From positions 1 to 59,378 of the forward strand of contig DAIDGR010000116.1 in the NCBI GenBank assembly GCA_027452265.1: a stretch of DNA of 59,378 nt. The letters are read 5' to 3'. Shown here in pieces: positions 1-59,378 of this stretch. This stretch comes from Caulobacteraceae bacterium. GTDB lineage: Bacteria > Pseudomonadota > Alphaproteobacteria > Caulobacterales > Caulobacteraceae. The translations under genes were made by a program, and so were the position numbers. The notes under the pieces are model-generated. The model was not told the origin of the DNA. It saw only the letters and a program-made list of their open reading frames with translations, and ran no database searches. Position 1 is the first letter of the stretch. The number at the start of each line of letters is the position of its first letter.

Positions 1-2514
1 ACGCCGCGTCCCGCCGCCGCGACCGCCAGCGCCTCGCCCGCGACAAGCGCCGCCCCCGCGGCTCGCGCGCCAACGGCCCCTGTCCGCACGGCCACGCCCG
101 CCGCGCGCCCCGGCGAGGCCGGACGCGCGACGGCCCCCGGACAAACCCGCACCTACGAGCCCAGCCGGGATCGGCGTGACGATCGTCCGACCACGACCAC
201 CTACCGGCCAGCGCCGACCAACGTGGCCTATAACCAGCGGATTGCGAGGCCGGATGCCCGGCCCAACGACCGCAACGCCCGGCCAGGCGCTCGCCCTGAC
301 CCGGCGCCGAGCGCCAGCGGCGCTCCCGTCCGGCGCGGTGAAACGGTTCGCTATTCGGCGCTCGCTCCCAACCGCCCGCCTCGGGATGGCGCCGCACGTC
401 CGGGCGGGCCGCGCCCTGCGCCAGGCGCCCGCGGCCCCGCCGCCGAGCAGGGCACGCCGGAGTTTACCCGCGCCGCCCGTCAGGCTCCCCGTCCCGGCGG
501 GATCACGCTGGACCGGCGTCCGGATGTCGACGAGGAAGAGGCCGCGCGGAAGGGCCGTGGCGCCGCCGGCGGAAAGATCGTCTCGCGCACCAAGGGCGAG
601 CCGCGTCGGCGCGAAGGCCGCCTCACCATCCAGGCCGTGGCCGGGGATGACGAGGAGGCGATGGAGCGGATGCGGTCCCTCGCTTCGGTGCGCCGCGCAC
701 GTGAGCGGGAGCGGGAAAAGCGCAAGGGCGGGGCGCAGGAAGACGCCCGGTCAGGCCGCGAGGTCGTCATTCCCGACGTCATCACCGTGCAGGAGCTGGC
801 CAACCGCATGGCCGTGCGCGGTGTGGAGATCATCAAGTTTCTGGTGCGTCAGGGCCTGATGCTGAAGATCACCGACGTGATCGATTCCGACATGGCCGAA
901 CTGGTCGCCGGGGAGTTTGGCCACACCGTCAAGCGGGTCTCGGAAAGCGACGTGGAGACCGGCTTCATCAGCGAGGACGACGACGAACTCGACCTCGCGC
1001 CCCGTCCCCCGGTGGTGACGGTCATGGGCCATGTCGACCACGGCAAGACCAGCCTGCTCGATGCGCTGCGCACCACCGACGTGGCGGCCGGCGAGCATGG
1101 CGGGATCACCCAGCATATCGGCGCCTACCAGGTGCGTCTGCAGGATGGGGCGCGGATCACCTTCCTCGACACGCCCGGCCACGCGGCCTTCAGCGCCATG
1201 CGGGCGCGGGGCGCCACGATCACCGATATCGTGGTTCTCGTTGTCGCCGCGGACGATGGCGTCATGCCCCAGACCATCGAGGCCATCCACCACGCCAAGG
1301 CGGCCGGTGTTCCGATCATCGTGGCCGTGAACAAGATGGATAAGCCGGGCGCCAATCCGCAGCGGGTGATCAACGAGCTCCTGCAGCACGAAATCGTCGC
1401 CGAGAGCCTGGGCGGAGACACCCAGGTCGTCGAAGTGTCCGCCCTCAAGCGCGAAGGCCTCGATCACCTGCTGGACGCCATCCAGCTCCAGGCCGAGCTT
1501 CTCGACCTTAAGGCCAATCCCGACCGGACCGCCGAGGGCGTGGTGATCGAGTCGCGGATCGATCGCGGGCGGGGCGCGGTCTCCACCGTTCTCGTCAAGC
1601 GAGGCACCCTCAAGCGCGGCGAGATCGTCGTGGCCGGCGCCAGCTATGGCCGGGTTCGCGCCCTGCTTAACGAGCGCGATGAGCAGGTCCAGAGCGCGGG
1701 TCCCTCGGAGCCCGTGGAGATCCTGGGTCTCGACGGGGTCGCCGATCCGGGCGAGGTGTTCGCGGTGGTCGAGGACGAAGCGCGGGCCCGTGAGATCACG
1801 GCCTATCGCCAGCGCATGAAGCGCGAGCGCAACCTCACCCCGGTCGGCGCGGGCGGCACTCTGGCCGAGATGATGGCCAAGCTGGCCGACAAGAAGGTCA
1901 GTGAACTGCCGATCCTCGTGAAGGCGGATGTGCAGGGCTCGGCCGAGGCCATTGTCGGCGCTCTGGGTCAACTCGCCACGGATGAGGTCCGCGCGCGGAT
2001 CATTCTCTCCGGCGCCGGGGCGATCACCGAGAGCGACGTGATGCTGGCCAAGGGCGCCAACGCCCCGGTCATCGGCTTCAATGTCCGCGCCACGCAGCAG
2101 GCGCGAGCCCTGGCCGAGCATGAGGGCGTCGAGATCCGCTATTATGCGATCATCTACGACCTGATCGACGACATCAAAGGGGTGCTCTCGGGCCTCCTGG
2201 CTCCGGTTCAGCGCGAGACCTTCCTGGGCGCGGCCGAGGTCCTTCAGGTGTTCGATATCACCAAGGTCGGACGCGTGGCCGGCTGTCGCGTGCGCGAGGG
2301 GGTGGTCCGGCGGGGCGCCCGGGTCCGGATCATCCGCGAGAACGTGGTGGTGCTCGAACTGGGCACGCTCAAGACGCTCAAGCGGTTCAAGGACGAGGTT
2401 GCCGAAGTCACCTCCGGCATGGAGTGCGGTATGGAGTTCGCCGGCTTCCAGGACATCAAGGTGGGTGACCAGATCGAGTGCTTCACCGTCGAAGAGGTCA
2501 AGCGGTCGCTCTAG
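1..2514 (+). CDS. infB: Translation initiation factor IF-2, 5'-truncated
   Basis: IF-2 is the GTPase that brings fMet-tRNA to the 30S subunit and promotes subunit joining. The frame is open from the first base, so the gene begins before the window; 837 codons are present. The first ~200 residues are the Ala/Pro/Arg-rich low-complexity part typical of alphaproteobacterial IF-2. The GTPase core follows, with G1 GHVDHGKT at window residues 343-350, DTPGH at 390-394 and NKMD at 444-447, then the beta-barrel and C-terminal tRNA-binding domains. The stop is TAG at 2512-2514. A GTG at 223 could be mistaken for the start, but it lies inside the linker. The gene downstream is convergent, so rbfA does not follow directly. 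Confidence 0.97.
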
Positions 2515-2548
2515 ATTCAAGCGCTTGGGCGCCGGCCCCGCGAACGCT

Positions 2549-3721
2549 TTACCGGACTGCGGCTCGGGAGAGGTCGCGTGCGCGGGCCAGGCGCCGGGCG
2601 CCCTCGTCAAGGGTGGCGTCGGCCTTGGCGAAACATAGCCGCAGCACGTGGGCCACCGGGTCGGATTCGTAGAACGCCGAGACCGGAATTCCCGCGACGC
2701 CGGCCTCCTTCACCGCCCGCAAGGCAAAGGCGGCGTCGCCCTCGTGGACCCCCGACGCGGCGAGATCGACATTGAGGAAATAGGTCCCCGAGCCGGGCAG
2801 AACGCTGAAACCCTCGGCGCGCAGGGCCGCACTCAGCCGGTCGCGAGAGGCCTGCAGATCGCGCGGCATCACCTCAAACCAGTCGCCCGGGTCCTCGAGC
2901 CCCTCGGCCACCGCCCATTGAAGGTTTGGCGGCGTGGTGAAGGTAAGAAACTGGTGCGCCTTGGACAGAACCCGGGTGAGCTCTGGGGCGGCGACCAGCC
3001 AGCCGACCTTCCACCCGGTCAGGCCGAACATCTTCCCCGCCGAGCCGATCTTCACCGTCCGTTCGCGCATGCCCGGCACGCCGATCAACGTGCGGTGGGC
3101 CCGACCGTCAAACACCACCTGCTCCCAGACCTCGTCACATACCGCGACCGCAGCGTGGCGGACGCAGAACTCCGCCAGGAGGGCGAGGTCCGCCGCGTCG
3201 AACAGGCTCGCGGTGGGGTTGAGCGGGGTGTTGACCACCACCATCCGGGTCCTTGGCGTGAACAGGGTCTCGAGCATGGCCCGGTCCCAGCGCCAATTCG
3301 GCGGCTCCAGCCGCGCCAGGCGCGGCACGCCGCCCGCCCGGCGGACCATGGGCAGGTAGGCGTCATAAAGGGGCTGGAACAGGACCACCTCGTCGCCAGG
3401 GGCGATCAAGGACAGAAAGGCGCAGGCCAAGGCCTCGGTGGCGCCGGATGTGACGGTGATCTCTCGGGTCGGATCCAGCTCCAGGGACTGGGTCGTCGCA
3501 TAGTGACGCGCCACCGCCGCACGCAGCTCCAACAGGCCGGGCATCGGCGGGTATTGATTGCTCTTTTCGGTGAGGGCGTGCGCGGCGGCGTCCAGGATCC
3601 GGCGCGGTCCCGGCGCGTCGGGAAAACCCTGGCCCAGATTGATCGCCCCATGCTCGGCGGCAAGGCCCGACATGACGGTGAAGATGGTGGTCGGCAAGGC
3701 GCTATAGATCGGGTTGGCCAT
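2549..3721 (-). CDS. PLP-dependent class I/II aminotransferase (methionine/kynurenine aminotransferase-like)
   Basis: A fold-type I aminotransferase of 390 residues transferring amino groups from an amino acid to a 2-oxoacid. Visible marks are the N-terminal INLGQGFPD segment, the cofactor-contacting TSGATEA (~91-97), the N-P pair in NTPLNPT (~164-170), CDEVWE (~195-200) and the Schiff-base lysine K230 in GSAGKMFGLTGWKVG. This pattern is typical of the YbdL/CCBL branch that uses methionine, aromatic or kynurenine substrates; the substrate here is inference. I chose the ATG at 3721 because family members start MANPIY..LPTTIF. A GTG at 3742 is an alternative, since the GGAGG next to 3721 is spaced only about 2 nt. 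It is convergent with infB. Confidence 0.88.
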   Translation of the reverse strand: MANPIYSALPTTIFTVMSGLAAEHGAINLGQGFPDAPGPRRILDAAAHALTEKSNQYPPMPGLLELRAAVARHYATTQSLELDPTREITVTSGATEALACAFLSLIAPGDEVVLFQPLYDAYLPMVRRAGGVPRLARLEPPNWRWDRAMLETLFTPRTRMVVVNTPLNPTASLFDAADLALLAEFCVRHAAVAVCDEVWEQVVFDGRAHRTLIGVPGMRERTVKIGSAGKMFGLTGWKVGWLVAAPELTRVLSKAHQFLTFTTPPNLQWAVAEGLEDPGDWFEVMPRDLQASRDRLSAALRAEGFSVLPGSGTYFLNVDLAASGVHEGDAAFALRAVKEAGVAGIPVSAFYESDPVAHVLRLCFAKADATLDEGARRLARARDLSRAAVR

Positions 3722-3780
3722 GGCCTCCCATATCACGCGCACGGCTGTGGGAATCTAGCCTCCGGACGCGCCGCCGGTCC

Positions 3781-3897
3781 TAGAGCACGATGCGTTTTCG
3801 CGGACTGCGCGAAAGCGCTGCATCGGGCTCGGTCTTAGAGTCCTTGAGCGCGTTGCGATGCGCCGGGTTCGTTACGTCCAAACACAACGCGCTCCAG
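3781..3897 (+). repeat. Two-hairpin dispersed repeat, copy A
   Basis: About 115 bp between the aminotransferase start and the typA stop. It begins TAGAGCACGATGCGTTTTCG, continues through a partner arm (GCGAAAGCGCTGCATCG, diverged), a TTAGAGTCCTTGAG spacer, then a second arm pair, GCGCGTTGCG and CACAACGCGCTC. The same order is seen in copies B, C and D, and reversed in E and F. There are no coding features. Confidence 0.8.
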
Positions 3898-3900
3898 CCT

Positions 3901-5736
3901 TCAGGCGTCTTCGCGCACGCGGCGCTTGCGGAAGGCCGGGTTGAGCACACGCTTACGCAGTCGGATGGCCTTGGGCGTCACCTCAACCAGTTCGTCAGCC
4001 TCGATATAGGCGATGGCCTGTTCCAGGGTCGGGCGCCGGGGCGGGGTCAGGCGGATGGCTTCATCCTTACCGGAGGCGCGGACATTGGTCAGCTGCTTGG
4101 CCTTGAGGGGGTTGACGTCGAGGTCCTCAGGCTTGGCGTTCTCGCCGATGATCATGCCCTGATAGGTCTTCTCGCCCGCCCCGACGAACATGATCCCGCG
4201 ATCCTCCAGGTTCCAGAGCGCATAGGCGGAGGTGTCGCCGTCGGAGTTTGAGACGAGCACGCCGTTGCGACGCCCGTCGATCGGGCCCTTATAGGCCTCA
4301 TAGTGCGAGAACACCCGGTTCAGCACACCCGATCCGCGCGTGTCGGTCAGGAACTCGCCCTGATAGCCGATCAAGGCCCGGGACGGGATCATCAGCACCA
4401 CGCGGGTCTTGCCCGCGCCGGAAGGACCCATGTCCTTCAATTCGCCTTTGCGCGCCGAAAGCTTCTCGATGACCACGCCCGTGAACTCCTCGTCCACATC
4501 GATGGTCACCTCTTCGATCGGCTCCAGGCGCTCTCCCGAGTCGGGATCGGTCTGGAACACCACACGGGGGCGGCTGATCGAGACCTCGAACCCCTCACGA
4601 CGCATGGACTCGATCAGAACGCCGAGCTGAAGCTCGCCTCGGCCAGCGACCTCAAAGGCGTCCTTTTCCGACGTTTCCGCCACCCGGATGGCGACATTGG
4701 ATTCCGCCTCGCGCAAAAGGCGTTCGCGGATCACCCGGCTCTGGACCTTGTCCCCGTCGCGCCCGGCCAGGGGGCTGTCGTTCACCGAGACGGTGATGGC
4801 GATGGTCGGCGGATCGATGGGCTGGGCCGGCAGGGCCCCTTCGGCCTCGAGCGCGCAAAGGGTGTCCGCCACGGTCGCCTTGGAGAGCCCGGCCAGGGCG
4901 ACGATGTCCCCCGCCTGAGCCTCGTCCACGGGCTGGCGCTTGAGGCCGCGGAAGGCCAGGACCTTGCTCACCCGACCGCGCTCGATCTCACGACCGTCGC
5001 GCGAAAGCGCCTTGATCGCCTGACCCGGCGCGAAACGTCCCGCCTCGACCCGACCTGTGAGAAGACGGCCAAGGAACGGGTCGGACTCGACGATCACCGC
5101 CAGCAGCTTGGCGGCGTCGCCCGCCCGGCTCTCCGCGGCCGGGGGCGGCACGTGCTTCACCAGAGTTTCGAACAGGGGCGTCAGGCCATCGCGGGGATCG
5201 TCCATCTCCTTTACGGCCCAGCCTTGCTTGCCGCTGGCGTAAAGATGCGGAAAGTCGAGTTGCTCATCGCTGGCGCCCATGGCGGCGAACAGATCAAACG
5301 CCTCGTTCAGCACCCGGTCAGGATCGGCGTGCGGCCGATCGACCTTGTTCAGCACCAGGATCGGGCGAAGACCCAGGCGAAGGGCCTTGCCGAGCACGAA
5401 CTTCGTCTGCGGCATGACGCCCTCCTCGGCGTCGACCAGCAGAAGACAGCCGTCGACCATGCCGAGAATCCGCTCGACCTCGCCGCCAAAGTCCGCGTGC
5501 CCGGGGGTGTCGATGATATTCACGCGGGTTTCGCCGGCCGCCCCGTTCCAGAGCACCGAAGTGGCCTTGGCCAGGATGGTGATGCCGCGCTCCCGCTCCT
5601 GGTCGTTGGAGTCCATGGCGCGTTCGGCGTGGGCCTCGTTGGCGCGAAACACGCCAGACTGGGCCAGCATCTGATCCACCAGTGTGGTCTTACCGTGATC
5701 GACGTGAGCGATGATCGCAATATTGCGCAAGGACAT
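3901..5736 (-). CDS. typA: Ribosome-associated GTPase TypA/BipA
   Basis: TypA/BipA is a translational GTPase that binds the ribosome and assists assembly and stress adaptation. The 611-residue length is normal for the family. The GTPase motifs are AHVDHGKTT (10-18), the switch I region ERERGITILAK (~48-57), DTPGH (76-80) and NKVD (130-133). EF-G-like domains II, III and V follow, with the BipA-specific C-terminal domain ending in a basic tail. The gene stands alone, with the 117-bp repeat copy A immediately past its stop codon and a 534-bp gene-poor gap upstream. Its promoter is presumably in that gap, but I could not define it. Confidence 0.97.
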   Translation of the reverse strand: MSLRNIAIIAHVDHGKTTLVDQMLAQSGVFRANEAHAERAMDSNDQERERGITILAKATSVLWNGAAGETRVNIIDTPGHADFGGEVERILGMVDGCLLLVDAEEGVMPQTKFVLGKALRLGLRPILVLNKVDRPHADPDRVLNEAFDLFAAMGASDEQLDFPHLYASGKQGWAVKEMDDPRDGLTPLFETLVKHVPPPAAESRAGDAAKLLAVIVESDPFLGRLLTGRVEAGRFAPGQAIKALSRDGREIERGRVSKVLAFRGLKRQPVDEAQAGDIVALAGLSKATVADTLCALEAEGALPAQPIDPPTIAITVSVNDSPLAGRDGDKVQSRVIRERLLREAESNVAIRVAETSEKDAFEVAGRGELQLGVLIESMRREGFEVSISRPRVVFQTDPDSGERLEPIEEVTIDVDEEFTGVVIEKLSARKGELKDMGPSGAGKTRVVLMIPSRALIGYQGEFLTDTRGSGVLNRVFSHYEAYKGPIDGRRNGVLVSNSDGDTSAYALWNLEDRGIMFVGAGEKTYQGMIIGENAKPEDLDVNPLKAKQLTNVRASGKDEAIRLTPPRRPTLEQAIAYIEADELVEVTPKAIRLRKRVLNPAFRKRRVREDA

Positions 5737-6045
5737 GGGGAGACTCGACAGGAGCGGACTTGATGGGACGGGAGCCGGGCGACAGGCCCGAGGGCTTACT
5801 CAGGCCCTTCGTCGCGCACGGTCCGTTCAGGGTCACGCGGCGGGAAAGGGGGCAGGCAGGCGGCGCACGCGCCGGGCTGACGCAGAGCTTCAAAGATGCG
5901 CTCTCATAGACGATCAGACGCCTTGAGGGAACAGGTGCGCCGCACCATTCGCCGTCACGGCGCCGCCGCAGACCATACCGTTTTGTTTTTTCGCGCTTTT
6001 CCGCACTCTTGATGAAATAATTTTGCGTCGCGGTAGATTTTTGGC
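5737..6045. other. Gene-poor stretch upstream of typA
   Basis: No plausible gene on either strand. The first 200 bases are GC-rich with no motif I recognise. From about 5980 the composition becomes strikingly AT-rich for this genome (T-runs, GATGAAATAATTTTG), which fits a promoter region. It probably serves typA on the minus strand and the small RNA candidate on the plus strand. Confidence 0.5.
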
Positions 6046-6074
6046 TTGCAGTTTTGTGCGCTGCACCGTATACA
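6046..6074 (+). promoter_or_regulatory. Predicted sigma70-type promoter of small RNA candidate
   Basis: TTGCAG at 6046-6051 and TATACA at 6069-6074 are separated by 17 nt, the ideal spacing, inside the AT-rich patch. The predicted start is near 6081. No plus-strand gene lies within 2 kb downstream, so the promoter appears dedicated to the short terminator-ended unit that follows. Confidence 0.55.
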
Positions 6075-6080
6075 CACTTC

Positions 6081-6168
6081 CGACGCGTCTCTGACGCATC
6101 TGCCCTTTCTGGGCGTTTCCTCCCTAATGAACTCGCCGCGGATCCGGAAACGGGTCCGCGGTTTTTTT
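6081..6168 (+). ncRNA. Candidate trans-acting small RNA (~88 nt)
   Basis: An orphan transcription unit between typA and the N-formylglutamate amidohydrolase gene, opposite to both. Predicted structure from the sequence: hairpin 1 GCGTC-TCT-GACGC (6085-6097), hairpin 2 GCCC-TTTCT-GGGC (6102-6114), a single-stranded linker 6115-6135 with CCTCCC, then a strong intrinsic terminator. An exposed CCUCC is an anti-Shine-Dalgarno seed, as used by several alphaproteobacterial small RNAs. I do not recognise the family. A short open frame starting ATGAAC at 6127 runs through the terminator and is unlikely to be translated. Confidence 0.5.
6136..6168 (+). terminator. Intrinsic terminator of the small RNA candidate
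   Basis: An 11-bp stem, mostly GC and closed by a GAAA tetraloop (6047-6050 +100, i.e. 6147-6150), with one T-G pair, pairs 6136-6146 with 6151-6161. It is followed directly by seven T residues (6162-6168). This is the best rho-independent terminator in the window. Confidence 0.85.
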
Positions 6169-6270
6169 CTGCGCGCGGCGCCTCGGCGCCTGTCTGGCGG
6201 GCGCCGGACGCGCAATGTGGTCAAGGCATCGTCAGGACTTTCGCGCCCTCAGGCTGCCCTCAGACCGCCC

Positions 6271-7179
6271 TCACGCCGCCTGGGCGGAGCGTCGGATCGG
6301 CCACGCCTCTTGAGCCAGATCTTGGGTCAGTCGGGCGAGGGCCTCCGCCAGGGGCGCGAAACCCGCCGTCGGCTCGAGCGTCGCTTCGTCGAGATAGAGG
6401 GCGCGGTTGATCTCGACCTGGACCACATGCACGCCCTCGGCGGGGCAGCCATGCCGCTCGGTCGTATAGGCGCCGGCAAAGGGCGTGTTGCGCGCCACGC
6501 GATAGCCGAGCGCCTCAAAGGCGCGCTCCAGGCGCCGCGTCACCTCCGGGCCCGCGGCGGCGCCGTAAAGATCTCCCAGAACGATGTCCGGCGCGCTGCC
6601 CCTTCCCCCCGCCGCCGCCGCGGGCATGGAGTGCCAGTCGACGAGGATGCACAGGCCGTTCGCCGCCAGGCGCGTGCGGATCAGGGTCGCCAAGGTCTCA
6701 TGATAGGGCCGATGAACGGCCTCGATCCGCTCAGCCGCCTCGGCGAAGTCCAGCTTGCCGCGATAGATGTCCTGGCCCTCGGCGACGATGCGGGCAATCG
6801 CCCCAAGTCCGGCCGCCACGCGCGCGCTTCGCGCCTTGATGAAGCTGGGCAGGGGCTCGGCGAACATGGCCGGGTCCAGCTCCCAGGGATCGCGATTGAG
6901 ATCGACAAAGGCCCGGGCGTAGCGCGCCGCCAGAAGAGGAACGCCATACTCCGGAGCCGCCGCGATCAGGCGGTCGACAAACGCGTCCTCCGAGCGGCGC
7001 AGGGCAAGGCCTTGGAGCCGCGAGGCCGCTCTCAGGCGCTCGGGATAGAGGCGGCCCGAGTGCGGCGAGGCATAGACGAGGGGCCCCGTCCCGCCCCCGG
7101 AGGGCAAGGTCAGGTCAAAGGGCGATTCGAGGGGGCGCCCTTGGGGCGACGGCATCGGGTCGGGCGTCGCACGTGTCAT
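6271..7179 (-). CDS. N-formylglutamate amidohydrolase family protein
   Basis: A 302-residue member of the N-formylglutamate deformylase family (HutG-like), which hydrolyses N-formyl-L-glutamate to formate and glutamate in one branch of histidine breakdown. Visible marks are SPHSGR (~39-44), the SEDAFVDRL segment, VDLNRDPWELD (~92-102), VDWHSMP in the metal-binding region (~182-188) and VQVEINRALYLDE (~258-270). No other hut genes are adjacent, so a role in histidine catabolism is not supported by context; it may act on other N-acyl amino acids. It is a single minus-strand gene downstream of mutM, with a 72-bp gap. Confidence 0.85.
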   Translation of the reverse strand: MTRATPDPMPSPQGRPLESPFDLTLPSGGGTGPLVYASPHSGRLYPERLRAASRLQGLALRRSEDAFVDRLIAAAPEYGVPLLAARYARAFVDLNRDPWELDPAMFAEPLPSFIKARSARVAAGLGAIARIVAEGQDIYRGKLDFAEAAERIEAVHRPYHETLATLIRTRLAANGLCILVDWHSMPAAAAGGRGSAPDIVLGDLYGAAAGPEVTRRLERAFEALGYRVARNTPFAGAYTTERHGCPAEGVHVVQVEINRALYLDEATLEPTAGFAPLAEALARLTQDLAQEAWPIRRSAQAA

Positions 7180-7251
7180 GGTCGATACATATCCGTGGCG
7201 GTGAGCCGCCGGTCAAATGCGGTCTTGGTCGGGGGCCGCCGCCCTACGCGC

Positions 7252-8115
7252 CTAGGTCTGACAGACTGGGCAGAAAAAGGTCGATCGCCCCCCCTGAACA
7301 AGGCGGCGGACCACCCCCGGACAGGCGGAGCGCGTGCAGGCCTCTCCCTCCCGCCCATAGACCTCGAAGCGATGCTGGAAGTAGCCGGCGCCCCCAGCCA
7401 CATCGGCAAAGTCGCGGAGCGTGGAGCCGCCGGCGGCGATCGCGCCTTCCAGAACCTCGCGGATCGCATCGGTCAGGCGCGCCAGGCGGGTGAGGCCAAC
7501 GCCCCCGGCCGCCCGGCGCGGCGAGAGGCGCGCCCGAAACAGCGCTTCGCAGACATAGATATTGCCGAGCCCGGCGACGACGCGCTGGTCGAGAAGCAGG
7601 GCCTTCACATTCTGCCGCCGTCCCGCGAAGGCGGATTGCAGGCCCTTGGGCGTGAAGTCAGGGCCGAGCGGCTCAGGCCCCATACCCACCAGCCGGGGAT
7701 GCTCGGCCAGGGTTGCGGTGGCTGCGAGATCCATGAAGCCAAACCGCCGGGCGTCGAAATAGGTCAGACGCGCGCCGCTCTCGGTCTCGACGACGATATG
7801 GGCGTGGGCCGCCGCCTGGGGCGCCACGTGAACGAACTCGCCGGGCGCTCGGGCATTGACGCCGCGCAGGACTTCGAAACGCCCCGTCATGCCCAGGTGG
7901 ATCAGCCAGGTCTCGTCCGTGGAGAGCGCCGCCAGGATGTACTTGCCGCGGCGCGTAAGGCCGAGCACCCGGGCGCCGGTCAGTCGGGCGGCGAATTGCG
8001 GCGGCAGGGGAAAGCGCAGGTCGGGCCGCCGGGCCTCGACCCGAACCAGTCGGGCGCCTTCAAGCGTCGGGGCAAGACCGCGTCGAACCGTCTCCACTTC
8101 AGGCAATTCGGGCAT
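7252..8115 (-). CDS. mutM: Formamidopyrimidine-DNA glycosylase
   Basis: MutM (Fpg) removes 8-oxoguanine and formamidopyrimidines and cleaves the resulting abasic site. I place the start at 8115 so that the protein begins MPELPEVET: the catalytic N-terminal proline must follow the initiator Met, which excludes the longer frame to 8166. It is 287 residues, slightly longer than the usual ~270. The C-terminal zinc finger is visible as CTRSACP and the closing FCPVC. It is divergent from ubiE, with which it shares a 153-bp intergenic region, a neighbourhood common in alphaproteobacteria. Confidence 0.96.
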   Translation of the reverse strand: MPELPEVETVRRGLAPTLEGARLVRVEARRPDLRFPLPPQFAARLTGARVLGLTRRGKYILAALSTDETWLIHLGMTGRFEVLRGVNARAPGEFVHVAPQAAAHAHIVVETESGARLTYFDARRFGFMDLAATATLAEHPRLVGMGPEPLGPDFTPKGLQSAFAGRRQNVKALLLDQRVVAGLGNIYVCEALFRARLSPRRAAGGVGLTRLARLTDAIREVLEGAIAAGGSTLRDFADVAGGAGYFQHRFEVYGREGEACTRSACPGVVRRLVQGGRSTFFCPVCQT

Positions 8116-8268
8116 GGCGCGGGTTCTCTGGCAGGGCGCGGACGATTGGCGCGGCTCCTCTAGCATACCGCTCGACCTGGCGGCCGATCAGACGGGAATG
8201 TTGGCGTGGCCGGCTCAAGCGCCTAAAGGCGGGGAGGCGTCAGATCCCGGCGCCGTTCGGAGTCCATC

Positions 8269-9057
8269 GTGACCGCCAAGACCGCCAGCTTCGGAGCGCG
8301 GGACGTGGACGCCCGGGAAAAACCGGCCCTGGTGCGGGCCGTGTTCGACAGCGTCGCCTCGCGCTACGACCTGATGAACGATCTGATGAGCGGCGGGGTG
8401 CATCGGCTGTGGAAGGACGCCGCCGCGGCGCGCCTCAACCCCCAACCGGGTGAGACAATCATCGACTGCGCCGGAGGCACCGGCGACATGGCCCGCCGTT
8501 TCGCGCGCCTCGCCCGGGCGGCGCGGTCGCGACGCGGGGGCGATGAAGCCAAGGTTCTGGTGGTCGACTACAACGCGAAAATGGTGGCGGCCGGCCGGGA
8601 TCGGGAGGCTGATCGTCAGAATGGCGGGGTCGCGGTCGCCTGGCCGGACATTCTCTGGAGCGTGGGCGACGCCCAGGCGCTGCCGCTGCCGAACGCCTGC
8701 GCCGACGCCTATGTCATCTCCTTTGGTCTGCGCAACGTCACCGATATCGACAAGGCCCTGCGCGAGGCCCGGCGCGTGCTCAAGCCGGGGGGTCGGTTCC
8801 TGTGCCTGGAGTTCTCGAGGCCCACCTCCGCCGCTCTGCGGCGCGCTTATGACGCCTACTCGTTTGCCGTGATCCCCAGGATCGGGGAGATCGTCGCCAA
8901 GGATCGCGACTCCTATGCCTATCTGGTGGAGAGCATCCGCCGGTTCCCCGATCAGATGCGGTTGGCCGGAATGATGCGCGCGGCGGGCTTCGGCCAGGTG
9001 AATGTCACCAACTTCACCGGCGGGATCTGCGCTTTGCACCAGGGATGGGCCCTCTGA
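8269..9057 (+). CDS. ubiE: Ubiquinone biosynthesis C-methyltransferase
   Basis: UbiE methylates the 2-polyprenyl-benzoquinol ring (and demethylmenaquinol in organisms that have it) using S-adenosylmethionine. The 262-residue protein shows the family signature [17 protein letters not shown] near the N-terminus, the SAM-binding motif [14 protein letters not shown] (~64-76), and [10 protein letters not shown] with [11 protein letters not shown] further on. The start is GTG at 8269. The gene overlaps ubiB by 13 bp, implying translational coupling of two ubiquinone proteins. An insertion of about ten residues (SRRGGDEAK) between motif I and motif II is slightly unusual. Confidence 0.96.
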
Positions 9058-10469
9058 GCGCCGTGTCGGACCTCGCCGACCGGCTGCGCCTCGCCGGCGC
9101 GGTGTGGCGGCTGTTGCGCGCCGACGCGGTGCTGCCGCGTGAAACGCCCCTGGTGGCCGCGCCGGCCACCCTGCGCGCCCTGGCCGTTCTGGGGCGCCTG
9201 ATCGGGGGCTCCGCCGCGCGGCGCGGACGCCCAGGCGAGCGACTGGCCGCCGCCCTGGAGCGGGAAGGCCCCGTGGCGATCAAGCTGGGACAATTCCTCT
9301 CCACCCGGGCGGACGTGTTCGGCGCCGCCTTCGCCGACGATCTGTCCCGCCTGAAGGATCGACTTGATCCCTTCCCCACGGCGGTGGCCCGGCGGGAGGT
9401 GGAGGCGGCCCTCGGTCGCCCCATCGGCGAACTCTTCCAGGCTTTCGAGGATCCGGTGGGCGCGGCCTCGCTCGCCCAGGTCCATCCGGCCGTCTGGGCC
9501 GATGGCCGACGCGTCGCCGTCAAGGTTCTGCGTCCAGGCGTGGAGGCGGCCGTGGCCGCGGACATCCGCGCCATGCGTCTGGCGGCGGAATTCGTGCAAC
9601 GCCATGCGCCAGGGCTTGAGCGGCTTGAACCCCTGGCCTTCGCCGAGACCGTGGCCCGGGCGCTCCGCCTCGAGCTTGATCTGAGATTTGAGGCGGCCGG
9701 CGCGGACGAGCTCGGCCAGGCCATGGCCGCCGACGGCTATATGACCGCCCCGGACGTGCTCTGGGACGGAGTCGGGCGGAGGGTTCTGACCCTGGGCTGG
9801 GCCGGCGGCCGCGCTCTGTCCGATCCGGACACGCTCGAGCATCTCGGCGCCGACCGCCCGCGTCTCGCCCGTCAACTGATCCAGGGCTTCCTCGCCCAGG
9901 CCTTGGACCACGGCGTGTTCCATGCCGACCTGCATGAGGGAAATCTGTTTGTCAGCGAAGACCATCGCCTGGTGGCGGTGGACTTCGGGATCGTCGGGCG
10001 TCTGGGTCTGGCCGAACGGCGCTACCTGGCGGAAATCCTCTGGGGCTTCATCAACCGCGACTATACCCGGGTGGCCGAGGTCCATTTCGCCGCCGGATAT
10101 GTCCCGGCCTCACACAACCAGGCCGCCTTCGCCCAGGCCCTGCGCGCGGTCGGTGAACCGGTGTTCGGGCGCCGCGCCGCGGAGGTCTCCATGAGCCGCC
10201 TGCTCACCCAGCTGTTCGACGTGACCGGCCTGTTCGATATGCGCCTGCGTCCTGAGCTCGTCCTTCTGCAGAAGACCATGGTGACTGTGGAGGGCGTGGG
10301 ACGCCGGCTCGATCCCCAACTTGATATCTGGAGCGCCGCCGAACCGGTGGTGCGCCGCTGGATGACCGACGCCCTCTCGCCGATCCGGCGCCTGGGCGCA
10401 TTCGTCGATACGGCCCGCGCCGCTCTGGAGCGCATGGCCAGGGAGCCCGCCGGATCAGGCCCGAACTGA
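9045..10469 (+). CDS. ubiB: Ubiquinone biosynthesis atypical kinase/ATPase UbiB
   Basis: UbiB (ADCK/COQ8 family) is an atypical protein-kinase-like ATPase that supports the ubiquinone complex. Family marks are the KxGQ motif in [13 protein letters not shown] (~82), [11 protein letters not shown] (nucleotide loop), [11 protein letters not shown] with the Lys that replaces the usual kinase VAIK lysine, HADLHEGN (catalytic loop) and VDFGIVGRL (metal-binding). At 474 residues it is somewhat shorter than typical (~500-550). It ends in a polar tail, and I do not see the usual C-terminal pair of membrane helices. It starts at ATG 9045 within ubiE. Confidence 0.94.
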
Positions 10470-10503
10470 CCCGAGCGCCCCGGCCTCGGCCGGCGTCTCA
10501 AGC

Positions 10504-11067
10504 TCAGCCCGCGCCCTGATCCGACTCGGCGCCGTTTTTGGCGCGCTTGGCCTCGCGGGTCTTCTGCTCCTGCCAATAGGCCGCCCCGTCCTTGGGTTTG
10601 AACAGGGTGCGAGGGGCGCCGTTCCGCGCCTCCACGGCGAAGACATTGGTCTTGGGGTCGTAGAGAAGCTTGTCGCCATTGGGCCGGTCAATCTCTTCGA
10701 CCCCGCGGGGGGGCTTATCGACGAACGCGTGGGCGTCGGCCACATATTGCGTCTCGTTCGCCGCCGCGAATTGAGCCCCGTTCTTGGTGAACTGATATTG
10801 GGCGTTCTCCTCCGCCGTGTGCTTTCGGTTGGCCGCCCAGATCGGCTTGCCGTTGAACAGGGGAACGGGCTGGTCGCGCGGATCGGTCGAGGTCTGGCCC
10901 GAACCGCTCCCGCCCAGGCCGCTCGCCGCACCGGCGCCGGCGAACGCCGTTCCATCCCTTCCCTGGCCATCGCTTCCCTGGCGGGCCACCGCCGAGGTCT
11001 TGCCGTTGCACGCCCCCAGAACCAGGAGCATGGCGACACCCGTCGCCCAAGCGCCGAAATTGGTCAT
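10504..11067 (-). CDS. Putative lipoprotein with a polymorphic-toxin-like C-terminal domain
   Basis: A 187-residue protein starting at ATG 11067 with a lipoprotein signal peptide (hydrophobic VAMLLVL, lipobox LGAC, Cys at ~20). A Gly/Ser-rich linker follows. Residues ~105-170 form a conserved-looking domain: YVADAHAFVDKPP, RPNGDKLLYDPKTNVFAV, then APRTLFKPKDGAAYWQEQK. That succession resembles a small domain I recall from the C-terminal tips of bacterial polymorphic toxins (BECR-type RNase-like). This link is inference and needs a profile search. The gene lies antisense between ubiB and coaBC, which are otherwise co-directional, so it interrupts a conserved cluster. No obvious immunity gene is adjacent. 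Confidence 0.6.
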   Translation of the reverse strand: MTNFGAWATGVAMLLVLGACNGKTSAVARQGSDGQGRDGTAFAGAGAASGLGGSGSGQTSTDPRDQPVPLFNGKPIWAANRKHTAEENAQYQFTKNGAQFAAANETQYVADAHAFVDKPPRGVEEIDRPNGDKLLYDPKTNVFAVEARNGAPRTLFKPKDGAAYWQEQKTREAKRAKNGAESDQGAG

Positions 11068-11180
11068 GATTTGCCTCCCGCCGGACCCCCTGGCCCGGAA
11101 ACGGAACAAAGGAAGAACATTTTTCGATCGTTGTCGAGTCCCTCGCTTGAGATTATCTGCGCCGGGCGAATCGGGGAGGC

Positions 11181-12419
11181 GTGAGCGTCTTGCATACGAG
11201 CCGAGTGCTCCTGATCGTCGGCGGCGGCGTAGCGGCTTACAAGGCGCTCGAACTGGTGCGTCTGCTGCGCAAGGCCGATATTGCCGTCCAGCCGGTGCTG
11301 ACCGAGGCGGGCGCGCGCTTCGTCACCCCGCTCAGCCTTGGCGCCCTGGCCGGAGAGGCGGCGCGCACCGAGCTGTTCTCCCTGACCGACGAGGCCCGCA
11401 TGGGCCATATCGAGCTGTCGCGCGCCGCCGACCTTCTGGTGGTGGCGCCGGCCACGGCCGATCTCATGGCCAAGGCGGCGAACGGCATGGCCGACGACCT
11501 GGCCTCCACCCTGCTCCTGGCCACGGACAAGCCAGTCCTGATGGCGCCGGCGATGAATGTGCGCATGTGGAGCCATCCGGCGACGCGGCGCAACGCGGAG
11601 CGCCTGGTCTCTGACGGGATCACCCTGATCGGCCCGGACGAGGGGGCCATGGCCTGCGGCGAGTTCGGGCCCGGACGGATGGCGGAGCCTCAGGCGATCT
11701 TTTCGGCCATCGTCGCACGACTGACCCCCCGGGCGGCGCCCGCGGGCGAGCGTCCCCTGGCGGGGGCGCACGTCATCGTCACCGCCGGGCCGACGGCCGA
11801 GCCGATCGACCCCGTGCGGGTCCTGACCAACCGCTCGAGCGGCAAGCAGGGCTATGCCCTGGCCGGCGCCCTGGCGGACCTGGGCGCACGGGTTAGCCTG
11901 GTCTCGGGTCCGACCGCCCTCGCCGCGCCGCGCGGGGTGGATCGGATTGGTGTGGAGACCGCCGATCAGATGCTGGCGGCGTGTCAGGCGGCCCTGCCGG
12001 CCGACGCGGCGGTGTGCGTGGCGGCGGTATCGGACTGGCGCGCCGAGGCCGTGGCGCCAAGCAAGCTGAAAAAGACCGAAGGGGGGGCCCCTCCGGCCCT
12101 GCGCCTTGTCCAGACGCCGGACATCCTGGCCACCCTGGCCGCGCCCGGGCCGCGACGGCCGGCCCTGGTGATCGGGTTCGCCGCCGAAACCGAGGCGCTG
12201 GAGGTCAACATGGCCGAAAAGCGCGCGCGCAAGGGCTGCGACTGGATCGTCGGAAATGACGTCAGCGCCGAAGGAATCATGGGGGGCGATCTCAACGAGG
12301 TGGTGATCGCCGACGCCCAGGGCCTGGAGCGCTGGCCCAAGGCGCCCAAGAGCGAGGTCGCAAGGCGGCTCGCCGCGCGCATCGCCAGAGCCCTCCTGGC
12401 CAACACGGATCGCCCATGA
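11181..12419 (+). CDS. coaBC: Bifunctional phosphopantothenoylcysteine decarboxylase / phosphopantothenate-cysteine ligase
   Basis: CoaBC (Dfp) carries out two successive steps of coenzyme A synthesis: CTP-dependent joining of cysteine to 4'-phosphopantothenate, then FMN-dependent decarboxylation. The N-terminal flavoprotein domain shows [23 protein letters not shown] and the [10 protein letters not shown] cysteine motif (~158-167). The C-terminal synthetase domain starts around [17 protein letters not shown] and contains [13 protein letters not shown] and SKLKK. It is 412 residues. The GTG at 11181 sits one base after GGGGAGG, so a TTG at 11190 with better spacing is an alternative start. 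It overlaps dut by ATGA. Confidence 0.96.
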
Positions 12420-12874
12420 CCACGCCCCGGATCGCCGTACGGCGCCTGGCTCATGCCCAGGATCTGCCTTTGCCCGCCTATGAGAGCGCCGGGGCCGCGG
12501 GCATGGACCTGCGCGCCGCCGTACCCGCCGAGGCCCCGATCACCCTGGCGCCGCGCGCCTGGACCGCTGTGCCCACGGGGCTTTGCATCGCCCTGCCCCC
12601 CGGCTTCGAGGCCCAGGTCCGCGCCCGCTCGGGTCTCGCCCTGAAGTTCGCCGTGGCGCCGCTCAATTCGCCCGGGACCATCGACGCCGACTATCGCGGT
12701 GAAATCAAAGTGATCCTGATGAACCACGGCGAGGCCCCGTTCGTCATTTCCCGGGGCGACCGCATCGCCCAGCTGGTGATCGCGGCGGTCAGTCAGGCGG
12801 CCTGGGTCGAGGTCGAGGACCTGGACGCTACGGCGCGCGGCGCCGGCGGGTTTGGTTCGACCGGTGTGGGCTGA
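12416..12874 (+). CDS. dut: Deoxyuridine 5'-triphosphate nucleotidohydrolase
   Basis: dUTPase hydrolyses dUTP to dUMP, keeping uracil out of DNA and feeding thymidylate synthesis. The 152-residue trimeric-type enzyme carries all five motifs in order: [24 protein letters not shown] (catalytic Asp), GDRIAQLVI and [10 protein letters not shown] at the C-terminus. It overlaps coaBC by 4 bp (ATGA), a pairing widely conserved in proteobacteria. It is convergent with dapB, with only 12 bp between the stop codons. Confidence 0.97.
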
Positions 12875-12886
12875 GGCGAGCCCGTC

Positions 12887-13660
12887 TCAGGCGCCGGACA
12901 CCACAGCGTCCATGCCATAGAGGCCGGGCTTGGCCTGGGCGATAAAGGCGGCGGCGGCCAGGGCGCCCCGGGCGAACACCCGGCGATCACGCGCCGAATG
13001 CGACAGGGTCAGGATTTCATCCTCGGCGGCGAAGATCACGCTGTGCTCGCCGACGAGGCCGCCGCCGCGCACCACCGCATAGCCGATCCCGCCGGCCGGC
13101 CGGGGCCCGCTCACGCCCTGGCGGGGTGGCAGGGCGAGGTCGGCGACCTCCCCGCGACCGCGCGCGGCCGCCGCGCCAAGGCTGAGAGCCGTGCCGGACG
13201 GCGCATCGCGCTTGGCCCGGTGGTGGGCCTCGATGATCTCGATATCCCAGTCCGCGGCCCCGAGGCGCGCACTGGTCAGCTCCACGAGATGGGCGAGAAG
13301 GGCGACGCCCAGCGAGAAATTGCCCGCCTTGAGGATGGGGATCGTCCGGGCGGCCGCCGCGATCTCGGCCTCGTCCTTGGCGGTGAATCCGGTGGCCCCG
13401 ATCACCAGGGCCGGACCGCCGCGCTCCGCCGCCAGGCGCGCAAGGGCGGCCGCGGCCGCGCCGGTCGAGACGTCGACGATCACATCGCACAACGCCAGGG
13501 CCTCGGCCGCGAGGGAAAGGGGCGGCGCTTCGGAAGGGCTCTCGCCGGCGCCCGGCCGGGCGATCCGGGCGGCAACGACCATGTCTTCCCGGGCGCCGAT
13601 GAGGGCGACGATCTCGCGCCCCATCCGCCCCAGGGCCCCGGCCACGCCGATCCTCAACAT
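12887..13660 (-). CDS. dapB: 4-hydroxy-tetrahydrodipicolinate reductase
   Basis: DapB reduces 4-hydroxy-tetrahydrodipicolinate with NAD(P)H in the lysine and diaminopimelate pathway that supplies peptidoglycan. The start at ATG 13660 places the Rossmann motif at the N-terminus (RIGVAGALGRMGREI; the glycine pattern is GxxGxxG). The catalytic segment EIIEAHHRAKRDAPSGTA is intact, as is GATGFT earlier. The 257-residue length is normal. A longer frame to 13717 only adds Arg-rich residues and is not supported. Repeat copy B lies upstream, in the gap shared with maeB. Confidence 0.96.
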   Translation of the reverse strand: MLRIGVAGALGRMGREIVALIGAREDMVVAARIARPGAGESPSEAPPLSLAAEALALCDVIVDVSTGAAAAALARLAAERGGPALVIGATGFTAKDEAEIAAAARTIPILKAGNFSLGVALLAHLVELTSARLGAADWDIEIIEAHHRAKRDAPSGTALSLGAAAARGRGEVADLALPPRQGVSGPRPAGGIGYAVVRGGGLVGEHSVIFAAEDEILTLSHSARDRRVFARGALAAAAFIAQAKPGLYGMDAVVSGA

Positions 13661-13791
13661 GTGGCGCAAACTCCTCGCCTGTTCGGGCGCCAAACGACGC
13701 ATTTGACGATGTCGCACAGGACAGGTCGCATGGACCAGCGCCCTGCGCTATTCAGGCCTCCCTGCCCTCAAGGCCCCGTCCTTGTCGGGCT

Positions 13792-13905
13792 GAAGCACCC
13801 GGCGTTTGCGTGAAATCGGCGAAGACGCTGAATTGTGCTCTACGTTCAAGTCCTCGAGCGCGTTGCGATCCGCCCTGCCCGCTCCATCTAAACGCCATGC
13901 GCCAC
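13792..13905 (+). repeat. Two-hairpin dispersed repeat, copy B (degenerate)
   Basis: This copy has GAAGCACCCGGCGTTTGCG, then GAAATCGGCGAAGACGCTG, AATTGTGCTCTA, and CTCGAGCGCGTTGCGATCCG, in the same order as copy D. The two halves of the outer stems have diverged, so pairing is weaker. It sits in the dapB-maeB divergent intergenic region. Confidence 0.65.
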
Positions 13906-13926
13906 AGGCGCCACGGAGACCCCTTC

Positions 13927-16221
13927 ATGAGCGACGCCGAGAAGCAGACCTTCACGGATGAGGAGGCGCTGGCGTTTCACCGCTTTCCCACGCCTGGCAA
14001 GATCGCCATCGCCGCCACCAAGCCGATGGCCACCCAGCGGGATCTCTCCCTGGCCTATTCGCCGGGCGTCGCCGTTCCGGTCCTGGCCATCGCCGAAGAC
14101 CCGGACCTCGCCTACGACTACACCTCCAAAGGCAATCTCGTCGCGGTCATCTCCAACGGAACGGCGATCCTGGGCCTGGGTGATCTGGGGGCCCTGGCGG
14201 CCAAGCCGGTCATGGAAGGCAAGGCGGTTCTTTTCAAACGCTTCGCCGATGTCGACTCGGTGGATATCGAGGTCACGTCCCGCGACCCGGACGAGATCAT
14301 CACGGTGGTCAAGAACATCGGACCGACCTTCGGCGGCATCAATCTGGAGGACATCAAGAGCCCCGAATGCTTCCGGATCGAGACCGAGCTGCAGGAACTC
14401 CTGGACATACCGGTCTTCCATGACGACCAGCACGGCACCGCGATCATCTCCGCCGCCGGCCTTCTGAACGCCTGCGCCATCACCGGCCGCGACTTCAGTC
14501 AGATCAAGGTTGTCCTGTGCGGGGCCGGGGCGGCGGGGATCGCGACGGTCGAGCTCATCAAGGCCATGGGCGTCAGGCCGGAGAACTGCCTCGCCGTGGA
14601 CAATACCGGCGTGATCTACCGCGGCCGGACCGACGGCATGAACCAGTGGAAATCAGCCCTGGCGGTGGAGACGCCCGCCCGCACCCTGGGCGACGCCCTG
14701 GTCGGGGCCGATGTGTTTCTGGGACTGTCGGTAAAGGGCGCCCTGACCAAGGACATGGTCAAGTCCATGGCTCAGCAGCCGATCATCTTCGCCATGGCCA
14801 ACCCCGATCCTGAGATCCGGCCGGAGGAGGTCTACGAGGTCCGCCCGGACGCGATCGTCGCCACCGGTCGCTCTGACTATCCCAACCAGGTCAACAACGT
14901 GCTGGGCTTTCCCTACATCTTCCGCGGCGCGCTGGACGTGCGGGCCCGGCGGGTGAACCTGGAGATGAAGATCGCCTGCGCCCGGGCCCTGGCGGCCCTG
15001 GCCCGCGAGGACGTGCCCGATGAAGTGGCCGCCGCCTATCATGGCCGCCGGCTCAAATTCGGACCGGACTACATCATCCCCGCGCCCTTCGATCCGCGCC
15101 TGATCCACTATGTGCCGCCGTTCGTGGCCCAGGCGGCCATGGAGACCGGGGTGGCGCGACGCCCGATCGAAGACATGGAGGCCTATCGCGAGAGCCTGGC
15201 GCGCCGTCTCGATCCCACCGCCGGCTTCTTGCAGAAGATATCGAGCGCCGTCGCGGCGGCGGCCAAAAAGCGGATCGTCTTCGCCGAGGGCGAGGAGCCC
15301 TCCGTGATCCGCGCCGCCTTCGCCTTCCAGAGCCAGGGGCTGGGCGAGGCGGTGCTGGTGGGTCGCGAGGAACTGGTCCGCGAGAACATGGTCCTTGCCG
15401 GTCTGAACCCGGACGAGGTCTCGCTGGAGGTGATCAATGCCCGTCTGTCGCGGCACAATGCGGAGTTCGTGGACTTCGTCTATGGCCGCCTGCAGCGGCT
15501 CGGCTATCTGCGCCGCGACGTCCAGCGCCTGATCCACCAGGATCGCAACACCTTCGCCGCCAGCATGGTCGCCCTGGGCTATGCCGACGGCATGGTCACC
15601 GGCGTGACCCGCACCTTCAACCAGGCCCTGGAGGAGGTGATGCGTGTGATCGATCCGGCGCCCGGCGGCCGGGTCATGGGCATGTCGATCGTGCTCGCCA
15701 AGGGCCAGACCGTGTTCATCGCCGACACCAACGTCACCGAAATGCCCGACACCGACGACCTGGTGGACATCGCCCGCCAGACGGCGATGACCGTGCGAGG
15801 GCTAGGCTATGAACCGCGCGTGGCCTTCATGTCCTACTCGTCGTTCGGTGAGCCGCGCGGCGAGCGCTCGGAGAAGGTCCGGGCCGCGGTCGCCCGGCTC
15901 GACGCGCTGGGCGAGGTCGGTTTCGAATATGAGGGCGAGATGCCGCCGGACCTGGCCCTCGACCCCGCCGCGCGCGACGCCTATCCGTTCATGCGCCTCA
16001 CGCAACCGGCCAATGTGCTGATCATGCCGGCGATCCATTCGGCCTCGATCTCGACCAAGCTGGTTCAGACCCTTGGCGCGGCCACCGTGGTCGGCCCTGT
16101 GCTGATGGGTCTTTCGCGGCCGGTGCAGATCTGCCCCCTGGGCGCTTCGGTCTCGCGCATCCTGATGATGGCGCAGATGGCCGCCTATGAGGGCGCCGCG
16201 ACGGAGCCGCCGCGCGGATAG
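13927..16221 (+). CDS. maeB: NADP-dependent malic enzyme with C-terminal phosphotransacetylase-like domain
   Basis: MaeB decarboxylates malate oxidatively to pyruvate, generating NADPH and linking the TCA cycle to gluconeogenesis. The 764-residue architecture is typical: malic enzyme N-terminal domain with LAYSPGVAVP, NAD-binding domain with LCGAGAAGIATVEL (~198-211), and from ~445 a phosphotransacetylase-like domain (KKRIVFAEGEEPSVIRAA, then GMSIVLAKGQTVFIADTNV). In this family the PTA-like part is not thought to be catalytic and is implicated in oligomerisation or acetyl-CoA regulation. The start at ATG 13927 has a GGAG about 9 nt upstream. It is divergent from dapB across the degenerate repeat copy B. 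Confidence 0.96.
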   Translation: MSDAEKQTFTDEEALAFHRFPTPGKIAIAATKPMATQRDLSLAYSPGVAVPVLAIAEDPDLAYDYTSKGNLVAVISNGTAILGLGDLGALAAKPVMEGKAVLFKRFADVDSVDIEVTSRDPDEIITVVKNIGPTFGGINLEDIKSPECFRIETELQELLDIPVFHDDQHGTAIISAAGLLNACAITGRDFSQIKVVLCGAGAAGIATVELIKAMGVRPENCLAVDNTGVIYRGRTDGMNQWKSALAVETPARTLGDALVGADVFLGLSVKGALTKDMVKSMAQQPIIFAMANPDPEIRPEEVYEVRPDAIVATGRSDYPNQVNNVLGFPYIFRGALDVRARRVNLEMKIACARALAALAREDVPDEVAAAYHGRRLKFGPDYIIPAPFDPRLIHYVPPFVAQAAMETGVARRPIEDMEAYRESLARRLDPTAGFLQKISSAVAAAAKKRIVFAEGEEPSVIRAAFAFQSQGLGEAVLVGREELVRENMVLAGLNPDEVSLEVINARLSRHNAEFVDFVYGRLQRLGYLRRDVQRLIHQDRNTFAASMVALGYADGMVTGVTRTFNQALEEVMRVIDPAPGGRVMGMSIVLAKGQTVFIADTNVTEMPDTDDLVDIARQTAMTVRGLGYEPRVAFMSYSSFGEPRGERSEKVRAAVARLDALGEVGFEYEGEMPPDLALDPAARDAYPFMRLTQPANVLIMPAIHSASISTKLVQTLGAATVVGPVLMGLSRPVQICPLGASVSRILMMAQMAAYEGAATEPPRG

Positions 16222-16406
16222 GCGCGCCGGCCGCAGTTCCAAGAGGCCGTGCGGAGACCGGGCTCGACGTCCGGGGCGGCGACAAGGGCGGGGCGCTTAG
16301 GCGCGAGATTGACGCAGCGTGACGCTTTTGGCGCCGGCGGGTTGCCGCTAGAAGGCAGGCCTGAATGGGGCGCGTCGGCGCCCGTCAAGGCTTAGGGACA
16401 GGACAG

Positions 16407-17189
16407 ATGAAACTCGACTCCTCCATCGCTGCGGTGGTCACCGGCGGCGCCTCGGGACTGGGCGAAGCCACCGCCCGCGCGCTCGCCGCTCAGGGCGTCA
16501 AGGTCGCGGTGTTCGATATGAACGAGGCCAAGGGCGAGGCCGTGGCGGCGGAGATCGGCGGCGTCTTTTGCCAATGCAACGTCACCTCCGACGAGGAAGT
16601 GGACGCGGCCTTCGCCAAGGCCCGCGCGGCGCACGGCCAGGAGCGCATCCTGGTCAATTGCGCGGGCACCGGCAACGCCATCAAGACCGCCAGTCGCGAT
16701 CGCAACACCGGTGAGATCAAGCACTTCCCGCTGGCCATGTTCAACCTGATCATCCAGATCAATCTGGTGGGCACGTTCCGCTGCATCGCCAAGAGCGCGG
16801 CGGGCATGCTGACCCTCGATCCCCTCGCCGATGGCGAGCGCGGGGCCATCGTCAACACCGCCTCTGTGGCGGCGGAGGACGGCCAGATCGGCCAGGCGGC
16901 CTATTCCGCCTCCAAGGGTGGCGTGGTGGGGATGACCCTGCCGATTGCACGGGACCTGTCAAACGAAGGCATCCGGGTGAACACCATCCTGCCCGGCATC
17001 TTCAACACCCCGCTGATGAACGCAGCCCCCCCGCAGGTGAAGGAGGCTCTGGCCGCTTCGGTCCCCTTCCCCAAGCGCCTGGGCCAGGCCGAAGAGTATG
17101 CTCAGCTCGCCCTGACCATGATCACCAACGGCTATTTCAACGGCGAGGACGTCCGCCTCGACGGCGCCATCCGCATGGCGCCGCGCTGA
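16407..17189 (+). CDS. Type II 3-hydroxyacyl-CoA dehydrogenase (HSD10-like short-chain dehydrogenase)
   Basis: A 260-residue classical short-chain dehydrogenase. It has TGGASGLGEATARAL (NAD-binding, ~10-24), NCAG (~87-90), catalytic Ser in NTASVA and the YSASKGG Tyr-Lys pair (~165-171). The surrounding text (ERILVNCAGTGNAIKTAS, ARDLSNEGIRVNTILPGIF, GEDVRLDGAIRMAPR) is characteristic of the 3-hydroxyacyl-CoA / 2-methyl-3-hydroxybutyryl-CoA dehydrogenase branch used in fatty-acid and isoleucine breakdown. The start is ATG 16407, preceded by AGGGACAGGA. The gene is followed by repeat copy C and a strong bidirectional terminator. Confidence 0.93.
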   Translation: MKLDSSIAAVVTGGASGLGEATARALAAQGVKVAVFDMNEAKGEAVAAEIGGVFCQCNVTSDEEVDAAFAKARAAHGQERILVNCAGTGNAIKTASRDRNTGEIKHFPLAMFNLIIQINLVGTFRCIAKSAAGMLTLDPLADGERGAIVNTASVAAEDGQIGQAAYSASKGGVVGMTLPIARDLSNEGIRVNTILPGIFNTPLMNAAPPQVKEALAASVPFPKRLGQAEEYAQLALTMITNGYFNGEDVRLDGAIRMAPR

Positions 17190-17196
17190 GCGGCCT

Positions 17197-17276
17197 CAGA
17201 GCACGATGCGTTTTCGTGGACTCGGCAAAGACGCTGAATCGCGCTCTACCTTAGGGTCCTGAGCGCATTGCGAAGC
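17197..17276 (+). repeat. Two-hairpin dispersed repeat, copy C (3'-truncated)
   Basis: It starts CAGAGCACGATGCGTTTTCG, has the partner arm ACGCTGAATCGCGCTCTA, and ends after GAGCGCATTGCGAAGCG, where the rest of the second hairpin is missing and a terminator stem begins. It lies just downstream of the short-chain dehydrogenase gene. Confidence 0.8.
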
Positions 17277-17279
17277 GAT

Positions 17280-17309
17280 CGGGGAGGGCGTCCGCGCCCT
17301 CCCCGTTTT
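17280..17309. terminator. Bidirectional intrinsic terminator
   Basis: A perfect 10-bp stem GGGGAGGGCG (17281-17290) with CGCCCTCCCC (17295-17304) around the loop TCCG, plus a further C-G pair, followed by GTTTTC on the plus strand. It separates two convergent genes (stops at 17189 and 17312) and probably ends both transcripts. Confidence 0.8.
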
Positions 17310-17311
17310 CG

Positions 17312-17860
17312 TTACTTGGGCAGGACGATGTGCGGCCCGAGGTTGGTCAGGACCTGGTGTGCGTCGAACGCCCTGGGGTTTTCCGGCTTGGCCCCATGGC
17401 CCATCAGGATGTTCGTGGTGGCCTCATAGCGCTGCACCGTGGTCGTCTGGAACGAGGGGTCCCAGTAGGGACCACCCCAAAAGCCGCGCCAGCCATAGTC
17501 CGGCCCCCAGACGCTCCAATAGGGGTCGAACGCCCCATAGCCCCACGGGCCAATGCTGTCGGTGTAGGTGGTCTGCTGCTTGTCGGTATGGTTATCGACC
17601 GTCTCGAACCAGTCGTAGCCGGCCTTCACCGTCAGATCGGCGGCCCGATAGAGCAGATAGTTCTCCACCGTTGAGCGAGAGGTCACGCTGTTTCCGGCGA
17701 AACTCACCCGATAGTGGTCGGCATCCAGCCTTTGGTCGGAGAAGCCTCCATAGACCCCGCTGTGCGGATTCATCGGCTGATAGGGGGTCGCCGTCTCGCA
17801 GGCGACGAGGCCGCCCGACAGACCGATGACCAGCAATAGGGCGGCGGCTTGGGTTTTCAT
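17312..17860 (-). CDS. CC0125/CC1285 family lipoprotein
   Basis: A 182-residue protein with a clear lipoprotein signal peptide (KTQAAALLLVIGLSGG, lipobox LVAC, Cys at 21). The mature part is rich in Tyr, Trp, Gly and Pro (GPWGYGAFDPYWSVWGPDYGW), with YRVSFAGNS and ENYLLYRAADLTVKAGYDWF before it. It matches a Caulobacterales family named for Caulobacter loci CC0125 and CC1285; its function is unknown. It stands alone on the minus strand, bracketed by repeat copies C (downstream) and D (upstream), both in the same orientation. Confidence 0.85.
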   Translation of the reverse strand: MKTQAAALLLVIGLSGGLVACETATPYQPMNPHSGVYGGFSDQRLDADHYRVSFAGNSVTSRSTVENYLLYRAADLTVKAGYDWFETVDNHTDKQQTTYTDSIGPWGYGAFDPYWSVWGPDYGWRGFWGGPYWDPSFQTTTVQRYEATTNILMGHGAKPENPRAFDAHQVLTNLGPHIVLPK

Positions 17861-17883
17861 CGCGTTACCTCGTCCTGACAGTC

Positions 17884-17999
17884 TAGAGCACGATGCGTTT
17901 TCGTGGAATCGGCGAAGACGCTGAATCGTGCTCTATCTTAAGGTCCCTGAGCGCGTTGCGAAGCGCCGGGTTGGTTCCGTCCAAACGCAACGCACTCAA
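17884..17999 (+). repeat. Two-hairpin dispersed repeat, copy D (best copy)
   Basis: The first hairpin has perfect 11-bp outer arms TAGAGCACGAT / ATCGTGCTCTA and an inner stem GCGTTTTCG / CGAAGACGC (one G-T pair). The second hairpin has TGAGCGCGTTGCG / CGCAACGCACTCA, with one mismatch and a loop of about 26 nt that includes GGTTGGTTCCGTCCAAA. It lies just upstream of the lipoprotein gene start, so it could be transcribed in either direction or lie between promoters. Confidence 0.85.
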
Positions 18000-18141
18000 G
18001 GGCGCATCCCCCGCGCGGTTGATGATACGTCCCCGGAGCCGCCCAGCCCCACGACCCGGCGGCCCTTGTCCTCGAGTCCATAGAATCGTTGTCCAAGGCG
18101 GCGTTTGCAAGACGTCGCCCGCCCGCAATCGGTCTGGCGCG

Positions 18142-18552
18142 TCAGCCGCCCGCCACCGCCAGCCAGATCAACCGTCCCAGAGCGCCGAACACCAGCACCG
18201 CCGACGCCAGGGCCTGGATCATGAAACCGGCTTCGCGCGCTTCGGCGGCTTTGGAATAGCCGGTCATGTAAAGAAACCGGCCGATGATCCAGACGAGGCC
18301 GATCGCCGCGGCGACCAGATCGCTCCAGTAGATGGCGAACAGCCAAAGCGATCCGAGAAAGATCGGCAGCCACTCCAGGGTGTTCGCCTGGACCCGGAAA
18401 TAGCGTTCGAAATCCGCCTGCCCCGTGGTCGCAGGCGCCGGCACGTTATACTTCGCCCGGGCCCGACCGACCCGCAGTCCCATGACGGTGTAGAGCAGAA
18501 GCGCCAGAAGCGTGATGATCGCCGGCGCAATATGTCCTTGTGGCACGTTCAA
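18142..18552 (-). CDS. MAPEG family membrane protein
   Basis: A 136-residue integral membrane protein with four predicted membrane segments: IITLLALLLYTVMGL near the N-terminus, LPIFLGSLWLF, AIGLVWIIGRFLYMTGY and ASAVLVFGALGRLIWL. The motif QADFERYFRVQANTLEW followed by GRFLYMTGY is the signature of MAPEG proteins (membrane-associated eicosanoid/glutathione metabolism). Bacterial members may have glutathione transferase activity, but the substrate is not known. It is an isolated gene, with repeat copy D in the downstream gap. Confidence 0.85.
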   Translation of the reverse strand: MNVPQGHIAPAIITLLALLLYTVMGLRVGRARAKYNVPAPATTGQADFERYFRVQANTLEWLPIFLGSLWLFAIYWSDLVAAAIGLVWIIGRFLYMTGYSKAAEAREAGFMIQALASAVLVFGALGRLIWLAVAGG

Positions 18553-18694
18553 GCCTCCCCTGTTGCCGAGCGCTTCCGAGCGTCGTCACCCGGCGCTTTC
18601 CATGGGCGCCTTCTCTGAAAGCCCGCTCGCGCGCAGGATTGCGCCGTGATTCTCGCCCCATCGCCAGCCTTGCCGCAATTCGCGGGTTCGCCGC

Positions 18695-21813
<3,119 letters not shown>

Positions 21814-21819
21814 CTCCCA

Positions 21820-22617
21820 ATGGCCTCCCTCGTCGACGTCTCCGATCGCGGACATGTGCGAACCATCCGGCTCAACCGCCCGGAGAAGAAGAATGCGCTC
21901 AGCCAGGAGCTGGCCTGGGGCGTGATCGGAGCCGTCGAAGAGGCGGCCCGGATCGACTCCGTCTGGGTGGTGGCCCTGACAGGGACGGGAGACGCCTTCT
22001 GCGCCGGCCTGGACCTCGCCCCGGACGCCGCGCCCTACCATCCCGCCTCGCGCCAGACCGCTCAACTCGACGATATCGGCTGGGTCGGCCATTTCGTCCT
22101 GGCCCTGCGCAAGCGTTGCGACAAGCCGGTCGTGGGCGGCATCAATGGCGTCGCCGTGGGCGCCGGTCTTGGGCTGGCCATGGCCACGGACGTGCGCCTG
22201 ATCGCCCGCGGCGCGAGGCTGATGGCCGGCTACACGCGCATCGGCGGTTCGCCCGACGCAGGCCTGACCATCACCCTGCCCCAGGCCATGGGCTATGAGC
22301 CGGCCATGCGCTTCATGATGGAGAACCGCACGGTCCTGGGTGAGGAGGCCGTGGCCCTCGGCATGGCCGGAGAAGTGGTGGACGATGACGCCTTCGCTGA
22401 CCGGCTGGCGGCCTATTGCGAGTCGCTCTGCGCCTGGTCGCCGATCACCCTGCGCCTGCTCAAGCGAGGGATGACCAAGGCCCTGGAGTCCAACGACCTG
22501 GAGCAACAGCTCCGCTACGAGGTCGCCAATATCCGTATGGCCTTTGGCAGCGAGGATGGACGTGAGGCCCGCAAGGCCTTTCTGGAAAAGCGCAACCCGG
22601 CCTTCAAGGGCGCGTGA
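21820..22617 (+). CDS. Enoyl-CoA hydratase/isomerase family protein
   Basis: A 265-residue crotonase-fold protein acting on acyl-CoA thioesters. The oxyanion-hole segments GTGDAFCAGLDLAP (~54-67) and INGVAVGAGLGLAMATDVRL (~105-124, read in two halves) are present, and GYTRIGGSPDAGLTITLPQ follows with an Asp where many isomerases have an acidic residue. This pattern is common in 2-(1,2-epoxy)-phenylacetyl-CoA isomerase-like or methylglutaconyl-type paralogues; the exact substrate cannot be read. It sits 6 bp downstream of the nitronate monooxygenase gene and is convergent with the threonine aldolase gene. Confidence 0.88.
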   Translation: MASLVDVSDRGHVRTIRLNRPEKKNALSQELAWGVIGAVEEAARIDSVWVVALTGTGDAFCAGLDLAPDAAPYHPASRQTAQLDDIGWVGHFVLALRKRCDKPVVGGINGVAVGAGLGLAMATDVRLIARGARLMAGYTRIGGSPDAGLTITLPQAMGYEPAMRFMMENRTVLGEEAVALGMAGEVVDDDAFADRLAAYCESLCAWSPITLRLLKRGMTKALESNDLEQQLRYEVANIRMAFGSEDGREARKAFLEKRNPAFKGA

Positions 22618-22652
22618 AGAGGGCCTGACCGGAGACCCGCGAGGCGATCGCC

Positions 22653-23660
22653 TCAGGCAATCGCGGCCAGGTCCGCGCCGAGCGCCTCGACGCTCTCGAC
22701 GCGGGTGGCCCAGGAGCACATGAACCGCACCGATCCGTCGATGAAACGATAGACGAACCAGCCGCGCGCCTTGAGCGCCTCCAGCCGCGCCTCGTCCATC
22801 GCCACGAAGACGGCGTTGGCCTCAACCGGATGGGTCAGCGGGAAGGGCATGAGATCGGCCAGCCTTCGGGCCATGGCGTTGGCGTGGGCTGCCCGTTGTG
22901 TCCAGGCGCCGGATTCCAGCATGCCGACCCACGGGGCCGCGAGAAACCGCGCCTTGGAGATCAATTGTCCGCCATGCTTGAGGCGGGCGCCGAAGCGACG
23001 GGCCAGTCGCGGATTGAGCAGGACCAGGGCCTCGGTGGGGCTGGCCCCCGCCTTGGTTCCCCCCAGGACAACGATATCGAACCCCATCCGGGCCAGGGAC
23101 TTGGGATCAAACCCGGCGGCGACGGCATTGGCCAGACGCGCCCCGTCCAGATGCAGGCCCAACCCCGCCGCGCGCGCCGGTCCGGCGAGGCGCTCCAGGT
23201 CTTGCCCGGAATAGACCGCGCCATACTCGGTGGCCTGGGTCAGGGAGAGGGCGGCGGGAGAAGGCCAGTGCGGTTCATCCGGCCGCGCCAGCGCCTCGAC
23301 CACACCTTGCGGCGCGATCCGCCCCGAAGGACCGGGCAGGGTCAGGAGGGCAAGGCCGGAGCCGAAGAACCCAGGCGCCCCGTTCTCGTCCGTGGCGATA
23401 TGGGCGTGGTCGTGGCACAGGACCCCTTCGTGCGGGGCGGCGAGGGCCGCCAGGGCCAGGGCATTGGCCGCCGTACCGCTGGCGACGAAACGGACCTCGG
23501 CGTCGGCGTCGAGCAGGCCGCGGATCAGCTCGGCGGCGCGGACGCTGACGGCGTCGCCGCCATATCCGCCTTCGAAGCCGCCATTGAACCGCACCAGGGC
23601 GTCCAGCGCCTCCGGCATGGCGCCGGCGACGTTGTCAGAGGCGAAGTCATACCGCGCCAC
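22653..23660 (-). CDS. Low-specificity L-threonine aldolase family protein
   Basis: A PLP-dependent fold-type I lyase of 335 residues, cleaving L-threonine or allo-threonine to glycine and acetaldehyde. Marks are FASDN at the N-terminus, GGYGGD (~31-36), ASGTAANALAL (60-70), CHDHAHIATDENGAP, HLDGARLANA with Asp172, and the Schiff-base lysine K203 in LGGTKAG. It is the last gene of a tight minus-strand unit, DUF983, epoxide hydrolase, aldolase, with a 5-bp gap to the hydrolase. Substrate assignment within the family is moderate. Confidence 0.9.
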   Translation of the reverse strand: MARYDFASDNVAGAMPEALDALVRFNGGFEGGYGGDAVSVRAAELIRGLLDADAEVRFVASGTAANALALAALAAPHEGVLCHDHAHIATDENGAPGFFGSGLALLTLPGPSGRIAPQGVVEALARPDEPHWPSPAALSLTQATEYGAVYSGQDLERLAGPARAAGLGLHLDGARLANAVAAGFDPKSLARMGFDIVVLGGTKAGASPTEALVLLNPRLARRFGARLKHGGQLISKARFLAAPWVGMLESGAWTQRAAHANAMARRLADLMPFPLTHPVEANAVFVAMDEARLEALKARGWFVYRFIDGSVRFMCSWATRVESVEALGADLAAIA

Positions 23661-23665
23661 GCCGC

Positions 23666-24832
23666 TCAGCCCGCCTCTCGCGCCCAGGCGCGAACGTCGG
23701 CGACGAACAGGTCCGGCTGCTCCATGGCCGCGAAGTGCCCGCCGCGCGGCATGTCCGTCCAGCGCACGATATTGTAGGCGCGCTCGGCCCAGGATCGCGG
23801 CGGCGCGGTGTAGAGGGCTTCACCCGGGAAGTTGGCGAAGGCGGTGGGCGTCTCGCAGCGTTGGCCCGGCGTCAGGGCCACCCCGCCCTCCTCCAGGAGC
23901 GCCCGATAGTACCAGGCGCCGGTCGTGAACGACCCGGTCATCACGTAGATCATTATGTTGGTCAGCAACTGGTCGCGGGTGAACACAGCCTCGAAAGGCG
24001 TTTCCCGCCGATCACACCAGTCATAGAAGCGCTCGACGATCCAGGCCGCCTGTCCCACCGGATTGCCGGCGCCGAGCCAGGCCAGGGACTGAGGCTTGGA
24101 GGCCTGGAGGCGGAAATAGGCGCCCAGCATGTCCATGGCCGCCCCGGTGCGGGTCAGCCAGGCGACCTCCGCCTCGTTCTCCGGCCCCCCTGTGGGACGA
24201 AAGCCGATCATGTTCAGGTGGATGGCCCGGACCTGGTCGGGAAAGTCGAGGCCCAGGCACGAGGTGACGAAGGCGCCCCAGTCGCCGCCCTGGGCAAGGT
24301 AGCGATCGTAGCCCAGGACCTGGGTCATCAGGGTGTTGAACAGGCGGGCCGTGGCCCGCTGGCCGAAGGGCCGCGCCGGCTTGGAGGAGAAGCCGAAGCC
24401 CGGCAGGGATGGGATCACCAGGTCGAAAGCGTCGGCCGGGGATCCGCCATGGCGCGAGGGCCAGGCAAGCTTCTCGATCACCCCCCAGAACTCATAGTGG
24501 CTGCCCGGCCAGCCATGGCTCAGAAGCAGGGGCCGCCGACCGCCGGCCTCGCCCACCACGTGCAGAAAATGCAGGTCGAAGTCCTCGACCCGGGCGGTGA
24601 ACTGCGGAAATCGGTTGAGGTCCGCCTGGGCCCCCCGCCAGTCATAGCCTGCGATCCAGTGGTCGCAGAGGTCCCGCAGAAAGGCCCCGTCGCAGCCATA
24701 GGCCCAGCCCTCCGCCACCTTCGGCGCGGGCGGCCAGGGATAGTCGCGCACCCGGGCAAGCACGGCCTCCACGGCGTCAGCCTCCCACGCCACGGAAAAG
24801 GGCGTTGGAGCGGAAGCGATGGTGGTGGTCAT
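23666..24832 (-). CDS. Epoxide hydrolase (alpha/beta hydrolase fold, EHN domain)
   Basis: A 388-residue hydrolase with the epoxide-hydrolase N-terminal domain (PWPPAPKVAEGWAYG, ~32-46) and an alpha/beta core. It has HGWPGSHYEFW (oxyanion loop, ~107-117), PGFGFSSKP, the nucleophile Asp184 in GGDWGAFVTS, and the C-terminal catalytic His in RGGHFAAMEQPD. The fold is shared with juvenile-hormone epoxide hydrolases; hydrolysis of epoxides to diols is the expected reaction. Its start overlaps the stop of the DUF983 gene by 4 bp, implying translational coupling. Confidence 0.92.
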   Translation of the reverse strand: MTTTIASAPTPFSVAWEADAVEAVLARVRDYPWPPAPKVAEGWAYGCDGAFLRDLCDHWIAGYDWRGAQADLNRFPQFTARVEDFDLHFLHVVGEAGGRRPLLLSHGWPGSHYEFWGVIEKLAWPSRHGGSPADAFDLVIPSLPGFGFSSKPARPFGQRATARLFNTLMTQVLGYDRYLAQGGDWGAFVTSCLGLDFPDQVRAIHLNMIGFRPTGGPENEAEVAWLTRTGAAMDMLGAYFRLQASKPQSLAWLGAGNPVGQAAWIVERFYDWCDRRETPFEAVFTRDQLLTNIMIYVMTGSFTTGAWYYRALLEEGGVALTPGQRCETPTAFANFPGEALYTAPPRSWAERAYNIVRWTDMPRGGHFAAMEQPDLFVADVRAWAREAG

Positions 24833-25251
24833 GGCGCCTCCGGGCGTTCGTCGAGGCGGTCAGCCGTGTGCAGGAAGGCGTCCTGACGCCGAACGGACAG
24901 GGCATAAAGGAGCCCCACCACGGCGCCCTTGACGCGCGGCAGGACGAGGAGCGTGAGCCCCGCCAGGGGAATGAGGGCGCCGGGCACGACGATCCAGGCC
25001 GAGTTCCGCCAGATGAACGGGAACAGGAGCAGCGGGGCGATCACCAGGTGGCCCACCAGCAGGATCGTGAAATAGGCCGGTCCGTCATCGGACGGGTATT
25101 GATCGAGGTCGAGACTGCAAACCGTGCAGGTCGGCGAGACCTTGAGGTAGCGATAGAAGAGCGCGCCCGTTCCGCAGTGGGGGCACAGGCCGCGTGCGCC
25201 TCGCAGCATGGCGGGGGCGACGGGGCGGCTGGGGGTCTCGGTGAGGCTCAT
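24829..25251 (-). CDS. DUF983 family membrane protein with zinc-ribbon-like cysteines
   Basis: A 140-residue protein starting at ATG 25251. It carries the DUF983 marks: RGLCPHCGTGALF (Cys-x2-Cys), then SPTCTVCSLDL (a second Cys-x2-Cys), DDGPAYFTILLVGHLV, and two hydrophobic segments (~70-90 and ~95-112) with a Pro-rich turn. The paired cysteines look like a small metal-binding knuckle on the cytoplasmic face. Function is unknown; in some genomes DUF983 sits near cytochrome-oxidase genes, but none are here. It leads the operon with the epoxide hydrolase and threonine aldolase. Confidence 0.88.
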   Translation of the reverse strand: MSLTETPSRPVAPAMLRGARGLCPHCGTGALFYRYLKVSPTCTVCSLDLDQYPSDDGPAYFTILLVGHLVIAPLLLFPFIWRNSAWIVVPGALIPLAGLTLLVLPRVKGAVVGLLYALSVRRQDAFLHTADRLDERPEAP

Positions 25252-25307
25252 GGTTAGCGCATATGGACCTTCAGGGCCCGGCGTTAAAGCCGGTTGGGGC
25301 GGCGCCC

Positions 25308-25424
25308 TGGAGCGCGTTGCGTTTGGACGGAACCAACCTGGCGCATCGCAACGCACTCAAGGACTCCAGGATCGAGCCCGATTCAGCGCTTTCGCGGAGT
25401 CCGCAAAAGTGCATCGTGCCCTAA
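25308..25424 (-). repeat. Two-hairpin dispersed repeat, copy E (reverse orientation)
   Basis: On the plus strand it reads GGAGCGCGTTGCGTTTGGAC, ATCGCAACGCACTC, GGACTCCAGGATCGAGCCCG and ends GCATCGTGCCCTAAC: the reverse complement of the copy A/D order. The terminal CTA (TAG on the minus strand, 25421-25423) is the stop codon of the peptidase gene, so the repeat abuts and supplies that stop. Confidence 0.8.
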
Positions 25425-26791
25425 CGGCTGGGCTGCGGAATGCCGCTGTCCGAACCGGCCCTAGGGCCTGCGAAGAAGGCTCCGACCGCGCCAGGAAACT
25501 CCACCGGACTGGCGGCGCCATCCGCGCCGATCGCGGCCACGCCAAAGGCGTAGTCGTCGATATTGATCCCCTTGAGGGTCAGGCTGAGCGAGTCGCCCGC
25601 ATCCCGGCTTTCGGTCCAGTCCGGCGCGCCGGTCTCGCGCCACCACACCCGATAGCCCACCGCGCCGGGCGCCGCGGTCCAGCTCAAGGTGGTGTCGGCC
25701 GTGACGGCGCCGCTGATCTTGACCGTGTCGGGCGGGGGCGGGGCGTCGGCCAACCGGGCCAGGGTCAGGGCGTCGAGGCGCACCACCCGGGCGAGATAGG
25801 AAAAGTCGACGCCCGAGGCGACGTCGCCATAGGCGATGCCGTTCTCGGTCCGCACATCCTGATGCTGGCGGGTGTAGTTCTCGTCCGCCTCGGTGACGCG
25901 CACAGCGGGAAATCCGGCCGCCTGCATCGGCGCCTGATCGCCGCCCCGGCCGAAGCGGTCGGCGCGGAAGATCTGCCGCACCTGGAAGCCCGGCATGTCG
26001 GCCTTCGCGATCCCGGCCATGAACCGGGACAGTTCGCGCGAGGGGGCGTCGTTCTCGGCCCCGGTGCGGCGACGCTCGGCCGCCATGGCGGCGGTCTCAT
26101 CGGCCCGCGTCCCTTCCGAGAACACGCGCACCTGATCGTCCACCACCTTGCCGTCCAGGCCGTGACTGTTGCCGACGATGTCGTTGTTGAGCACCGCTTC
26201 GACCCGCCAGCCCATGGCCTTAGCGAAGTCGGCCAGGACGCCGCCGCCGATCAGGCCCTGCTCCTCGCCCGACAGGACCGCATAGACGACCGTGGCGTGC
26301 AGCTTGTGTCGGCTGAGAAGGCGCGCGGTCTCCAGCACGGCGGCCACGCCTGAACCGTCGTCATTGGCCCCCGGCGCGGGCGTGGCGGCGTCGAGCACAT
26401 TGCTCGCCCGGCTGTCGATATGGCCGCTGATGATCACCACCCGGTTCGGATCATCCGTCCCCGGCTGGATGGCGATCACATCCTGAAACACGGTCGGGGT
26501 GGGGATGCGCTTGCCCGTGGTCACCGTCTGAGGGGTCGCCAGGGTGAGGCATCCGCCGCAGGCCGCTCCGTCGGCCGCCAGTTGGGCCTTGGCCCAGGCC
26601 CGGGCCGCGCCGATGCCGTGGGTTGGCGAGGCCGTGTCGGAGAGGGAGTTGCGGGTTCCAAAGCCCACCAGGGCGGTGATGTCCGCCTTCAGGCGCGCCG
26701 GATCGGGCTGGATGTCGGAGGCGGGGATCGCCGCCCAGGCGAAGACGGGCGAGGAGACCGCGAGAAGACCCGCCAGATACAGCGCACGCAT
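25421..26791 (-). CDS. Secreted M28 family metallopeptidase with a fibronectin type III-like domain
   Basis: A 456-residue exported zinc aminopeptidase. The start at ATG 26791 follows GGAGGAG with good spacing; a TTG at 26800 is less likely. Signal peptide: YLAGLLAVSSPVFAWA. M28 metal ligands are visible as SGHIDSRAS, GANDDGSGVA, the catalytic Glu pair in SGEEQGLIGG, then NNDIVGN and, late, TRQHQDV. The C-terminus (~360-440) reads as a fibronectin type III-like module (WTAAPGAVGYRVWWRE), which often attaches such enzymes to surfaces or substrates. The stop codon is contributed by repeat copy E. It is divergent from pal. Confidence 0.9.
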   Translation of the reverse strand: MRALYLAGLLAVSSPVFAWAAIPASDIQPDPARLKADITALVGFGTRNSLSDTASPTHGIGAARAWAKAQLAADGAACGGCLTLATPQTVTTGKRIPTPTVFQDVIAIQPGTDDPNRVVIISGHIDSRASNVLDAATPAPGANDDGSGVAAVLETARLLSRHKLHATVVYAVLSGEEQGLIGGGVLADFAKAMGWRVEAVLNNDIVGNSHGLDGKVVDDQVRVFSEGTRADETAAMAAERRRTGAENDAPSRELSRFMAGIAKADMPGFQVRQIFRADRFGRGGDQAPMQAAGFPAVRVTEADENYTRQHQDVRTENGIAYGDVASGVDFSYLARVVRLDALTLARLADAPPPPDTVKISGAVTADTTLSWTAAPGAVGYRVWWRETGAPDWTESRDAGDSLSLTLKGINIDDYAFGVAAIGADGAASPVEFPGAVGAFFAGPRAGSDSGIPQPSR

Positions 26792-27009
26792 GACGTTCAA
26801 GCTCCTCCGTGGACGCGGATTTTGTCGCGTCGTGATTGTCAGGCCGCGTCAGGCCCGGCGAGGGATCGGCGACGGATCGCCACTCCGCGCGGCCCCCCCC
26901 GGGGCGATGGTCACGGCCGCCTCCGGCTCTAACCCGGCGGGACCCAATTGCTAAGCCCTGGTTGATTTCGGAGGCGAAACACAGGGCGCGAAAAAAACAA
27001 GCGGCGCCA

Positions 27010-27037
27010 TTGGAATGTCCTTATTTGCGTCTATCTG
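27010..27037 (+). promoter_or_regulatory. Possible pal promoter in the 330-bp peptidase-pal gap
   Basis: TTGGAA (27010-27015), 16 nt, TATCTG (27032-27037), about 85 bp before the pal start. An A7 run and CTTGAC at 27041 are also nearby. The rest of the gap (26792-27121) is GC-rich with no further motif that I can support, and must also hold the minus-strand promoter of the peptidase. Confidence 0.35.
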
Positions 27038-27121
27038 CGGCTTGACCGGGGCCGTTCGGCATGGCTCGCGGATCGAACCGTTGTGCGTATTCCACCGCTT
27101 CGTCACCAGGAGATCGTCTCG

Positions 27122-27682
27122 ATGAGCTCACTGCCTCGCCGGATCGCCACATCGGCGATCGCCATCCTGGCCACCGCCTCCATGGCGGCCTGCGCCTCGC
27201 ATCCCAAGCCCGCCCCGGCTCCGGCTCCCGCGCCGGCCCCGGCTCCGGCGCCGCAGGCTCCGCCGCCTGCCCCCCCTGAAGCCCCGCCGCCGCCCGCGCC
27301 CACCGGCCCGGTTCCGGGCTCGGTGCAGGATTTCGTGATCAATGCCGGCGACCGCGCCTATTTCGACTTCGACAAGTCCACCCTGCGCGACGACGCCAAG
27401 GCGACGCTGGACAAGCAGGCGGCGTGGCTTGAGCGTTGGCCGACGGTGATGGTCCGGATCGAAGGCAATACCGACGATCGCGGCACCCGCGAATACAACT
27501 TCGCCCTCGGCGCCCGGCGCGCGGCTGCGGTAAAGGACTATCTCGCGGCTCACGGCGTGTCGCCCTCGCGCATCACGACGGTCTCCTATGGCAAGGAGCA
27601 TCCGATCGCCGCCGGCAATACCGAGGAGGACTATGCGAAGAACCGCAACGCCCACACGGACATCGTCTCGGGCGCCCAGTGA
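27122..27682 (+). CDS. pal: Peptidoglycan-associated lipoprotein Pal
   Basis: Pal anchors the outer membrane to peptidoglycan as part of the Tol-Pal system active at division. The 186-residue protein starts at ATG 27122 and has a lipoprotein signal with SMAAC (Cys ~24), a repetitive Ala/Pro linker (~30-62), and an OmpA-like domain: VYFDFDKS-type DRAYFDFDKSTL, VRIEGNTDDRGTREYN and GARRAAAVKDYL with the diaminopimelate-binding Asp and Arg. The usual upstream tolB is absent: a divergent peptidase gene lies there instead. The tail (KNRNAHTDIVSGAQ) differs from the common NRRAxxxx ending. Confidence 0.95.
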   Translation: MSSLPRRIATSAIAILATASMAACASHPKPAPAPAPAPAPAPAPQAPPPAPPEAPPPPAPTGPVPGSVQDFVINAGDRAYFDFDKSTLRDDAKATLDKQAAWLERWPTVMVRIEGNTDDRGTREYNFALGARRAAAVKDYLAAHGVSPSRITTVSYGKEHPIAAGNTEEDYAKNRNAHTDIVSGAQ

Positions 27683-28622
27683 TCGGGGCCTGACCGGTCC
27701 CTCCCGCGGCGTCGGCCGGAGCCCTGCGGGGCTCCGGTTCGGCGCGCCGCTGCTCGCCGCTCTCCTCGCCGTGACGGGGATGACCGGGGCCATCTGGGTC
27801 GGAAGCGCCAGTCGCGCCGCCGCCCAGGTGTCGCTGGACAGTCCGCCGCTGGCGGAAACCGACGCCAAACGCCTGGACCGGATGGAAAAGGCGGTAAAGG
27901 AGCTCCGGGCGATTCTGTTCCAGGGTCGTGAGACCGGCCAGCCGGTCGTGGTCCAGCCCGCCGACACCCAGGCCGAGATCGGCCGTCTCGGCGACCGGCT
28001 GAACGACATCGAACAGACCCTGACGCGCATCAATGGCGAGATCGAAGTCACGCGGCACGATCTCGACCAGACCAAGGGGCAGGTCGCCGCCCTGCAGGCC
28101 CAGAACGCCCAGCTCAGCACCGCCGTCGCGACGCTGCAAAAGCAGGTCCAGGCCCTGACCCCACCCCCCCCGCCGCCGACGGCCCCCGCCGGTGACATGG
28201 GCTCGCCCGGCGACAGCGCCGCGGTCGCCCCCCCGGTGGATCCGGAGGGCCAGTTCGCCGCGGCCAAGGCGGCGCTCGACCAGAGCGACATGAGCGGCGC
28301 CGAGACGGGCTTCCGCGCCTATCTCCGGTCAGCGCCTGACGGCTCGCACGCACCGGAGGCGCATTACGGCCTCGCCCGCGCCCTCTTGTCCCGGCACGCG
28401 TGGCCGGACGCCGCCGCCGCCGATATCGCCGCTATCCGCGGCTGGCCGCGCACCCGATGGGCGCCCCAGGCCGTGCTCGACCTGTCTCGCGCCCTGGCGG
28501 CCATGGGCAAGCCCCGGGACGCCTGTCAGACCCTGAGCGAGCTCAAGCGTCGCTATCCGACGGCGCCGGCCAATGTCCTACGGGCGGGCCGCCAACTGTC
28601 GGTCGAGACTCAGTGTGAGTGA
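27633..28622 (+). CDS. cpoB: Cell division coordinator CpoB (YbgF)
   Basis: CpoB (YbgF) links Tol-Pal activity to peptidoglycan synthesis during constriction. The 329-residue frame has a signal-like segment (LRFGAPLLAALLAVTG), a coiled coil from ~55 to ~145 (DAKRLDRMEKAVKELRAIL, LGDRLNDIEQTLTRIN), a Pro-rich linker, and a C-terminal TPR region (FAAAKAALDQSDMSGAE, HYGLARALLS, PRDACQTLSELKRRYP). The only credible start inside the pal gene is ATG 27633, behind GAGGAGG, giving a 50-bp overlap with pal and an Arg-rich signal n-region. No ATG is available after pal until too late for the signal peptide. Confidence 0.85.
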   Translation: MRRTATPTRTSSRAPSDRGLTGPSRGVGRSPAGLRFGAPLLAALLAVTGMTGAIWVGSASRAAAQVSLDSPPLAETDAKRLDRMEKAVKELRAILFQGRETGQPVVVQPADTQAEIGRLGDRLNDIEQTLTRINGEIEVTRHDLDQTKGQVAALQAQNAQLSTAVATLQKQVQALTPPPPPPTAPAGDMGSPGDSAAVAPPVDPEGQFAAAKAALDQSDMSGAETGFRAYLRSAPDGSHAPEAHYGLARALLSRHAWPDAAAADIAAIRGWPRTRWAPQAVLDLSRALAAMGKPRDACQTLSELKRRYPTAPANVLRAGRQLSVETQCE

Positions 28623-28647
28623 CGGCGCGATCCGGGAGGGCTGAGCG

Positions 28648-29997
28648 ATCGGCGCGGCGCACGGTCCTGGGCCCGAGAGCCCCGCGCTGGCCCTGGACGG
28701 CTGGCTGGAGCTGACGGGCGCCGAGGCTGAACTGAACCGCCGCCTCGCGCCGGGCGCCGCCGAACCCCTGATCCTTGGCCTTTCCGGCGGGGGCGACTCG
28801 ACCGCCCTGTTGCGGTTCAGCGCGGCCTGGGCGCGAACTGCGCGGCGCAAGCTGATCGCGGTCACGGTCGACCATCGCCTGAACCCAGAAAGCGCCGCCT
28901 GGACGCGCCGATGCGCTGAGCTTTGCACGCGTCTGGGCGTCACGCATGTGGTTCGCGCCTGGGAGGACCCAAAGCCGATCCGCGGCCTTCCCGCCGCCGC
29001 CCGCCAGGCCCGGCATGAGGCGCTTTGCGGCGTGGCGCGGGACGCGGGCGCCGTGGTGCTCCTGCTCGGCCACACCGCCGACGACGTGCTGGAGGCGCAC
29101 GAGATGCGCGCCGGGGGCGTCCGCGTCCCCGCGCCGCGCGCCTGGTCCCCAGCGCCCCTGTGGCCCCAGGGCCGGGATCTCTTCGTTTTGCGCCCCCTGC
29201 TGGGCGTGCGGCGGGCGGCTCTGCGCGCGTGGCTCGTCGCGCAAGGCGAGGCCTGGGTCGAGGACCCGGCCAATGAGGACCTTCGCTCCCCTCGCGCGCG
29301 GGCGCGGGCCGCCCTCGCGAAAGGGCCCGAGGCGCGGGCGCCCGTCCTCGATTCGCCGGATACCTGCACCCTGCCCGCCGCGATCGGCCCCGCCGGCGAC
29401 ATCCGGATGTCCCTGTCCCACCTGCGTGCGGCCCCGGGACGCGGCCGGGCCTGGCTGGGCCGGGCCCTGGTTTGCGTTGGGGGCGGCGACAGGCCGCCTG
29501 CCGGCGCCGTCCTGGATCGGATGCTGGCCTGGACGCTCGGCACAAGGCCGTGGCGCGGCGCCGTGCGCGGGGTCCGCGTCTTGAGCGACGGCGCCTGGCT
29601 GCATCTGGTGCGCGAGACGCAGGATCGCCGGACCGGCGTCCCGCCGCAATTGCCGCTGGGCCCTGACCAGACCCTGGTCTGGGACGGCCGTTTCGAGGTG
29701 CACGCGCAGGTCGACCGTGTCTGGCTGGGTCCGCTGGAGGGCCACCTGCGCCACCTCGCGCCCCCGCTCCGGGCCGCTGTGTCACGCGTACCGGCGGCGG
29801 CGAGGCCAGGCCTGCCGTGCCTGATCAAAGCGACCGGCGAGGCGCTGGCGCCGACCCTGGTCCCCGTGGCGGGGGTCGAGGTGCGGAACCTCGTGGCGCC
29901 GAGGCTTGCCGCCCATCTTGGGGCCATTCAGAATGAATCCGATGCGATCGCATGGAAAAACGCCTCGGACGCTCTTAAATGTCGTTTCCATGAGTGA
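28648..29997 (+). CDS. tilS: tRNA(Ile)-lysidine synthase, start codon unresolved
   Basis: TilS uses ATP and lysine to convert the wobble C of tRNA-Ile(CAU) to lysidine, needed to read AUA. The N-terminal adenylation domain has the PP-loop SGGGDST (28785-28803 region), VTVDHRLNPES, LGHTADDVLEAHEMR and RPLLGVRRAALRAWL. An in-frame TGA lies at 28642. Between it and the PP-loop there is no ATG, GTG or TTG; the first TTG is 28810, after the loop. A GGGAGGG at 28634-28640 is well spaced for the ATC at 28648, so I mark that. CTG at 28687 or 28693 is the other option. Product assignment is firm, start is not. Confidence 0.85.
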   Translation: MGAAHGPGPESPALALDGWLELTGAEAELNRRLAPGAAEPLILGLSGGGDSTALLRFSAAWARTARRKLIAVTVDHRLNPESAAWTRRCAELCTRLGVTHVVRAWEDPKPIRGLPAAARQARHEALCGVARDAGAVVLLLGHTADDVLEAHEMRAGGVRVPAPRAWSPAPLWPQGRDLFVLRPLLGVRRAALRAWLVAQGEAWVEDPANEDLRSPRARARAALAKGPEARAPVLDSPDTCTLPAAIGPAGDIRMSLSHLRAAPGRGRAWLGRALVCVGGGDRPPAGAVLDRMLAWTLGTRPWRGAVRGVRVLSDGAWLHLVRETQDRRTGVPPQLPLGPDQTLVWDGRFEVHAQVDRVWLGPLEGHLRHLAPPLRAAVSRVPAAARPGLPCLIKATGEALAPTLVPVAGVEVRNLVAPRLAAHLGAIQNESDAIAWKNASDALKCRFHE

Positions 29998-30006
29998 GGC
30001 GGTTCG

Positions 30007-31886
<1,880 letters not shown>

Positions 31887-31890
<4 letters not shown>

Positions 31891-32753
31891 GTCCGGCCGC
31901 GCAACTCGCGGCGGAGACCCGACTTCAGGGCGCCCTGCGCGCCTCGCCGGACCGGCCCCTGGTCATGGGCGTGGTCAATGTCACGCCCGACAGCTTCTCC
32001 GATGGCGGCTGCTATTCCGATCTGGTCTCGGCTCTGCGGCAGGCCGAGCGGCTGATCGAGGCCGGAGCCGCGGTGATCGATATTGGCGGCGAGTCCACCC
32101 GCCCTGGCGCACGTCCCACACCGGCGGTCGAAGAATTGCGCCGGGTCGTTCCGGTCATCGAAGCCCTTCGCCGCCGGACCGAGGCGCCGATCTCCATCGA
32201 CACCATGAAGCCGGAAGTGGCCAAGGCCGCCGTGGAGGCGGGCGCCGATATCTGGAACGATGTCATGGGCCTCGGCCACGATCCGACAGCGCCGCAGATG
32301 GCCGCCACCCTGGGCTGCGAGCTGTTCATCGGCCATATCCAGGGCGAACCTCAGACCATGCAGGCGGCGCCTCGCTATGACGACGCTCCGCGCGAGGTGG
32401 CCGCGGACCTCTCGCGCCGCGCGAGCCGGGCCGAGGCGGCCGGGGTGGACCGTGGGCGGATCTGGCTCGATCCAGGCCTGGGCTTTGGCAAGACGGCCGC
32501 GCACAATTTCCAGCTGCTCGCGTCGCTTGGCGAGATCGTCGCCCTTGGGTACCCGGTTCTGGTGGGGGCCAGCCGCAAGGGGTTCATCCGCACCGCCGAT
32601 GCCCGGGCCGAACGCCCCGACCAGCGTCTCGGCGGATCCCTGGCGGCGGCGATCCTGGCGGCCCAGGCGGGCGTGCGGATGATCCGGGTCCACGATGTGG
32701 CCGAGACGGTCCAGGCCCTGGCGGTCGTCGCGGCCGTGACCGCGCATGGCTGA
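31887..32753 (+). CDS. folP: Dihydropteroate synthase
   Basis: FolP condenses p-aminobenzoate with 6-hydroxymethyl-dihydropterin pyrophosphate in folate synthesis; it is the sulfonamide target. The 288-residue TIM barrel shows [16 protein letters not shown] (pterin/pABA site, ~29-44), GGESTRPGA (~71-79), [23 protein letters not shown] and [10 protein letters not shown]. It starts at GTG 31887, overlapping the ftsH stop (GTGA), and overlaps thiD by 8 bp. The ftsH-folP adjacency is common in proteobacteria and often precedes glmM, which is not here. Confidence 0.95.
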
Positions 32754-33549
32754 GGGGCCGCCCCGCATCCTCGTCATGGCCGGCTCCGACAGCGGCGGCG
32801 GCGCCGGGGTCCAGGGCGACATCAAGACCATCACCGCCCTCGGCGGCTATGCGGCCACGGCCCTGACCGCCATCACGGTGCAGAACACGCTTGGCGTCAG
32901 CGCGGTGGAAACCCTGGCGCCGGGCCTGATTGCCGCCCAGGCCCGGGCGGTGCTTCAGGATTTGGGCGCCGACGCCATCAAGACGGGCATGCTGGGGGAC
33001 GCGGCCGGCGCCGGCGCCGTGGCCGAGATTCTGGAGGCATGGCCGGATATTCCGGCGGTGATCGACCCGGTCCAGCTCGCCAAGGGGGGCCATGTCCTTC
33101 TCGACGCAGCGGGTCTGGACATCCTGCGCCGCCGGCTGATCCCTCGCGCGCGCCTTCTGACCCCCAACATCCCGGAGGCTGAGGTTCTTACGGGCCAAAC
33201 GATCGCCTCGCTGGACGACCGGCGTCGCGCCGGTGAGGCCCTCCTCTCGGCTGGCGCGGCGGCGGTGCTGATCAAGGGCGGACACGCGCCCGGAGACCGG
33301 GTCGTCGACCTTCTGATCACCCCGCGCGGCGAAACCTTGTTCGAGGCTGAGCGGGTGGTGAGCCGGCACACCCACGGCACCGGCTGCGCCCTGGCTTCGG
33401 CCTGCGCCGTCGGCCTCGCCCGGGGACGGGCCCTGGAGCAGGCCGTGGCGGAGGCCTGGGCCTATGTCGCCGAGGCGATCCGCCGGGCGCCCGGTCTAGG
33501 AGCCGGCGCCGGCCCCCTCGCCCACGCGTGGCCCGGCCTCTTGAAATGA
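32746..33549 (+). CDS. thiD: Hydroxymethylpyrimidine/phosphomethylpyrimidine kinase
   Basis: ThiD phosphorylates hydroxymethylpyrimidine and its monophosphate in thiamine synthesis or salvage. The 267-residue ribokinase-fold protein contains AGSDSGGGAGVQGDIKT (substrate-binding, ~12-28), AIKTGMLGD (~82-90), DPVQLAKGG (~103-111), LTPNIPEAEVLTG, IKGGHAPGD and the catalytic loop HGTGCALASA (~206-215). It starts at ATG 32746 inside folP, with an 8-bp overlap, and is coupled by ATGA to the nucleotidyltransferase gene. Other thi genes are not present in the window. Confidence 0.94.
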   Translation: MAEGPPRILVMAGSDSGGGAGVQGDIKTITALGGYAATALTAITVQNTLGVSAVETLAPGLIAAQARAVLQDLGADAIKTGMLGDAAGAGAVAEILEAWPDIPAVIDPVQLAKGGHVLLDAAGLDILRRRLIPRARLLTPNIPEAEVLTGQTIASLDDRRRAGEALLSAGAAAVLIKGGHAPGDRVVDLLITPRGETLFEAERVVSRHTHGTGCALASACAVGLARGRALEQAVAEAWAYVAEAIRRAPGLGAGAGPLAHAWPGLLK

Positions 33550-34115
33550 GCGATCTGGAGGGCCGCCTGGAGGCGATCCTGCGGCGTTGCGGGGGCCTGA
33601 TGCGCGTCCTCGAAACCGCGCGCCGCCTCGACCTGCCCGATGCCCTGGTCTTTTCCGGCGCGGTCTACCAGCCGGTCTGGAACCATCTGACCGGCCGCCC
33701 CCTCGAACATGGCCTGTCAGACTATGACCTCGCCTATTTCGACGCCTCGGACACCTCCTACGAGGCCGAGGACGCGGTGATCCGACGGGTGGCCGCGGCC
33801 CTGCCTCATGAGCTCGCGCCGCTTGTCGAGGTGCGCAATCAGGCCCGCGTGCACATCTGGTTCGAGGGCAAGTTCGGTGAGCCCTATACGCCGCTCCAGA
33901 ATGCCCCCCAGGCGCTTGAACGCTTCGTCGCCCCGGCCTTCGCCGTGGGTGTGCGCCTGGAGGCGGATGATCGCCTGAGCCTGTTCGCCCCCTTTGGCCT
34001 GGAGGACATCTTCGCGCTTCGCCTGCGGCCAAACCCCTCACGCCAGGGCCGGAGCTTCGCCAAGGTCGCCGCGCGCTGCCAGGCGCGCTGGCCCGAGCTG
34101 AAGATCGAGCCCTAA
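33546..34115 (+). CDS. Nucleotidyltransferase family protein (NTP_transf_6-like)
   Basis: A 189-residue protein starting at ATG 33546, with a 4-bp overlap (ATGA) with thiD. It carries FSGAVYQPVWNHLTGRPLEHGLSDYDLAYFD in one block, with the DYDLAYFD acidic pair typical of nucleotidyltransferase palms, and later VRNQARVHIWFEGKFG and APFGLEDIFALRLRPNP. This arrangement belongs to the small NTP_transf_6 group (PF06042), whose substrate is not established. Position at the end of the ftsH-folP-thiD run suggests co-transcription. Confidence 0.8.
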   Translation: MSDLEGRLEAILRRCGGLMRVLETARRLDLPDALVFSGAVYQPVWNHLTGRPLEHGLSDYDLAYFDASDTSYEAEDAVIRRVAAALPHELAPLVEVRNQARVHIWFEGKFGEPYTPLQNAPQALERFVAPAFAVGVRLEADDRLSLFAPFGLEDIFALRLRPNPSRQGRSFAKVAARCQARWPELKIEP

Positions 34116-34130
34116 CCTCCGCCGGCGTCG

Positions 34131-34246
34131 AGAGCGCGTTGCGTTTGGACGGAACCAATCTGGCGCGTCGCAACGCGCTCAGGGACTCTAAAACCGAGCA
34201 CGATTCAGCGCTTTCACGGATTCCGCGAAAGCGCATCGTGCTCGAG
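34131..34246 (-). repeat. Two-hairpin dispersed repeat, copy F (reverse orientation, overlaps coding sequence)
   Basis: The plus strand reads AGAGCGCGTTGCGTTTGGAC, then CGTCGCAACGCGCTCAGGGA, GAGCACGATTCAGCGCTTTC and ends GCGCATCGTGCTCGAGA. Outer pairs GAGCGCGTTGCG / CGCAACGCGCTC and GAGCACGAT / ATCGTGCTC are perfect. The last ~30 bp encode the C-terminus and stop of the DUF779 protein. Confidence 0.85.
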
Positions 34247-34579
34247 AGCCGCGAGCTCGTCGGGGCCAAACACCCGGCCGCGTGTGAGGAAGCGCTGCTC
34301 GCGACCGTTATCCAGGCTGAACATGCCGCCGCGCCCGGGCACCACATCGAGGATCAGCTGGGTGTGTCGCCACAGCTGAAACTGGTCGGCCCCGATGAAC
34401 ACCGGCGCCCCGCCCACCTCGCCAAGCTTCACGTCCCGGTCGCCGACAAGGAATTCCGCTCGCGGATAGCACATGGGCGAGGAGCCGTCGCAGCAGCCGC
34501 CCGACTGGTGGAACAGCACGGGCCCATGCTCGGCCGTCAGGACCTCGATGAAGTCCAGAGCGGCCGGGGTGGCGGTCAC
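34214..34579 (-). CDS. DUF779 family protein
   Basis: A 121-residue protein with the DUF779 core: FHQSGGCCDGSSPMCY (paired Cys), VGDRDVKLGEVGG, QFQLWRHTQLILDVVPGRGG and MFSLDNGREQRFL in sequence. Its role is unknown, but DUF779 genes are often next to AldB-type aldehyde dehydrogenases, as here. The only usable start is GTG 34579, 17 nt after the dehydrogenase stop. The last nine residues (EHDALSRNP) and the TGA lie inside repeat copy F, so the original C-terminus has probably been replaced or extended. Confidence 0.82.
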   Translation of the reverse strand: MTATPAALDFIEVLTAEHGPVLFHQSGGCCDGSSPMCYPRAEFLVGDRDVKLGEVGGAPVFIGADQFQLWRHTQLILDVVPGRGGMFSLDNGREQRFLTRGRVFGPDELAALEHDALSRNP

Positions 34580-34596
34580 CCGGGGCGGGACGGGGC

Positions 34597-36114
<1,518 letters not shown>

Positions 36115-36208
36115 GGCGCGTCTCCTCAACCCCACCGGATCGCCGGCGGCGTTCCGCTCGGCATCACGACACTAGACCCGACAAAGCGCCGTGTCAGGCG
36201 CCCTGACC

Positions 36209-36232
36209 GGGCCCCCGGGCCCCCGGGCCCCC
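36209..36232. repeat. Short GGGCCCCC tandem repeat
   Basis: Three perfect 8-bp units in the gap between the aldehyde dehydrogenase start and the peptidase stop. The units are self-complementary, so the stretch can fold as a GC hairpin, but no T-run follows, so I do not call it a terminator. Confidence 0.7.
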
Positions 36233-36243
36233 AGGTCCAAGGC

Positions 36244-38523
36244 TCACCCCTTCAGTTCGCGGTCGAAGAAGGCCTGCATGGTCCGCCAGAGGTGGAGCTG
36301 GCGCGACTCGCCCTGGATGCCGTGGCGCTGGCCGGGATAGAGCATCAGGTCGAAGGGAGTCGCCAGCTCCTGGAGCTTCGCCATGACGGCGATGGAGTTC
36401 TCCACCTGCACATTGTCGTCGGCGAGCCCCTGCATCAGCAGGAGGCGGCCTTGCAGGTCCTTCAGGCGGGGAAGGATCTCGGACGCGTCGTAGCCCGCCT
36501 TGTTCGCCTTTGGATCGCCCATGTACTGCTCGGTGTAGTGGGTGTCGTAAAGCCGCCAGTCGGTGGGGGGCGCGCCCGAAGCGCCGGCTCTGAGATGGGT
36601 GCGCGGGTCGGTCATCATGCGCAGGGTCATGAAGCCGCCATAGGACCAGCCGCTGACCCCGATCCGCGCCGGGTCGACAAAGGGCTGGGCGCGCAGCCAG
36701 TCGATGCCGACAAGCTGATCATCCACCTCCACCGTGCCCATGCGGCCGTAGATCGCGGTCTGAAAGGCCGAAGAGCGGTTCGACGAGCCCCGATTGTCGA
36801 GCGCAAAGAGGATGAAGCCATCCTCAAGGAACAGCTTGTCGCGCGGATTCTGCCAGGCGCGGGTGACGGTCTGAACGCCTGGGCCGCCATAGACCTCGAT
36901 CACCACGGGATAGCGCTTGCCCGGGTCAAAACCGACCGGCGTCTGCAGCATGTAGTGCAGGTCCTCGCCATCGGCGGCCTTCAGCACGCCATAGCGCGGT
37001 GGGGCATAGCGCGAGGCGTAGGGATTGAAGGGGTGGTCGGGACCAAGGGCGTTCTCCTCGATCCAGCGCAGACGCTTGCCGGTGAGGTCGTAGAGCGCCG
37101 TCTGAGGCGGGGTTTGGGGGTCGGAATAATAGCCGACAAACACATTGGCGGCCTTGGGCATGACCGCTGTCCACCAGCCGTGGCCTGAGGTCAGGGCCCG
37201 GGGCGGGCCAGGATCTCGGTAGGAGACGACGTAGAGCTGGCGCTCGATCGGCGTATCGCCCGAGGCCATGACATAGACGAGCCCCTTGGCCTCATCGACG
37301 CCCACCAGGCCTGGGGCATGAACGCCGGCCCCGCCGCCGCCGCCCGCATGCGGCGCGTCGCCGAAGGTGACCTGACGGATCAGGGCCCCGGAGCGGTCAT
37401 AGAGATAGAGCTGATGCACCCCCGAGCGCGCCGAGCCCCAAAGGAAGTCGCCGTCCTTCAGCGGGTGAAAGTCATCGTCGATGGCCACCCAGGGCTGGCC
37501 TTTTTCGGAGAGGAGGACGTGCGAAGCGCCGGTGGAGGGGTCGACGGCCAGAAGATCGATCTCGGTCTGGGCCCGGTTCTGACGCTGCACATAGAGCGTC
37601 GCCCCATCCCGCGACCAGGCGACCCGCGCCACATAGATGTCCGGGGTGGGCCCGAGATCGACCTTGACCGGCGCCCCGCCCGCCAGGGACTGGATGAAGA
37701 GCTCCACCTTGGCGTTGGCGGTCCCGGCATAGGGGTAGCGCTGATCGACGATCCGCACGCCCTCGGCGCCGATCTCCAGGCGGTGGGCGATCTGGACCTG
37801 GGACTCGTCGACCTTGGCGTAGGCGATCCGGCTCTCGTCCGGGGCGAACCAGAAGCCATCGAACCGGCCCATCTCCTCCTGGGCGACGAACTCGGCCACG
37901 CCATAGCTGATCGCACCCTCAGCCGAGGGGCTGATCTGACGCGCCGCCCCATCGCTGGAGGCCAGATCGCGCACGAACAGGGCGCCGTCCCGGACAAACC
38001 CCAGGTAGCGGCCGCCGTCGGACAGCTTTCCGTCGAGGGCCCCCGCCTCGGCGAGCCGGGTCGCCGCGCCCGTGCCGACGTCGGCCAGATAGAGGCCGCC
38101 GGCGGCCGGGATCAGCACCTTGTCCCCGCTCTGGGTCCAGTCGTAGTCGACCACGCCGTGCAGGGCGCCGAGCCTCTGTCGCTCGCGCCGCGCCTTTTCG
38201 GCCGGATCAAGCGCCTCGCCCGGCGGCTCGACCACCGCCCCGGAAATCACCATGCGGCCCTCGCCCCCGGCCGTCGGCGCGGCCCAGAGATCGAGGGTGA
38301 ACTGATCCGACGCTTCGGGCTTGAGCCATCCCACCCAGCGCCCATCGGGAGACACCTTCACCCCGCGCGCGGCCGGCCCGGACAGGGAGGGGCTGGCGAA
38401 CACCCGCTCGGGCGTCAGGCGGCTGGTCTCGGGCCCCGCGGAGGCAGGAGAGGCGGAAAGCGTGGTCATGGCGATGCTCAGGGCGCTACTCAGGGTGAGA
38501 CCCAGGGAGACAAGGGCTTTCAT
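36244..38523 (-). CDS. Secreted S9 (dipeptidyl peptidase IV-like) serine peptidase
   Basis: A 759-residue exported peptidase of the S9B type, removing dipeptides (often X-Pro) from peptide N-termini. It has a signal peptide (LVSLGLTLSSALSIAMTTL), an N-terminal beta-propeller of repeated WSRDG/FAPDESRIAY-like strands (~60-470), and a C-terminal hydrolase domain with nucleophile in GWSYGGFM, Asp in GLADDNVQVEN and His in GQRHGIQG. YGGPGVQTV and NRGSSNRSSAFQ are typical S9B segments. I chose ATG 38523; a GTG at 38553 overlapping the previous stop (GTGA) is an alternative. It is the last gene of the agmatine-peptidase unit. Confidence 0.9.
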   Translation of the reverse strand: MKALVSLGLTLSSALSIAMTTLSASPASAGPETSRLTPERVFASPSLSGPAARGVKVSPDGRWVGWLKPEASDQFTLDLWAAPTAGGEGRMVISGAVVEPPGEALDPAEKARRERQRLGALHGVVDYDWTQSGDKVLIPAAGGLYLADVGTGAATRLAEAGALDGKLSDGGRYLGFVRDGALFVRDLASSDGAARQISPSAEGAISYGVAEFVAQEEMGRFDGFWFAPDESRIAYAKVDESQVQIAHRLEIGAEGVRIVDQRYPYAGTANAKVELFIQSLAGGAPVKVDLGPTPDIYVARVAWSRDGATLYVQRQNRAQTEIDLLAVDPSTGASHVLLSEKGQPWVAIDDDFHPLKDGDFLWGSARSGVHQLYLYDRSGALIRQVTFGDAPHAGGGGGAGVHAPGLVGVDEAKGLVYVMASGDTPIERQLYVVSYRDPGPPRALTSGHGWWTAVMPKAANVFVGYYSDPQTPPQTALYDLTGKRLRWIEENALGPDHPFNPYASRYAPPRYGVLKAADGEDLHYMLQTPVGFDPGKRYPVVIEVYGGPGVQTVTRAWQNPRDKLFLEDGFILFALDNRGSSNRSSAFQTAIYGRMGTVEVDDQLVGIDWLRAQPFVDPARIGVSGWSYGGFMTLRMMTDPRTHLRAGASGAPPTDWRLYDTHYTEQYMGDPKANKAGYDASEILPRLKDLQGRLLLMQGLADDNVQVENSIAVMAKLQELATPFDLMLYPGQRHGIQGESRQLHLWRTMQAFFDRELKG

Positions 38524-38549
38524 CGGGCGGGCGTGTGCGGCGGGCGCGG

Positions 38550-40271
38550 TCACGGGCGCGCCGAGGCGGACACGGCGCGGACGGCGGCGAATTCGGAGCC
38601 GGCCCGCCAGCCCGGCCAGCGGTCGGACTGGGCCAGATCCCGGCTGACCTCATAGAAGAGGTCCACGTCCTGGGCGGCCCCGCGCAAATCCCAGTCCGGG
38701 CTCCAGGCGTCGCAGGCCTTGTGATAGCAACGCGCCGTATAGTCATCGACCCAGGCGTCGCCCACGGTCCGGCCGCCCTTCACCAGATCGGGACCTCCGG
38801 CAATGCCCATCAGCAGGAGCGTGGGCACGCCGCGCTTGGCGAACGAGAAATGGTCGGCGCGATAGAACAGGCCCTTTTCGGGATGCGGGTCTGGCGTCAC
38901 CTCAAGACCCTGGGCCCGGGCCGCCCGGGCGAAGTCGTCCTCCAGGCTGTCCTGGCCAGCGCCCACCAGAACCACGTCCCGGGCGGGGCCGGCGGTCTGG
39001 AGAATGTCCATGGTCAGGTTGGCCACCGTCGTCTCAAGCGGATAGATCGGGTGGGCGGCATAGGTCTCCGAACCGAGCAGGCCGCGCTCCTCCGCGGTCC
39101 AGACCGCGAACACCACGCTTCGGGCGGGCCGTGGCCCGGCGGCGAAGGCCCGGGCGATCTCCAGCTCGCCGGCGACGCCCAGTCCGTCGTCATTGGCGCC
39201 GCGGCGGATGGTCTGGCCGCTGGCGTCCGGCGCGCCCACGCCATAGGCGTCCCAGTGAGCGCCGATCATCACCGTTTCATTGGGGCGCGAGGCGCCGACG
39301 ATCCGCGCCAGGACGTTTCGACTCTCCACCAGGGTGTGGGTCACCGGGATGTCCGCCGTCAGGCGGGCGCCGCCCAGATCCACGGGATGGAAGTCGGCGC
39401 GGCGGGCGGCGCGTTTCTCGGCCTCGAAGTCCAGACCCGCGCGCTGAAACAGCTCTACGGCGAAGCCGCGCTCGATCCATCCCTGAAGCAGAACGGGCTT
39501 CGCGTCGTGGGGGCCCAGGACCCTGTCATAGGTCTCGCCCTGGGGCGCGATCACCGTCGACCAGCCATAGCCCGCACCGGGCGTCTCATGCACGATCAGG
39601 GCGGCGATGGCGCCGCGTCGGGCCGCCTCCTCGTACTTGTAGGTCCAGCGGCCATAATAGGTCATGGCCTTGCCGCCGAACCTGCCGGCCACCGGCTCGT
39701 CCGGCGCCGCCTCGAAGTCGGGATCATTGACGAGGAAGACCGCCACCTTGCCCCTGAGGTCCACACCCTTAAAGTCGTCCCAGCCGCGCTCCGGCGCGTG
39801 CACGCCATAGCCCACGAAGACCAGCGGGGCGTCGGCGAACCTTACCGCATCCACAGGCCGCGCCGTCTGCAGCGAGACGTTCTGACCCGGAACCAGCGGG
39901 ATCGCGGGGCCAAGTCCGGTGAGCGTCAAGAGGCGTGGGGCGCCAAGCTGGGTGCGCACGAGGGGAACGGGCTGGGTCCAGGATCCCTTCGCCCCGCCCG
40001 GCTGCAGGCCCAGGGCTTTGAACCGCGCGATCAGATAGGCCACCGTCCGCGTCTCGCCCGGGGTCCCTGGCGCGCGCCCCTCAAATGCATCCGAGGCCAG
40101 GACCTTGACCGTCTGCGACATCCGCGCCGGGCTGATCGGTCCGGACCCGGCGGCAGAGGGCGCCGGGGCCTGAGCCTCGACCGCCCCGGCGATACCCGGA
40201 ATCAGGGCCAGATTCAGGGCCAGACTCGCGGCCAGGAGCAAGGCGAGGCGAGGCGCGTGACGCGGAACCAT
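38550..40271 (-). CDS. Secreted M28 family peptidase
   Basis: A 573-residue exported zinc peptidase starting at ATG 40271, with signal peptide LALLLAASLALNLALIPGIAGA in two overlapping hydrophobic runs. It has a PA-like inserted region (VFVGYGVHAPERGWDDF, GKVAVFLVNDPDF), then the metal site: GAHWDAYG, GANDDGLGVA, EERGLLGSETY and DILQ(T), and later RADHFSFAKRGVP with the distal His. This layout fits the larger M28 peptidases of the PA-domain type. It lies 14 bp downstream of the amidase gene and overlaps the possible upstream start of the S9 gene by 4 bp. Confidence 0.9.
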   Translation of the reverse strand: MVPRHAPRLALLLAASLALNLALIPGIAGAVEAQAPAPSAAGSGPISPARMSQTVKVLASDAFEGRAPGTPGETRTVAYLIARFKALGLQPGGAKGSWTQPVPLVRTQLGAPRLLTLTGLGPAIPLVPGQNVSLQTARPVDAVRFADAPLVFVGYGVHAPERGWDDFKGVDLRGKVAVFLVNDPDFEAAPDEPVAGRFGGKAMTYYGRWTYKYEEAARRGAIAALIVHETPGAGYGWSTVIAPQGETYDRVLGPHDAKPVLLQGWIERGFAVELFQRAGLDFEAEKRAARRADFHPVDLGGARLTADIPVTHTLVESRNVLARIVGASRPNETVMIGAHWDAYGVGAPDASGQTIRRGANDDGLGVAGELEIARAFAAGPRPARSVVFAVWTAEERGLLGSETYAAHPIYPLETTVANLTMDILQTAGPARDVVLVGAGQDSLEDDFARAARAQGLEVTPDPHPEKGLFYRADHFSFAKRGVPTLLLMGIAGGPDLVKGGRTVGDAWVDDYTARCYHKACDAWSPDWDLRGAAQDVDLFYEVSRDLAQSDRWPGWRAGSEFAAVRAVSASARP

Positions 40272-40285
40272 GGGCTCTCCGGATT

Positions 40286-41188
40286 TCAGGCGGGGCGCGG
40301 CAGGGCCAGGGCGCCGTAAAGATCGGGCCGGCGGTCCCGGAAAAAGCCCCAGGCCGCGCGGTGGGTGGCGAGGAAGTCGAGGTCGAAGGCGGCCAGGACA
40401 TGACCTGTCTCTCCCCGGCCCAGGGCGGACACCAGATCGCCCCGATGGTCGCTGATGAAGCTTGAGCCATAGAAGGTCTGACCGCCGCCGGGATAATCGG
40501 GCCAGGGCTCGAAGCCCGTCCGGTTCGCCCCCACCACGGGAATGATGTTGGAGACGGCGTGCCCCTGCATGGCCCGCCGCCAAGGCGCGGCGGTATCCAG
40601 GCTTGGGTCATGCGGCTCGCTGCCGATGGCCGTGGGATAGAGGAGAATCTCGGCGCCCTGCAGCACCATGGCCCGGGCCGCCTCGGGGTACCATTGGTCC
40701 CAGCAGATGCCCACGCCCAGGCGGCCATACCGCGTCGCCCAGACACGAAAGCCCGTGTCGCCAGGACGGAAATAGTACTTCTCCTGATAGCCCGGACCGT
40801 CAGGAATGTGGCTCTTGCGATAGACGCCAAGCAGGGCGCCGTCGGCGTCGACCATGACTAGGCTGTTGAAATAGTGCGGGCCTTCGCGCTCGAAGATCGA
40901 GATCGGCAGGACCACGCCAAGCTCGGCCGCCAAAGGGGCGAGGCCCAGCACGCAGGGATGCTCGCGCCAGGGGTGGGCGCCGGCGAACCACCGCTCGTCC
41001 TGGCTGACGCAGAAATAGGGGCCCTGGAAAAGTTCGGGCGGAAGGATGACCTGGGCGCCGGCGGCCGCCGCGGCGCGGATCATCTCCGCCACGCAGGCGA
41101 TATTGGCCGCCAGGTCCTCGCCGAACGCGGCCTGAAGGCCGGCCACGGTGACGGACCGGGGATCGGAACGCGAGGCGGCGCGCGACAT
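40286..41188 (-). CDS. aguB: N-carbamoylputrescine amidase
   Basis: AguB hydrolyses N-carbamoylputrescine to putrescine, CO2 and ammonia, the second step of agmatine use. The 300-residue nitrilase-fold enzyme has Glu52 (LPPELFQGPYFC), Lys125 (YRKSHIPDGPGYQEK) and nucleophile Cys162 (GICWDQWYPEAAR). The FQGPYFC and QEKYYF strings are highly characteristic of the putrescine branch of the family. It starts at the ATG (41188) that overlaps the stop of the agmatine deiminase gene (TGATG), so the two are translationally coupled and act in sequence. Confidence 0.95.
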   Translation of the reverse strand: MSRAASRSDPRSVTVAGLQAAFGEDLAANIACVAEMIRAAAAAGAQVILPPELFQGPYFCVSQDERWFAGAHPWREHPCVLGLAPLAAELGVVLPISIFEREGPHYFNSLVMVDADGALLGVYRKSHIPDGPGYQEKYYFRPGDTGFRVWATRYGRLGVGICWDQWYPEAARAMVLQGAEILLYPTAIGSEPHDPSLDTAAPWRRAMQGHAVSNIIPVVGANRTGFEPWPDYPGGGQTFYGSSFISDHRGDLVSALGRGETGHVLAAFDLDFLATHRAAWGFFRDRRPDLYGALALPRPA

Positions 41189-42231
41189 CAGGCCGGGACC
41201 TGCTGGCTGATGCAGTGGAAGGCGCCGCCGCCGGTCAGCAGCGCCTTGGCCGGAAGGCCGATCACCTCGCGGTCTGGGAAGGCCTCGCCAAGGGCCGCCA
41301 GCGCCGCCCGCGCCGTCGCGTCGGAATAGATCGGGGTCACCACCGCGCCCGGCGCGATGATGAAGTTCATGTGCGAGGCCGGGATGATCTCGCCCGCTTC
41401 GTCGCGCACCGGACCCGGAGATGGAATGCGCCTCACGCTCAGACGCCGTCCCTCGGCGTCCGTCGCCCGGGCCAGGGCCGCGGCGGCGGCCTCATAGGCC
41501 TGGGCGTTGGGATCATCCGGGCCGCTGGCGACCGGGCAGGCCACGACGCCTGGCGCGACGAAGCGGGCAAGGTTGTCCACGTGGCCATCGGTGTGGTCGT
41601 TGAGAAGCCCCTCGTCCAGCCAGATCACCTTGCGCGCGCCGAGCGCGTTTCGCAGCAGCGCCTCGGCCGCGGCCTCGTCCCAGAAACGGTTGCGATTGGG
41701 ATTGATCAGGCACTGGCGGGTGGTGAGGACCGTTCCGGCGCCGTCGTGGTCGAGGGCCCCGCCTTCGAGAACGGCGCTCCAGCGGGTCAAGCGTGCACCC
41801 TCCGCCGCCCCGATCTGCTCGGCCACGGTCTCGTCGCCCTCGAGAATATAGCGTCCGCCCCAGCCATTGAAGGTGAAGGCCGCCGCCGAGGACCGGTCAC
41901 GAAAGATCGGACCGGTATCGCGCAACCAGATGTCGCCGAAGCGCCCCGGCCTCAACTCCACGCCAGCCAGGCCGGCGAGCCGGGCCTTGGCGTCGGCCAT
42001 GGCTTCCTCGCCACAGACGAGCAGCCTGACCTGTTCTCCCCCCGGACCCGCCAGGGCGCGGACGAGGTCCGCCGTCTCCGCCTGGGCCGGCGCCAGATCC
42101 TCGGCCCAGAGTTCGCCATGGCTCGGATAGCCGATCCAGATGGCCGCGTGCGGCCCAAACTCGGCCGGAACCGGTGGGCCCGGCTCGGCGTCGGCCACGG
42201 CGGACGAATGGGGGGCGCCGGGAGCGATCAA
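41188..42231 (-). CDS. aguA: Agmatine deiminase
   Basis: AguA converts agmatine to N-carbamoylputrescine and ammonia. The ~347-residue enzyme shows the pentein fold signatures: WIGYPSHGELWAEDL near the N-terminus, RDTGPIFR, NGWGGRY, the catalytic His/Asp region LLNDHTDGHVDNLAR, and the C-terminal nucleophile Cys in GGGAFHCISQQ. The start is uncertain: TTG 42231 overlaps the previous stop (TTGA), which suggests coupling; GTG 42198 is an alternative. It is the second gene of the minus-strand unit, between an S9 peptidase and aguB. Confidence 0.93.
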   Translation of the reverse strand: MIAPGAPHSSAVADAEPGPPVPAEFGPHAAIWIGYPSHGELWAEDLAPAQAETADLVRALAGPGGEQVRLLVCGEEAMADAKARLAGLAGVELRPGRFGDIWLRDTGPIFRDRSSAAAFTFNGWGGRYILEGDETVAEQIGAAEGARLTRWSAVLEGGALDHDGAGTVLTTRQCLINPNRNRFWDEAAAEALLRNALGARKVIWLDEGLLNDHTDGHVDNLARFVAPGVVACPVASGPDDPNAQAYEAAAAALARATDAEGRRLSVRRIPSPGPVRDEAGEIIPASHMNFIIAPGAVVTPIYSDATARAALAALGEAFPDREVIGLPAKALLTGGGAFHCISQQVPA

Positions 42232-44240
42232 GACCCGGTCCCGAGATAGTGATCGAACCAGTCGATCTGACGCTGGCGGAGATCGGCCAGATCGGCCGGA
42301 TCCCGAATGGCGTGGCCCTGACCCGCATAGACCACCAGCTTGGTCGGCACGCCCATGGCCTTGAGGGCATGCCAGAACTCGAAGCTCTGGGGCGCCGGGC
42401 ACTCCACGTCGCGCTCGCCCACATAGATGAAGGTGGGGGTCTTGGCGTCCTTGATGGTCGTCAGGGGCGAGAGCTTCACATAGATGGCCGGGTCGTCATA
42501 AGCGGACGCCCCAAAGAACGGGATCATCCACTTGTCGATGCCGTTCTCGCCATAATAGCTGATCCAGTTGGAGATGCCGGCGCCGGCGATGGCGGCGGCG
42601 AAGCGATGGCTGTGGGTCACGGTCCACATGGTGGTCAGCCCGCCATAGCTATGGCCCAGCACCCCCAGGCGCTTGTCGTCGATCGGGGCCAGGGTCTCGA
42701 CTTTGTCGATGCCGGCCAGATCGTCACGCAGGTCGCCGCCGCCGAAGTCGCGGATATTGGCCCGGGTGAAGGCCTCGCCCTGGCCGTAGCTGCCGCGCGG
42801 ATTGGGGAAGAAGATGAAATAGCCCTTCTTCAGCCATTCGGCGAAGGGGAAGAGACCCTCGACGTCCGAGGTGATGTAGGTCGGGGTCACGGCCGAACTT
42901 GGCCCGCCATGCACATGCATGATCAGCGGATGGGTCCCCGGCGCCACGTCGAGCGGCTTGAGCAGCCAGCCCTGAACGGTCAGGCCGTCGTTGGTCCAGG
43001 TCACGCTCTGGGCGTGGGTCTGGCTTGGCAGGTCGGCATTGATCCGGGTGATGGCGTCAAAGGCGCCGCCCGCGCCGACATAGAGTTCGGGCGCGTGCTC
43101 GAAATCCTGCACTTCGGCGGCAATAACGCGGCCATCGGCGCTGAAGCTGACATTGCCTCCCGTGGGGAAGGCGTCGACGCCCTGGTCCGCGGACAGGGTC
43201 TTGGGCGCGGAGACCAACACGTCGGCCACACCGGTCCGAGGATTCACCAGCACCGCCTGAGACTCATCGCCCATCAGACGGACCGCCGCCAGGCGTCCAT
43301 CGCGAAAGCCCGCCAGGGACGTGTAGGTCGCCTTGACGCCGGGGCTGAGATCCACCGGCGCGCCACCCTCCAGGGGCACGGCGTAGAGGTCGCCGCCGGA
43401 CGGTCCAAAATCGCTCATCAGCCCGCCGATGAACACCACCTGGCGGCCGTCCGGCGACACATGCGGCATGTTCATCTGCATGTTGGGCGTCGCGATCACC
43501 CGGGTCGCCCCGGTGTCCAGATCCACGGCGATCAGCTTGGCGATCCACCAGTTGTCATCGCCATTGCCCTTGGCGGCCGTGGCCACGAAGCCCTTGCCGT
43601 CCGGGCGCCAGTCATACTCGTAGACGAAATGGTCGGCCGGCGAGACATAGCGCACCTCTCCGCCGGACGCTGCGACCACGCCGATGCGCTTTTCGTCCGC
43701 CGTCTGAAGCGCGTCGATATCGCCCACCTGTTCGGCGCCCGCCTCCACCGCTCCGGTCTGCTTGTGCGCGCCGGGCGTGGCCATGAGGGCGATCAGCGTC
43801 CCGTCCGGGGAGAAGCGCGGAGACTGGGCGACGCCATCGATCCTGGCGACCTCGGTCAACTTGCCGTCCTGCGCCACCTCCAGGGTGGCCTGGGCGGGAT
43901 TGTGGGCCGAGGCGATGAAGGCGAGGCGCCGGCCGTCGGCCGACCAGGAGAAGCCGGTATAGGCGCAGGCCGCGCAAGGGTCGAAGCGGGCGATCTCCGC
44001 GCCGGTCTTCGCGTTGCGGATCACCACCTGGCCGTGCGGCGTCGTCGGGGTCCCGGTCAGGGCGCGCACCTGTTCGATGGCCGCCACACGGGCGCCATCC
44101 GGCGACAGGCTGACGTCCTCGAACCGGGTCAGGCTGGGAGCGGCCTGGACCGCCCCCGCGGCTGTCGCCGCCGCCAAGGCCGCAGCCGCCACGCCCCATG
44201 CGCCTGCCGCTCGCCGGCTGCGCCGCTCACCCATCCTCAT
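42228..44240 (-). CDS. Secreted S9 family prolyl oligopeptidase-like peptidase
   Basis: A 670-residue exported peptidase starting at ATG 44240, with an Arg-rich n-region and an Ala-rich hydrophobic core (AAAALAAATAAGAVQAA). A WD-like propeller (FSWSADGRRLAFIAS, SPRFSPDGTLIALMA, HVSPDGRQVVFIGG) precedes the alpha/beta domain, where nucleophile GHSYGGLTT, Asp GERDVECP and His GQGHAIRDP are intact. It resembles acylaminoacyl-peptidases of the S9C type. It is the first gene of a five-gene unit that continues into agmatine deiminase with a 4-bp overlap. Confidence 0.9.
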   Translation of the reverse strand: MRMGERRSRRAAGAWGVAAAALAAATAAGAVQAAPSLTRFEDVSLSPDGARVAAIEQVRALTGTPTTPHGQVVIRNAKTGAEIARFDPCAACAYTGFSWSADGRRLAFIASAHNPAQATLEVAQDGKLTEVARIDGVAQSPRFSPDGTLIALMATPGAHKQTGAVEAGAEQVGDIDALQTADEKRIGVVAASGGEVRYVSPADHFVYEYDWRPDGKGFVATAAKGNGDDNWWIAKLIAVDLDTGATRVIATPNMQMNMPHVSPDGRQVVFIGGLMSDFGPSGGDLYAVPLEGGAPVDLSPGVKATYTSLAGFRDGRLAAVRLMGDESQAVLVNPRTGVADVLVSAPKTLSADQGVDAFPTGGNVSFSADGRVIAAEVQDFEHAPELYVGAGGAFDAITRINADLPSQTHAQSVTWTNDGLTVQGWLLKPLDVAPGTHPLIMHVHGGPSSAVTPTYITSDVEGLFPFAEWLKKGYFIFFPNPRGSYGQGEAFTRANIRDFGGGDLRDDLAGIDKVETLAPIDDKRLGVLGHSYGGLTTMWTVTHSHRFAAAIAGAGISNWISYYGENGIDKWMIPFFGASAYDDPAIYVKLSPLTTIKDAKTPTFIYVGERDVECPAPQSFEFWHALKAMGVPTKLVVYAGQGHAIRDPADLADLRQRQIDWFDHYLGTGS

Positions 44241-44287
44241 GCCGCGATATCCTCCACAACCTTTGTCGTATTCGACCCTGGCCCTGC

Positions 44288-44932
44288 CTAGGCCGCGATC
44301 TTGAACTGGGCCTGGGTCTTGGCCTGGATCTCGGCCACCGAGACCTCAGGCGCGCGTTCGATCAGCGTCATTCCAGCCGCGCCCCGGCGGTCGATCTCGA
44401 ACACGCCAAGGTCGGTGATCACGAGGTCGACCACGCGCTTGCCCGTAAGCGGAAGGGTGCAGGCGGTGAGCAGCTTGGGCGCGCCGGATTTCTCCACATG
44501 GTCCATGACCACCACCACACGCCGCACCCCGGCCACCAGGTCCATGGCCCCGCCCATGCCCTTGACCATCTTGCCCGGGACCATCCAATTCGCGAGGTCG
44601 CCGTCCTGCGAGACCTGCATTCCGCCCAGGATCGACAGGGCGATATGCCCGCCCCGGATCATGGCGAAGCTGTCGGCGCTGGAGAAATAGGACGAGTCCG
44701 GAAGCTCGGTGATCGTCTGCTTGCCGGCATTGATCAGGTCAGGGTCGGCCTCGCCCTCGAAGGGAAAGGGACCCATGCCCAGCATGCCGTTCTCGCTCTG
44801 CAAGGTGACGGTCATGTGCGCGGGGATATGGTTCGCCACCAGGGTCGGGATGCCGATGCCGAGATTGACATAGAATCCGTCGCGCAGCTCCTGAGCGGCG
44901 CGGGCCGCCATTTGATCGCGGGTCCAGGCCAT
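44288..44932 (-). CDS. 3-oxoacid CoA-transferase subunit B
   Basis: A 214-residue beta subunit of a type I CoA transferase, exchanging CoA between succinyl-CoA and acetoacetate or related acids. The active-site Glu is in [10 protein letters not shown], with GIGIPTL at the N-terminus and [19 protein letters not shown] and KSGAPKLL further on. It starts at the ATG (44932) that overlaps the A-subunit stop (TGATG). The genuine start is well inside a longer open frame that reaches 45736, so it was chosen on the family N-terminus and the overlap. Confidence 0.94.
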
Positions 44933-45660
44933 CAGACGCTCTCCTGCGCGCGCGCCGCATCGCGGGGCCGGGTGGTCAATTGCTCGATGCGCTTTTCGTA
45001 GGTCGCGCCCTGAAGGATGCGGTCCACATAGATGCCCGGCGTGTGGATCATGTCCTTGTCGAGCGCCCCGGGGGCCGTCAGCTCCTCCACCTCGGCCAGG
45101 GTGACGCGCCCCGCCGTGGCCATCATCGGATTGAAGTTCCGCGCGGTCTTTCGATAGACGAGGTTGCCCTCCGTATCCCCCCGCCAGGCCTTGACGATGG
45201 CGAGATCGGCCGTGAGGGCCCGCTCCATCACATAGGTTTCGCCGTCGAAGTCCCGGGTTTCCTTGCCCTCGGCCACCACCGTTCCGACCCCGGTCTTGGT
45301 GAAGAAGGCGGGAATGCCGGCCCCGCCGGCGCGGATACGTTCGGCCAGGGTGCCCTGCGGATTGAATTCGAGCTGCAGCTTGCCGGAGAGATAGAGCTGC
45401 TCGAACAGCTTGTTCTCGCCCACATAGGAGCTGATCATCTTGTCGATCTGGCCGGCCTCCAGGAGCAGGCCCAGGCCAAAGCCGTCGACGCCGCAATTGT
45501 TGGAGATCACGGTCAGACCCCGGACCCCGGAGTCGCGGATCGCCCGGATCAGGTTTTCCGGGATGCCGCAGAGGCCAAAGCCTCCGGACATGAGGGTCAT
45601 GCCGTCGAACAGCACACCGTCGAGCGCGGCCTCTGCGTCCGCGAATACCTTCTGAGCCAC
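44932..45660 (-). CDS. 3-oxoacid CoA-transferase subunit A
   Basis: A 242-residue alpha subunit partner of the downstream B subunit. Marks are [21 protein letters not shown] (CoA-binding entry, in parts), [32 protein letters not shown] and [23 protein letters not shown], the standard A-subunit series. The start is GTG 45660. With the B subunit it is expected to act in ketone-body or acetoacetate use. The pair follows the peptidase unit on the same strand, with a 47-bp gap, so it may or may not be in the same transcript. Confidence 0.94.
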
Positions 45661-45862
45661 GGCCTTTGTCGCACTCCTCGATGAGTCCCGGGACGACCAT
45701 GTGGCCGAACCCCTCAGGACCGCCTTCCCGACCCACGCGACGGGCCTTTTACAGCGCCCCCGCCGCCGGGGCGAGGGGCCCGATCAGGGGGAGGCGGTCG
45801 CCCGTCGCCACGGCCGCCGCAACGATTGATTTCGCGCGCGGGTCATGACTCCTTGCGAGCCC

Positions 45863-46810
45863 ATGAGCGCGCCCCTTACGCCCGTCAGCCTGACCCTCCA
45901 GGACACCGACCCGGACGCCTTCGCGGCGGCCCTGGGGGCGAGCTTCGCCGCCCACGGCTTCGCCATCGTTTCCGATCCGGGCCTGGACGCCGCGCGCATC
46001 GCCGCCGCCCTGGCCCAGGTCAAGGCTCTGTTCGCCCAGGACGAGGCGGACAAGCGGCGCGATCACATCCCGGGCGGCCAGGGGCAGCGCGGCTATACCC
46101 CGTTCGGCGTCGAGACGGCCAAGGGGGCCAGGGCTGGCGACCTCAAGGAGTTCTGGCACGTCGGCCGGGACCTGGCGCCTGGCCATCCGCTGTCCGGCGA
46201 CATGCCGCCCAATGTCTGGCCGGCGAACCTGCCGGCCTTCCGCGAGACGACGCTCTGGCTCTACCAGGCGCTCGACACCCTGGGGATGCGCCTGCTGCGC
46301 GCGATCGCGCGCCATCTCGACCTGGACGAGGACTGGCTGGCGGCGGCGGCGCGTGAGGGCAACAGCGTGCTGCGCCTCCTCCACTATCCGCCGGTCGACG
46401 ACGCGGAGGCCGGAGCGGCGGGGGCCGTGCGCGCCGGGGCGCATGAGGACATCAACGCCATCACCTTGCTGCTGGGCGCTGAGGAGGCGGGGCTGGAGAT
46501 TCTGGAGCCGGACGGGACCTGGCTGGCGGTGAACCCGCCTCCCGGCGCGGTGGTGGTGAATATCGGCGACATGTTGGCGCGACTGACCAACGACGTTCTG
46601 CCCTCAACCACGCACCGGGTTGTGAACCCCCCGGCAGCCCGCCGAGGCGTGGCGCGCTACTCCATGCCGTTTTTCGTGCATTTCCGGCCGGATTTCGAGA
46701 TCCGCACCTTGCCCGCCTGCATCTCGCCGGCGCGGCCCGACCGCTATCCAGAGCCGATCACAGCCCGGTCATTTCTCCGCCAGAGGTTGGAGGAGATCAA
46801 GCTCGCCTGA
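45863..46810 (+). CDS. Isopenicillin N synthase-like 2-oxoglutarate/Fe(II) oxygenase
   Basis: A ~315-residue non-heme iron oxygenase. The iron triad is visible as H and D in AGAHEDINAITLL and the distal His in PSTTHRVVNPP, with the 2-oxoglutarate-binding Arg in ARYSMPFFVH. The N-terminus has the DIOX-N-like segment HGFAIVSDPGLD, then DEADKRRDHIPGGQGQRGY. Family members oxidise many small substrates, so the reaction is not readable. I chose ATG 45863 because the family N-terminus aligns there; ATG 45845 is also possible. It sits between the CoA transferase pair (divergent) and rpmB (convergent). Confidence 0.85.
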   Translation: MSAPLTPVSLTLQDTDPDAFAAALGASFAAHGFAIVSDPGLDAARIAAALAQVKALFAQDEADKRRDHIPGGQGQRGYTPFGVETAKGARAGDLKEFWHVGRDLAPGHPLSGDMPPNVWPANLPAFRETTLWLYQALDTLGMRLLRAIARHLDLDEDWLAAAAREGNSVLRLLHYPPVDDAEAGAAGAVRAGAHEDINAITLLLGAEEAGLEILEPDGTWLAVNPPPGAVVVNIGDMLARLTNDVLPSTTHRVVNPPAARRGVARYSMPFFVHFRPDFEIRTLPACISPARPDRYPEPITARSFLRQRLEEIKLA

Positions 46811-46852
46811 TTGTCACAGAGACCGCGCGCCAAAGCGGCGCGGCGGGGCGCC

Positions 46853-47146
46853 TCAGGCCTTGGCTTCGCTCAGCTTCGCCTTGACCTGGCGCTTGATCTT
46901 CAGGGCGCGGGTCGAAAGCGCCTCGTCGCGGGCCTTAAGCAGGAACACGTCCAGGCCGCCGCGGAAGTCGAGCGTGCGACGCGCCGCGTTGGAGATGTTC
47001 AGAGTGAAGCTGCGGCCAAGCGCGTCAGACTGCAGGCTCGCCGTCGCCAGGGCTGGCAGGAAGCGCCGCTTGGTCTTGACGTTGGAGTGGCTGACATTGT
47101 GGCCGACCATCGGGCCGACGCCCGTGAGCTCGCAGCGGCGGGACAT
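46853..47146 (-). CDS. rpmB: 50S ribosomal protein L28
   Basis: Large-subunit ribosomal protein of 97 residues: [21 protein letters not shown] at the N-terminus (read in parts) with a single Cys in place of the zinc-type pair, then [12 protein letters not shown] and a basic C-terminus ending KLSEAKA. The length is normal for alphaproteobacteria, and the start at ATG 47146 matches the family. A longer open frame extending to 47518 is not the gene. It is followed downstream by a convergent oxygenase gene. Confidence 0.97.
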
Positions 47147-47294
47147 GGCGGTTCTCTTAAGGCTCCGGAAACGACGCACGCCTCCGAACGGACGCGGCGC
47201 ATCGACCCCGTGTTTTGGGGAGGCGGCGGTATAGTCGGAAGGGGTCCCGCCCGTCAAGGCGATGTCCGGAGCGGGCCGACAGCGGCGGCCGCCC

Positions 47295-48086
47295 CTATGG
47301 GCTTTCCGCCCCCGCCCCCTCGCCGAGAAGGAACCGGCGCGGGAACTCGATGAACACTCCGCCGCCGGCCAGCGGCGGATAGGCCGCCGCCAGGCGTGCG
47401 CGATAGGCCGCCAGGAACGCCTCTCGCATGTCGCCCTCGAGAGCCGACAGATAGGGGCGAAGGGCCGTCGAGCTGAACCAGGCGATGACGCCGTCCACCG
47501 AGTCCATGGGCAGGCCATAGACGGTGCGCCACACGCTCACCCGCCGGAACCGGGGCTTGAGGCGCTGATAATAGTCGGCGGCGGTCAGCAGGCCGCCCCG
47601 GCTGCGCCGCGCCGCCGCCAGGCGCCCCGCCCAGGGTCCGTCCCGCGCCGTCTCGCGCATCAGCACGTGATAGGGCTCCTCGACATTGTCGGGCATTTGC
47701 AGGGCCAGGGTTCCTCCGGGCGCGAGGGCGGCGGCCAGGGCGCCGAACAGCTCCCAGTGATCGGGAATCCACTGCAGGACGGCGTTGGAGAGGATCACCT
47801 CGCACGGGGGGCCCGGCGCCTTGAGCCAGTCGCGCAGATCGGCGACCGCGAAGGGCAGGCGCGGGAGGCGCGCGCGGGCGGCCGCGATCATCTCGGGCGA
47901 GCTGTCCAGCCCCTCGACCCGGGCCTTGGGGAAACGCGCGGCGAGGGCTTCGGTGGAGTTGCCCGGCCCGCAGCCCAGATCCACCGCCCGACCGGTCGCC
48001 TCGCCGTCGATCACGGCCAGCAGTTCGCGCACCGGGCGGGTGCGTTCGGCCTCAAACAGGAGATAGGTCTGCGGCGACCAGGTCAT
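47295..48086 (-). CDS. tam: Trans-aconitate 2-methyltransferase-like SAM methyltransferase
   Basis: A 263-residue class I methyltransferase. Motif I is [15 protein letters not shown] (~35-49), followed by [20 protein letters not shown] and [14 protein letters not shown]. The order and the C-terminal [22 protein letters not shown] are typical of trans-aconitate methyltransferase, which methylates the aconitase inhibitor trans-aconitate. It is on the minus strand, 148 bp upstream of rpmB. The symbol is assigned from motif pattern only. Confidence 0.85.
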
Positions 48087-48318
48087 GGACCCTTCTTGTG
48101 GTTAATGGCGCGGCGCCCACAAGACCTCGTAGGGAACGAAATCCGAATGGGAGGGTGAACAGCGATTCGGACGCGATTCGTTTCACCGTTGTTCTCGTCC
48201 GCGTTCAGGATGCGTTAACCGGCCGATCCCGATCCCCGGGGCGGGGCCCTTCGCCGCGGCAAACAAACGCGCGACGGGATTGCGCGAGGCGCCCGCCGCG
48301 CCCCATCTTAGGCGCCGT

Positions 48319-50879
<2,561 letters not shown>

Positions 50880-50883
<4 letters not shown>

Positions 50884-51206
50884 GCGCCGAGACCGAGGCG
50901 GAGGGCTGCCGGGTCGATGTCTGGCTCTGGCGGGCGCGGCTGAGCAAGACCCGGGCCCTGGCCGCACGTCTGGCCGAAACCGGTCGCATCCGTCTGGAGC
51001 GGGAGGGCCGCTCAAACCGCCTGGACAAACCCTCACGCCGGCTAAAGGTCGGCGACGCCCTCGTCTTTGCTCTGGGCGGGCGCCTGATCCACGTGCGGGT
51101 CGCGGCTCTGGGGGTCCGGCGCGGGCCCCCGGCCGAGGCGAGGTCGCTGTATGTGGACATCCCTCTGGACCCCGCGCCGACCGTCGCGGGCCAAGCCGAG
51201 CATTGA
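50880..51206 (+). CDS. S4-domain RNA-binding protein (Hsp15-like)
   Basis: A 108-residue protein whose first ~60 residues are an S4 domain (CRVDVWLWRARLSKTRALAARL, GDALVFALGGRLIHVRV). It resembles Hsp15/RqcP, which bind stalled or dissociated 50S ribosomes with nascent chains. The start codon overlaps the helicase stop (ATGA), so it is expected to be made together with the helicase. A hydrophilic acidic tail follows the domain. Confidence 0.9.
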
Positions 51207-51292
51207 CAATTCCGCCGTCGGCCTCAGAAAGGCGGCCCCTGGCGTCGCCCTGGCCGTCCGACCCCATCTGAAGCGCGAGTCTCGAGACCCCG

Positions 51293-51634
51293 ATGACCTA
51301 CATCGTCACCGATCCCTGCATCAAATGTAAGTTCATGGACTGCGTCGAGGTCTGTCCTGTGGACTGCTTCTACGAGGGCGAGAACTTCCTCGTGATCAAT
51401 CCCGACGAGTGCATCGACTGCGGCGTCTGCGAGCCCGAATGCCCGGTGGACGCCATCAAGCCGGACACCGAAGACGATCCGGATGGCAAGTGGCTGCGGG
51501 TCAATACCGAATACGCCAAGGTCTGGCCGAACATCACCCTCAAGGGAGAGCCGCCGGCCGACGCCGCGGAATTCGAGCGCGAGACCGGCAAGTTCGAGAA
51601 ATACTTCAGCGAAAAGCCTGGCCAGGGCGCCTGA
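51293..51634 (+). CDS. fdxA: Ferredoxin FdxA (7Fe/8Fe type)
   Basis: A 113-residue ferredoxin carrying two iron-sulfur cluster motifs: [17 protein letters not shown] at the N-terminus and [15 protein letters not shown] (~37-51). The first pattern is typical of a 3Fe-4S plus 4Fe-4S protein. FdxA is widespread in alphaproteobacteria and is often found between the helicase-S4 pair and carD, as here. Its electron donor is unknown. It starts at ATG 51293. Confidence 0.96.
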
Positions 51635-51659
51635 CCTCGCCTCCCGCCGGCGCTTGTCG

Positions 51660-51677
51660 GGGGCGCGCTCGCGCCCC
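51660..51677. terminator. Weak possible terminator between fdxA and carD
   Basis: GGGGCGCG (51660-51667), a CT loop and CGCGCCCC (51670-51677) can form a stem, but only TT follows. It may slow rather than stop transcription, or may be only a GC-rich accident. Confidence 0.3.
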
Positions 51678-51692
51678 TTGCGTTCGTGCGTC

Positions 51693-51721
51693 TTCAATCC
51701 GGCCGAAAAATAGGGTATGGT
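51693..51721 (+). promoter_or_regulatory. Possible carD promoter
   Basis: TTCAAT (51693-51698), 17 nt, TATGGT (51716-51721), within the local AT-rich patch about 180 bp before the carD start. The -35 is weak. Read with the weak hairpin upstream, it suggests carD can be transcribed separately from the helicase-fdxA genes. Confidence 0.3.
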
Positions 51722-51901
51722 CCACGCCAGTTGATCGGCGAGCGTCCGCCGGCGGGGTTCGGACGAAGACCGGTCTCTTTAAAGTTCACAAGGAAGCCTG
51801 TTCAGGGGCTTGGACATTACCGGCGGGGCCTTGGCCGCCCCGCCCTGGCGACGGCTTCGTATTCTTGATGAGCCGGCGCGGCGCGAAGGAGAAGATCTGA
51901 C

Positions 51902-52408
51902 ATGGACGTGAAGACCGAACTCCAGTTCCGGGTTGGAGACAGTGTCGTGTATCCCGCTCATGGCGTTGGGAAGGTGGTGGGCGTGGAGACCCAGGACGTC
52001 GCCGGCATGTCCCTGGAGGTCTATGTCATCACCTTCGATCACGAGAAGATGACCCTGCGCGTGCCCACCAAGAAGGCGCGGGCCGCCGGCCTGCGCGGCC
52101 TGGCCGAGGGCAATGTGGTGGTTCAGGCCCTGACGACGCTCAAGGGCCGGGCCCGGATCAAGCGCACCATGTGGAGCCGCCGGGCCCAGGAGTACGAAGC
52201 CAAGATCAATTCCGGCGACCTCGTCTCGATCGCCGAGGTCGTGCGCGACCTGCATCGCTCCGAGAGCCAGCCCGAGCAGTCCTATTCCGAGCGCCAGCTC
52301 TATGAGAGCGCGCTCGACCGCATGGCCCGCGAAGTCGCCGCCATTGAGCGCATCGACCGCGACGCGGCCATCGACCTCCTGCAAAAGTCGCTGCGCAAGG
52401 CGGCATGA
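51902..52408 (+). CDS. CarD/CdnL-family RNA polymerase-binding transcriptional regulator
   Basis: A 168-residue CdnL-type protein: the N-terminal RNA-polymerase-interacting Tudor-like domain has FRVGDSVVYPAHGVGKVVG and YVITFDHEKMTLRVPTKKA, followed by a helical DNA-binding C-terminal half (MWSRRAQEYEAKINSGD, EVVRDLHR, YSERQLYESALDRMAREVAAIE in parts). In Caulobacter the homologue supports rRNA transcription and growth and is a proteolytic target of ClpXP. The start at ATG 51902 follows AAGGAG with good spacing. It ends the conserved helicase-S4-fdxA-carD block. Confidence 0.95.
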   Translation: MDVKTELQFRVGDSVVYPAHGVGKVVGVETQDVAGMSLEVYVITFDHEKMTLRVPTKKARAAGLRGLAEGNVVVQALTTLKGRARIKRTMWSRRAQEYEAKINSGDLVSIAEVVRDLHRSESQPEQSYSERQLYESALDRMAREVAAIERIDRDAAIDLLQKSLRKAA

Positions 52409-52439
52409 GCCTCGCCGTCGGCGCGGGTCGGACGTCGCC

Positions 52440-53183
52440 GTGACCTGGGCCCACGCCGCGCCGACGATCCTGGCGGCCATGGCGGCGTCGCTGGTGGAGT
52501 TCGTCGAGGCCCTGACCGTGGTTCTGGCCGTCGGGGTCACCCGCGGCTGGCGCAGCGCCCTGACCGGAGCCGGCCTTGCCCTGCTGGTCCTGGCGACCCT
52601 GACCCTGGCCCTGGGGCCGGCCATTCTTCAGGTTCCGGTACGTCTTCTGCAGATCGGGCTCGGCGCCTTGCTCCTGCTGTTCGGCATGAGATGGCTGCGC
52701 AAGGCGGTGCTGCGCGCGGCCGGCGTCATCCCCTTGCACGACGAGGCGGCGGCCTATGAGAGCGAGCGCGCCGCCCTGAGCCAGGCGGGCAAGGCCCGGT
52801 CGGCCTGGGACCGTCTGGCCGTCTCCACCGCCTTCAAGATCACCCTGATCGAGGGGGTCGAGGTCGTCTTCATCGTCGTCGCCCTTGGTTCGGCCGGCCC
52901 GGCCGCCCTTGCCGCGGCCAGCCTCGGGGCCGGCATCGCGCTTATCCTGGTCATCGGGCTCGGCTTCGTTCTGCATCGCCCCCTGGCCATGGTCCCGGAA
53001 AACACCCTCAAATTCGGCGTCGGCGTCCTGCTCTGCGCCTTTGGCGCTTTCTGGGTGGGCGAGGGGATGGGCCTCGCCTGGCCGGATGGCGATCTGTCTC
53101 TGGCGGCGCTCGTCGCCGGATTTTTTGCCGCCGCCCTCGTCGCCCGGGCGCTCTGCGGCGCGCCGCGTGAGGCTGTTGCGTGA
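52440..53183 (+). CDS. Uncharacterised multi-pass membrane protein (COG4280-like)
   Basis: A 247-residue, seven-segment-like membrane protein. Two related strings stand out: LVEFVEALTVVLAVG in segment 1 and STAFKITLIEGVEVVFIVVALG in a later segment, each with Glu-x(2)-Glu in a hydrophobic helix. That internal repetition, and the EGxE pattern, recall transporters with two inverted halves (FTR1 and UPF0016-type cation carriers); this is inference only. A start at GTG 52440 fits a membrane N-terminus; the longer frame from 52302 overlaps carD and adds Arg-rich residues. It overlaps the next gene by GTGA. Confidence 0.75.
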   Translation: MTWAHAAPTILAAMAASLVEFVEALTVVLAVGVTRGWRSALTGAGLALLVLATLTLALGPAILQVPVRLLQIGLGALLLLFGMRWLRKAVLRAAGVIPLHDEAAAYESERAALSQAGKARSAWDRLAVSTAFKITLIEGVEVVFIVVALGSAGPAALAAASLGAGIALILVIGLGFVLHRPLAMVPENTLKFGVGVLLCAFGAFWVGEGMGLAWPDGDLSLAALVAGFFAAALVARALCGAPREAVA

Positions 53184-53410
53184 GCGCTCTGGTCGCCGTG
53201 GCGCGCGCCATCTGGGGCGAGACTCTCAGTCTCTTCGTTGACGACGGACGTTTCGCCGGCGCCATTCTGGTCTGGCTGGTCCTGGCTGGCCTCGTCGTGT
53301 GGCGGCTGTCCCCGCCGCCGGTCCTCGCCGCGATCGGCCTCTTTGCCGGGCTGGCCGCGATCCTGATCGCGAGCGCGGTGCGCGAAGCCCGTCGCCGGCG
53401 GCGGGGATAA
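53180..53410 (+). CDS. Small two-helix membrane protein of unknown function
   Basis: A 76-residue protein with an N-terminal amphipathic segment, two likely membrane helices (AGAILVWLVLAGLVVWRL and PPVLAAIGLFAGLAAILI) and a basic C-terminal tail REARRRRRG. The start GTG at 53180 overlaps the previous stop (GTGA), so it is coupled to the COG4280-like gene and may be its subunit or stabilising partner. I do not recognise the family. It is convergent with the dicarboxylate symporter gene. Confidence 0.7.
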   Translation: MSALVAVARAIWGETLSLFVDDGRFAGAILVWLVLAGLVVWRLSPPPVLAAIGLFAGLAAILIASAVREARRRRRG

Positions 53411-53416
53411 GACGCC

Positions 53417-54673
53417 TCAGGCCGGGCCTTTGGCCAGGGCGGCGCGCAGGGTCTCGCGACTGAGCGTGCCCTCCCAACGCGCAATCACCAGGGTCGCGAC
53501 CCCGTTGCCCACCACGTTGGTCAGGGCCCGGCATTCGCTGAGAAAGCGGTCGACCCCCAGAATCAGGGCCATGGCCGCCACGGGGATCACGCCCACGGCG
53601 CTCAGGGTCAGGGCCAGGGTGATGAAGCCCGCCCCAGCGACCCCGCTGGCGCCCTTGGAGGTCAGCATGGCCACGGCCAGGAGCGTCAGTTCACGACCCA
53701 AGGTCAGGTGCACGCCGATCGCCTGGGCGAGAAACAGCGTCGCCAGGGTCATGTAGATATTGGTGCCGTCGAGATTGAACGAATAACCGGCGGGGACCAC
53801 AAGGCCCACCGTGGCCGGCGGCGCGCCGAGCCGCTCGAGCTTGACCATGAGCTGGGGCAGGACCGCCTCGGAGGATGAGGCCCCAAGGACGATCAGCAGC
53901 TCCTCGCGGATATAGACCAGGAACCGCCAGATCGAGAACCCGGCCGCCCAGGCGATGGCGCCCAGCACCACGGCCACGAACAGCGCCGAGGTCAGATAGA
54001 CCGCGCCCACCAGAGCGGCGAGGCGTTCGAGCGCGGGCAGTCCATAGGCTCCGATGGTATAGGCCATGGCGCCGAACGCGCCGATCGGCGCGGCGCGGAC
54101 GACGATACGGATCATGGCGAAGACCACCGCCCCGACCTTGTCCAGGGCCGGCGTGATCCCGGCCCCCGCCCGGTCCAGCGCGGCGATGGCGAAGCCGGCG
54201 ATGATCGCCAGCAGCAGCACCTGGAGGATGTCGCCGGCGGCGAAGGCCGAGACCACGGTGTCCGGGATCAGGTGCAGCAGATAGTCCGAAGCGTGGGCCA
54301 TGCTGTGCGCCTGGGCGACATAGGAGGCCACGGCCGCCGCATCGAGATGGGCGGGGTCGGCGCCGAACCCCGCGCCCGGCTTGAGAAGCTCGCCCACGGC
54401 AAGCCCGATCATCAGGGCGAAGGTCGACACGACCTCGAAATAGAGCAGGGCCCGCCCGCCCACCCGGCCCACCGCCTTGAGGTCGCTCATCCGCCCGATG
54501 CCCCCGGCCACGGTGCAGAAGATCACCGGCGCGATCAGCATCTTGATCAGTTTGACGAAGGCGTCGCCCAGGGGTTTGAAGGCGACCGCCAGATGCGGGT
54601 CCAGAAGGCCGAATGCCACGCCTGCGGCGATGGCGACCAGGACCTGCGCATAGAGCGATCTGAAGATCCGCAT
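53417..54673 (-). CDS. Dicarboxylate/amino acid:cation symporter (DctA/GltP-like)
   Basis: A 418-residue DAACS transporter with eight or so membrane helices and two re-entrant loops. The hairpin motif is [17 protein letters not shown] and the ion/substrate motif [16 protein letters not shown], with [21 protein letters not shown] and [21 protein letters not shown] in the C-terminal core. These strings place it with C4-dicarboxylate (DctA) or glutamate carriers driven by H+ or Na+. It is an isolated gene, ending 6 bp from the convergent small membrane protein gene. Confidence 0.93.
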
Positions 54674-54740
54674 CCGTCCCGCCTTGCCCCGCTCCGCTCT
54701 GAGCCTTGAGGCTCCATAGCCCGCGCCCGGCCGACAGCGC

Positions 54741-54775
54741 CAGGGGGCGGGGCCAGGGGGCGGGGCCAGGGGGCG
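54741..54775. repeat. 13-bp tandem repeat, 2.7 units
   Basis: CAGGGGGCGGGGC occurs twice in full and once in part, between the symporter start and the tRNA promoter. No coding or regulatory role is visible. Strand slippage at the GC-rich units would explain it. Confidence 0.7.
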
Positions 54776-54800
54776 CTGGAGGGCCCAAGTACGGACGCGG

Positions 54801-54830
54801 TTGCGAGCGCCCCCAGGCTCAACGTATCTA
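54801..54830 (+). promoter_or_regulatory. Predicted promoter of tRNA-Arg
   Basis: TTGCGA (54801-54806), 18 nt, TATCTA (54825-54830), about 12 nt upstream of the mature tRNA 5' end. The short leader (CCCCTCGCG) is GC-rich, which resembles the discriminator of growth-regulated stable RNA promoters. Confidence 0.5.
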
Positions 54831-54842
54831 GCCCCTCGCGTC

Positions 54843-54919
54843 GTCCCGTTAGCTCAGCCGGATAGAGCATCGGTTTCCTAAACCGGGGGTCACAGGTTCG
54901 AGTCCTGTACGGGACGCCA
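54843..54919 (+). tRNA. tRNA-Arg (anticodon CCT)
   Basis: A 77-nt cloverleaf with encoded CCA. Acceptor GTCCCGT / ACGGGAC (7 bp), D stem GCTC / GAGC, anticodon stem TCGGT / ACCGG around TTCCTAA (anticodon CCT at 54877-54879, reading AGG), and T arm ACAGG-TTCGAGT-CCTGT are all intact. AGG codons are rare in a GC-rich genome of this type. The gene is a common kind of integration site, but nothing is integrated here. Confidence 0.97.
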
Positions 54920-55148
54920 CGGCTTTGCTGTCCGACCCGGAAACGTGGGTGACGGAACGCACCTGAGACATCGGCCACACCCTTGCTCCAACGCGGGCCG
55001 CGTTGCGGGCGTGCGGCAGGGGCCCCCTAGCGGGATCAAGGGCTTGGGCGGCAGGTGAACCTCGCCATTGCCGCGCCCGCGGAGGCGAGGCTAAGACTTG
55101 TAAGACGGCGATCCCAGGCCGGGACCCGATCTTGAGGAGTGAGGCGGC

Positions 55149-55664
55149 ATGCGGGCGACAGGTGCGGACAGGGCGGGCGGATTGAAGCTGGGGCCGGGCG
55201 GGACCGGGCGGCGGATCGGCCTGGTGATCACGGCCGCGCTGATGGCCGGGGCGGCCTCGGCGGCGGCCCTGTCCGGCGCGGACGCCGCCAAGGATCGCCA
55301 GACGCACATGAAGGAATTGGGCAAGGCGATGAAGACCATCGTCGATCAGCTGCATTCCGGATCGCCGGACGTCGGACAGATCAAGCTTGCGGCGGCGACC
55401 ATCGACAAGGACGCCAAGGCTCTGCCGAGCTGGTTCCCGGACGGCAGCGGCCCCTCCACAGGGGTGAAGATGAAGGCCCTGCCCGTGGTCTGGACCGATA
55501 AGACGGACTTCGCGGCCAAGGCGCACACCTTCCAAATCGCGGCGGCCAAGTTCGACGCCGCGGCCCAGACCGGTCAGGCCAGCGCCTACATGCCGGCGCT
55601 GAAGGAGGTCGGCGGGGCCTGCAAGGCCTGCCACGAGAAGTTCCGGACCAAGGACGAGGACTAG
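55149..55664 (+). CDS. Cytochrome c'-type periplasmic heme protein
   Basis: A 171-residue exported protein. The basic n-region and hydrophobic segment (IGLVITAALMAGAASAAA) form a signal peptide. The four-helix cytochrome c' pattern follows, with MKELGKAMKTI early and the C-terminal heme site CKACHEKF (Cys-x-x-Cys-His). Cytochromes c' bind NO and CO and buffer electrons; some protect against nitrosative stress. The start at ATG 55149 follows GAGGAGTGAGG. It is directly followed, after 3 bp, by a cytochrome b561 gene, so the pair probably forms a periplasm-membrane electron route. Confidence 0.88.
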   Translation: MRATGADRAGGLKLGPGGTGRRIGLVITAALMAGAASAAALSGADAAKDRQTHMKELGKAMKTIVDQLHSGSPDVGQIKLAAATIDKDAKALPSWFPDGSGPSTGVKMKALPVVWTDKTDFAAKAHTFQIAAAKFDAAAQTGQASAYMPALKEVGGACKACHEKFRTKDED

Positions 55665-55667
55665 CCA

Positions 55668-56405
55668 TTGACCGCGCCGCGACCGGATCCGGGGGCGGCT
55701 GACGGCGCGTCGATGACGGCCGAGGGGGCGGGCGGTGGGCCGGGCGCGGGCCCGTCTCCCGACCGCGTCACCGTCTGGGACGCGCCGGTGCGCCTGGTGC
55801 ACTGGGCGATCGCCGCCCTGGTGGCGTTTTCCTGGTGGTCGGCCAAGTCCGATCACCTCGCCTGGCACCGCCTGTCCGGCTACACGATCCTGGGACTTCT
55901 GGTCTTTCGCCTGATCTGGGGCGTGATCGGCTCAGAAACGGCCCGCTTCTCCAGCTTTCTCGCAGGTCCGCGCACCGTGCTTGCCTATCTTGGCGGGCGC
56001 GCGGCGCCCCGGGTGGGACACAACCCCCTGGGCGGCTGGAGCGTCGTGGTCCTCTTCACCCTCCTGGCGATCCAGGTGGGTCTGGGCCTGTTCTCCGTGG
56101 ACGAGGACGCCATCGAGGCCGGGCCCCTGGACCGTTTTGTCAGCTTCAATACCGGGCGCGCCATCACCCATTGGCATCACCTGGTGTTCAACCTTCTCCT
56201 GGTCTTCATCGGCCTGCATCTGGTCGCCATCGCCGTCTACGCCGCGCGCCGCCGCGATCTGGTGAGCCCGATGCTGAGCGGTCGCGCGATCCTGCCTCCG
56301 GGCGCGACGGCGCCGCGCCGCGCCGGCCTTGCGCCCTTCGTGGTCGCCGCGACCCTCGCCCTGGCGGCCGCCTGGTGGATCGCTCACGGCCTGAAGCTGT
56401 CCTGA
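55668..56405 (+). CDS. Cytochrome b561-type membrane protein
   Basis: A 245-residue four-helix di-heme protein of the prokaryotic b561/NarI type. The heme-ligating histidines are visible in RLVHWAIAAL, HRLSGYTILGL, THWHHLVFN and FIGLHLVAIA. The start is TTG 55668, 3 bp after the cytochrome c' stop with a GAGGA about 8 nt upstream; ATG 55713 is a possible later start. The N-terminal ~35 residues are a Pro/Gly-rich extension. Together with the upstream cytochrome it would shuttle electrons between the quinone pool and periplasm. Confidence 0.85.
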   Translation: MTAPRPDPGAADGASMTAEGAGGGPGAGPSPDRVTVWDAPVRLVHWAIAALVAFSWWSAKSDHLAWHRLSGYTILGLLVFRLIWGVIGSETARFSSFLAGPRTVLAYLGGRAAPRVGHNPLGGWSVVVLFTLLAIQVGLGLFSVDEDAIEAGPLDRFVSFNTGRAITHWHHLVFNLLLVFIGLHLVAIAVYAARRRDLVSPMLSGRAILPPGATAPRRAGLAPFVVAATLALAAAWWIAHGLKLS

Positions 56406-56417
56406 GGGGGGAACGCC

Positions 56418-57233
56418 ATGCGCCAATGGCTGGTCGACGCCTTCGCCGCCGGGCCGTTCCTGGGAAATGGCGCCTGCGTGGTCGAACCCTTCGAGGCCTG
56501 GCCGGAGGCGGCCTGGATGCAGGCCCTCGCCGAGGAAAACCGCCAGGCGGAAACCGCCTTCCTGCGCCGCACGGGCGAGCCGGGACGGTTCGACCTGCGC
56601 TGGTTCACCCCCGCCACCGAAGTGCGCCTGTGCGGCCACGCCACCCTGGCGGCGGCCCATACCCTGTTCACCGAGCTTGGCCTTGAGGCGGAGAAGATCG
56701 TCTTCGACACGCAGTCCGGCCCGCTGACCGTCACCCGCCGTGACGCCGGCTACGAGATGGCCTTCCCCGCCGACCCGCCGGTCGCCATGCCGGGGCATCC
56801 GGAAATCGGCGAGGCGCTTGGCGTGCGCGCGGTCGAGCTGTGGGCCGGTCGCTATGTGGTGGCCGTGGCGGAGAGCGAGGGCGAGGTGCGCGCCGCCACA
56901 CCCGATCTGGGCGCTGTCCGCGAGTTCTTCTTTCCCGATTATCAGGCCAGCGCCGGCATGGCCGCCATCGTCGCGCTCGCCGAGCCGGGGCGTCCCTATG
57001 ACGTGGTCAGCCGCTTTTTCGCGCCCGGAGCCGGCATACCCGAAGATCCCGCCACCGGATCGCTTCACTGCATCCTCTCACCCCTGTTCAGCGCCAGACT
57101 CGGGCGCGCCACCCTGCGCTTTCATCAGGCCTATCCGGGCCGGGGGGGCGACATCGAATGCGTGCACCAGGCGCCCCAGGTGCTGCTGCGGGGGCAGGCC
57201 GCCACCGTGATGGAGGGGCGGCTGCGGCTCTGA
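56418..57233 (+). CDS. PhzF family isomerase/epimerase-like protein
   Basis: A 271-residue diaminopimelate-epimerase-fold protein. Marks are [17 protein letters not shown] near the N-terminus, the catalytic Glu in [29 protein letters not shown], and [12 protein letters not shown] towards the C-terminus. PhzF homologues are broadly distributed, and the biochemical reaction outside phenazine synthesis is unknown. A start at ATG 56418 has GGGGGG about 7 nt before it. It lies 12 bp after the b561 gene, so it may be part of the same transcript. Confidence 0.92.
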
Positions 57234-57322
57234 CGCCTCTTGCGGCGCTTCGGTCGCCTCCGCCCAAGTCTCGTCTCAAAGCCTCGTGCCCGAGCCTCGT
57301 CCCTGGTTCTCGCGCTTGGCGT

Positions 57323-57351
57323 TTGTCATCACGCCCTCGTCCGTCTATATC
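57323..57351 (+). promoter_or_regulatory. Predicted promoter of the TrcR gene
   Basis: TTGTCA (57323-57328), exactly 17 nt, TATATC (57346-57351), the strongest sigma70-like promoter I find before a protein gene here. The predicted transcription start is near 57358, giving a leader of about 52 nt. Confidence 0.55.
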
Positions 57352-57366
57352 CTGATGGCAATGCAT

Positions 57367-57388
57367 CGCCCGGCCGCAAGGCCGGGCG
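57367..57388 (+). promoter_or_regulatory. GNRA-tetraloop hairpin in the TrcR leader
   Basis: A perfect 9-bp stem, CGCCCGGCC (57367-57375) with GGCCGGGCG (57380-57388), closed by GCAA. It ends 9-14 nt before the GGAGA that precedes the GTG start, so it could influence translation or RNA stability. No T-run follows, so it is not a terminator. Confidence 0.55.
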
Positions 57389-57409
57389 CCGCCGTTTCTG
57401 GAGACCGCC

Positions 57410-58006
57410 GTGACCGAGATCCTCTATCCCAAGGCGACCGCCGTCTGGCTGGTGGACAACACCTCCCTGACCTTCGAGCAGATCGCCGATTTCTGCGGCC
57501 TGCATCCGCTGGAGGTGAAGGGCATCGCCGATGGCGAGGTCGCGCGCGACATTCGCGGGGCGGATCCCATCTCCAACGGCCAACTCACCCGCGAGGAGCT
57601 GGATAAGGCCCAGGTCAATCCGGCCTATCGCATGGTGGCGCAGAAAAGCCGTCATGCGCCGGACGTGAAGCCTGCCCGCAAGGGACCGCGCTACACCCCG
57701 GTTTCGCGGCGGCAGGACCGGCCCGACGCCATCGCCTGGTTCGTGCGCAACCACCCTGAGGTCAGCGACGCCCAGATCTCCAAGGCGCTCGGCACCACCA
57801 AGGCCACCATCGATCAGGTGCGCAACCGCACCCATTGGAACGCGGTGAACATCAAGCCGGTGGACCCGGTCTCGCTGGGCCTGATCGGTCAGCTTGAGCT
57901 CGACGCCATCGTGCGGACGGCGGCCGAAAAGAAGCGCAAGGATGACGCCCGGCGCAAGACCGAGGAGCCCGAGGGCCCTGCCCTGATCGCCGACGACGAG
58001 GCGTAA
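57410..58006 (+). CDS. trcR: Cell cycle transcriptional regulator TrcR (DUF1013)
   Basis: A 198-residue alphaproteobacterial regulator. The DUF1013 signature is visible: YPKATAVWLVDNTSLTFEQIADFCGLHPLEVKGIADGEVARDIRGADP, here read as two helix-turn-helix-like halves around LTFEQIADFCGLHPLEVKGI. A second such unit is HPEVSDAQISKALGTTKATIDQVRNR. The tail is Lys/Arg and Glu rich. In Caulobacter relatives TrcR is a cell-cycle regulator coordinated with CtrA/GcrA. The start is GTG 57410 with GGAGA about 6 nt before. It has its own promoter and leader hairpin, so it is separately controlled from the phzF-like gene. Confidence 0.9.
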   Translation: MTEILYPKATAVWLVDNTSLTFEQIADFCGLHPLEVKGIADGEVARDIRGADPISNGQLTREELDKAQVNPAYRMVAQKSRHAPDVKPARKGPRYTPVSRRQDRPDAIAWFVRNHPEVSDAQISKALGTTKATIDQVRNRTHWNAVNIKPVDPVSLGLIGQLELDAIVRTAAEKKRKDDARRKTEEPEGPALIADDEA

Positions 58007-58075
58007 GGCCTCAAGGCCTGGGTAAGCAAAGGCTGGGCACGCAGAGTCTGGAGCGACCCAGGCCGGGCGGGGCGA

Positions 58076-58249
58076 TCAGGTCCCGTGCGCCTTGAGATAC
58101 TCGATTTCGTCCTTGAGCCGCAGTTTCTGGCGTTTGAGATCTCGAAGTCGGATGGCGTCGGCGACCGGGCGGCACACCTCGATATGGATCTCCCGCTCCA
58201 GGTTCTGGTGTCTGAACCCCAGTTCGCGAAGGCGGCCTTGGATCGCCAT
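58076..58249 (-). CDS. DUF465 family short coiled-coil protein
   Basis: A 57-residue protein starting at ATG 58249, with GGGAGG about 8 nt upstream. The composition is helical and charged: EREIHIEVCRPVADAIRLRDLKRQKLRLKDEIEYLK, in which L-K-R-Q-K-L-R-L-K-D-E-I is the DUF465/YdcH signature. The role is unknown; these peptides form a short antiparallel helical hairpin. Convergent with trcR (70 bp between stops) and divergent from ubiX. Confidence 0.85.
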   Translation of the reverse strand: MAIQGRLRELGFRHQNLEREIHIEVCRPVADAIRLRDLKRQKLRLKDEIEYLKAHGT

Positions 58250-58403
58250 GCACTGCACCTCCCTGTCTTATGAACGTTCGTCTTTGGACGGACCCCGATG
58301 GCGGGATCGCGGCAGCGTCTCGAAGGGCAGTGAACACCGCTCCTCGACATCTGTCAGATCACATATGCTTGCGCGGTGAATTTGCCATGGTGGAGGCGGA
58401 AAG

Positions 58404-59006
58404 ATGAGCGAGCCAGGCCGACGCCGCCTTATTGTGGGCGTCAGCGGCGCGTCGGGCGCCGTGCTGGGCCTCAGGGTCCTCGACGCCTGTCGCGAACTGG
58501 GTGTGGAGACCCATCTCGTCGCCTCGCGCGCCGCCCTGCTGACCCTGAACCAGGAGACCGACCTCACCGCCTCCGACCTCCACGCCCGGGCCGATGTCCG
58601 CTATCCGCCTGGCCAGGTCGGCGCCCCGATCGCCTCGGGCTCATTCCGCACCCTGGGCATGATCATCGCCCCCTGTTCGGTGCGCACCATGAGCGAGATC
58701 GCCTCGGGCGTGACCACATCCCTTCTGACCCGGGCCGCCGATGTGACCCTGAAGGAGCGCCGTCCGCTGGTGCTCATGGTGCGCGAAACGCCGCTGCATC
58801 TGGGCCATCTGCGCACCCTCACGGCCCTGGCCGAGATGGGCGCGATCATCGCTCCCCCCCTCCCGGCCTTCTACGCCCGGCCCGCCAGCGTCGCGGAGAT
58901 GGTCGATCAGTCGGTCGGACGGGCGCTCGATCTCTTCGGCCTCGATTGGGCGGCCGTGCGCCGCTGGGGTGAGAGTTTGACGTCGGTGAGCGGCGAGGTG
59001 GACTAA
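58404..59006 (+). CDS. ubiX: Flavin prenyltransferase UbiX
   Basis: UbiX attaches a dimethylallyl group to FMN to make prenylated FMN, the cofactor of UbiD decarboxylases in ubiquinone and aromatic metabolism. The 200-residue flavoprotein has VGVSGASGAVLGLRVL (FMN-binding, ~11-26), GSFRTLGMIIAPCSVRTMSEIASG (~78-101, in parts), TRAADVTLKERRPLVLMVRETPLH and the C-terminal FGLDW. It starts at ATG 58404, following GGAAAG. UbiD is not in the window. The other ubiquinone genes of the window (ubiE, ubiB) are 48 kb away. Confidence 0.96.
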   Translation: MSEPGRRRLIVGVSGASGAVLGLRVLDACRELGVETHLVASRAALLTLNQETDLTASDLHARADVRYPPGQVGAPIASGSFRTLGMIIAPCSVRTMSEIASGVTTSLLTRAADVTLKERRPLVLMVRETPLHLGHLRTLTALAEMGAIIAPPLPAFYARPASVAEMVDQSVGRALDLFGLDWAAVRRWGESLTSVSGEVD

Positions 59007-59010
59007 GGCC

Positions 59011-59378
59011 TTGGCCGAGGCGCGGGACACGCAGGCCAGGTCGCCGGGCCCGGACATCTGGGATTTTGCCCTGGCCCATTACGGCGCCGCGGGCGTCAAG
59101 GCGGCGGCCCTGGCCCTGCAAGACGATCACGGCCAGTGCGTGAGCTTTCTCCTGTGGCGGCTATGGGCGTGGCGACGAGGATTGCCCATCTCGCCGCGGA
59201 CCCTGGCCCGGGCGTCCGGCATGGCCCGTCATACCGAGACCCACCGTCTTCGTCCTCTGCGCGCTGAACGTCGGGCCCTCGCGGCGGGAGCCTCTCGCGC
59301 GCGGGCTCTCGACCGGGAAATCGAGGTCGAGCGAGGCCTTCTGGAAGATCTGGCCCGCCTTCCCCTGGCGGATGCGCC
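59011..59378 (+). CDS. TIGR02444 family protein, 3'-truncated
   Basis: The frame opens at TTG 59011, 4 bp after the ubiX stop, and runs off the window end with ~122 codons visible. Its N-terminal half contains DIWDFALAHYGAAGVKAAAL, then QDDHGQCVSFLLWRLWAW, the pattern of TIGR02444 (DUF2390) proteins, whose function is unknown. Later residues are basic and Ala-rich, LEDLARLPLADA being the last visible part. An ATG exists only much further in, so TTG is the best start. Coupling to ubiX is likely. Confidence 0.75.
   Translation, partial: MAEARDTQARSPGPDIWDFALAHYGAAGVKAAALALQDDHGQCVSFLLWRLWAWRRGLPISPRTLARASGMARHTETHRLRPLRAERRALAAGASRARALDREIEVERGLLEDLARLPLADA

Follow-up and report, generated by a model that had tools for sequence, protein, structure and literature searches.

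A dispersed two-hairpin repeat of a Caulobacteraceae genome, probably a MITE of the CIR/RIME type moved by an IS630-type transposase

Copies, anatomy and fold of the element

The window, that is, the whole stretch of 59,378 nucleotides of Caulobacteraceae DNA analysed here, holds an intact copy of a short repeat at 17884-17999 on the forward strand. This copy served as reference; alignment, fold and model delimit it as a 112-bp core (GAGC...ACTC) with TA and AA as flanking dinucleotides. The general layout of the element is a flanking dinucleotide, a 112-bp core (GAGC...GCTC) made of two hairpins and a linker of about 12 nt, and a second dinucleotide, usually set in the context C-NN...NN-G. 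In the fold of the reference copy, hairpin 1 occupies positions 17884-17935 of the forward strand and carries a 3-nt TGA bulge on its 3' arm, the linker joining the hairpins lies at 17936-17947, and hairpin 2 lies at 17948-17998, with GGAACC at +22 when read inwards from the 3' end. The sequence GAATC, an instance of the GANTC motif that CcrM methylates (as stated in an excerpt of PMC2229807), occurs on the forward strand at 17906-17910 in the apical loop of hairpin 1, at +23 from the terminal TA (the offset also seen in the IS630 ends described below), and again at 17923-17927 at the bulge.

The original prediction placed six copies in the window, and inspection of the sequence and of model spans confirmed the position and orientation of each. 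Besides the reference, three copies lie on the forward strand: one at 3781-3896, a decayed old copy of 61 bits at 13791-13906, and a copy truncated at its 3' end at 17197-17276, for which the model match extends to 17303. Two copies are reversed, at 25308-25423 and at 34130-34245, the latter with TC on both flanks. No Rfam family matched at the six copies at the gathering threshold.

These six copies are a small sample of those in the genome, so that the earlier observation was correct but too small. A BLAST search with one copy gave at least 50 own-genome matches at E <= 0.001, reverse and partial matches included (40 of 91 candidates scored). The covariance model R1, built from 11 copies of the window's genome, produced 136 matches at E <= 1 in a scan of that genome (2.73 Mb). 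We retained 89 places, of which 69 have E <= 1e-10; retained places reach an E of 0.016 and tandem neighbours among them overlap by at most 2 nt, while opposite-strand duplicates, partial reverse matches and one match at E 0.028 were left out. R1 matches range from identical to barely recognisable. The 112-bp cores of four copies at unrelated sites are identical, and 29 pairs among the 64 full-length copies share at least 97% identity; the element has recently multiplied in this genome. Head-to-tail tandem copies were observed on contigs C15, C41, C46, C65 and C76 (loci L115, L077, L081, L087 and L066), several of them close to contig ends; tandem neighbours have a junction of 2-3 nt in common and a period of 112-115, mostly 114.

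The minimum free energy fold contains both full hairpins in the copies at 17884 (z -5.0) and 34131 (z -7.3), none of 200 shuffles being as good. The copies at 3781 (z -2.3) and 25308 (z -2.7) keep hairpin 2 and, of hairpin 1, the inner stem, the outer stem being partly re-paired; the fold is not significant at 13792 (z -0.8) and 17197 (z -1.2). Own-genome copies fold without a bulge in hairpin 2, many relatives (e.g., G003 and G008) carry there a mirrored bulge (TCA on the 5' arm), and a few (G010b, G034) fold without the bulge of hairpin 1. Since hairpin 2 approximates the reverse complement of hairpin 1, copies of many relatives match the model on both strands. Two hairpins form in 40 of 42 elements, a set to which most genomes or records contributed one or two; the structure-aware models by which they were chosen favour elements that fold, and their stem sequences nevertheless differ widely. 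Among the 39 elements with exactly two top-level hairpins in the fold, the linker is 9-17 nt long and usually measures 11-13 nt.

The original prediction held that changes in the arms are partly compensated, and this proved weakly true within the genome and strongly true between genomes. Among own-genome copies, changes on both sides of a pair occurred in 16 of 1888 cells (7.1 +/- 2.1 in shuffles), and such changes touched seven pairs (4.5 in shuffles, 32 of 500 of which reach seven). Nineteen of 59 copies have a disrupted pair 7-46, and the RNAalifold consensus contains the inner stem of hairpin 1 without reaching the complete form with two hairpins. Between genomes, the hairpin 1 arms had a mean duplex energy of -27.8 kcal/mol with their own partner and of -11.6 kcal/mol when matched to partners from other elements; the best partner of an arm was its own in 34 of 40 elements. 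The proposal of an element family with conserved loops and linker is borne out, together with arm pairing that is kept between lineages. That the two-hairpin form is maintained between lineages and not in each copy is expected if it serves multiplication instead of the individual site, and the hairpins can be explained without invoking selection on an RNA.

Copies are rich in CcrM-type sites. GANTC reaches 15.0 per kb in own-genome copies, compared with 1.41 per kb in the window outside copies, and the window as a whole is depleted of the motif (94 sites, with 266 expected from dinucleotide shuffles); 11 of these 94 sites fall within the six copies, whose combined length is 1.1% of the window. 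A GANTC is present at element positions 23-27 in 46 of the 64 full-length copies. The middle base of this apical site is variable (A in 30, C in 24, G in 7 and T in 3), and its G, A, T and C are kept in 62, 61, 53 and 58 of 64 copies, respectively.

Insertion sites and placement relative to genes

The relative G005 retains gene order and 74-87% identity over the compared region, and two of the sites that are occupied in the window are empty there. At the 17884 site G005 has 62 bp where the window has 174 bp, with a junction that is ambiguous by 2 bp, and at the 34130 site 28 bp where the window has 151 bp, with a diverged spacer; the wider model R2 found no element at either counterpart. Site 25308 had no model match in relatives, whose intergenic DNA aligns too poorly there to call the site empty. 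At site 17197, G005 and G010 also align poorly, and G011 carries an element (L208, 1595-1711) behind the gene that also precedes the truncated copy, the two elements being either inherited in common or the result of parallel insertion. With two empty orthologous sites and identical cores at unrelated sites, the element is short (112 bp), non-autonomous and mobile.

The flanks bear a partial trace of target duplication. Left and right dinucleotides are equal in 21 of 64 own-genome copies, compared with 11.3 in shuffles (P 0.00075), and among the full-length copies the element is preceded by C in 52 of 64 and followed by G in 55 of 64. TA flanks 17 of 64 copies on the left and 15 of 64 on the right in this genome, whereas G087, a complete genome, has CTAGAG at the left end of 16 of 18 copies and TA at the right end of 18 of 18. 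The four copies with identical cores are flanked by GA/TA (C2:1311), TT/TG (C65:11803), CG/CA (C25:32627) and TA/TA (C17:65637); since three of the four have unequal dinucleotides, the window's genome shows no clean duplication of TA. The unequal flanks of such young copies might reflect a dinucleotide carried over from the donor site or a relaxed C-NN-G target. CTAG itself occurs 16 times in the window (1-59378), compared with 60 expected from dinucleotide shuffles.

Genes were called with our own codon-usage caller, which assigned 88% of 330 kb to coding sequence. Overlap with called genes is at most 5% in 75 of the 89 copies, 20-53% in 11, and complete in three, which lie wholly inside a call. 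Gaps between convergent genes account for 32 of 72 gaps with a copy and for 28 of 212 without one (Fisher p 1.6e-7), and of the gene ends that face a copy, 61 of 105 3' ends but only 6 of 59 5' ends are within 20 bp (overlaps included). Furthermore, at 13 facing 3' ends the gene and the copy have exactly 3 nt in common, indicating that the end of the element provides the stop codon. The element is dispersed, recently multiplied, absent at two orthologous sites and mostly intergenic, lying above all behind convergent stop codons. Selection against harmful insertions can be sufficient to explain placement behind convergent genes, and a function is not implied.

Distribution and the ends shared with IS630

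R1 detected the element in 15 of 60 relatives, the window's genome included, and in 12 of 16 within the genus. The wider model R2 detected it in 29 of 289 genomes of the class (again including the window's genome), 25 of 224 genera and 22 families (a count of listed labels), figures that miss weaker members because R2 was built on and favours TAGAGC-ended elements and the scan filters were strict; the best match was examined in 19 of the 28 other genomes. Some relatives in the class have longer-stemmed forms of 126-143 nt. Plasmids carry the element too. Same-genus copies matched 260 Rhizobium plasmid records at 560 places (L053) and seven Sphingobium records and one Terrarubrum record (L057). 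A blastn search with the 17884 copy gave no match among plasmids. R1, which contains copies of the window's genome only, gave three unannotated Rhizobium plasmid elements scores of 60.7, 56.3 and 41.3 bits; a Sphingobium plasmid element reached 33.1.

Several observations were made along the way in these relatives. G087 has solo single hairpins besides its approximately 18 full copies, with one-hairpin matches on both strands at 27254, 102483, 716825, 1587373, 4455102, 4620590 and other places. At its locus L230 a full element and a solo hairpin enclose a gene for a putative FkbM-like methyltransferase (judged by eye), and at L227 another such pair encloses a transposon (IS481-type by eye). 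The IS481-like transposon was discarded as the mobiliser, having different ends of its own. In G057, from another family of the order, divergent elements with weak matches stand at L052 (1501-1841), in tandem and with a common dinucleotide as judged by eye.

Many copies end in TAGAGC-N15-[G/T]GA, the 5' consensus being TAGAGCa.GATGcgtTtAg.cGGAAtCG. In the 42 elements, GANTC stands at +23 in 17 of the 5' ends and 8 of the 3' ends, with at most three at any other offset; [GT]GA at +22 is found at one end or more in 34 of 42 and at both ends in 19 of 42, and GANTC at +22/+23 in only 25 of 42, all of these counts being partly built in since the elements were picked by models trained on motif-bearing copies. 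The offset from the end also holds in the long-stemmed forms, where the loop lies further away from the end.

The window's genome encodes a transposase (DDE_3; IS630 by NCBIfam) at the start of contig C74, in an insertion sequence with one end reading TAGAGC and the other TAGGGC inwards. Limits of multi-copy IS630 in G087 (five and three copies) and G110 (six copies), whose copies are 98.9-100% identical, read TAGAG...CTCTA. A plasmid search with the IS630 protein of the window's genome returned 813 records, and 15 were taken among the 40 matches listed, 13 of them alphaproteobacterial; five elements from G000, G087 (two), G334 and G110 were added. Ends were set by comparison of copies, by the best TA-containing inverted pair, or by eye, some of them through the TAGAGC string; unlike the element ends, they were not selected by a model. 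GANTC is present in 14 of the 16 alphaproteobacterial IS630 with both ends set, 13 times at +23 and once at +22 from the terminal TA. The two exceptions, from Paracoccus and Methylobacterium, have no end GANTC, nor have the two non-alphaproteobacterial IS630 in the set (Oscillatoria and Hymenobacter). Where a single end was found, it lacked GANTC in Roseomonas and carried it in Sphingobium. An IS630 end of same-genus G014 carries GANTC, but G013, G206 and several same-genus IS630 loci gave no such ends, so that the end motif belongs to a subgroup of IS630. The motif thus appears, from comparison of the ends, to be common to the element and an alphaproteobacterial IS630 subgroup, a correspondence that we report as new. 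In G304 an IS630 end adjoins an element, as judged by eye, with one TA common to both (L266).

The 15 nucleotides between TAGAGC and [G/T]GA single out few partners. Those of the own-genome element match the resident IS630 at 4 and 7 of 15 positions, and those of G087 at 5 and 6; only in G110 (11 and 8 of 15) and for one end in G334 (11) does the resident IS630 match best. The mismatch in the window's genome means that the actual transposase partner was not found here. DDE_3 had no match in 8 of 16 element-bearing genomes or records, among them G003, G004, G010 and the near-complete G034. Draft assemblies lose multi-copy insertion sequences, and the IS630 of the window's genome itself sits at a contig end, an explanation that does not extend to G034. 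The check for a linked transposase that had been suggested earlier found none near the copies, and the leading candidate is a transposase of the IS630 family that would act in trans. A search of the genome for isolated end motifs gave 571 matches with at most one mismatch. About the first 100 places were considered, and eight of those outside copies were inspected: for seven the examined stretch contains no partner end, and the eighth (C7:23295) is a solo hairpin adjoining a copy. A TAGAGCGGGATGCG site in G007 resembled a matched insertion-sequence end and was discarded, lying about 270 bp from a fragmentary transposase.

Interpretation, rival explanations and known systems

We consider it probable that the element is a MITE of the alphaproteobacterial CIR/RIME-type group that is moved in trans by an IS630-type transposase. 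The enzyme would bind the terminal GAGC together with the motif at +22 to +28. Each half of the element is composed of an end and its complement, and the hairpins follow from this. Movement in trans would entail a 2-bp duplication at CTAG-like sites, and copies would persist where the stop codon is regenerated or lies just upstream. Many instances of the motif at +22 include GANTC, so that the CcrM methylation state might, more tentatively, time the binding of ends within the cell cycle.

Hairpins in inverted arrangement with bulges, as seen in the element, are also typical of REPIN and BIME with RAYT. A REPIN-like repeat would owe its movement to a REP-associated Y1 (IS200/IS605-like) transposase, an enzyme that recognises bulged hairpins in single strands, and both the fixed place of the bulges, mirrored in hairpin 2 of many relatives, and the divergence of stems between genomes combined with similarity within one genome are in line with it. 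However, the window's genome has no Y1 transposase (the control was positive in 10 of 14), nor have 13 of the 16 element-bearing genomes or records, a duplicated dinucleotide such as the flank signal suggests is not expected, and the end motif resembles IS630 instead. This explanation is largely refuted and we regard it as very unlikely. About equally improbable is an IS5/IS427-group transposase as the mover, duplicating TA at YTAR as IS711 does. An excerpt of PMC3163539 reports IS711 with this specificity inserted in the 103-bp Bru-RS1, and the window's genome has one DUF4096 copy; yet the 18 DUF4096 loci, some of them cut by contig ends, are without an inverted pair of GAGC-type ends, and DUF4096 was not found in the element carriers G003, G004, G010 and G015.

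A third possibility, unlikely but less so than either of these movers, is that copies are kept for a function, as bidirectional 3'-end hairpins that terminate, trim or protect transcripts or as clustered regulatory CcrM sites. The enrichment in convergent gaps and at nearby 3' ends (61/105, compared with 6/59 5' ends) points in this direction, as do the density of GANTC (15.0 vs 1.41 per kb) despite window-wide depletion (94 vs 266) and the G011 element at L208, common or parallel, behind the same gene as the truncated 17197 copy. Selection against insertions in genes and promoters gives the same pattern, though, and the spectrum of decayed copies, the two empty orthologous sites and the broken pair 7-46 (19/59 copies) argue against retention for a function. 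Individual copies could nonetheless have been co-opted.

The element falls among catalogued repeats. CIR reportedly denotes the CcrM-associated intergenic repeats of Chen and Shapiro, 2003. An excerpt of a review (PMC2229807) describes CIR as about 110 bp long, made of two arms and a linker, with GANTC exposed in loops, TA termini and positions outside genes; it lists no TIR and gives the target duplication as not known, with the mechanism of mobility and the role of GANTC still to be found. The element fits this published description: both are alphaproteobacterial, intergenic, about 110 bp long and built of two linked inverted repeats with GANTC at a terminal loop. TA termini are nearly constant in G087, but in the window's genome TA stands on the left of only 17 and on the right of only 15 of 64 copies, and the element differs from the listed CIR features in its IS630-like inverted ends and partial 2-bp duplication. 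The original prediction had likened the repeat to RIME while keeping it apart from the rhizobial repeats; the likeness stands and the separation does not, given the 60.7-bit R1 match to a Rhizobium leguminosarum plasmid element. The matched Rhizobium plasmid elements, in records that do not annotate them, we take to be probably RIME (Rhizobium-specific intergenic mosaic elements), and they may be RIME1 itself. They are homologues of the same architecture, and the element, unlike what the name of RIME implies, is not specific to Rhizobium. The function of RIMEs and other rhizobial intergenic repeats is given as not known in an excerpt of PMC2573895.

Two further systems are comparable by description. 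Bru-RS1 of Brucella, where Bru-RS2 also occurs, is a 103-bp intergenic palindromic repeat hit by a TA-duplicating insertion at YTAR (excerpt of PMC3163539). RUP of Streptococcus pneumoniae resembles the element as a 107-bp MITE with a TA target, ends like those of an IS630 transposon and proposed mobilisation in trans, and with IS630-Spn1 is given as the best case of its kind; it differs in belonging to different bacteria and in that no two-arm structure or DNA motif is reported for it (excerpt of PMC2229807). In an excerpt of a 2024 MITE review CIR is called intergenic, and the terms IS630 and RIME do not occur (PMC10969869); no report tying CIR or RIME to IS630 was found among the titles and abstract openings of the open-licence papers that our searches returned.

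The IS630-like end motif connects the rhizobial and caulobacterial repeat families and makes both the mobility mechanism of CIR and the role of GANTC directly testable. It also suggests that some intergenic CcrM sites could derive from mobile elements, a point of relevance to the interpretation of such sites in cell-cycle studies. A broader proposal, which we hold to be doubtful though worth stating, is that CIR, RIME and the present element form a single class-wide superfamily of IS630-driven MITEs, and that the transposition of IS630 and its dependants is gated by the chromosome methylation cycle through a CcrM site at a fixed offset in the end motif. If so, intergenic clusters of GANTC would have arisen as a side effect of transposon ends instead of serving in regulation.

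Two other features of the window were observed. A suhB/mmgR small RNA lies at 6095-6175 on the forward strand (50 bits), and an 84-nt direct repeat (19256-19339 and 19640-19723, 75% identical) within the 692-aa reading frame 18695-20773 is probably a duplicated protein domain.
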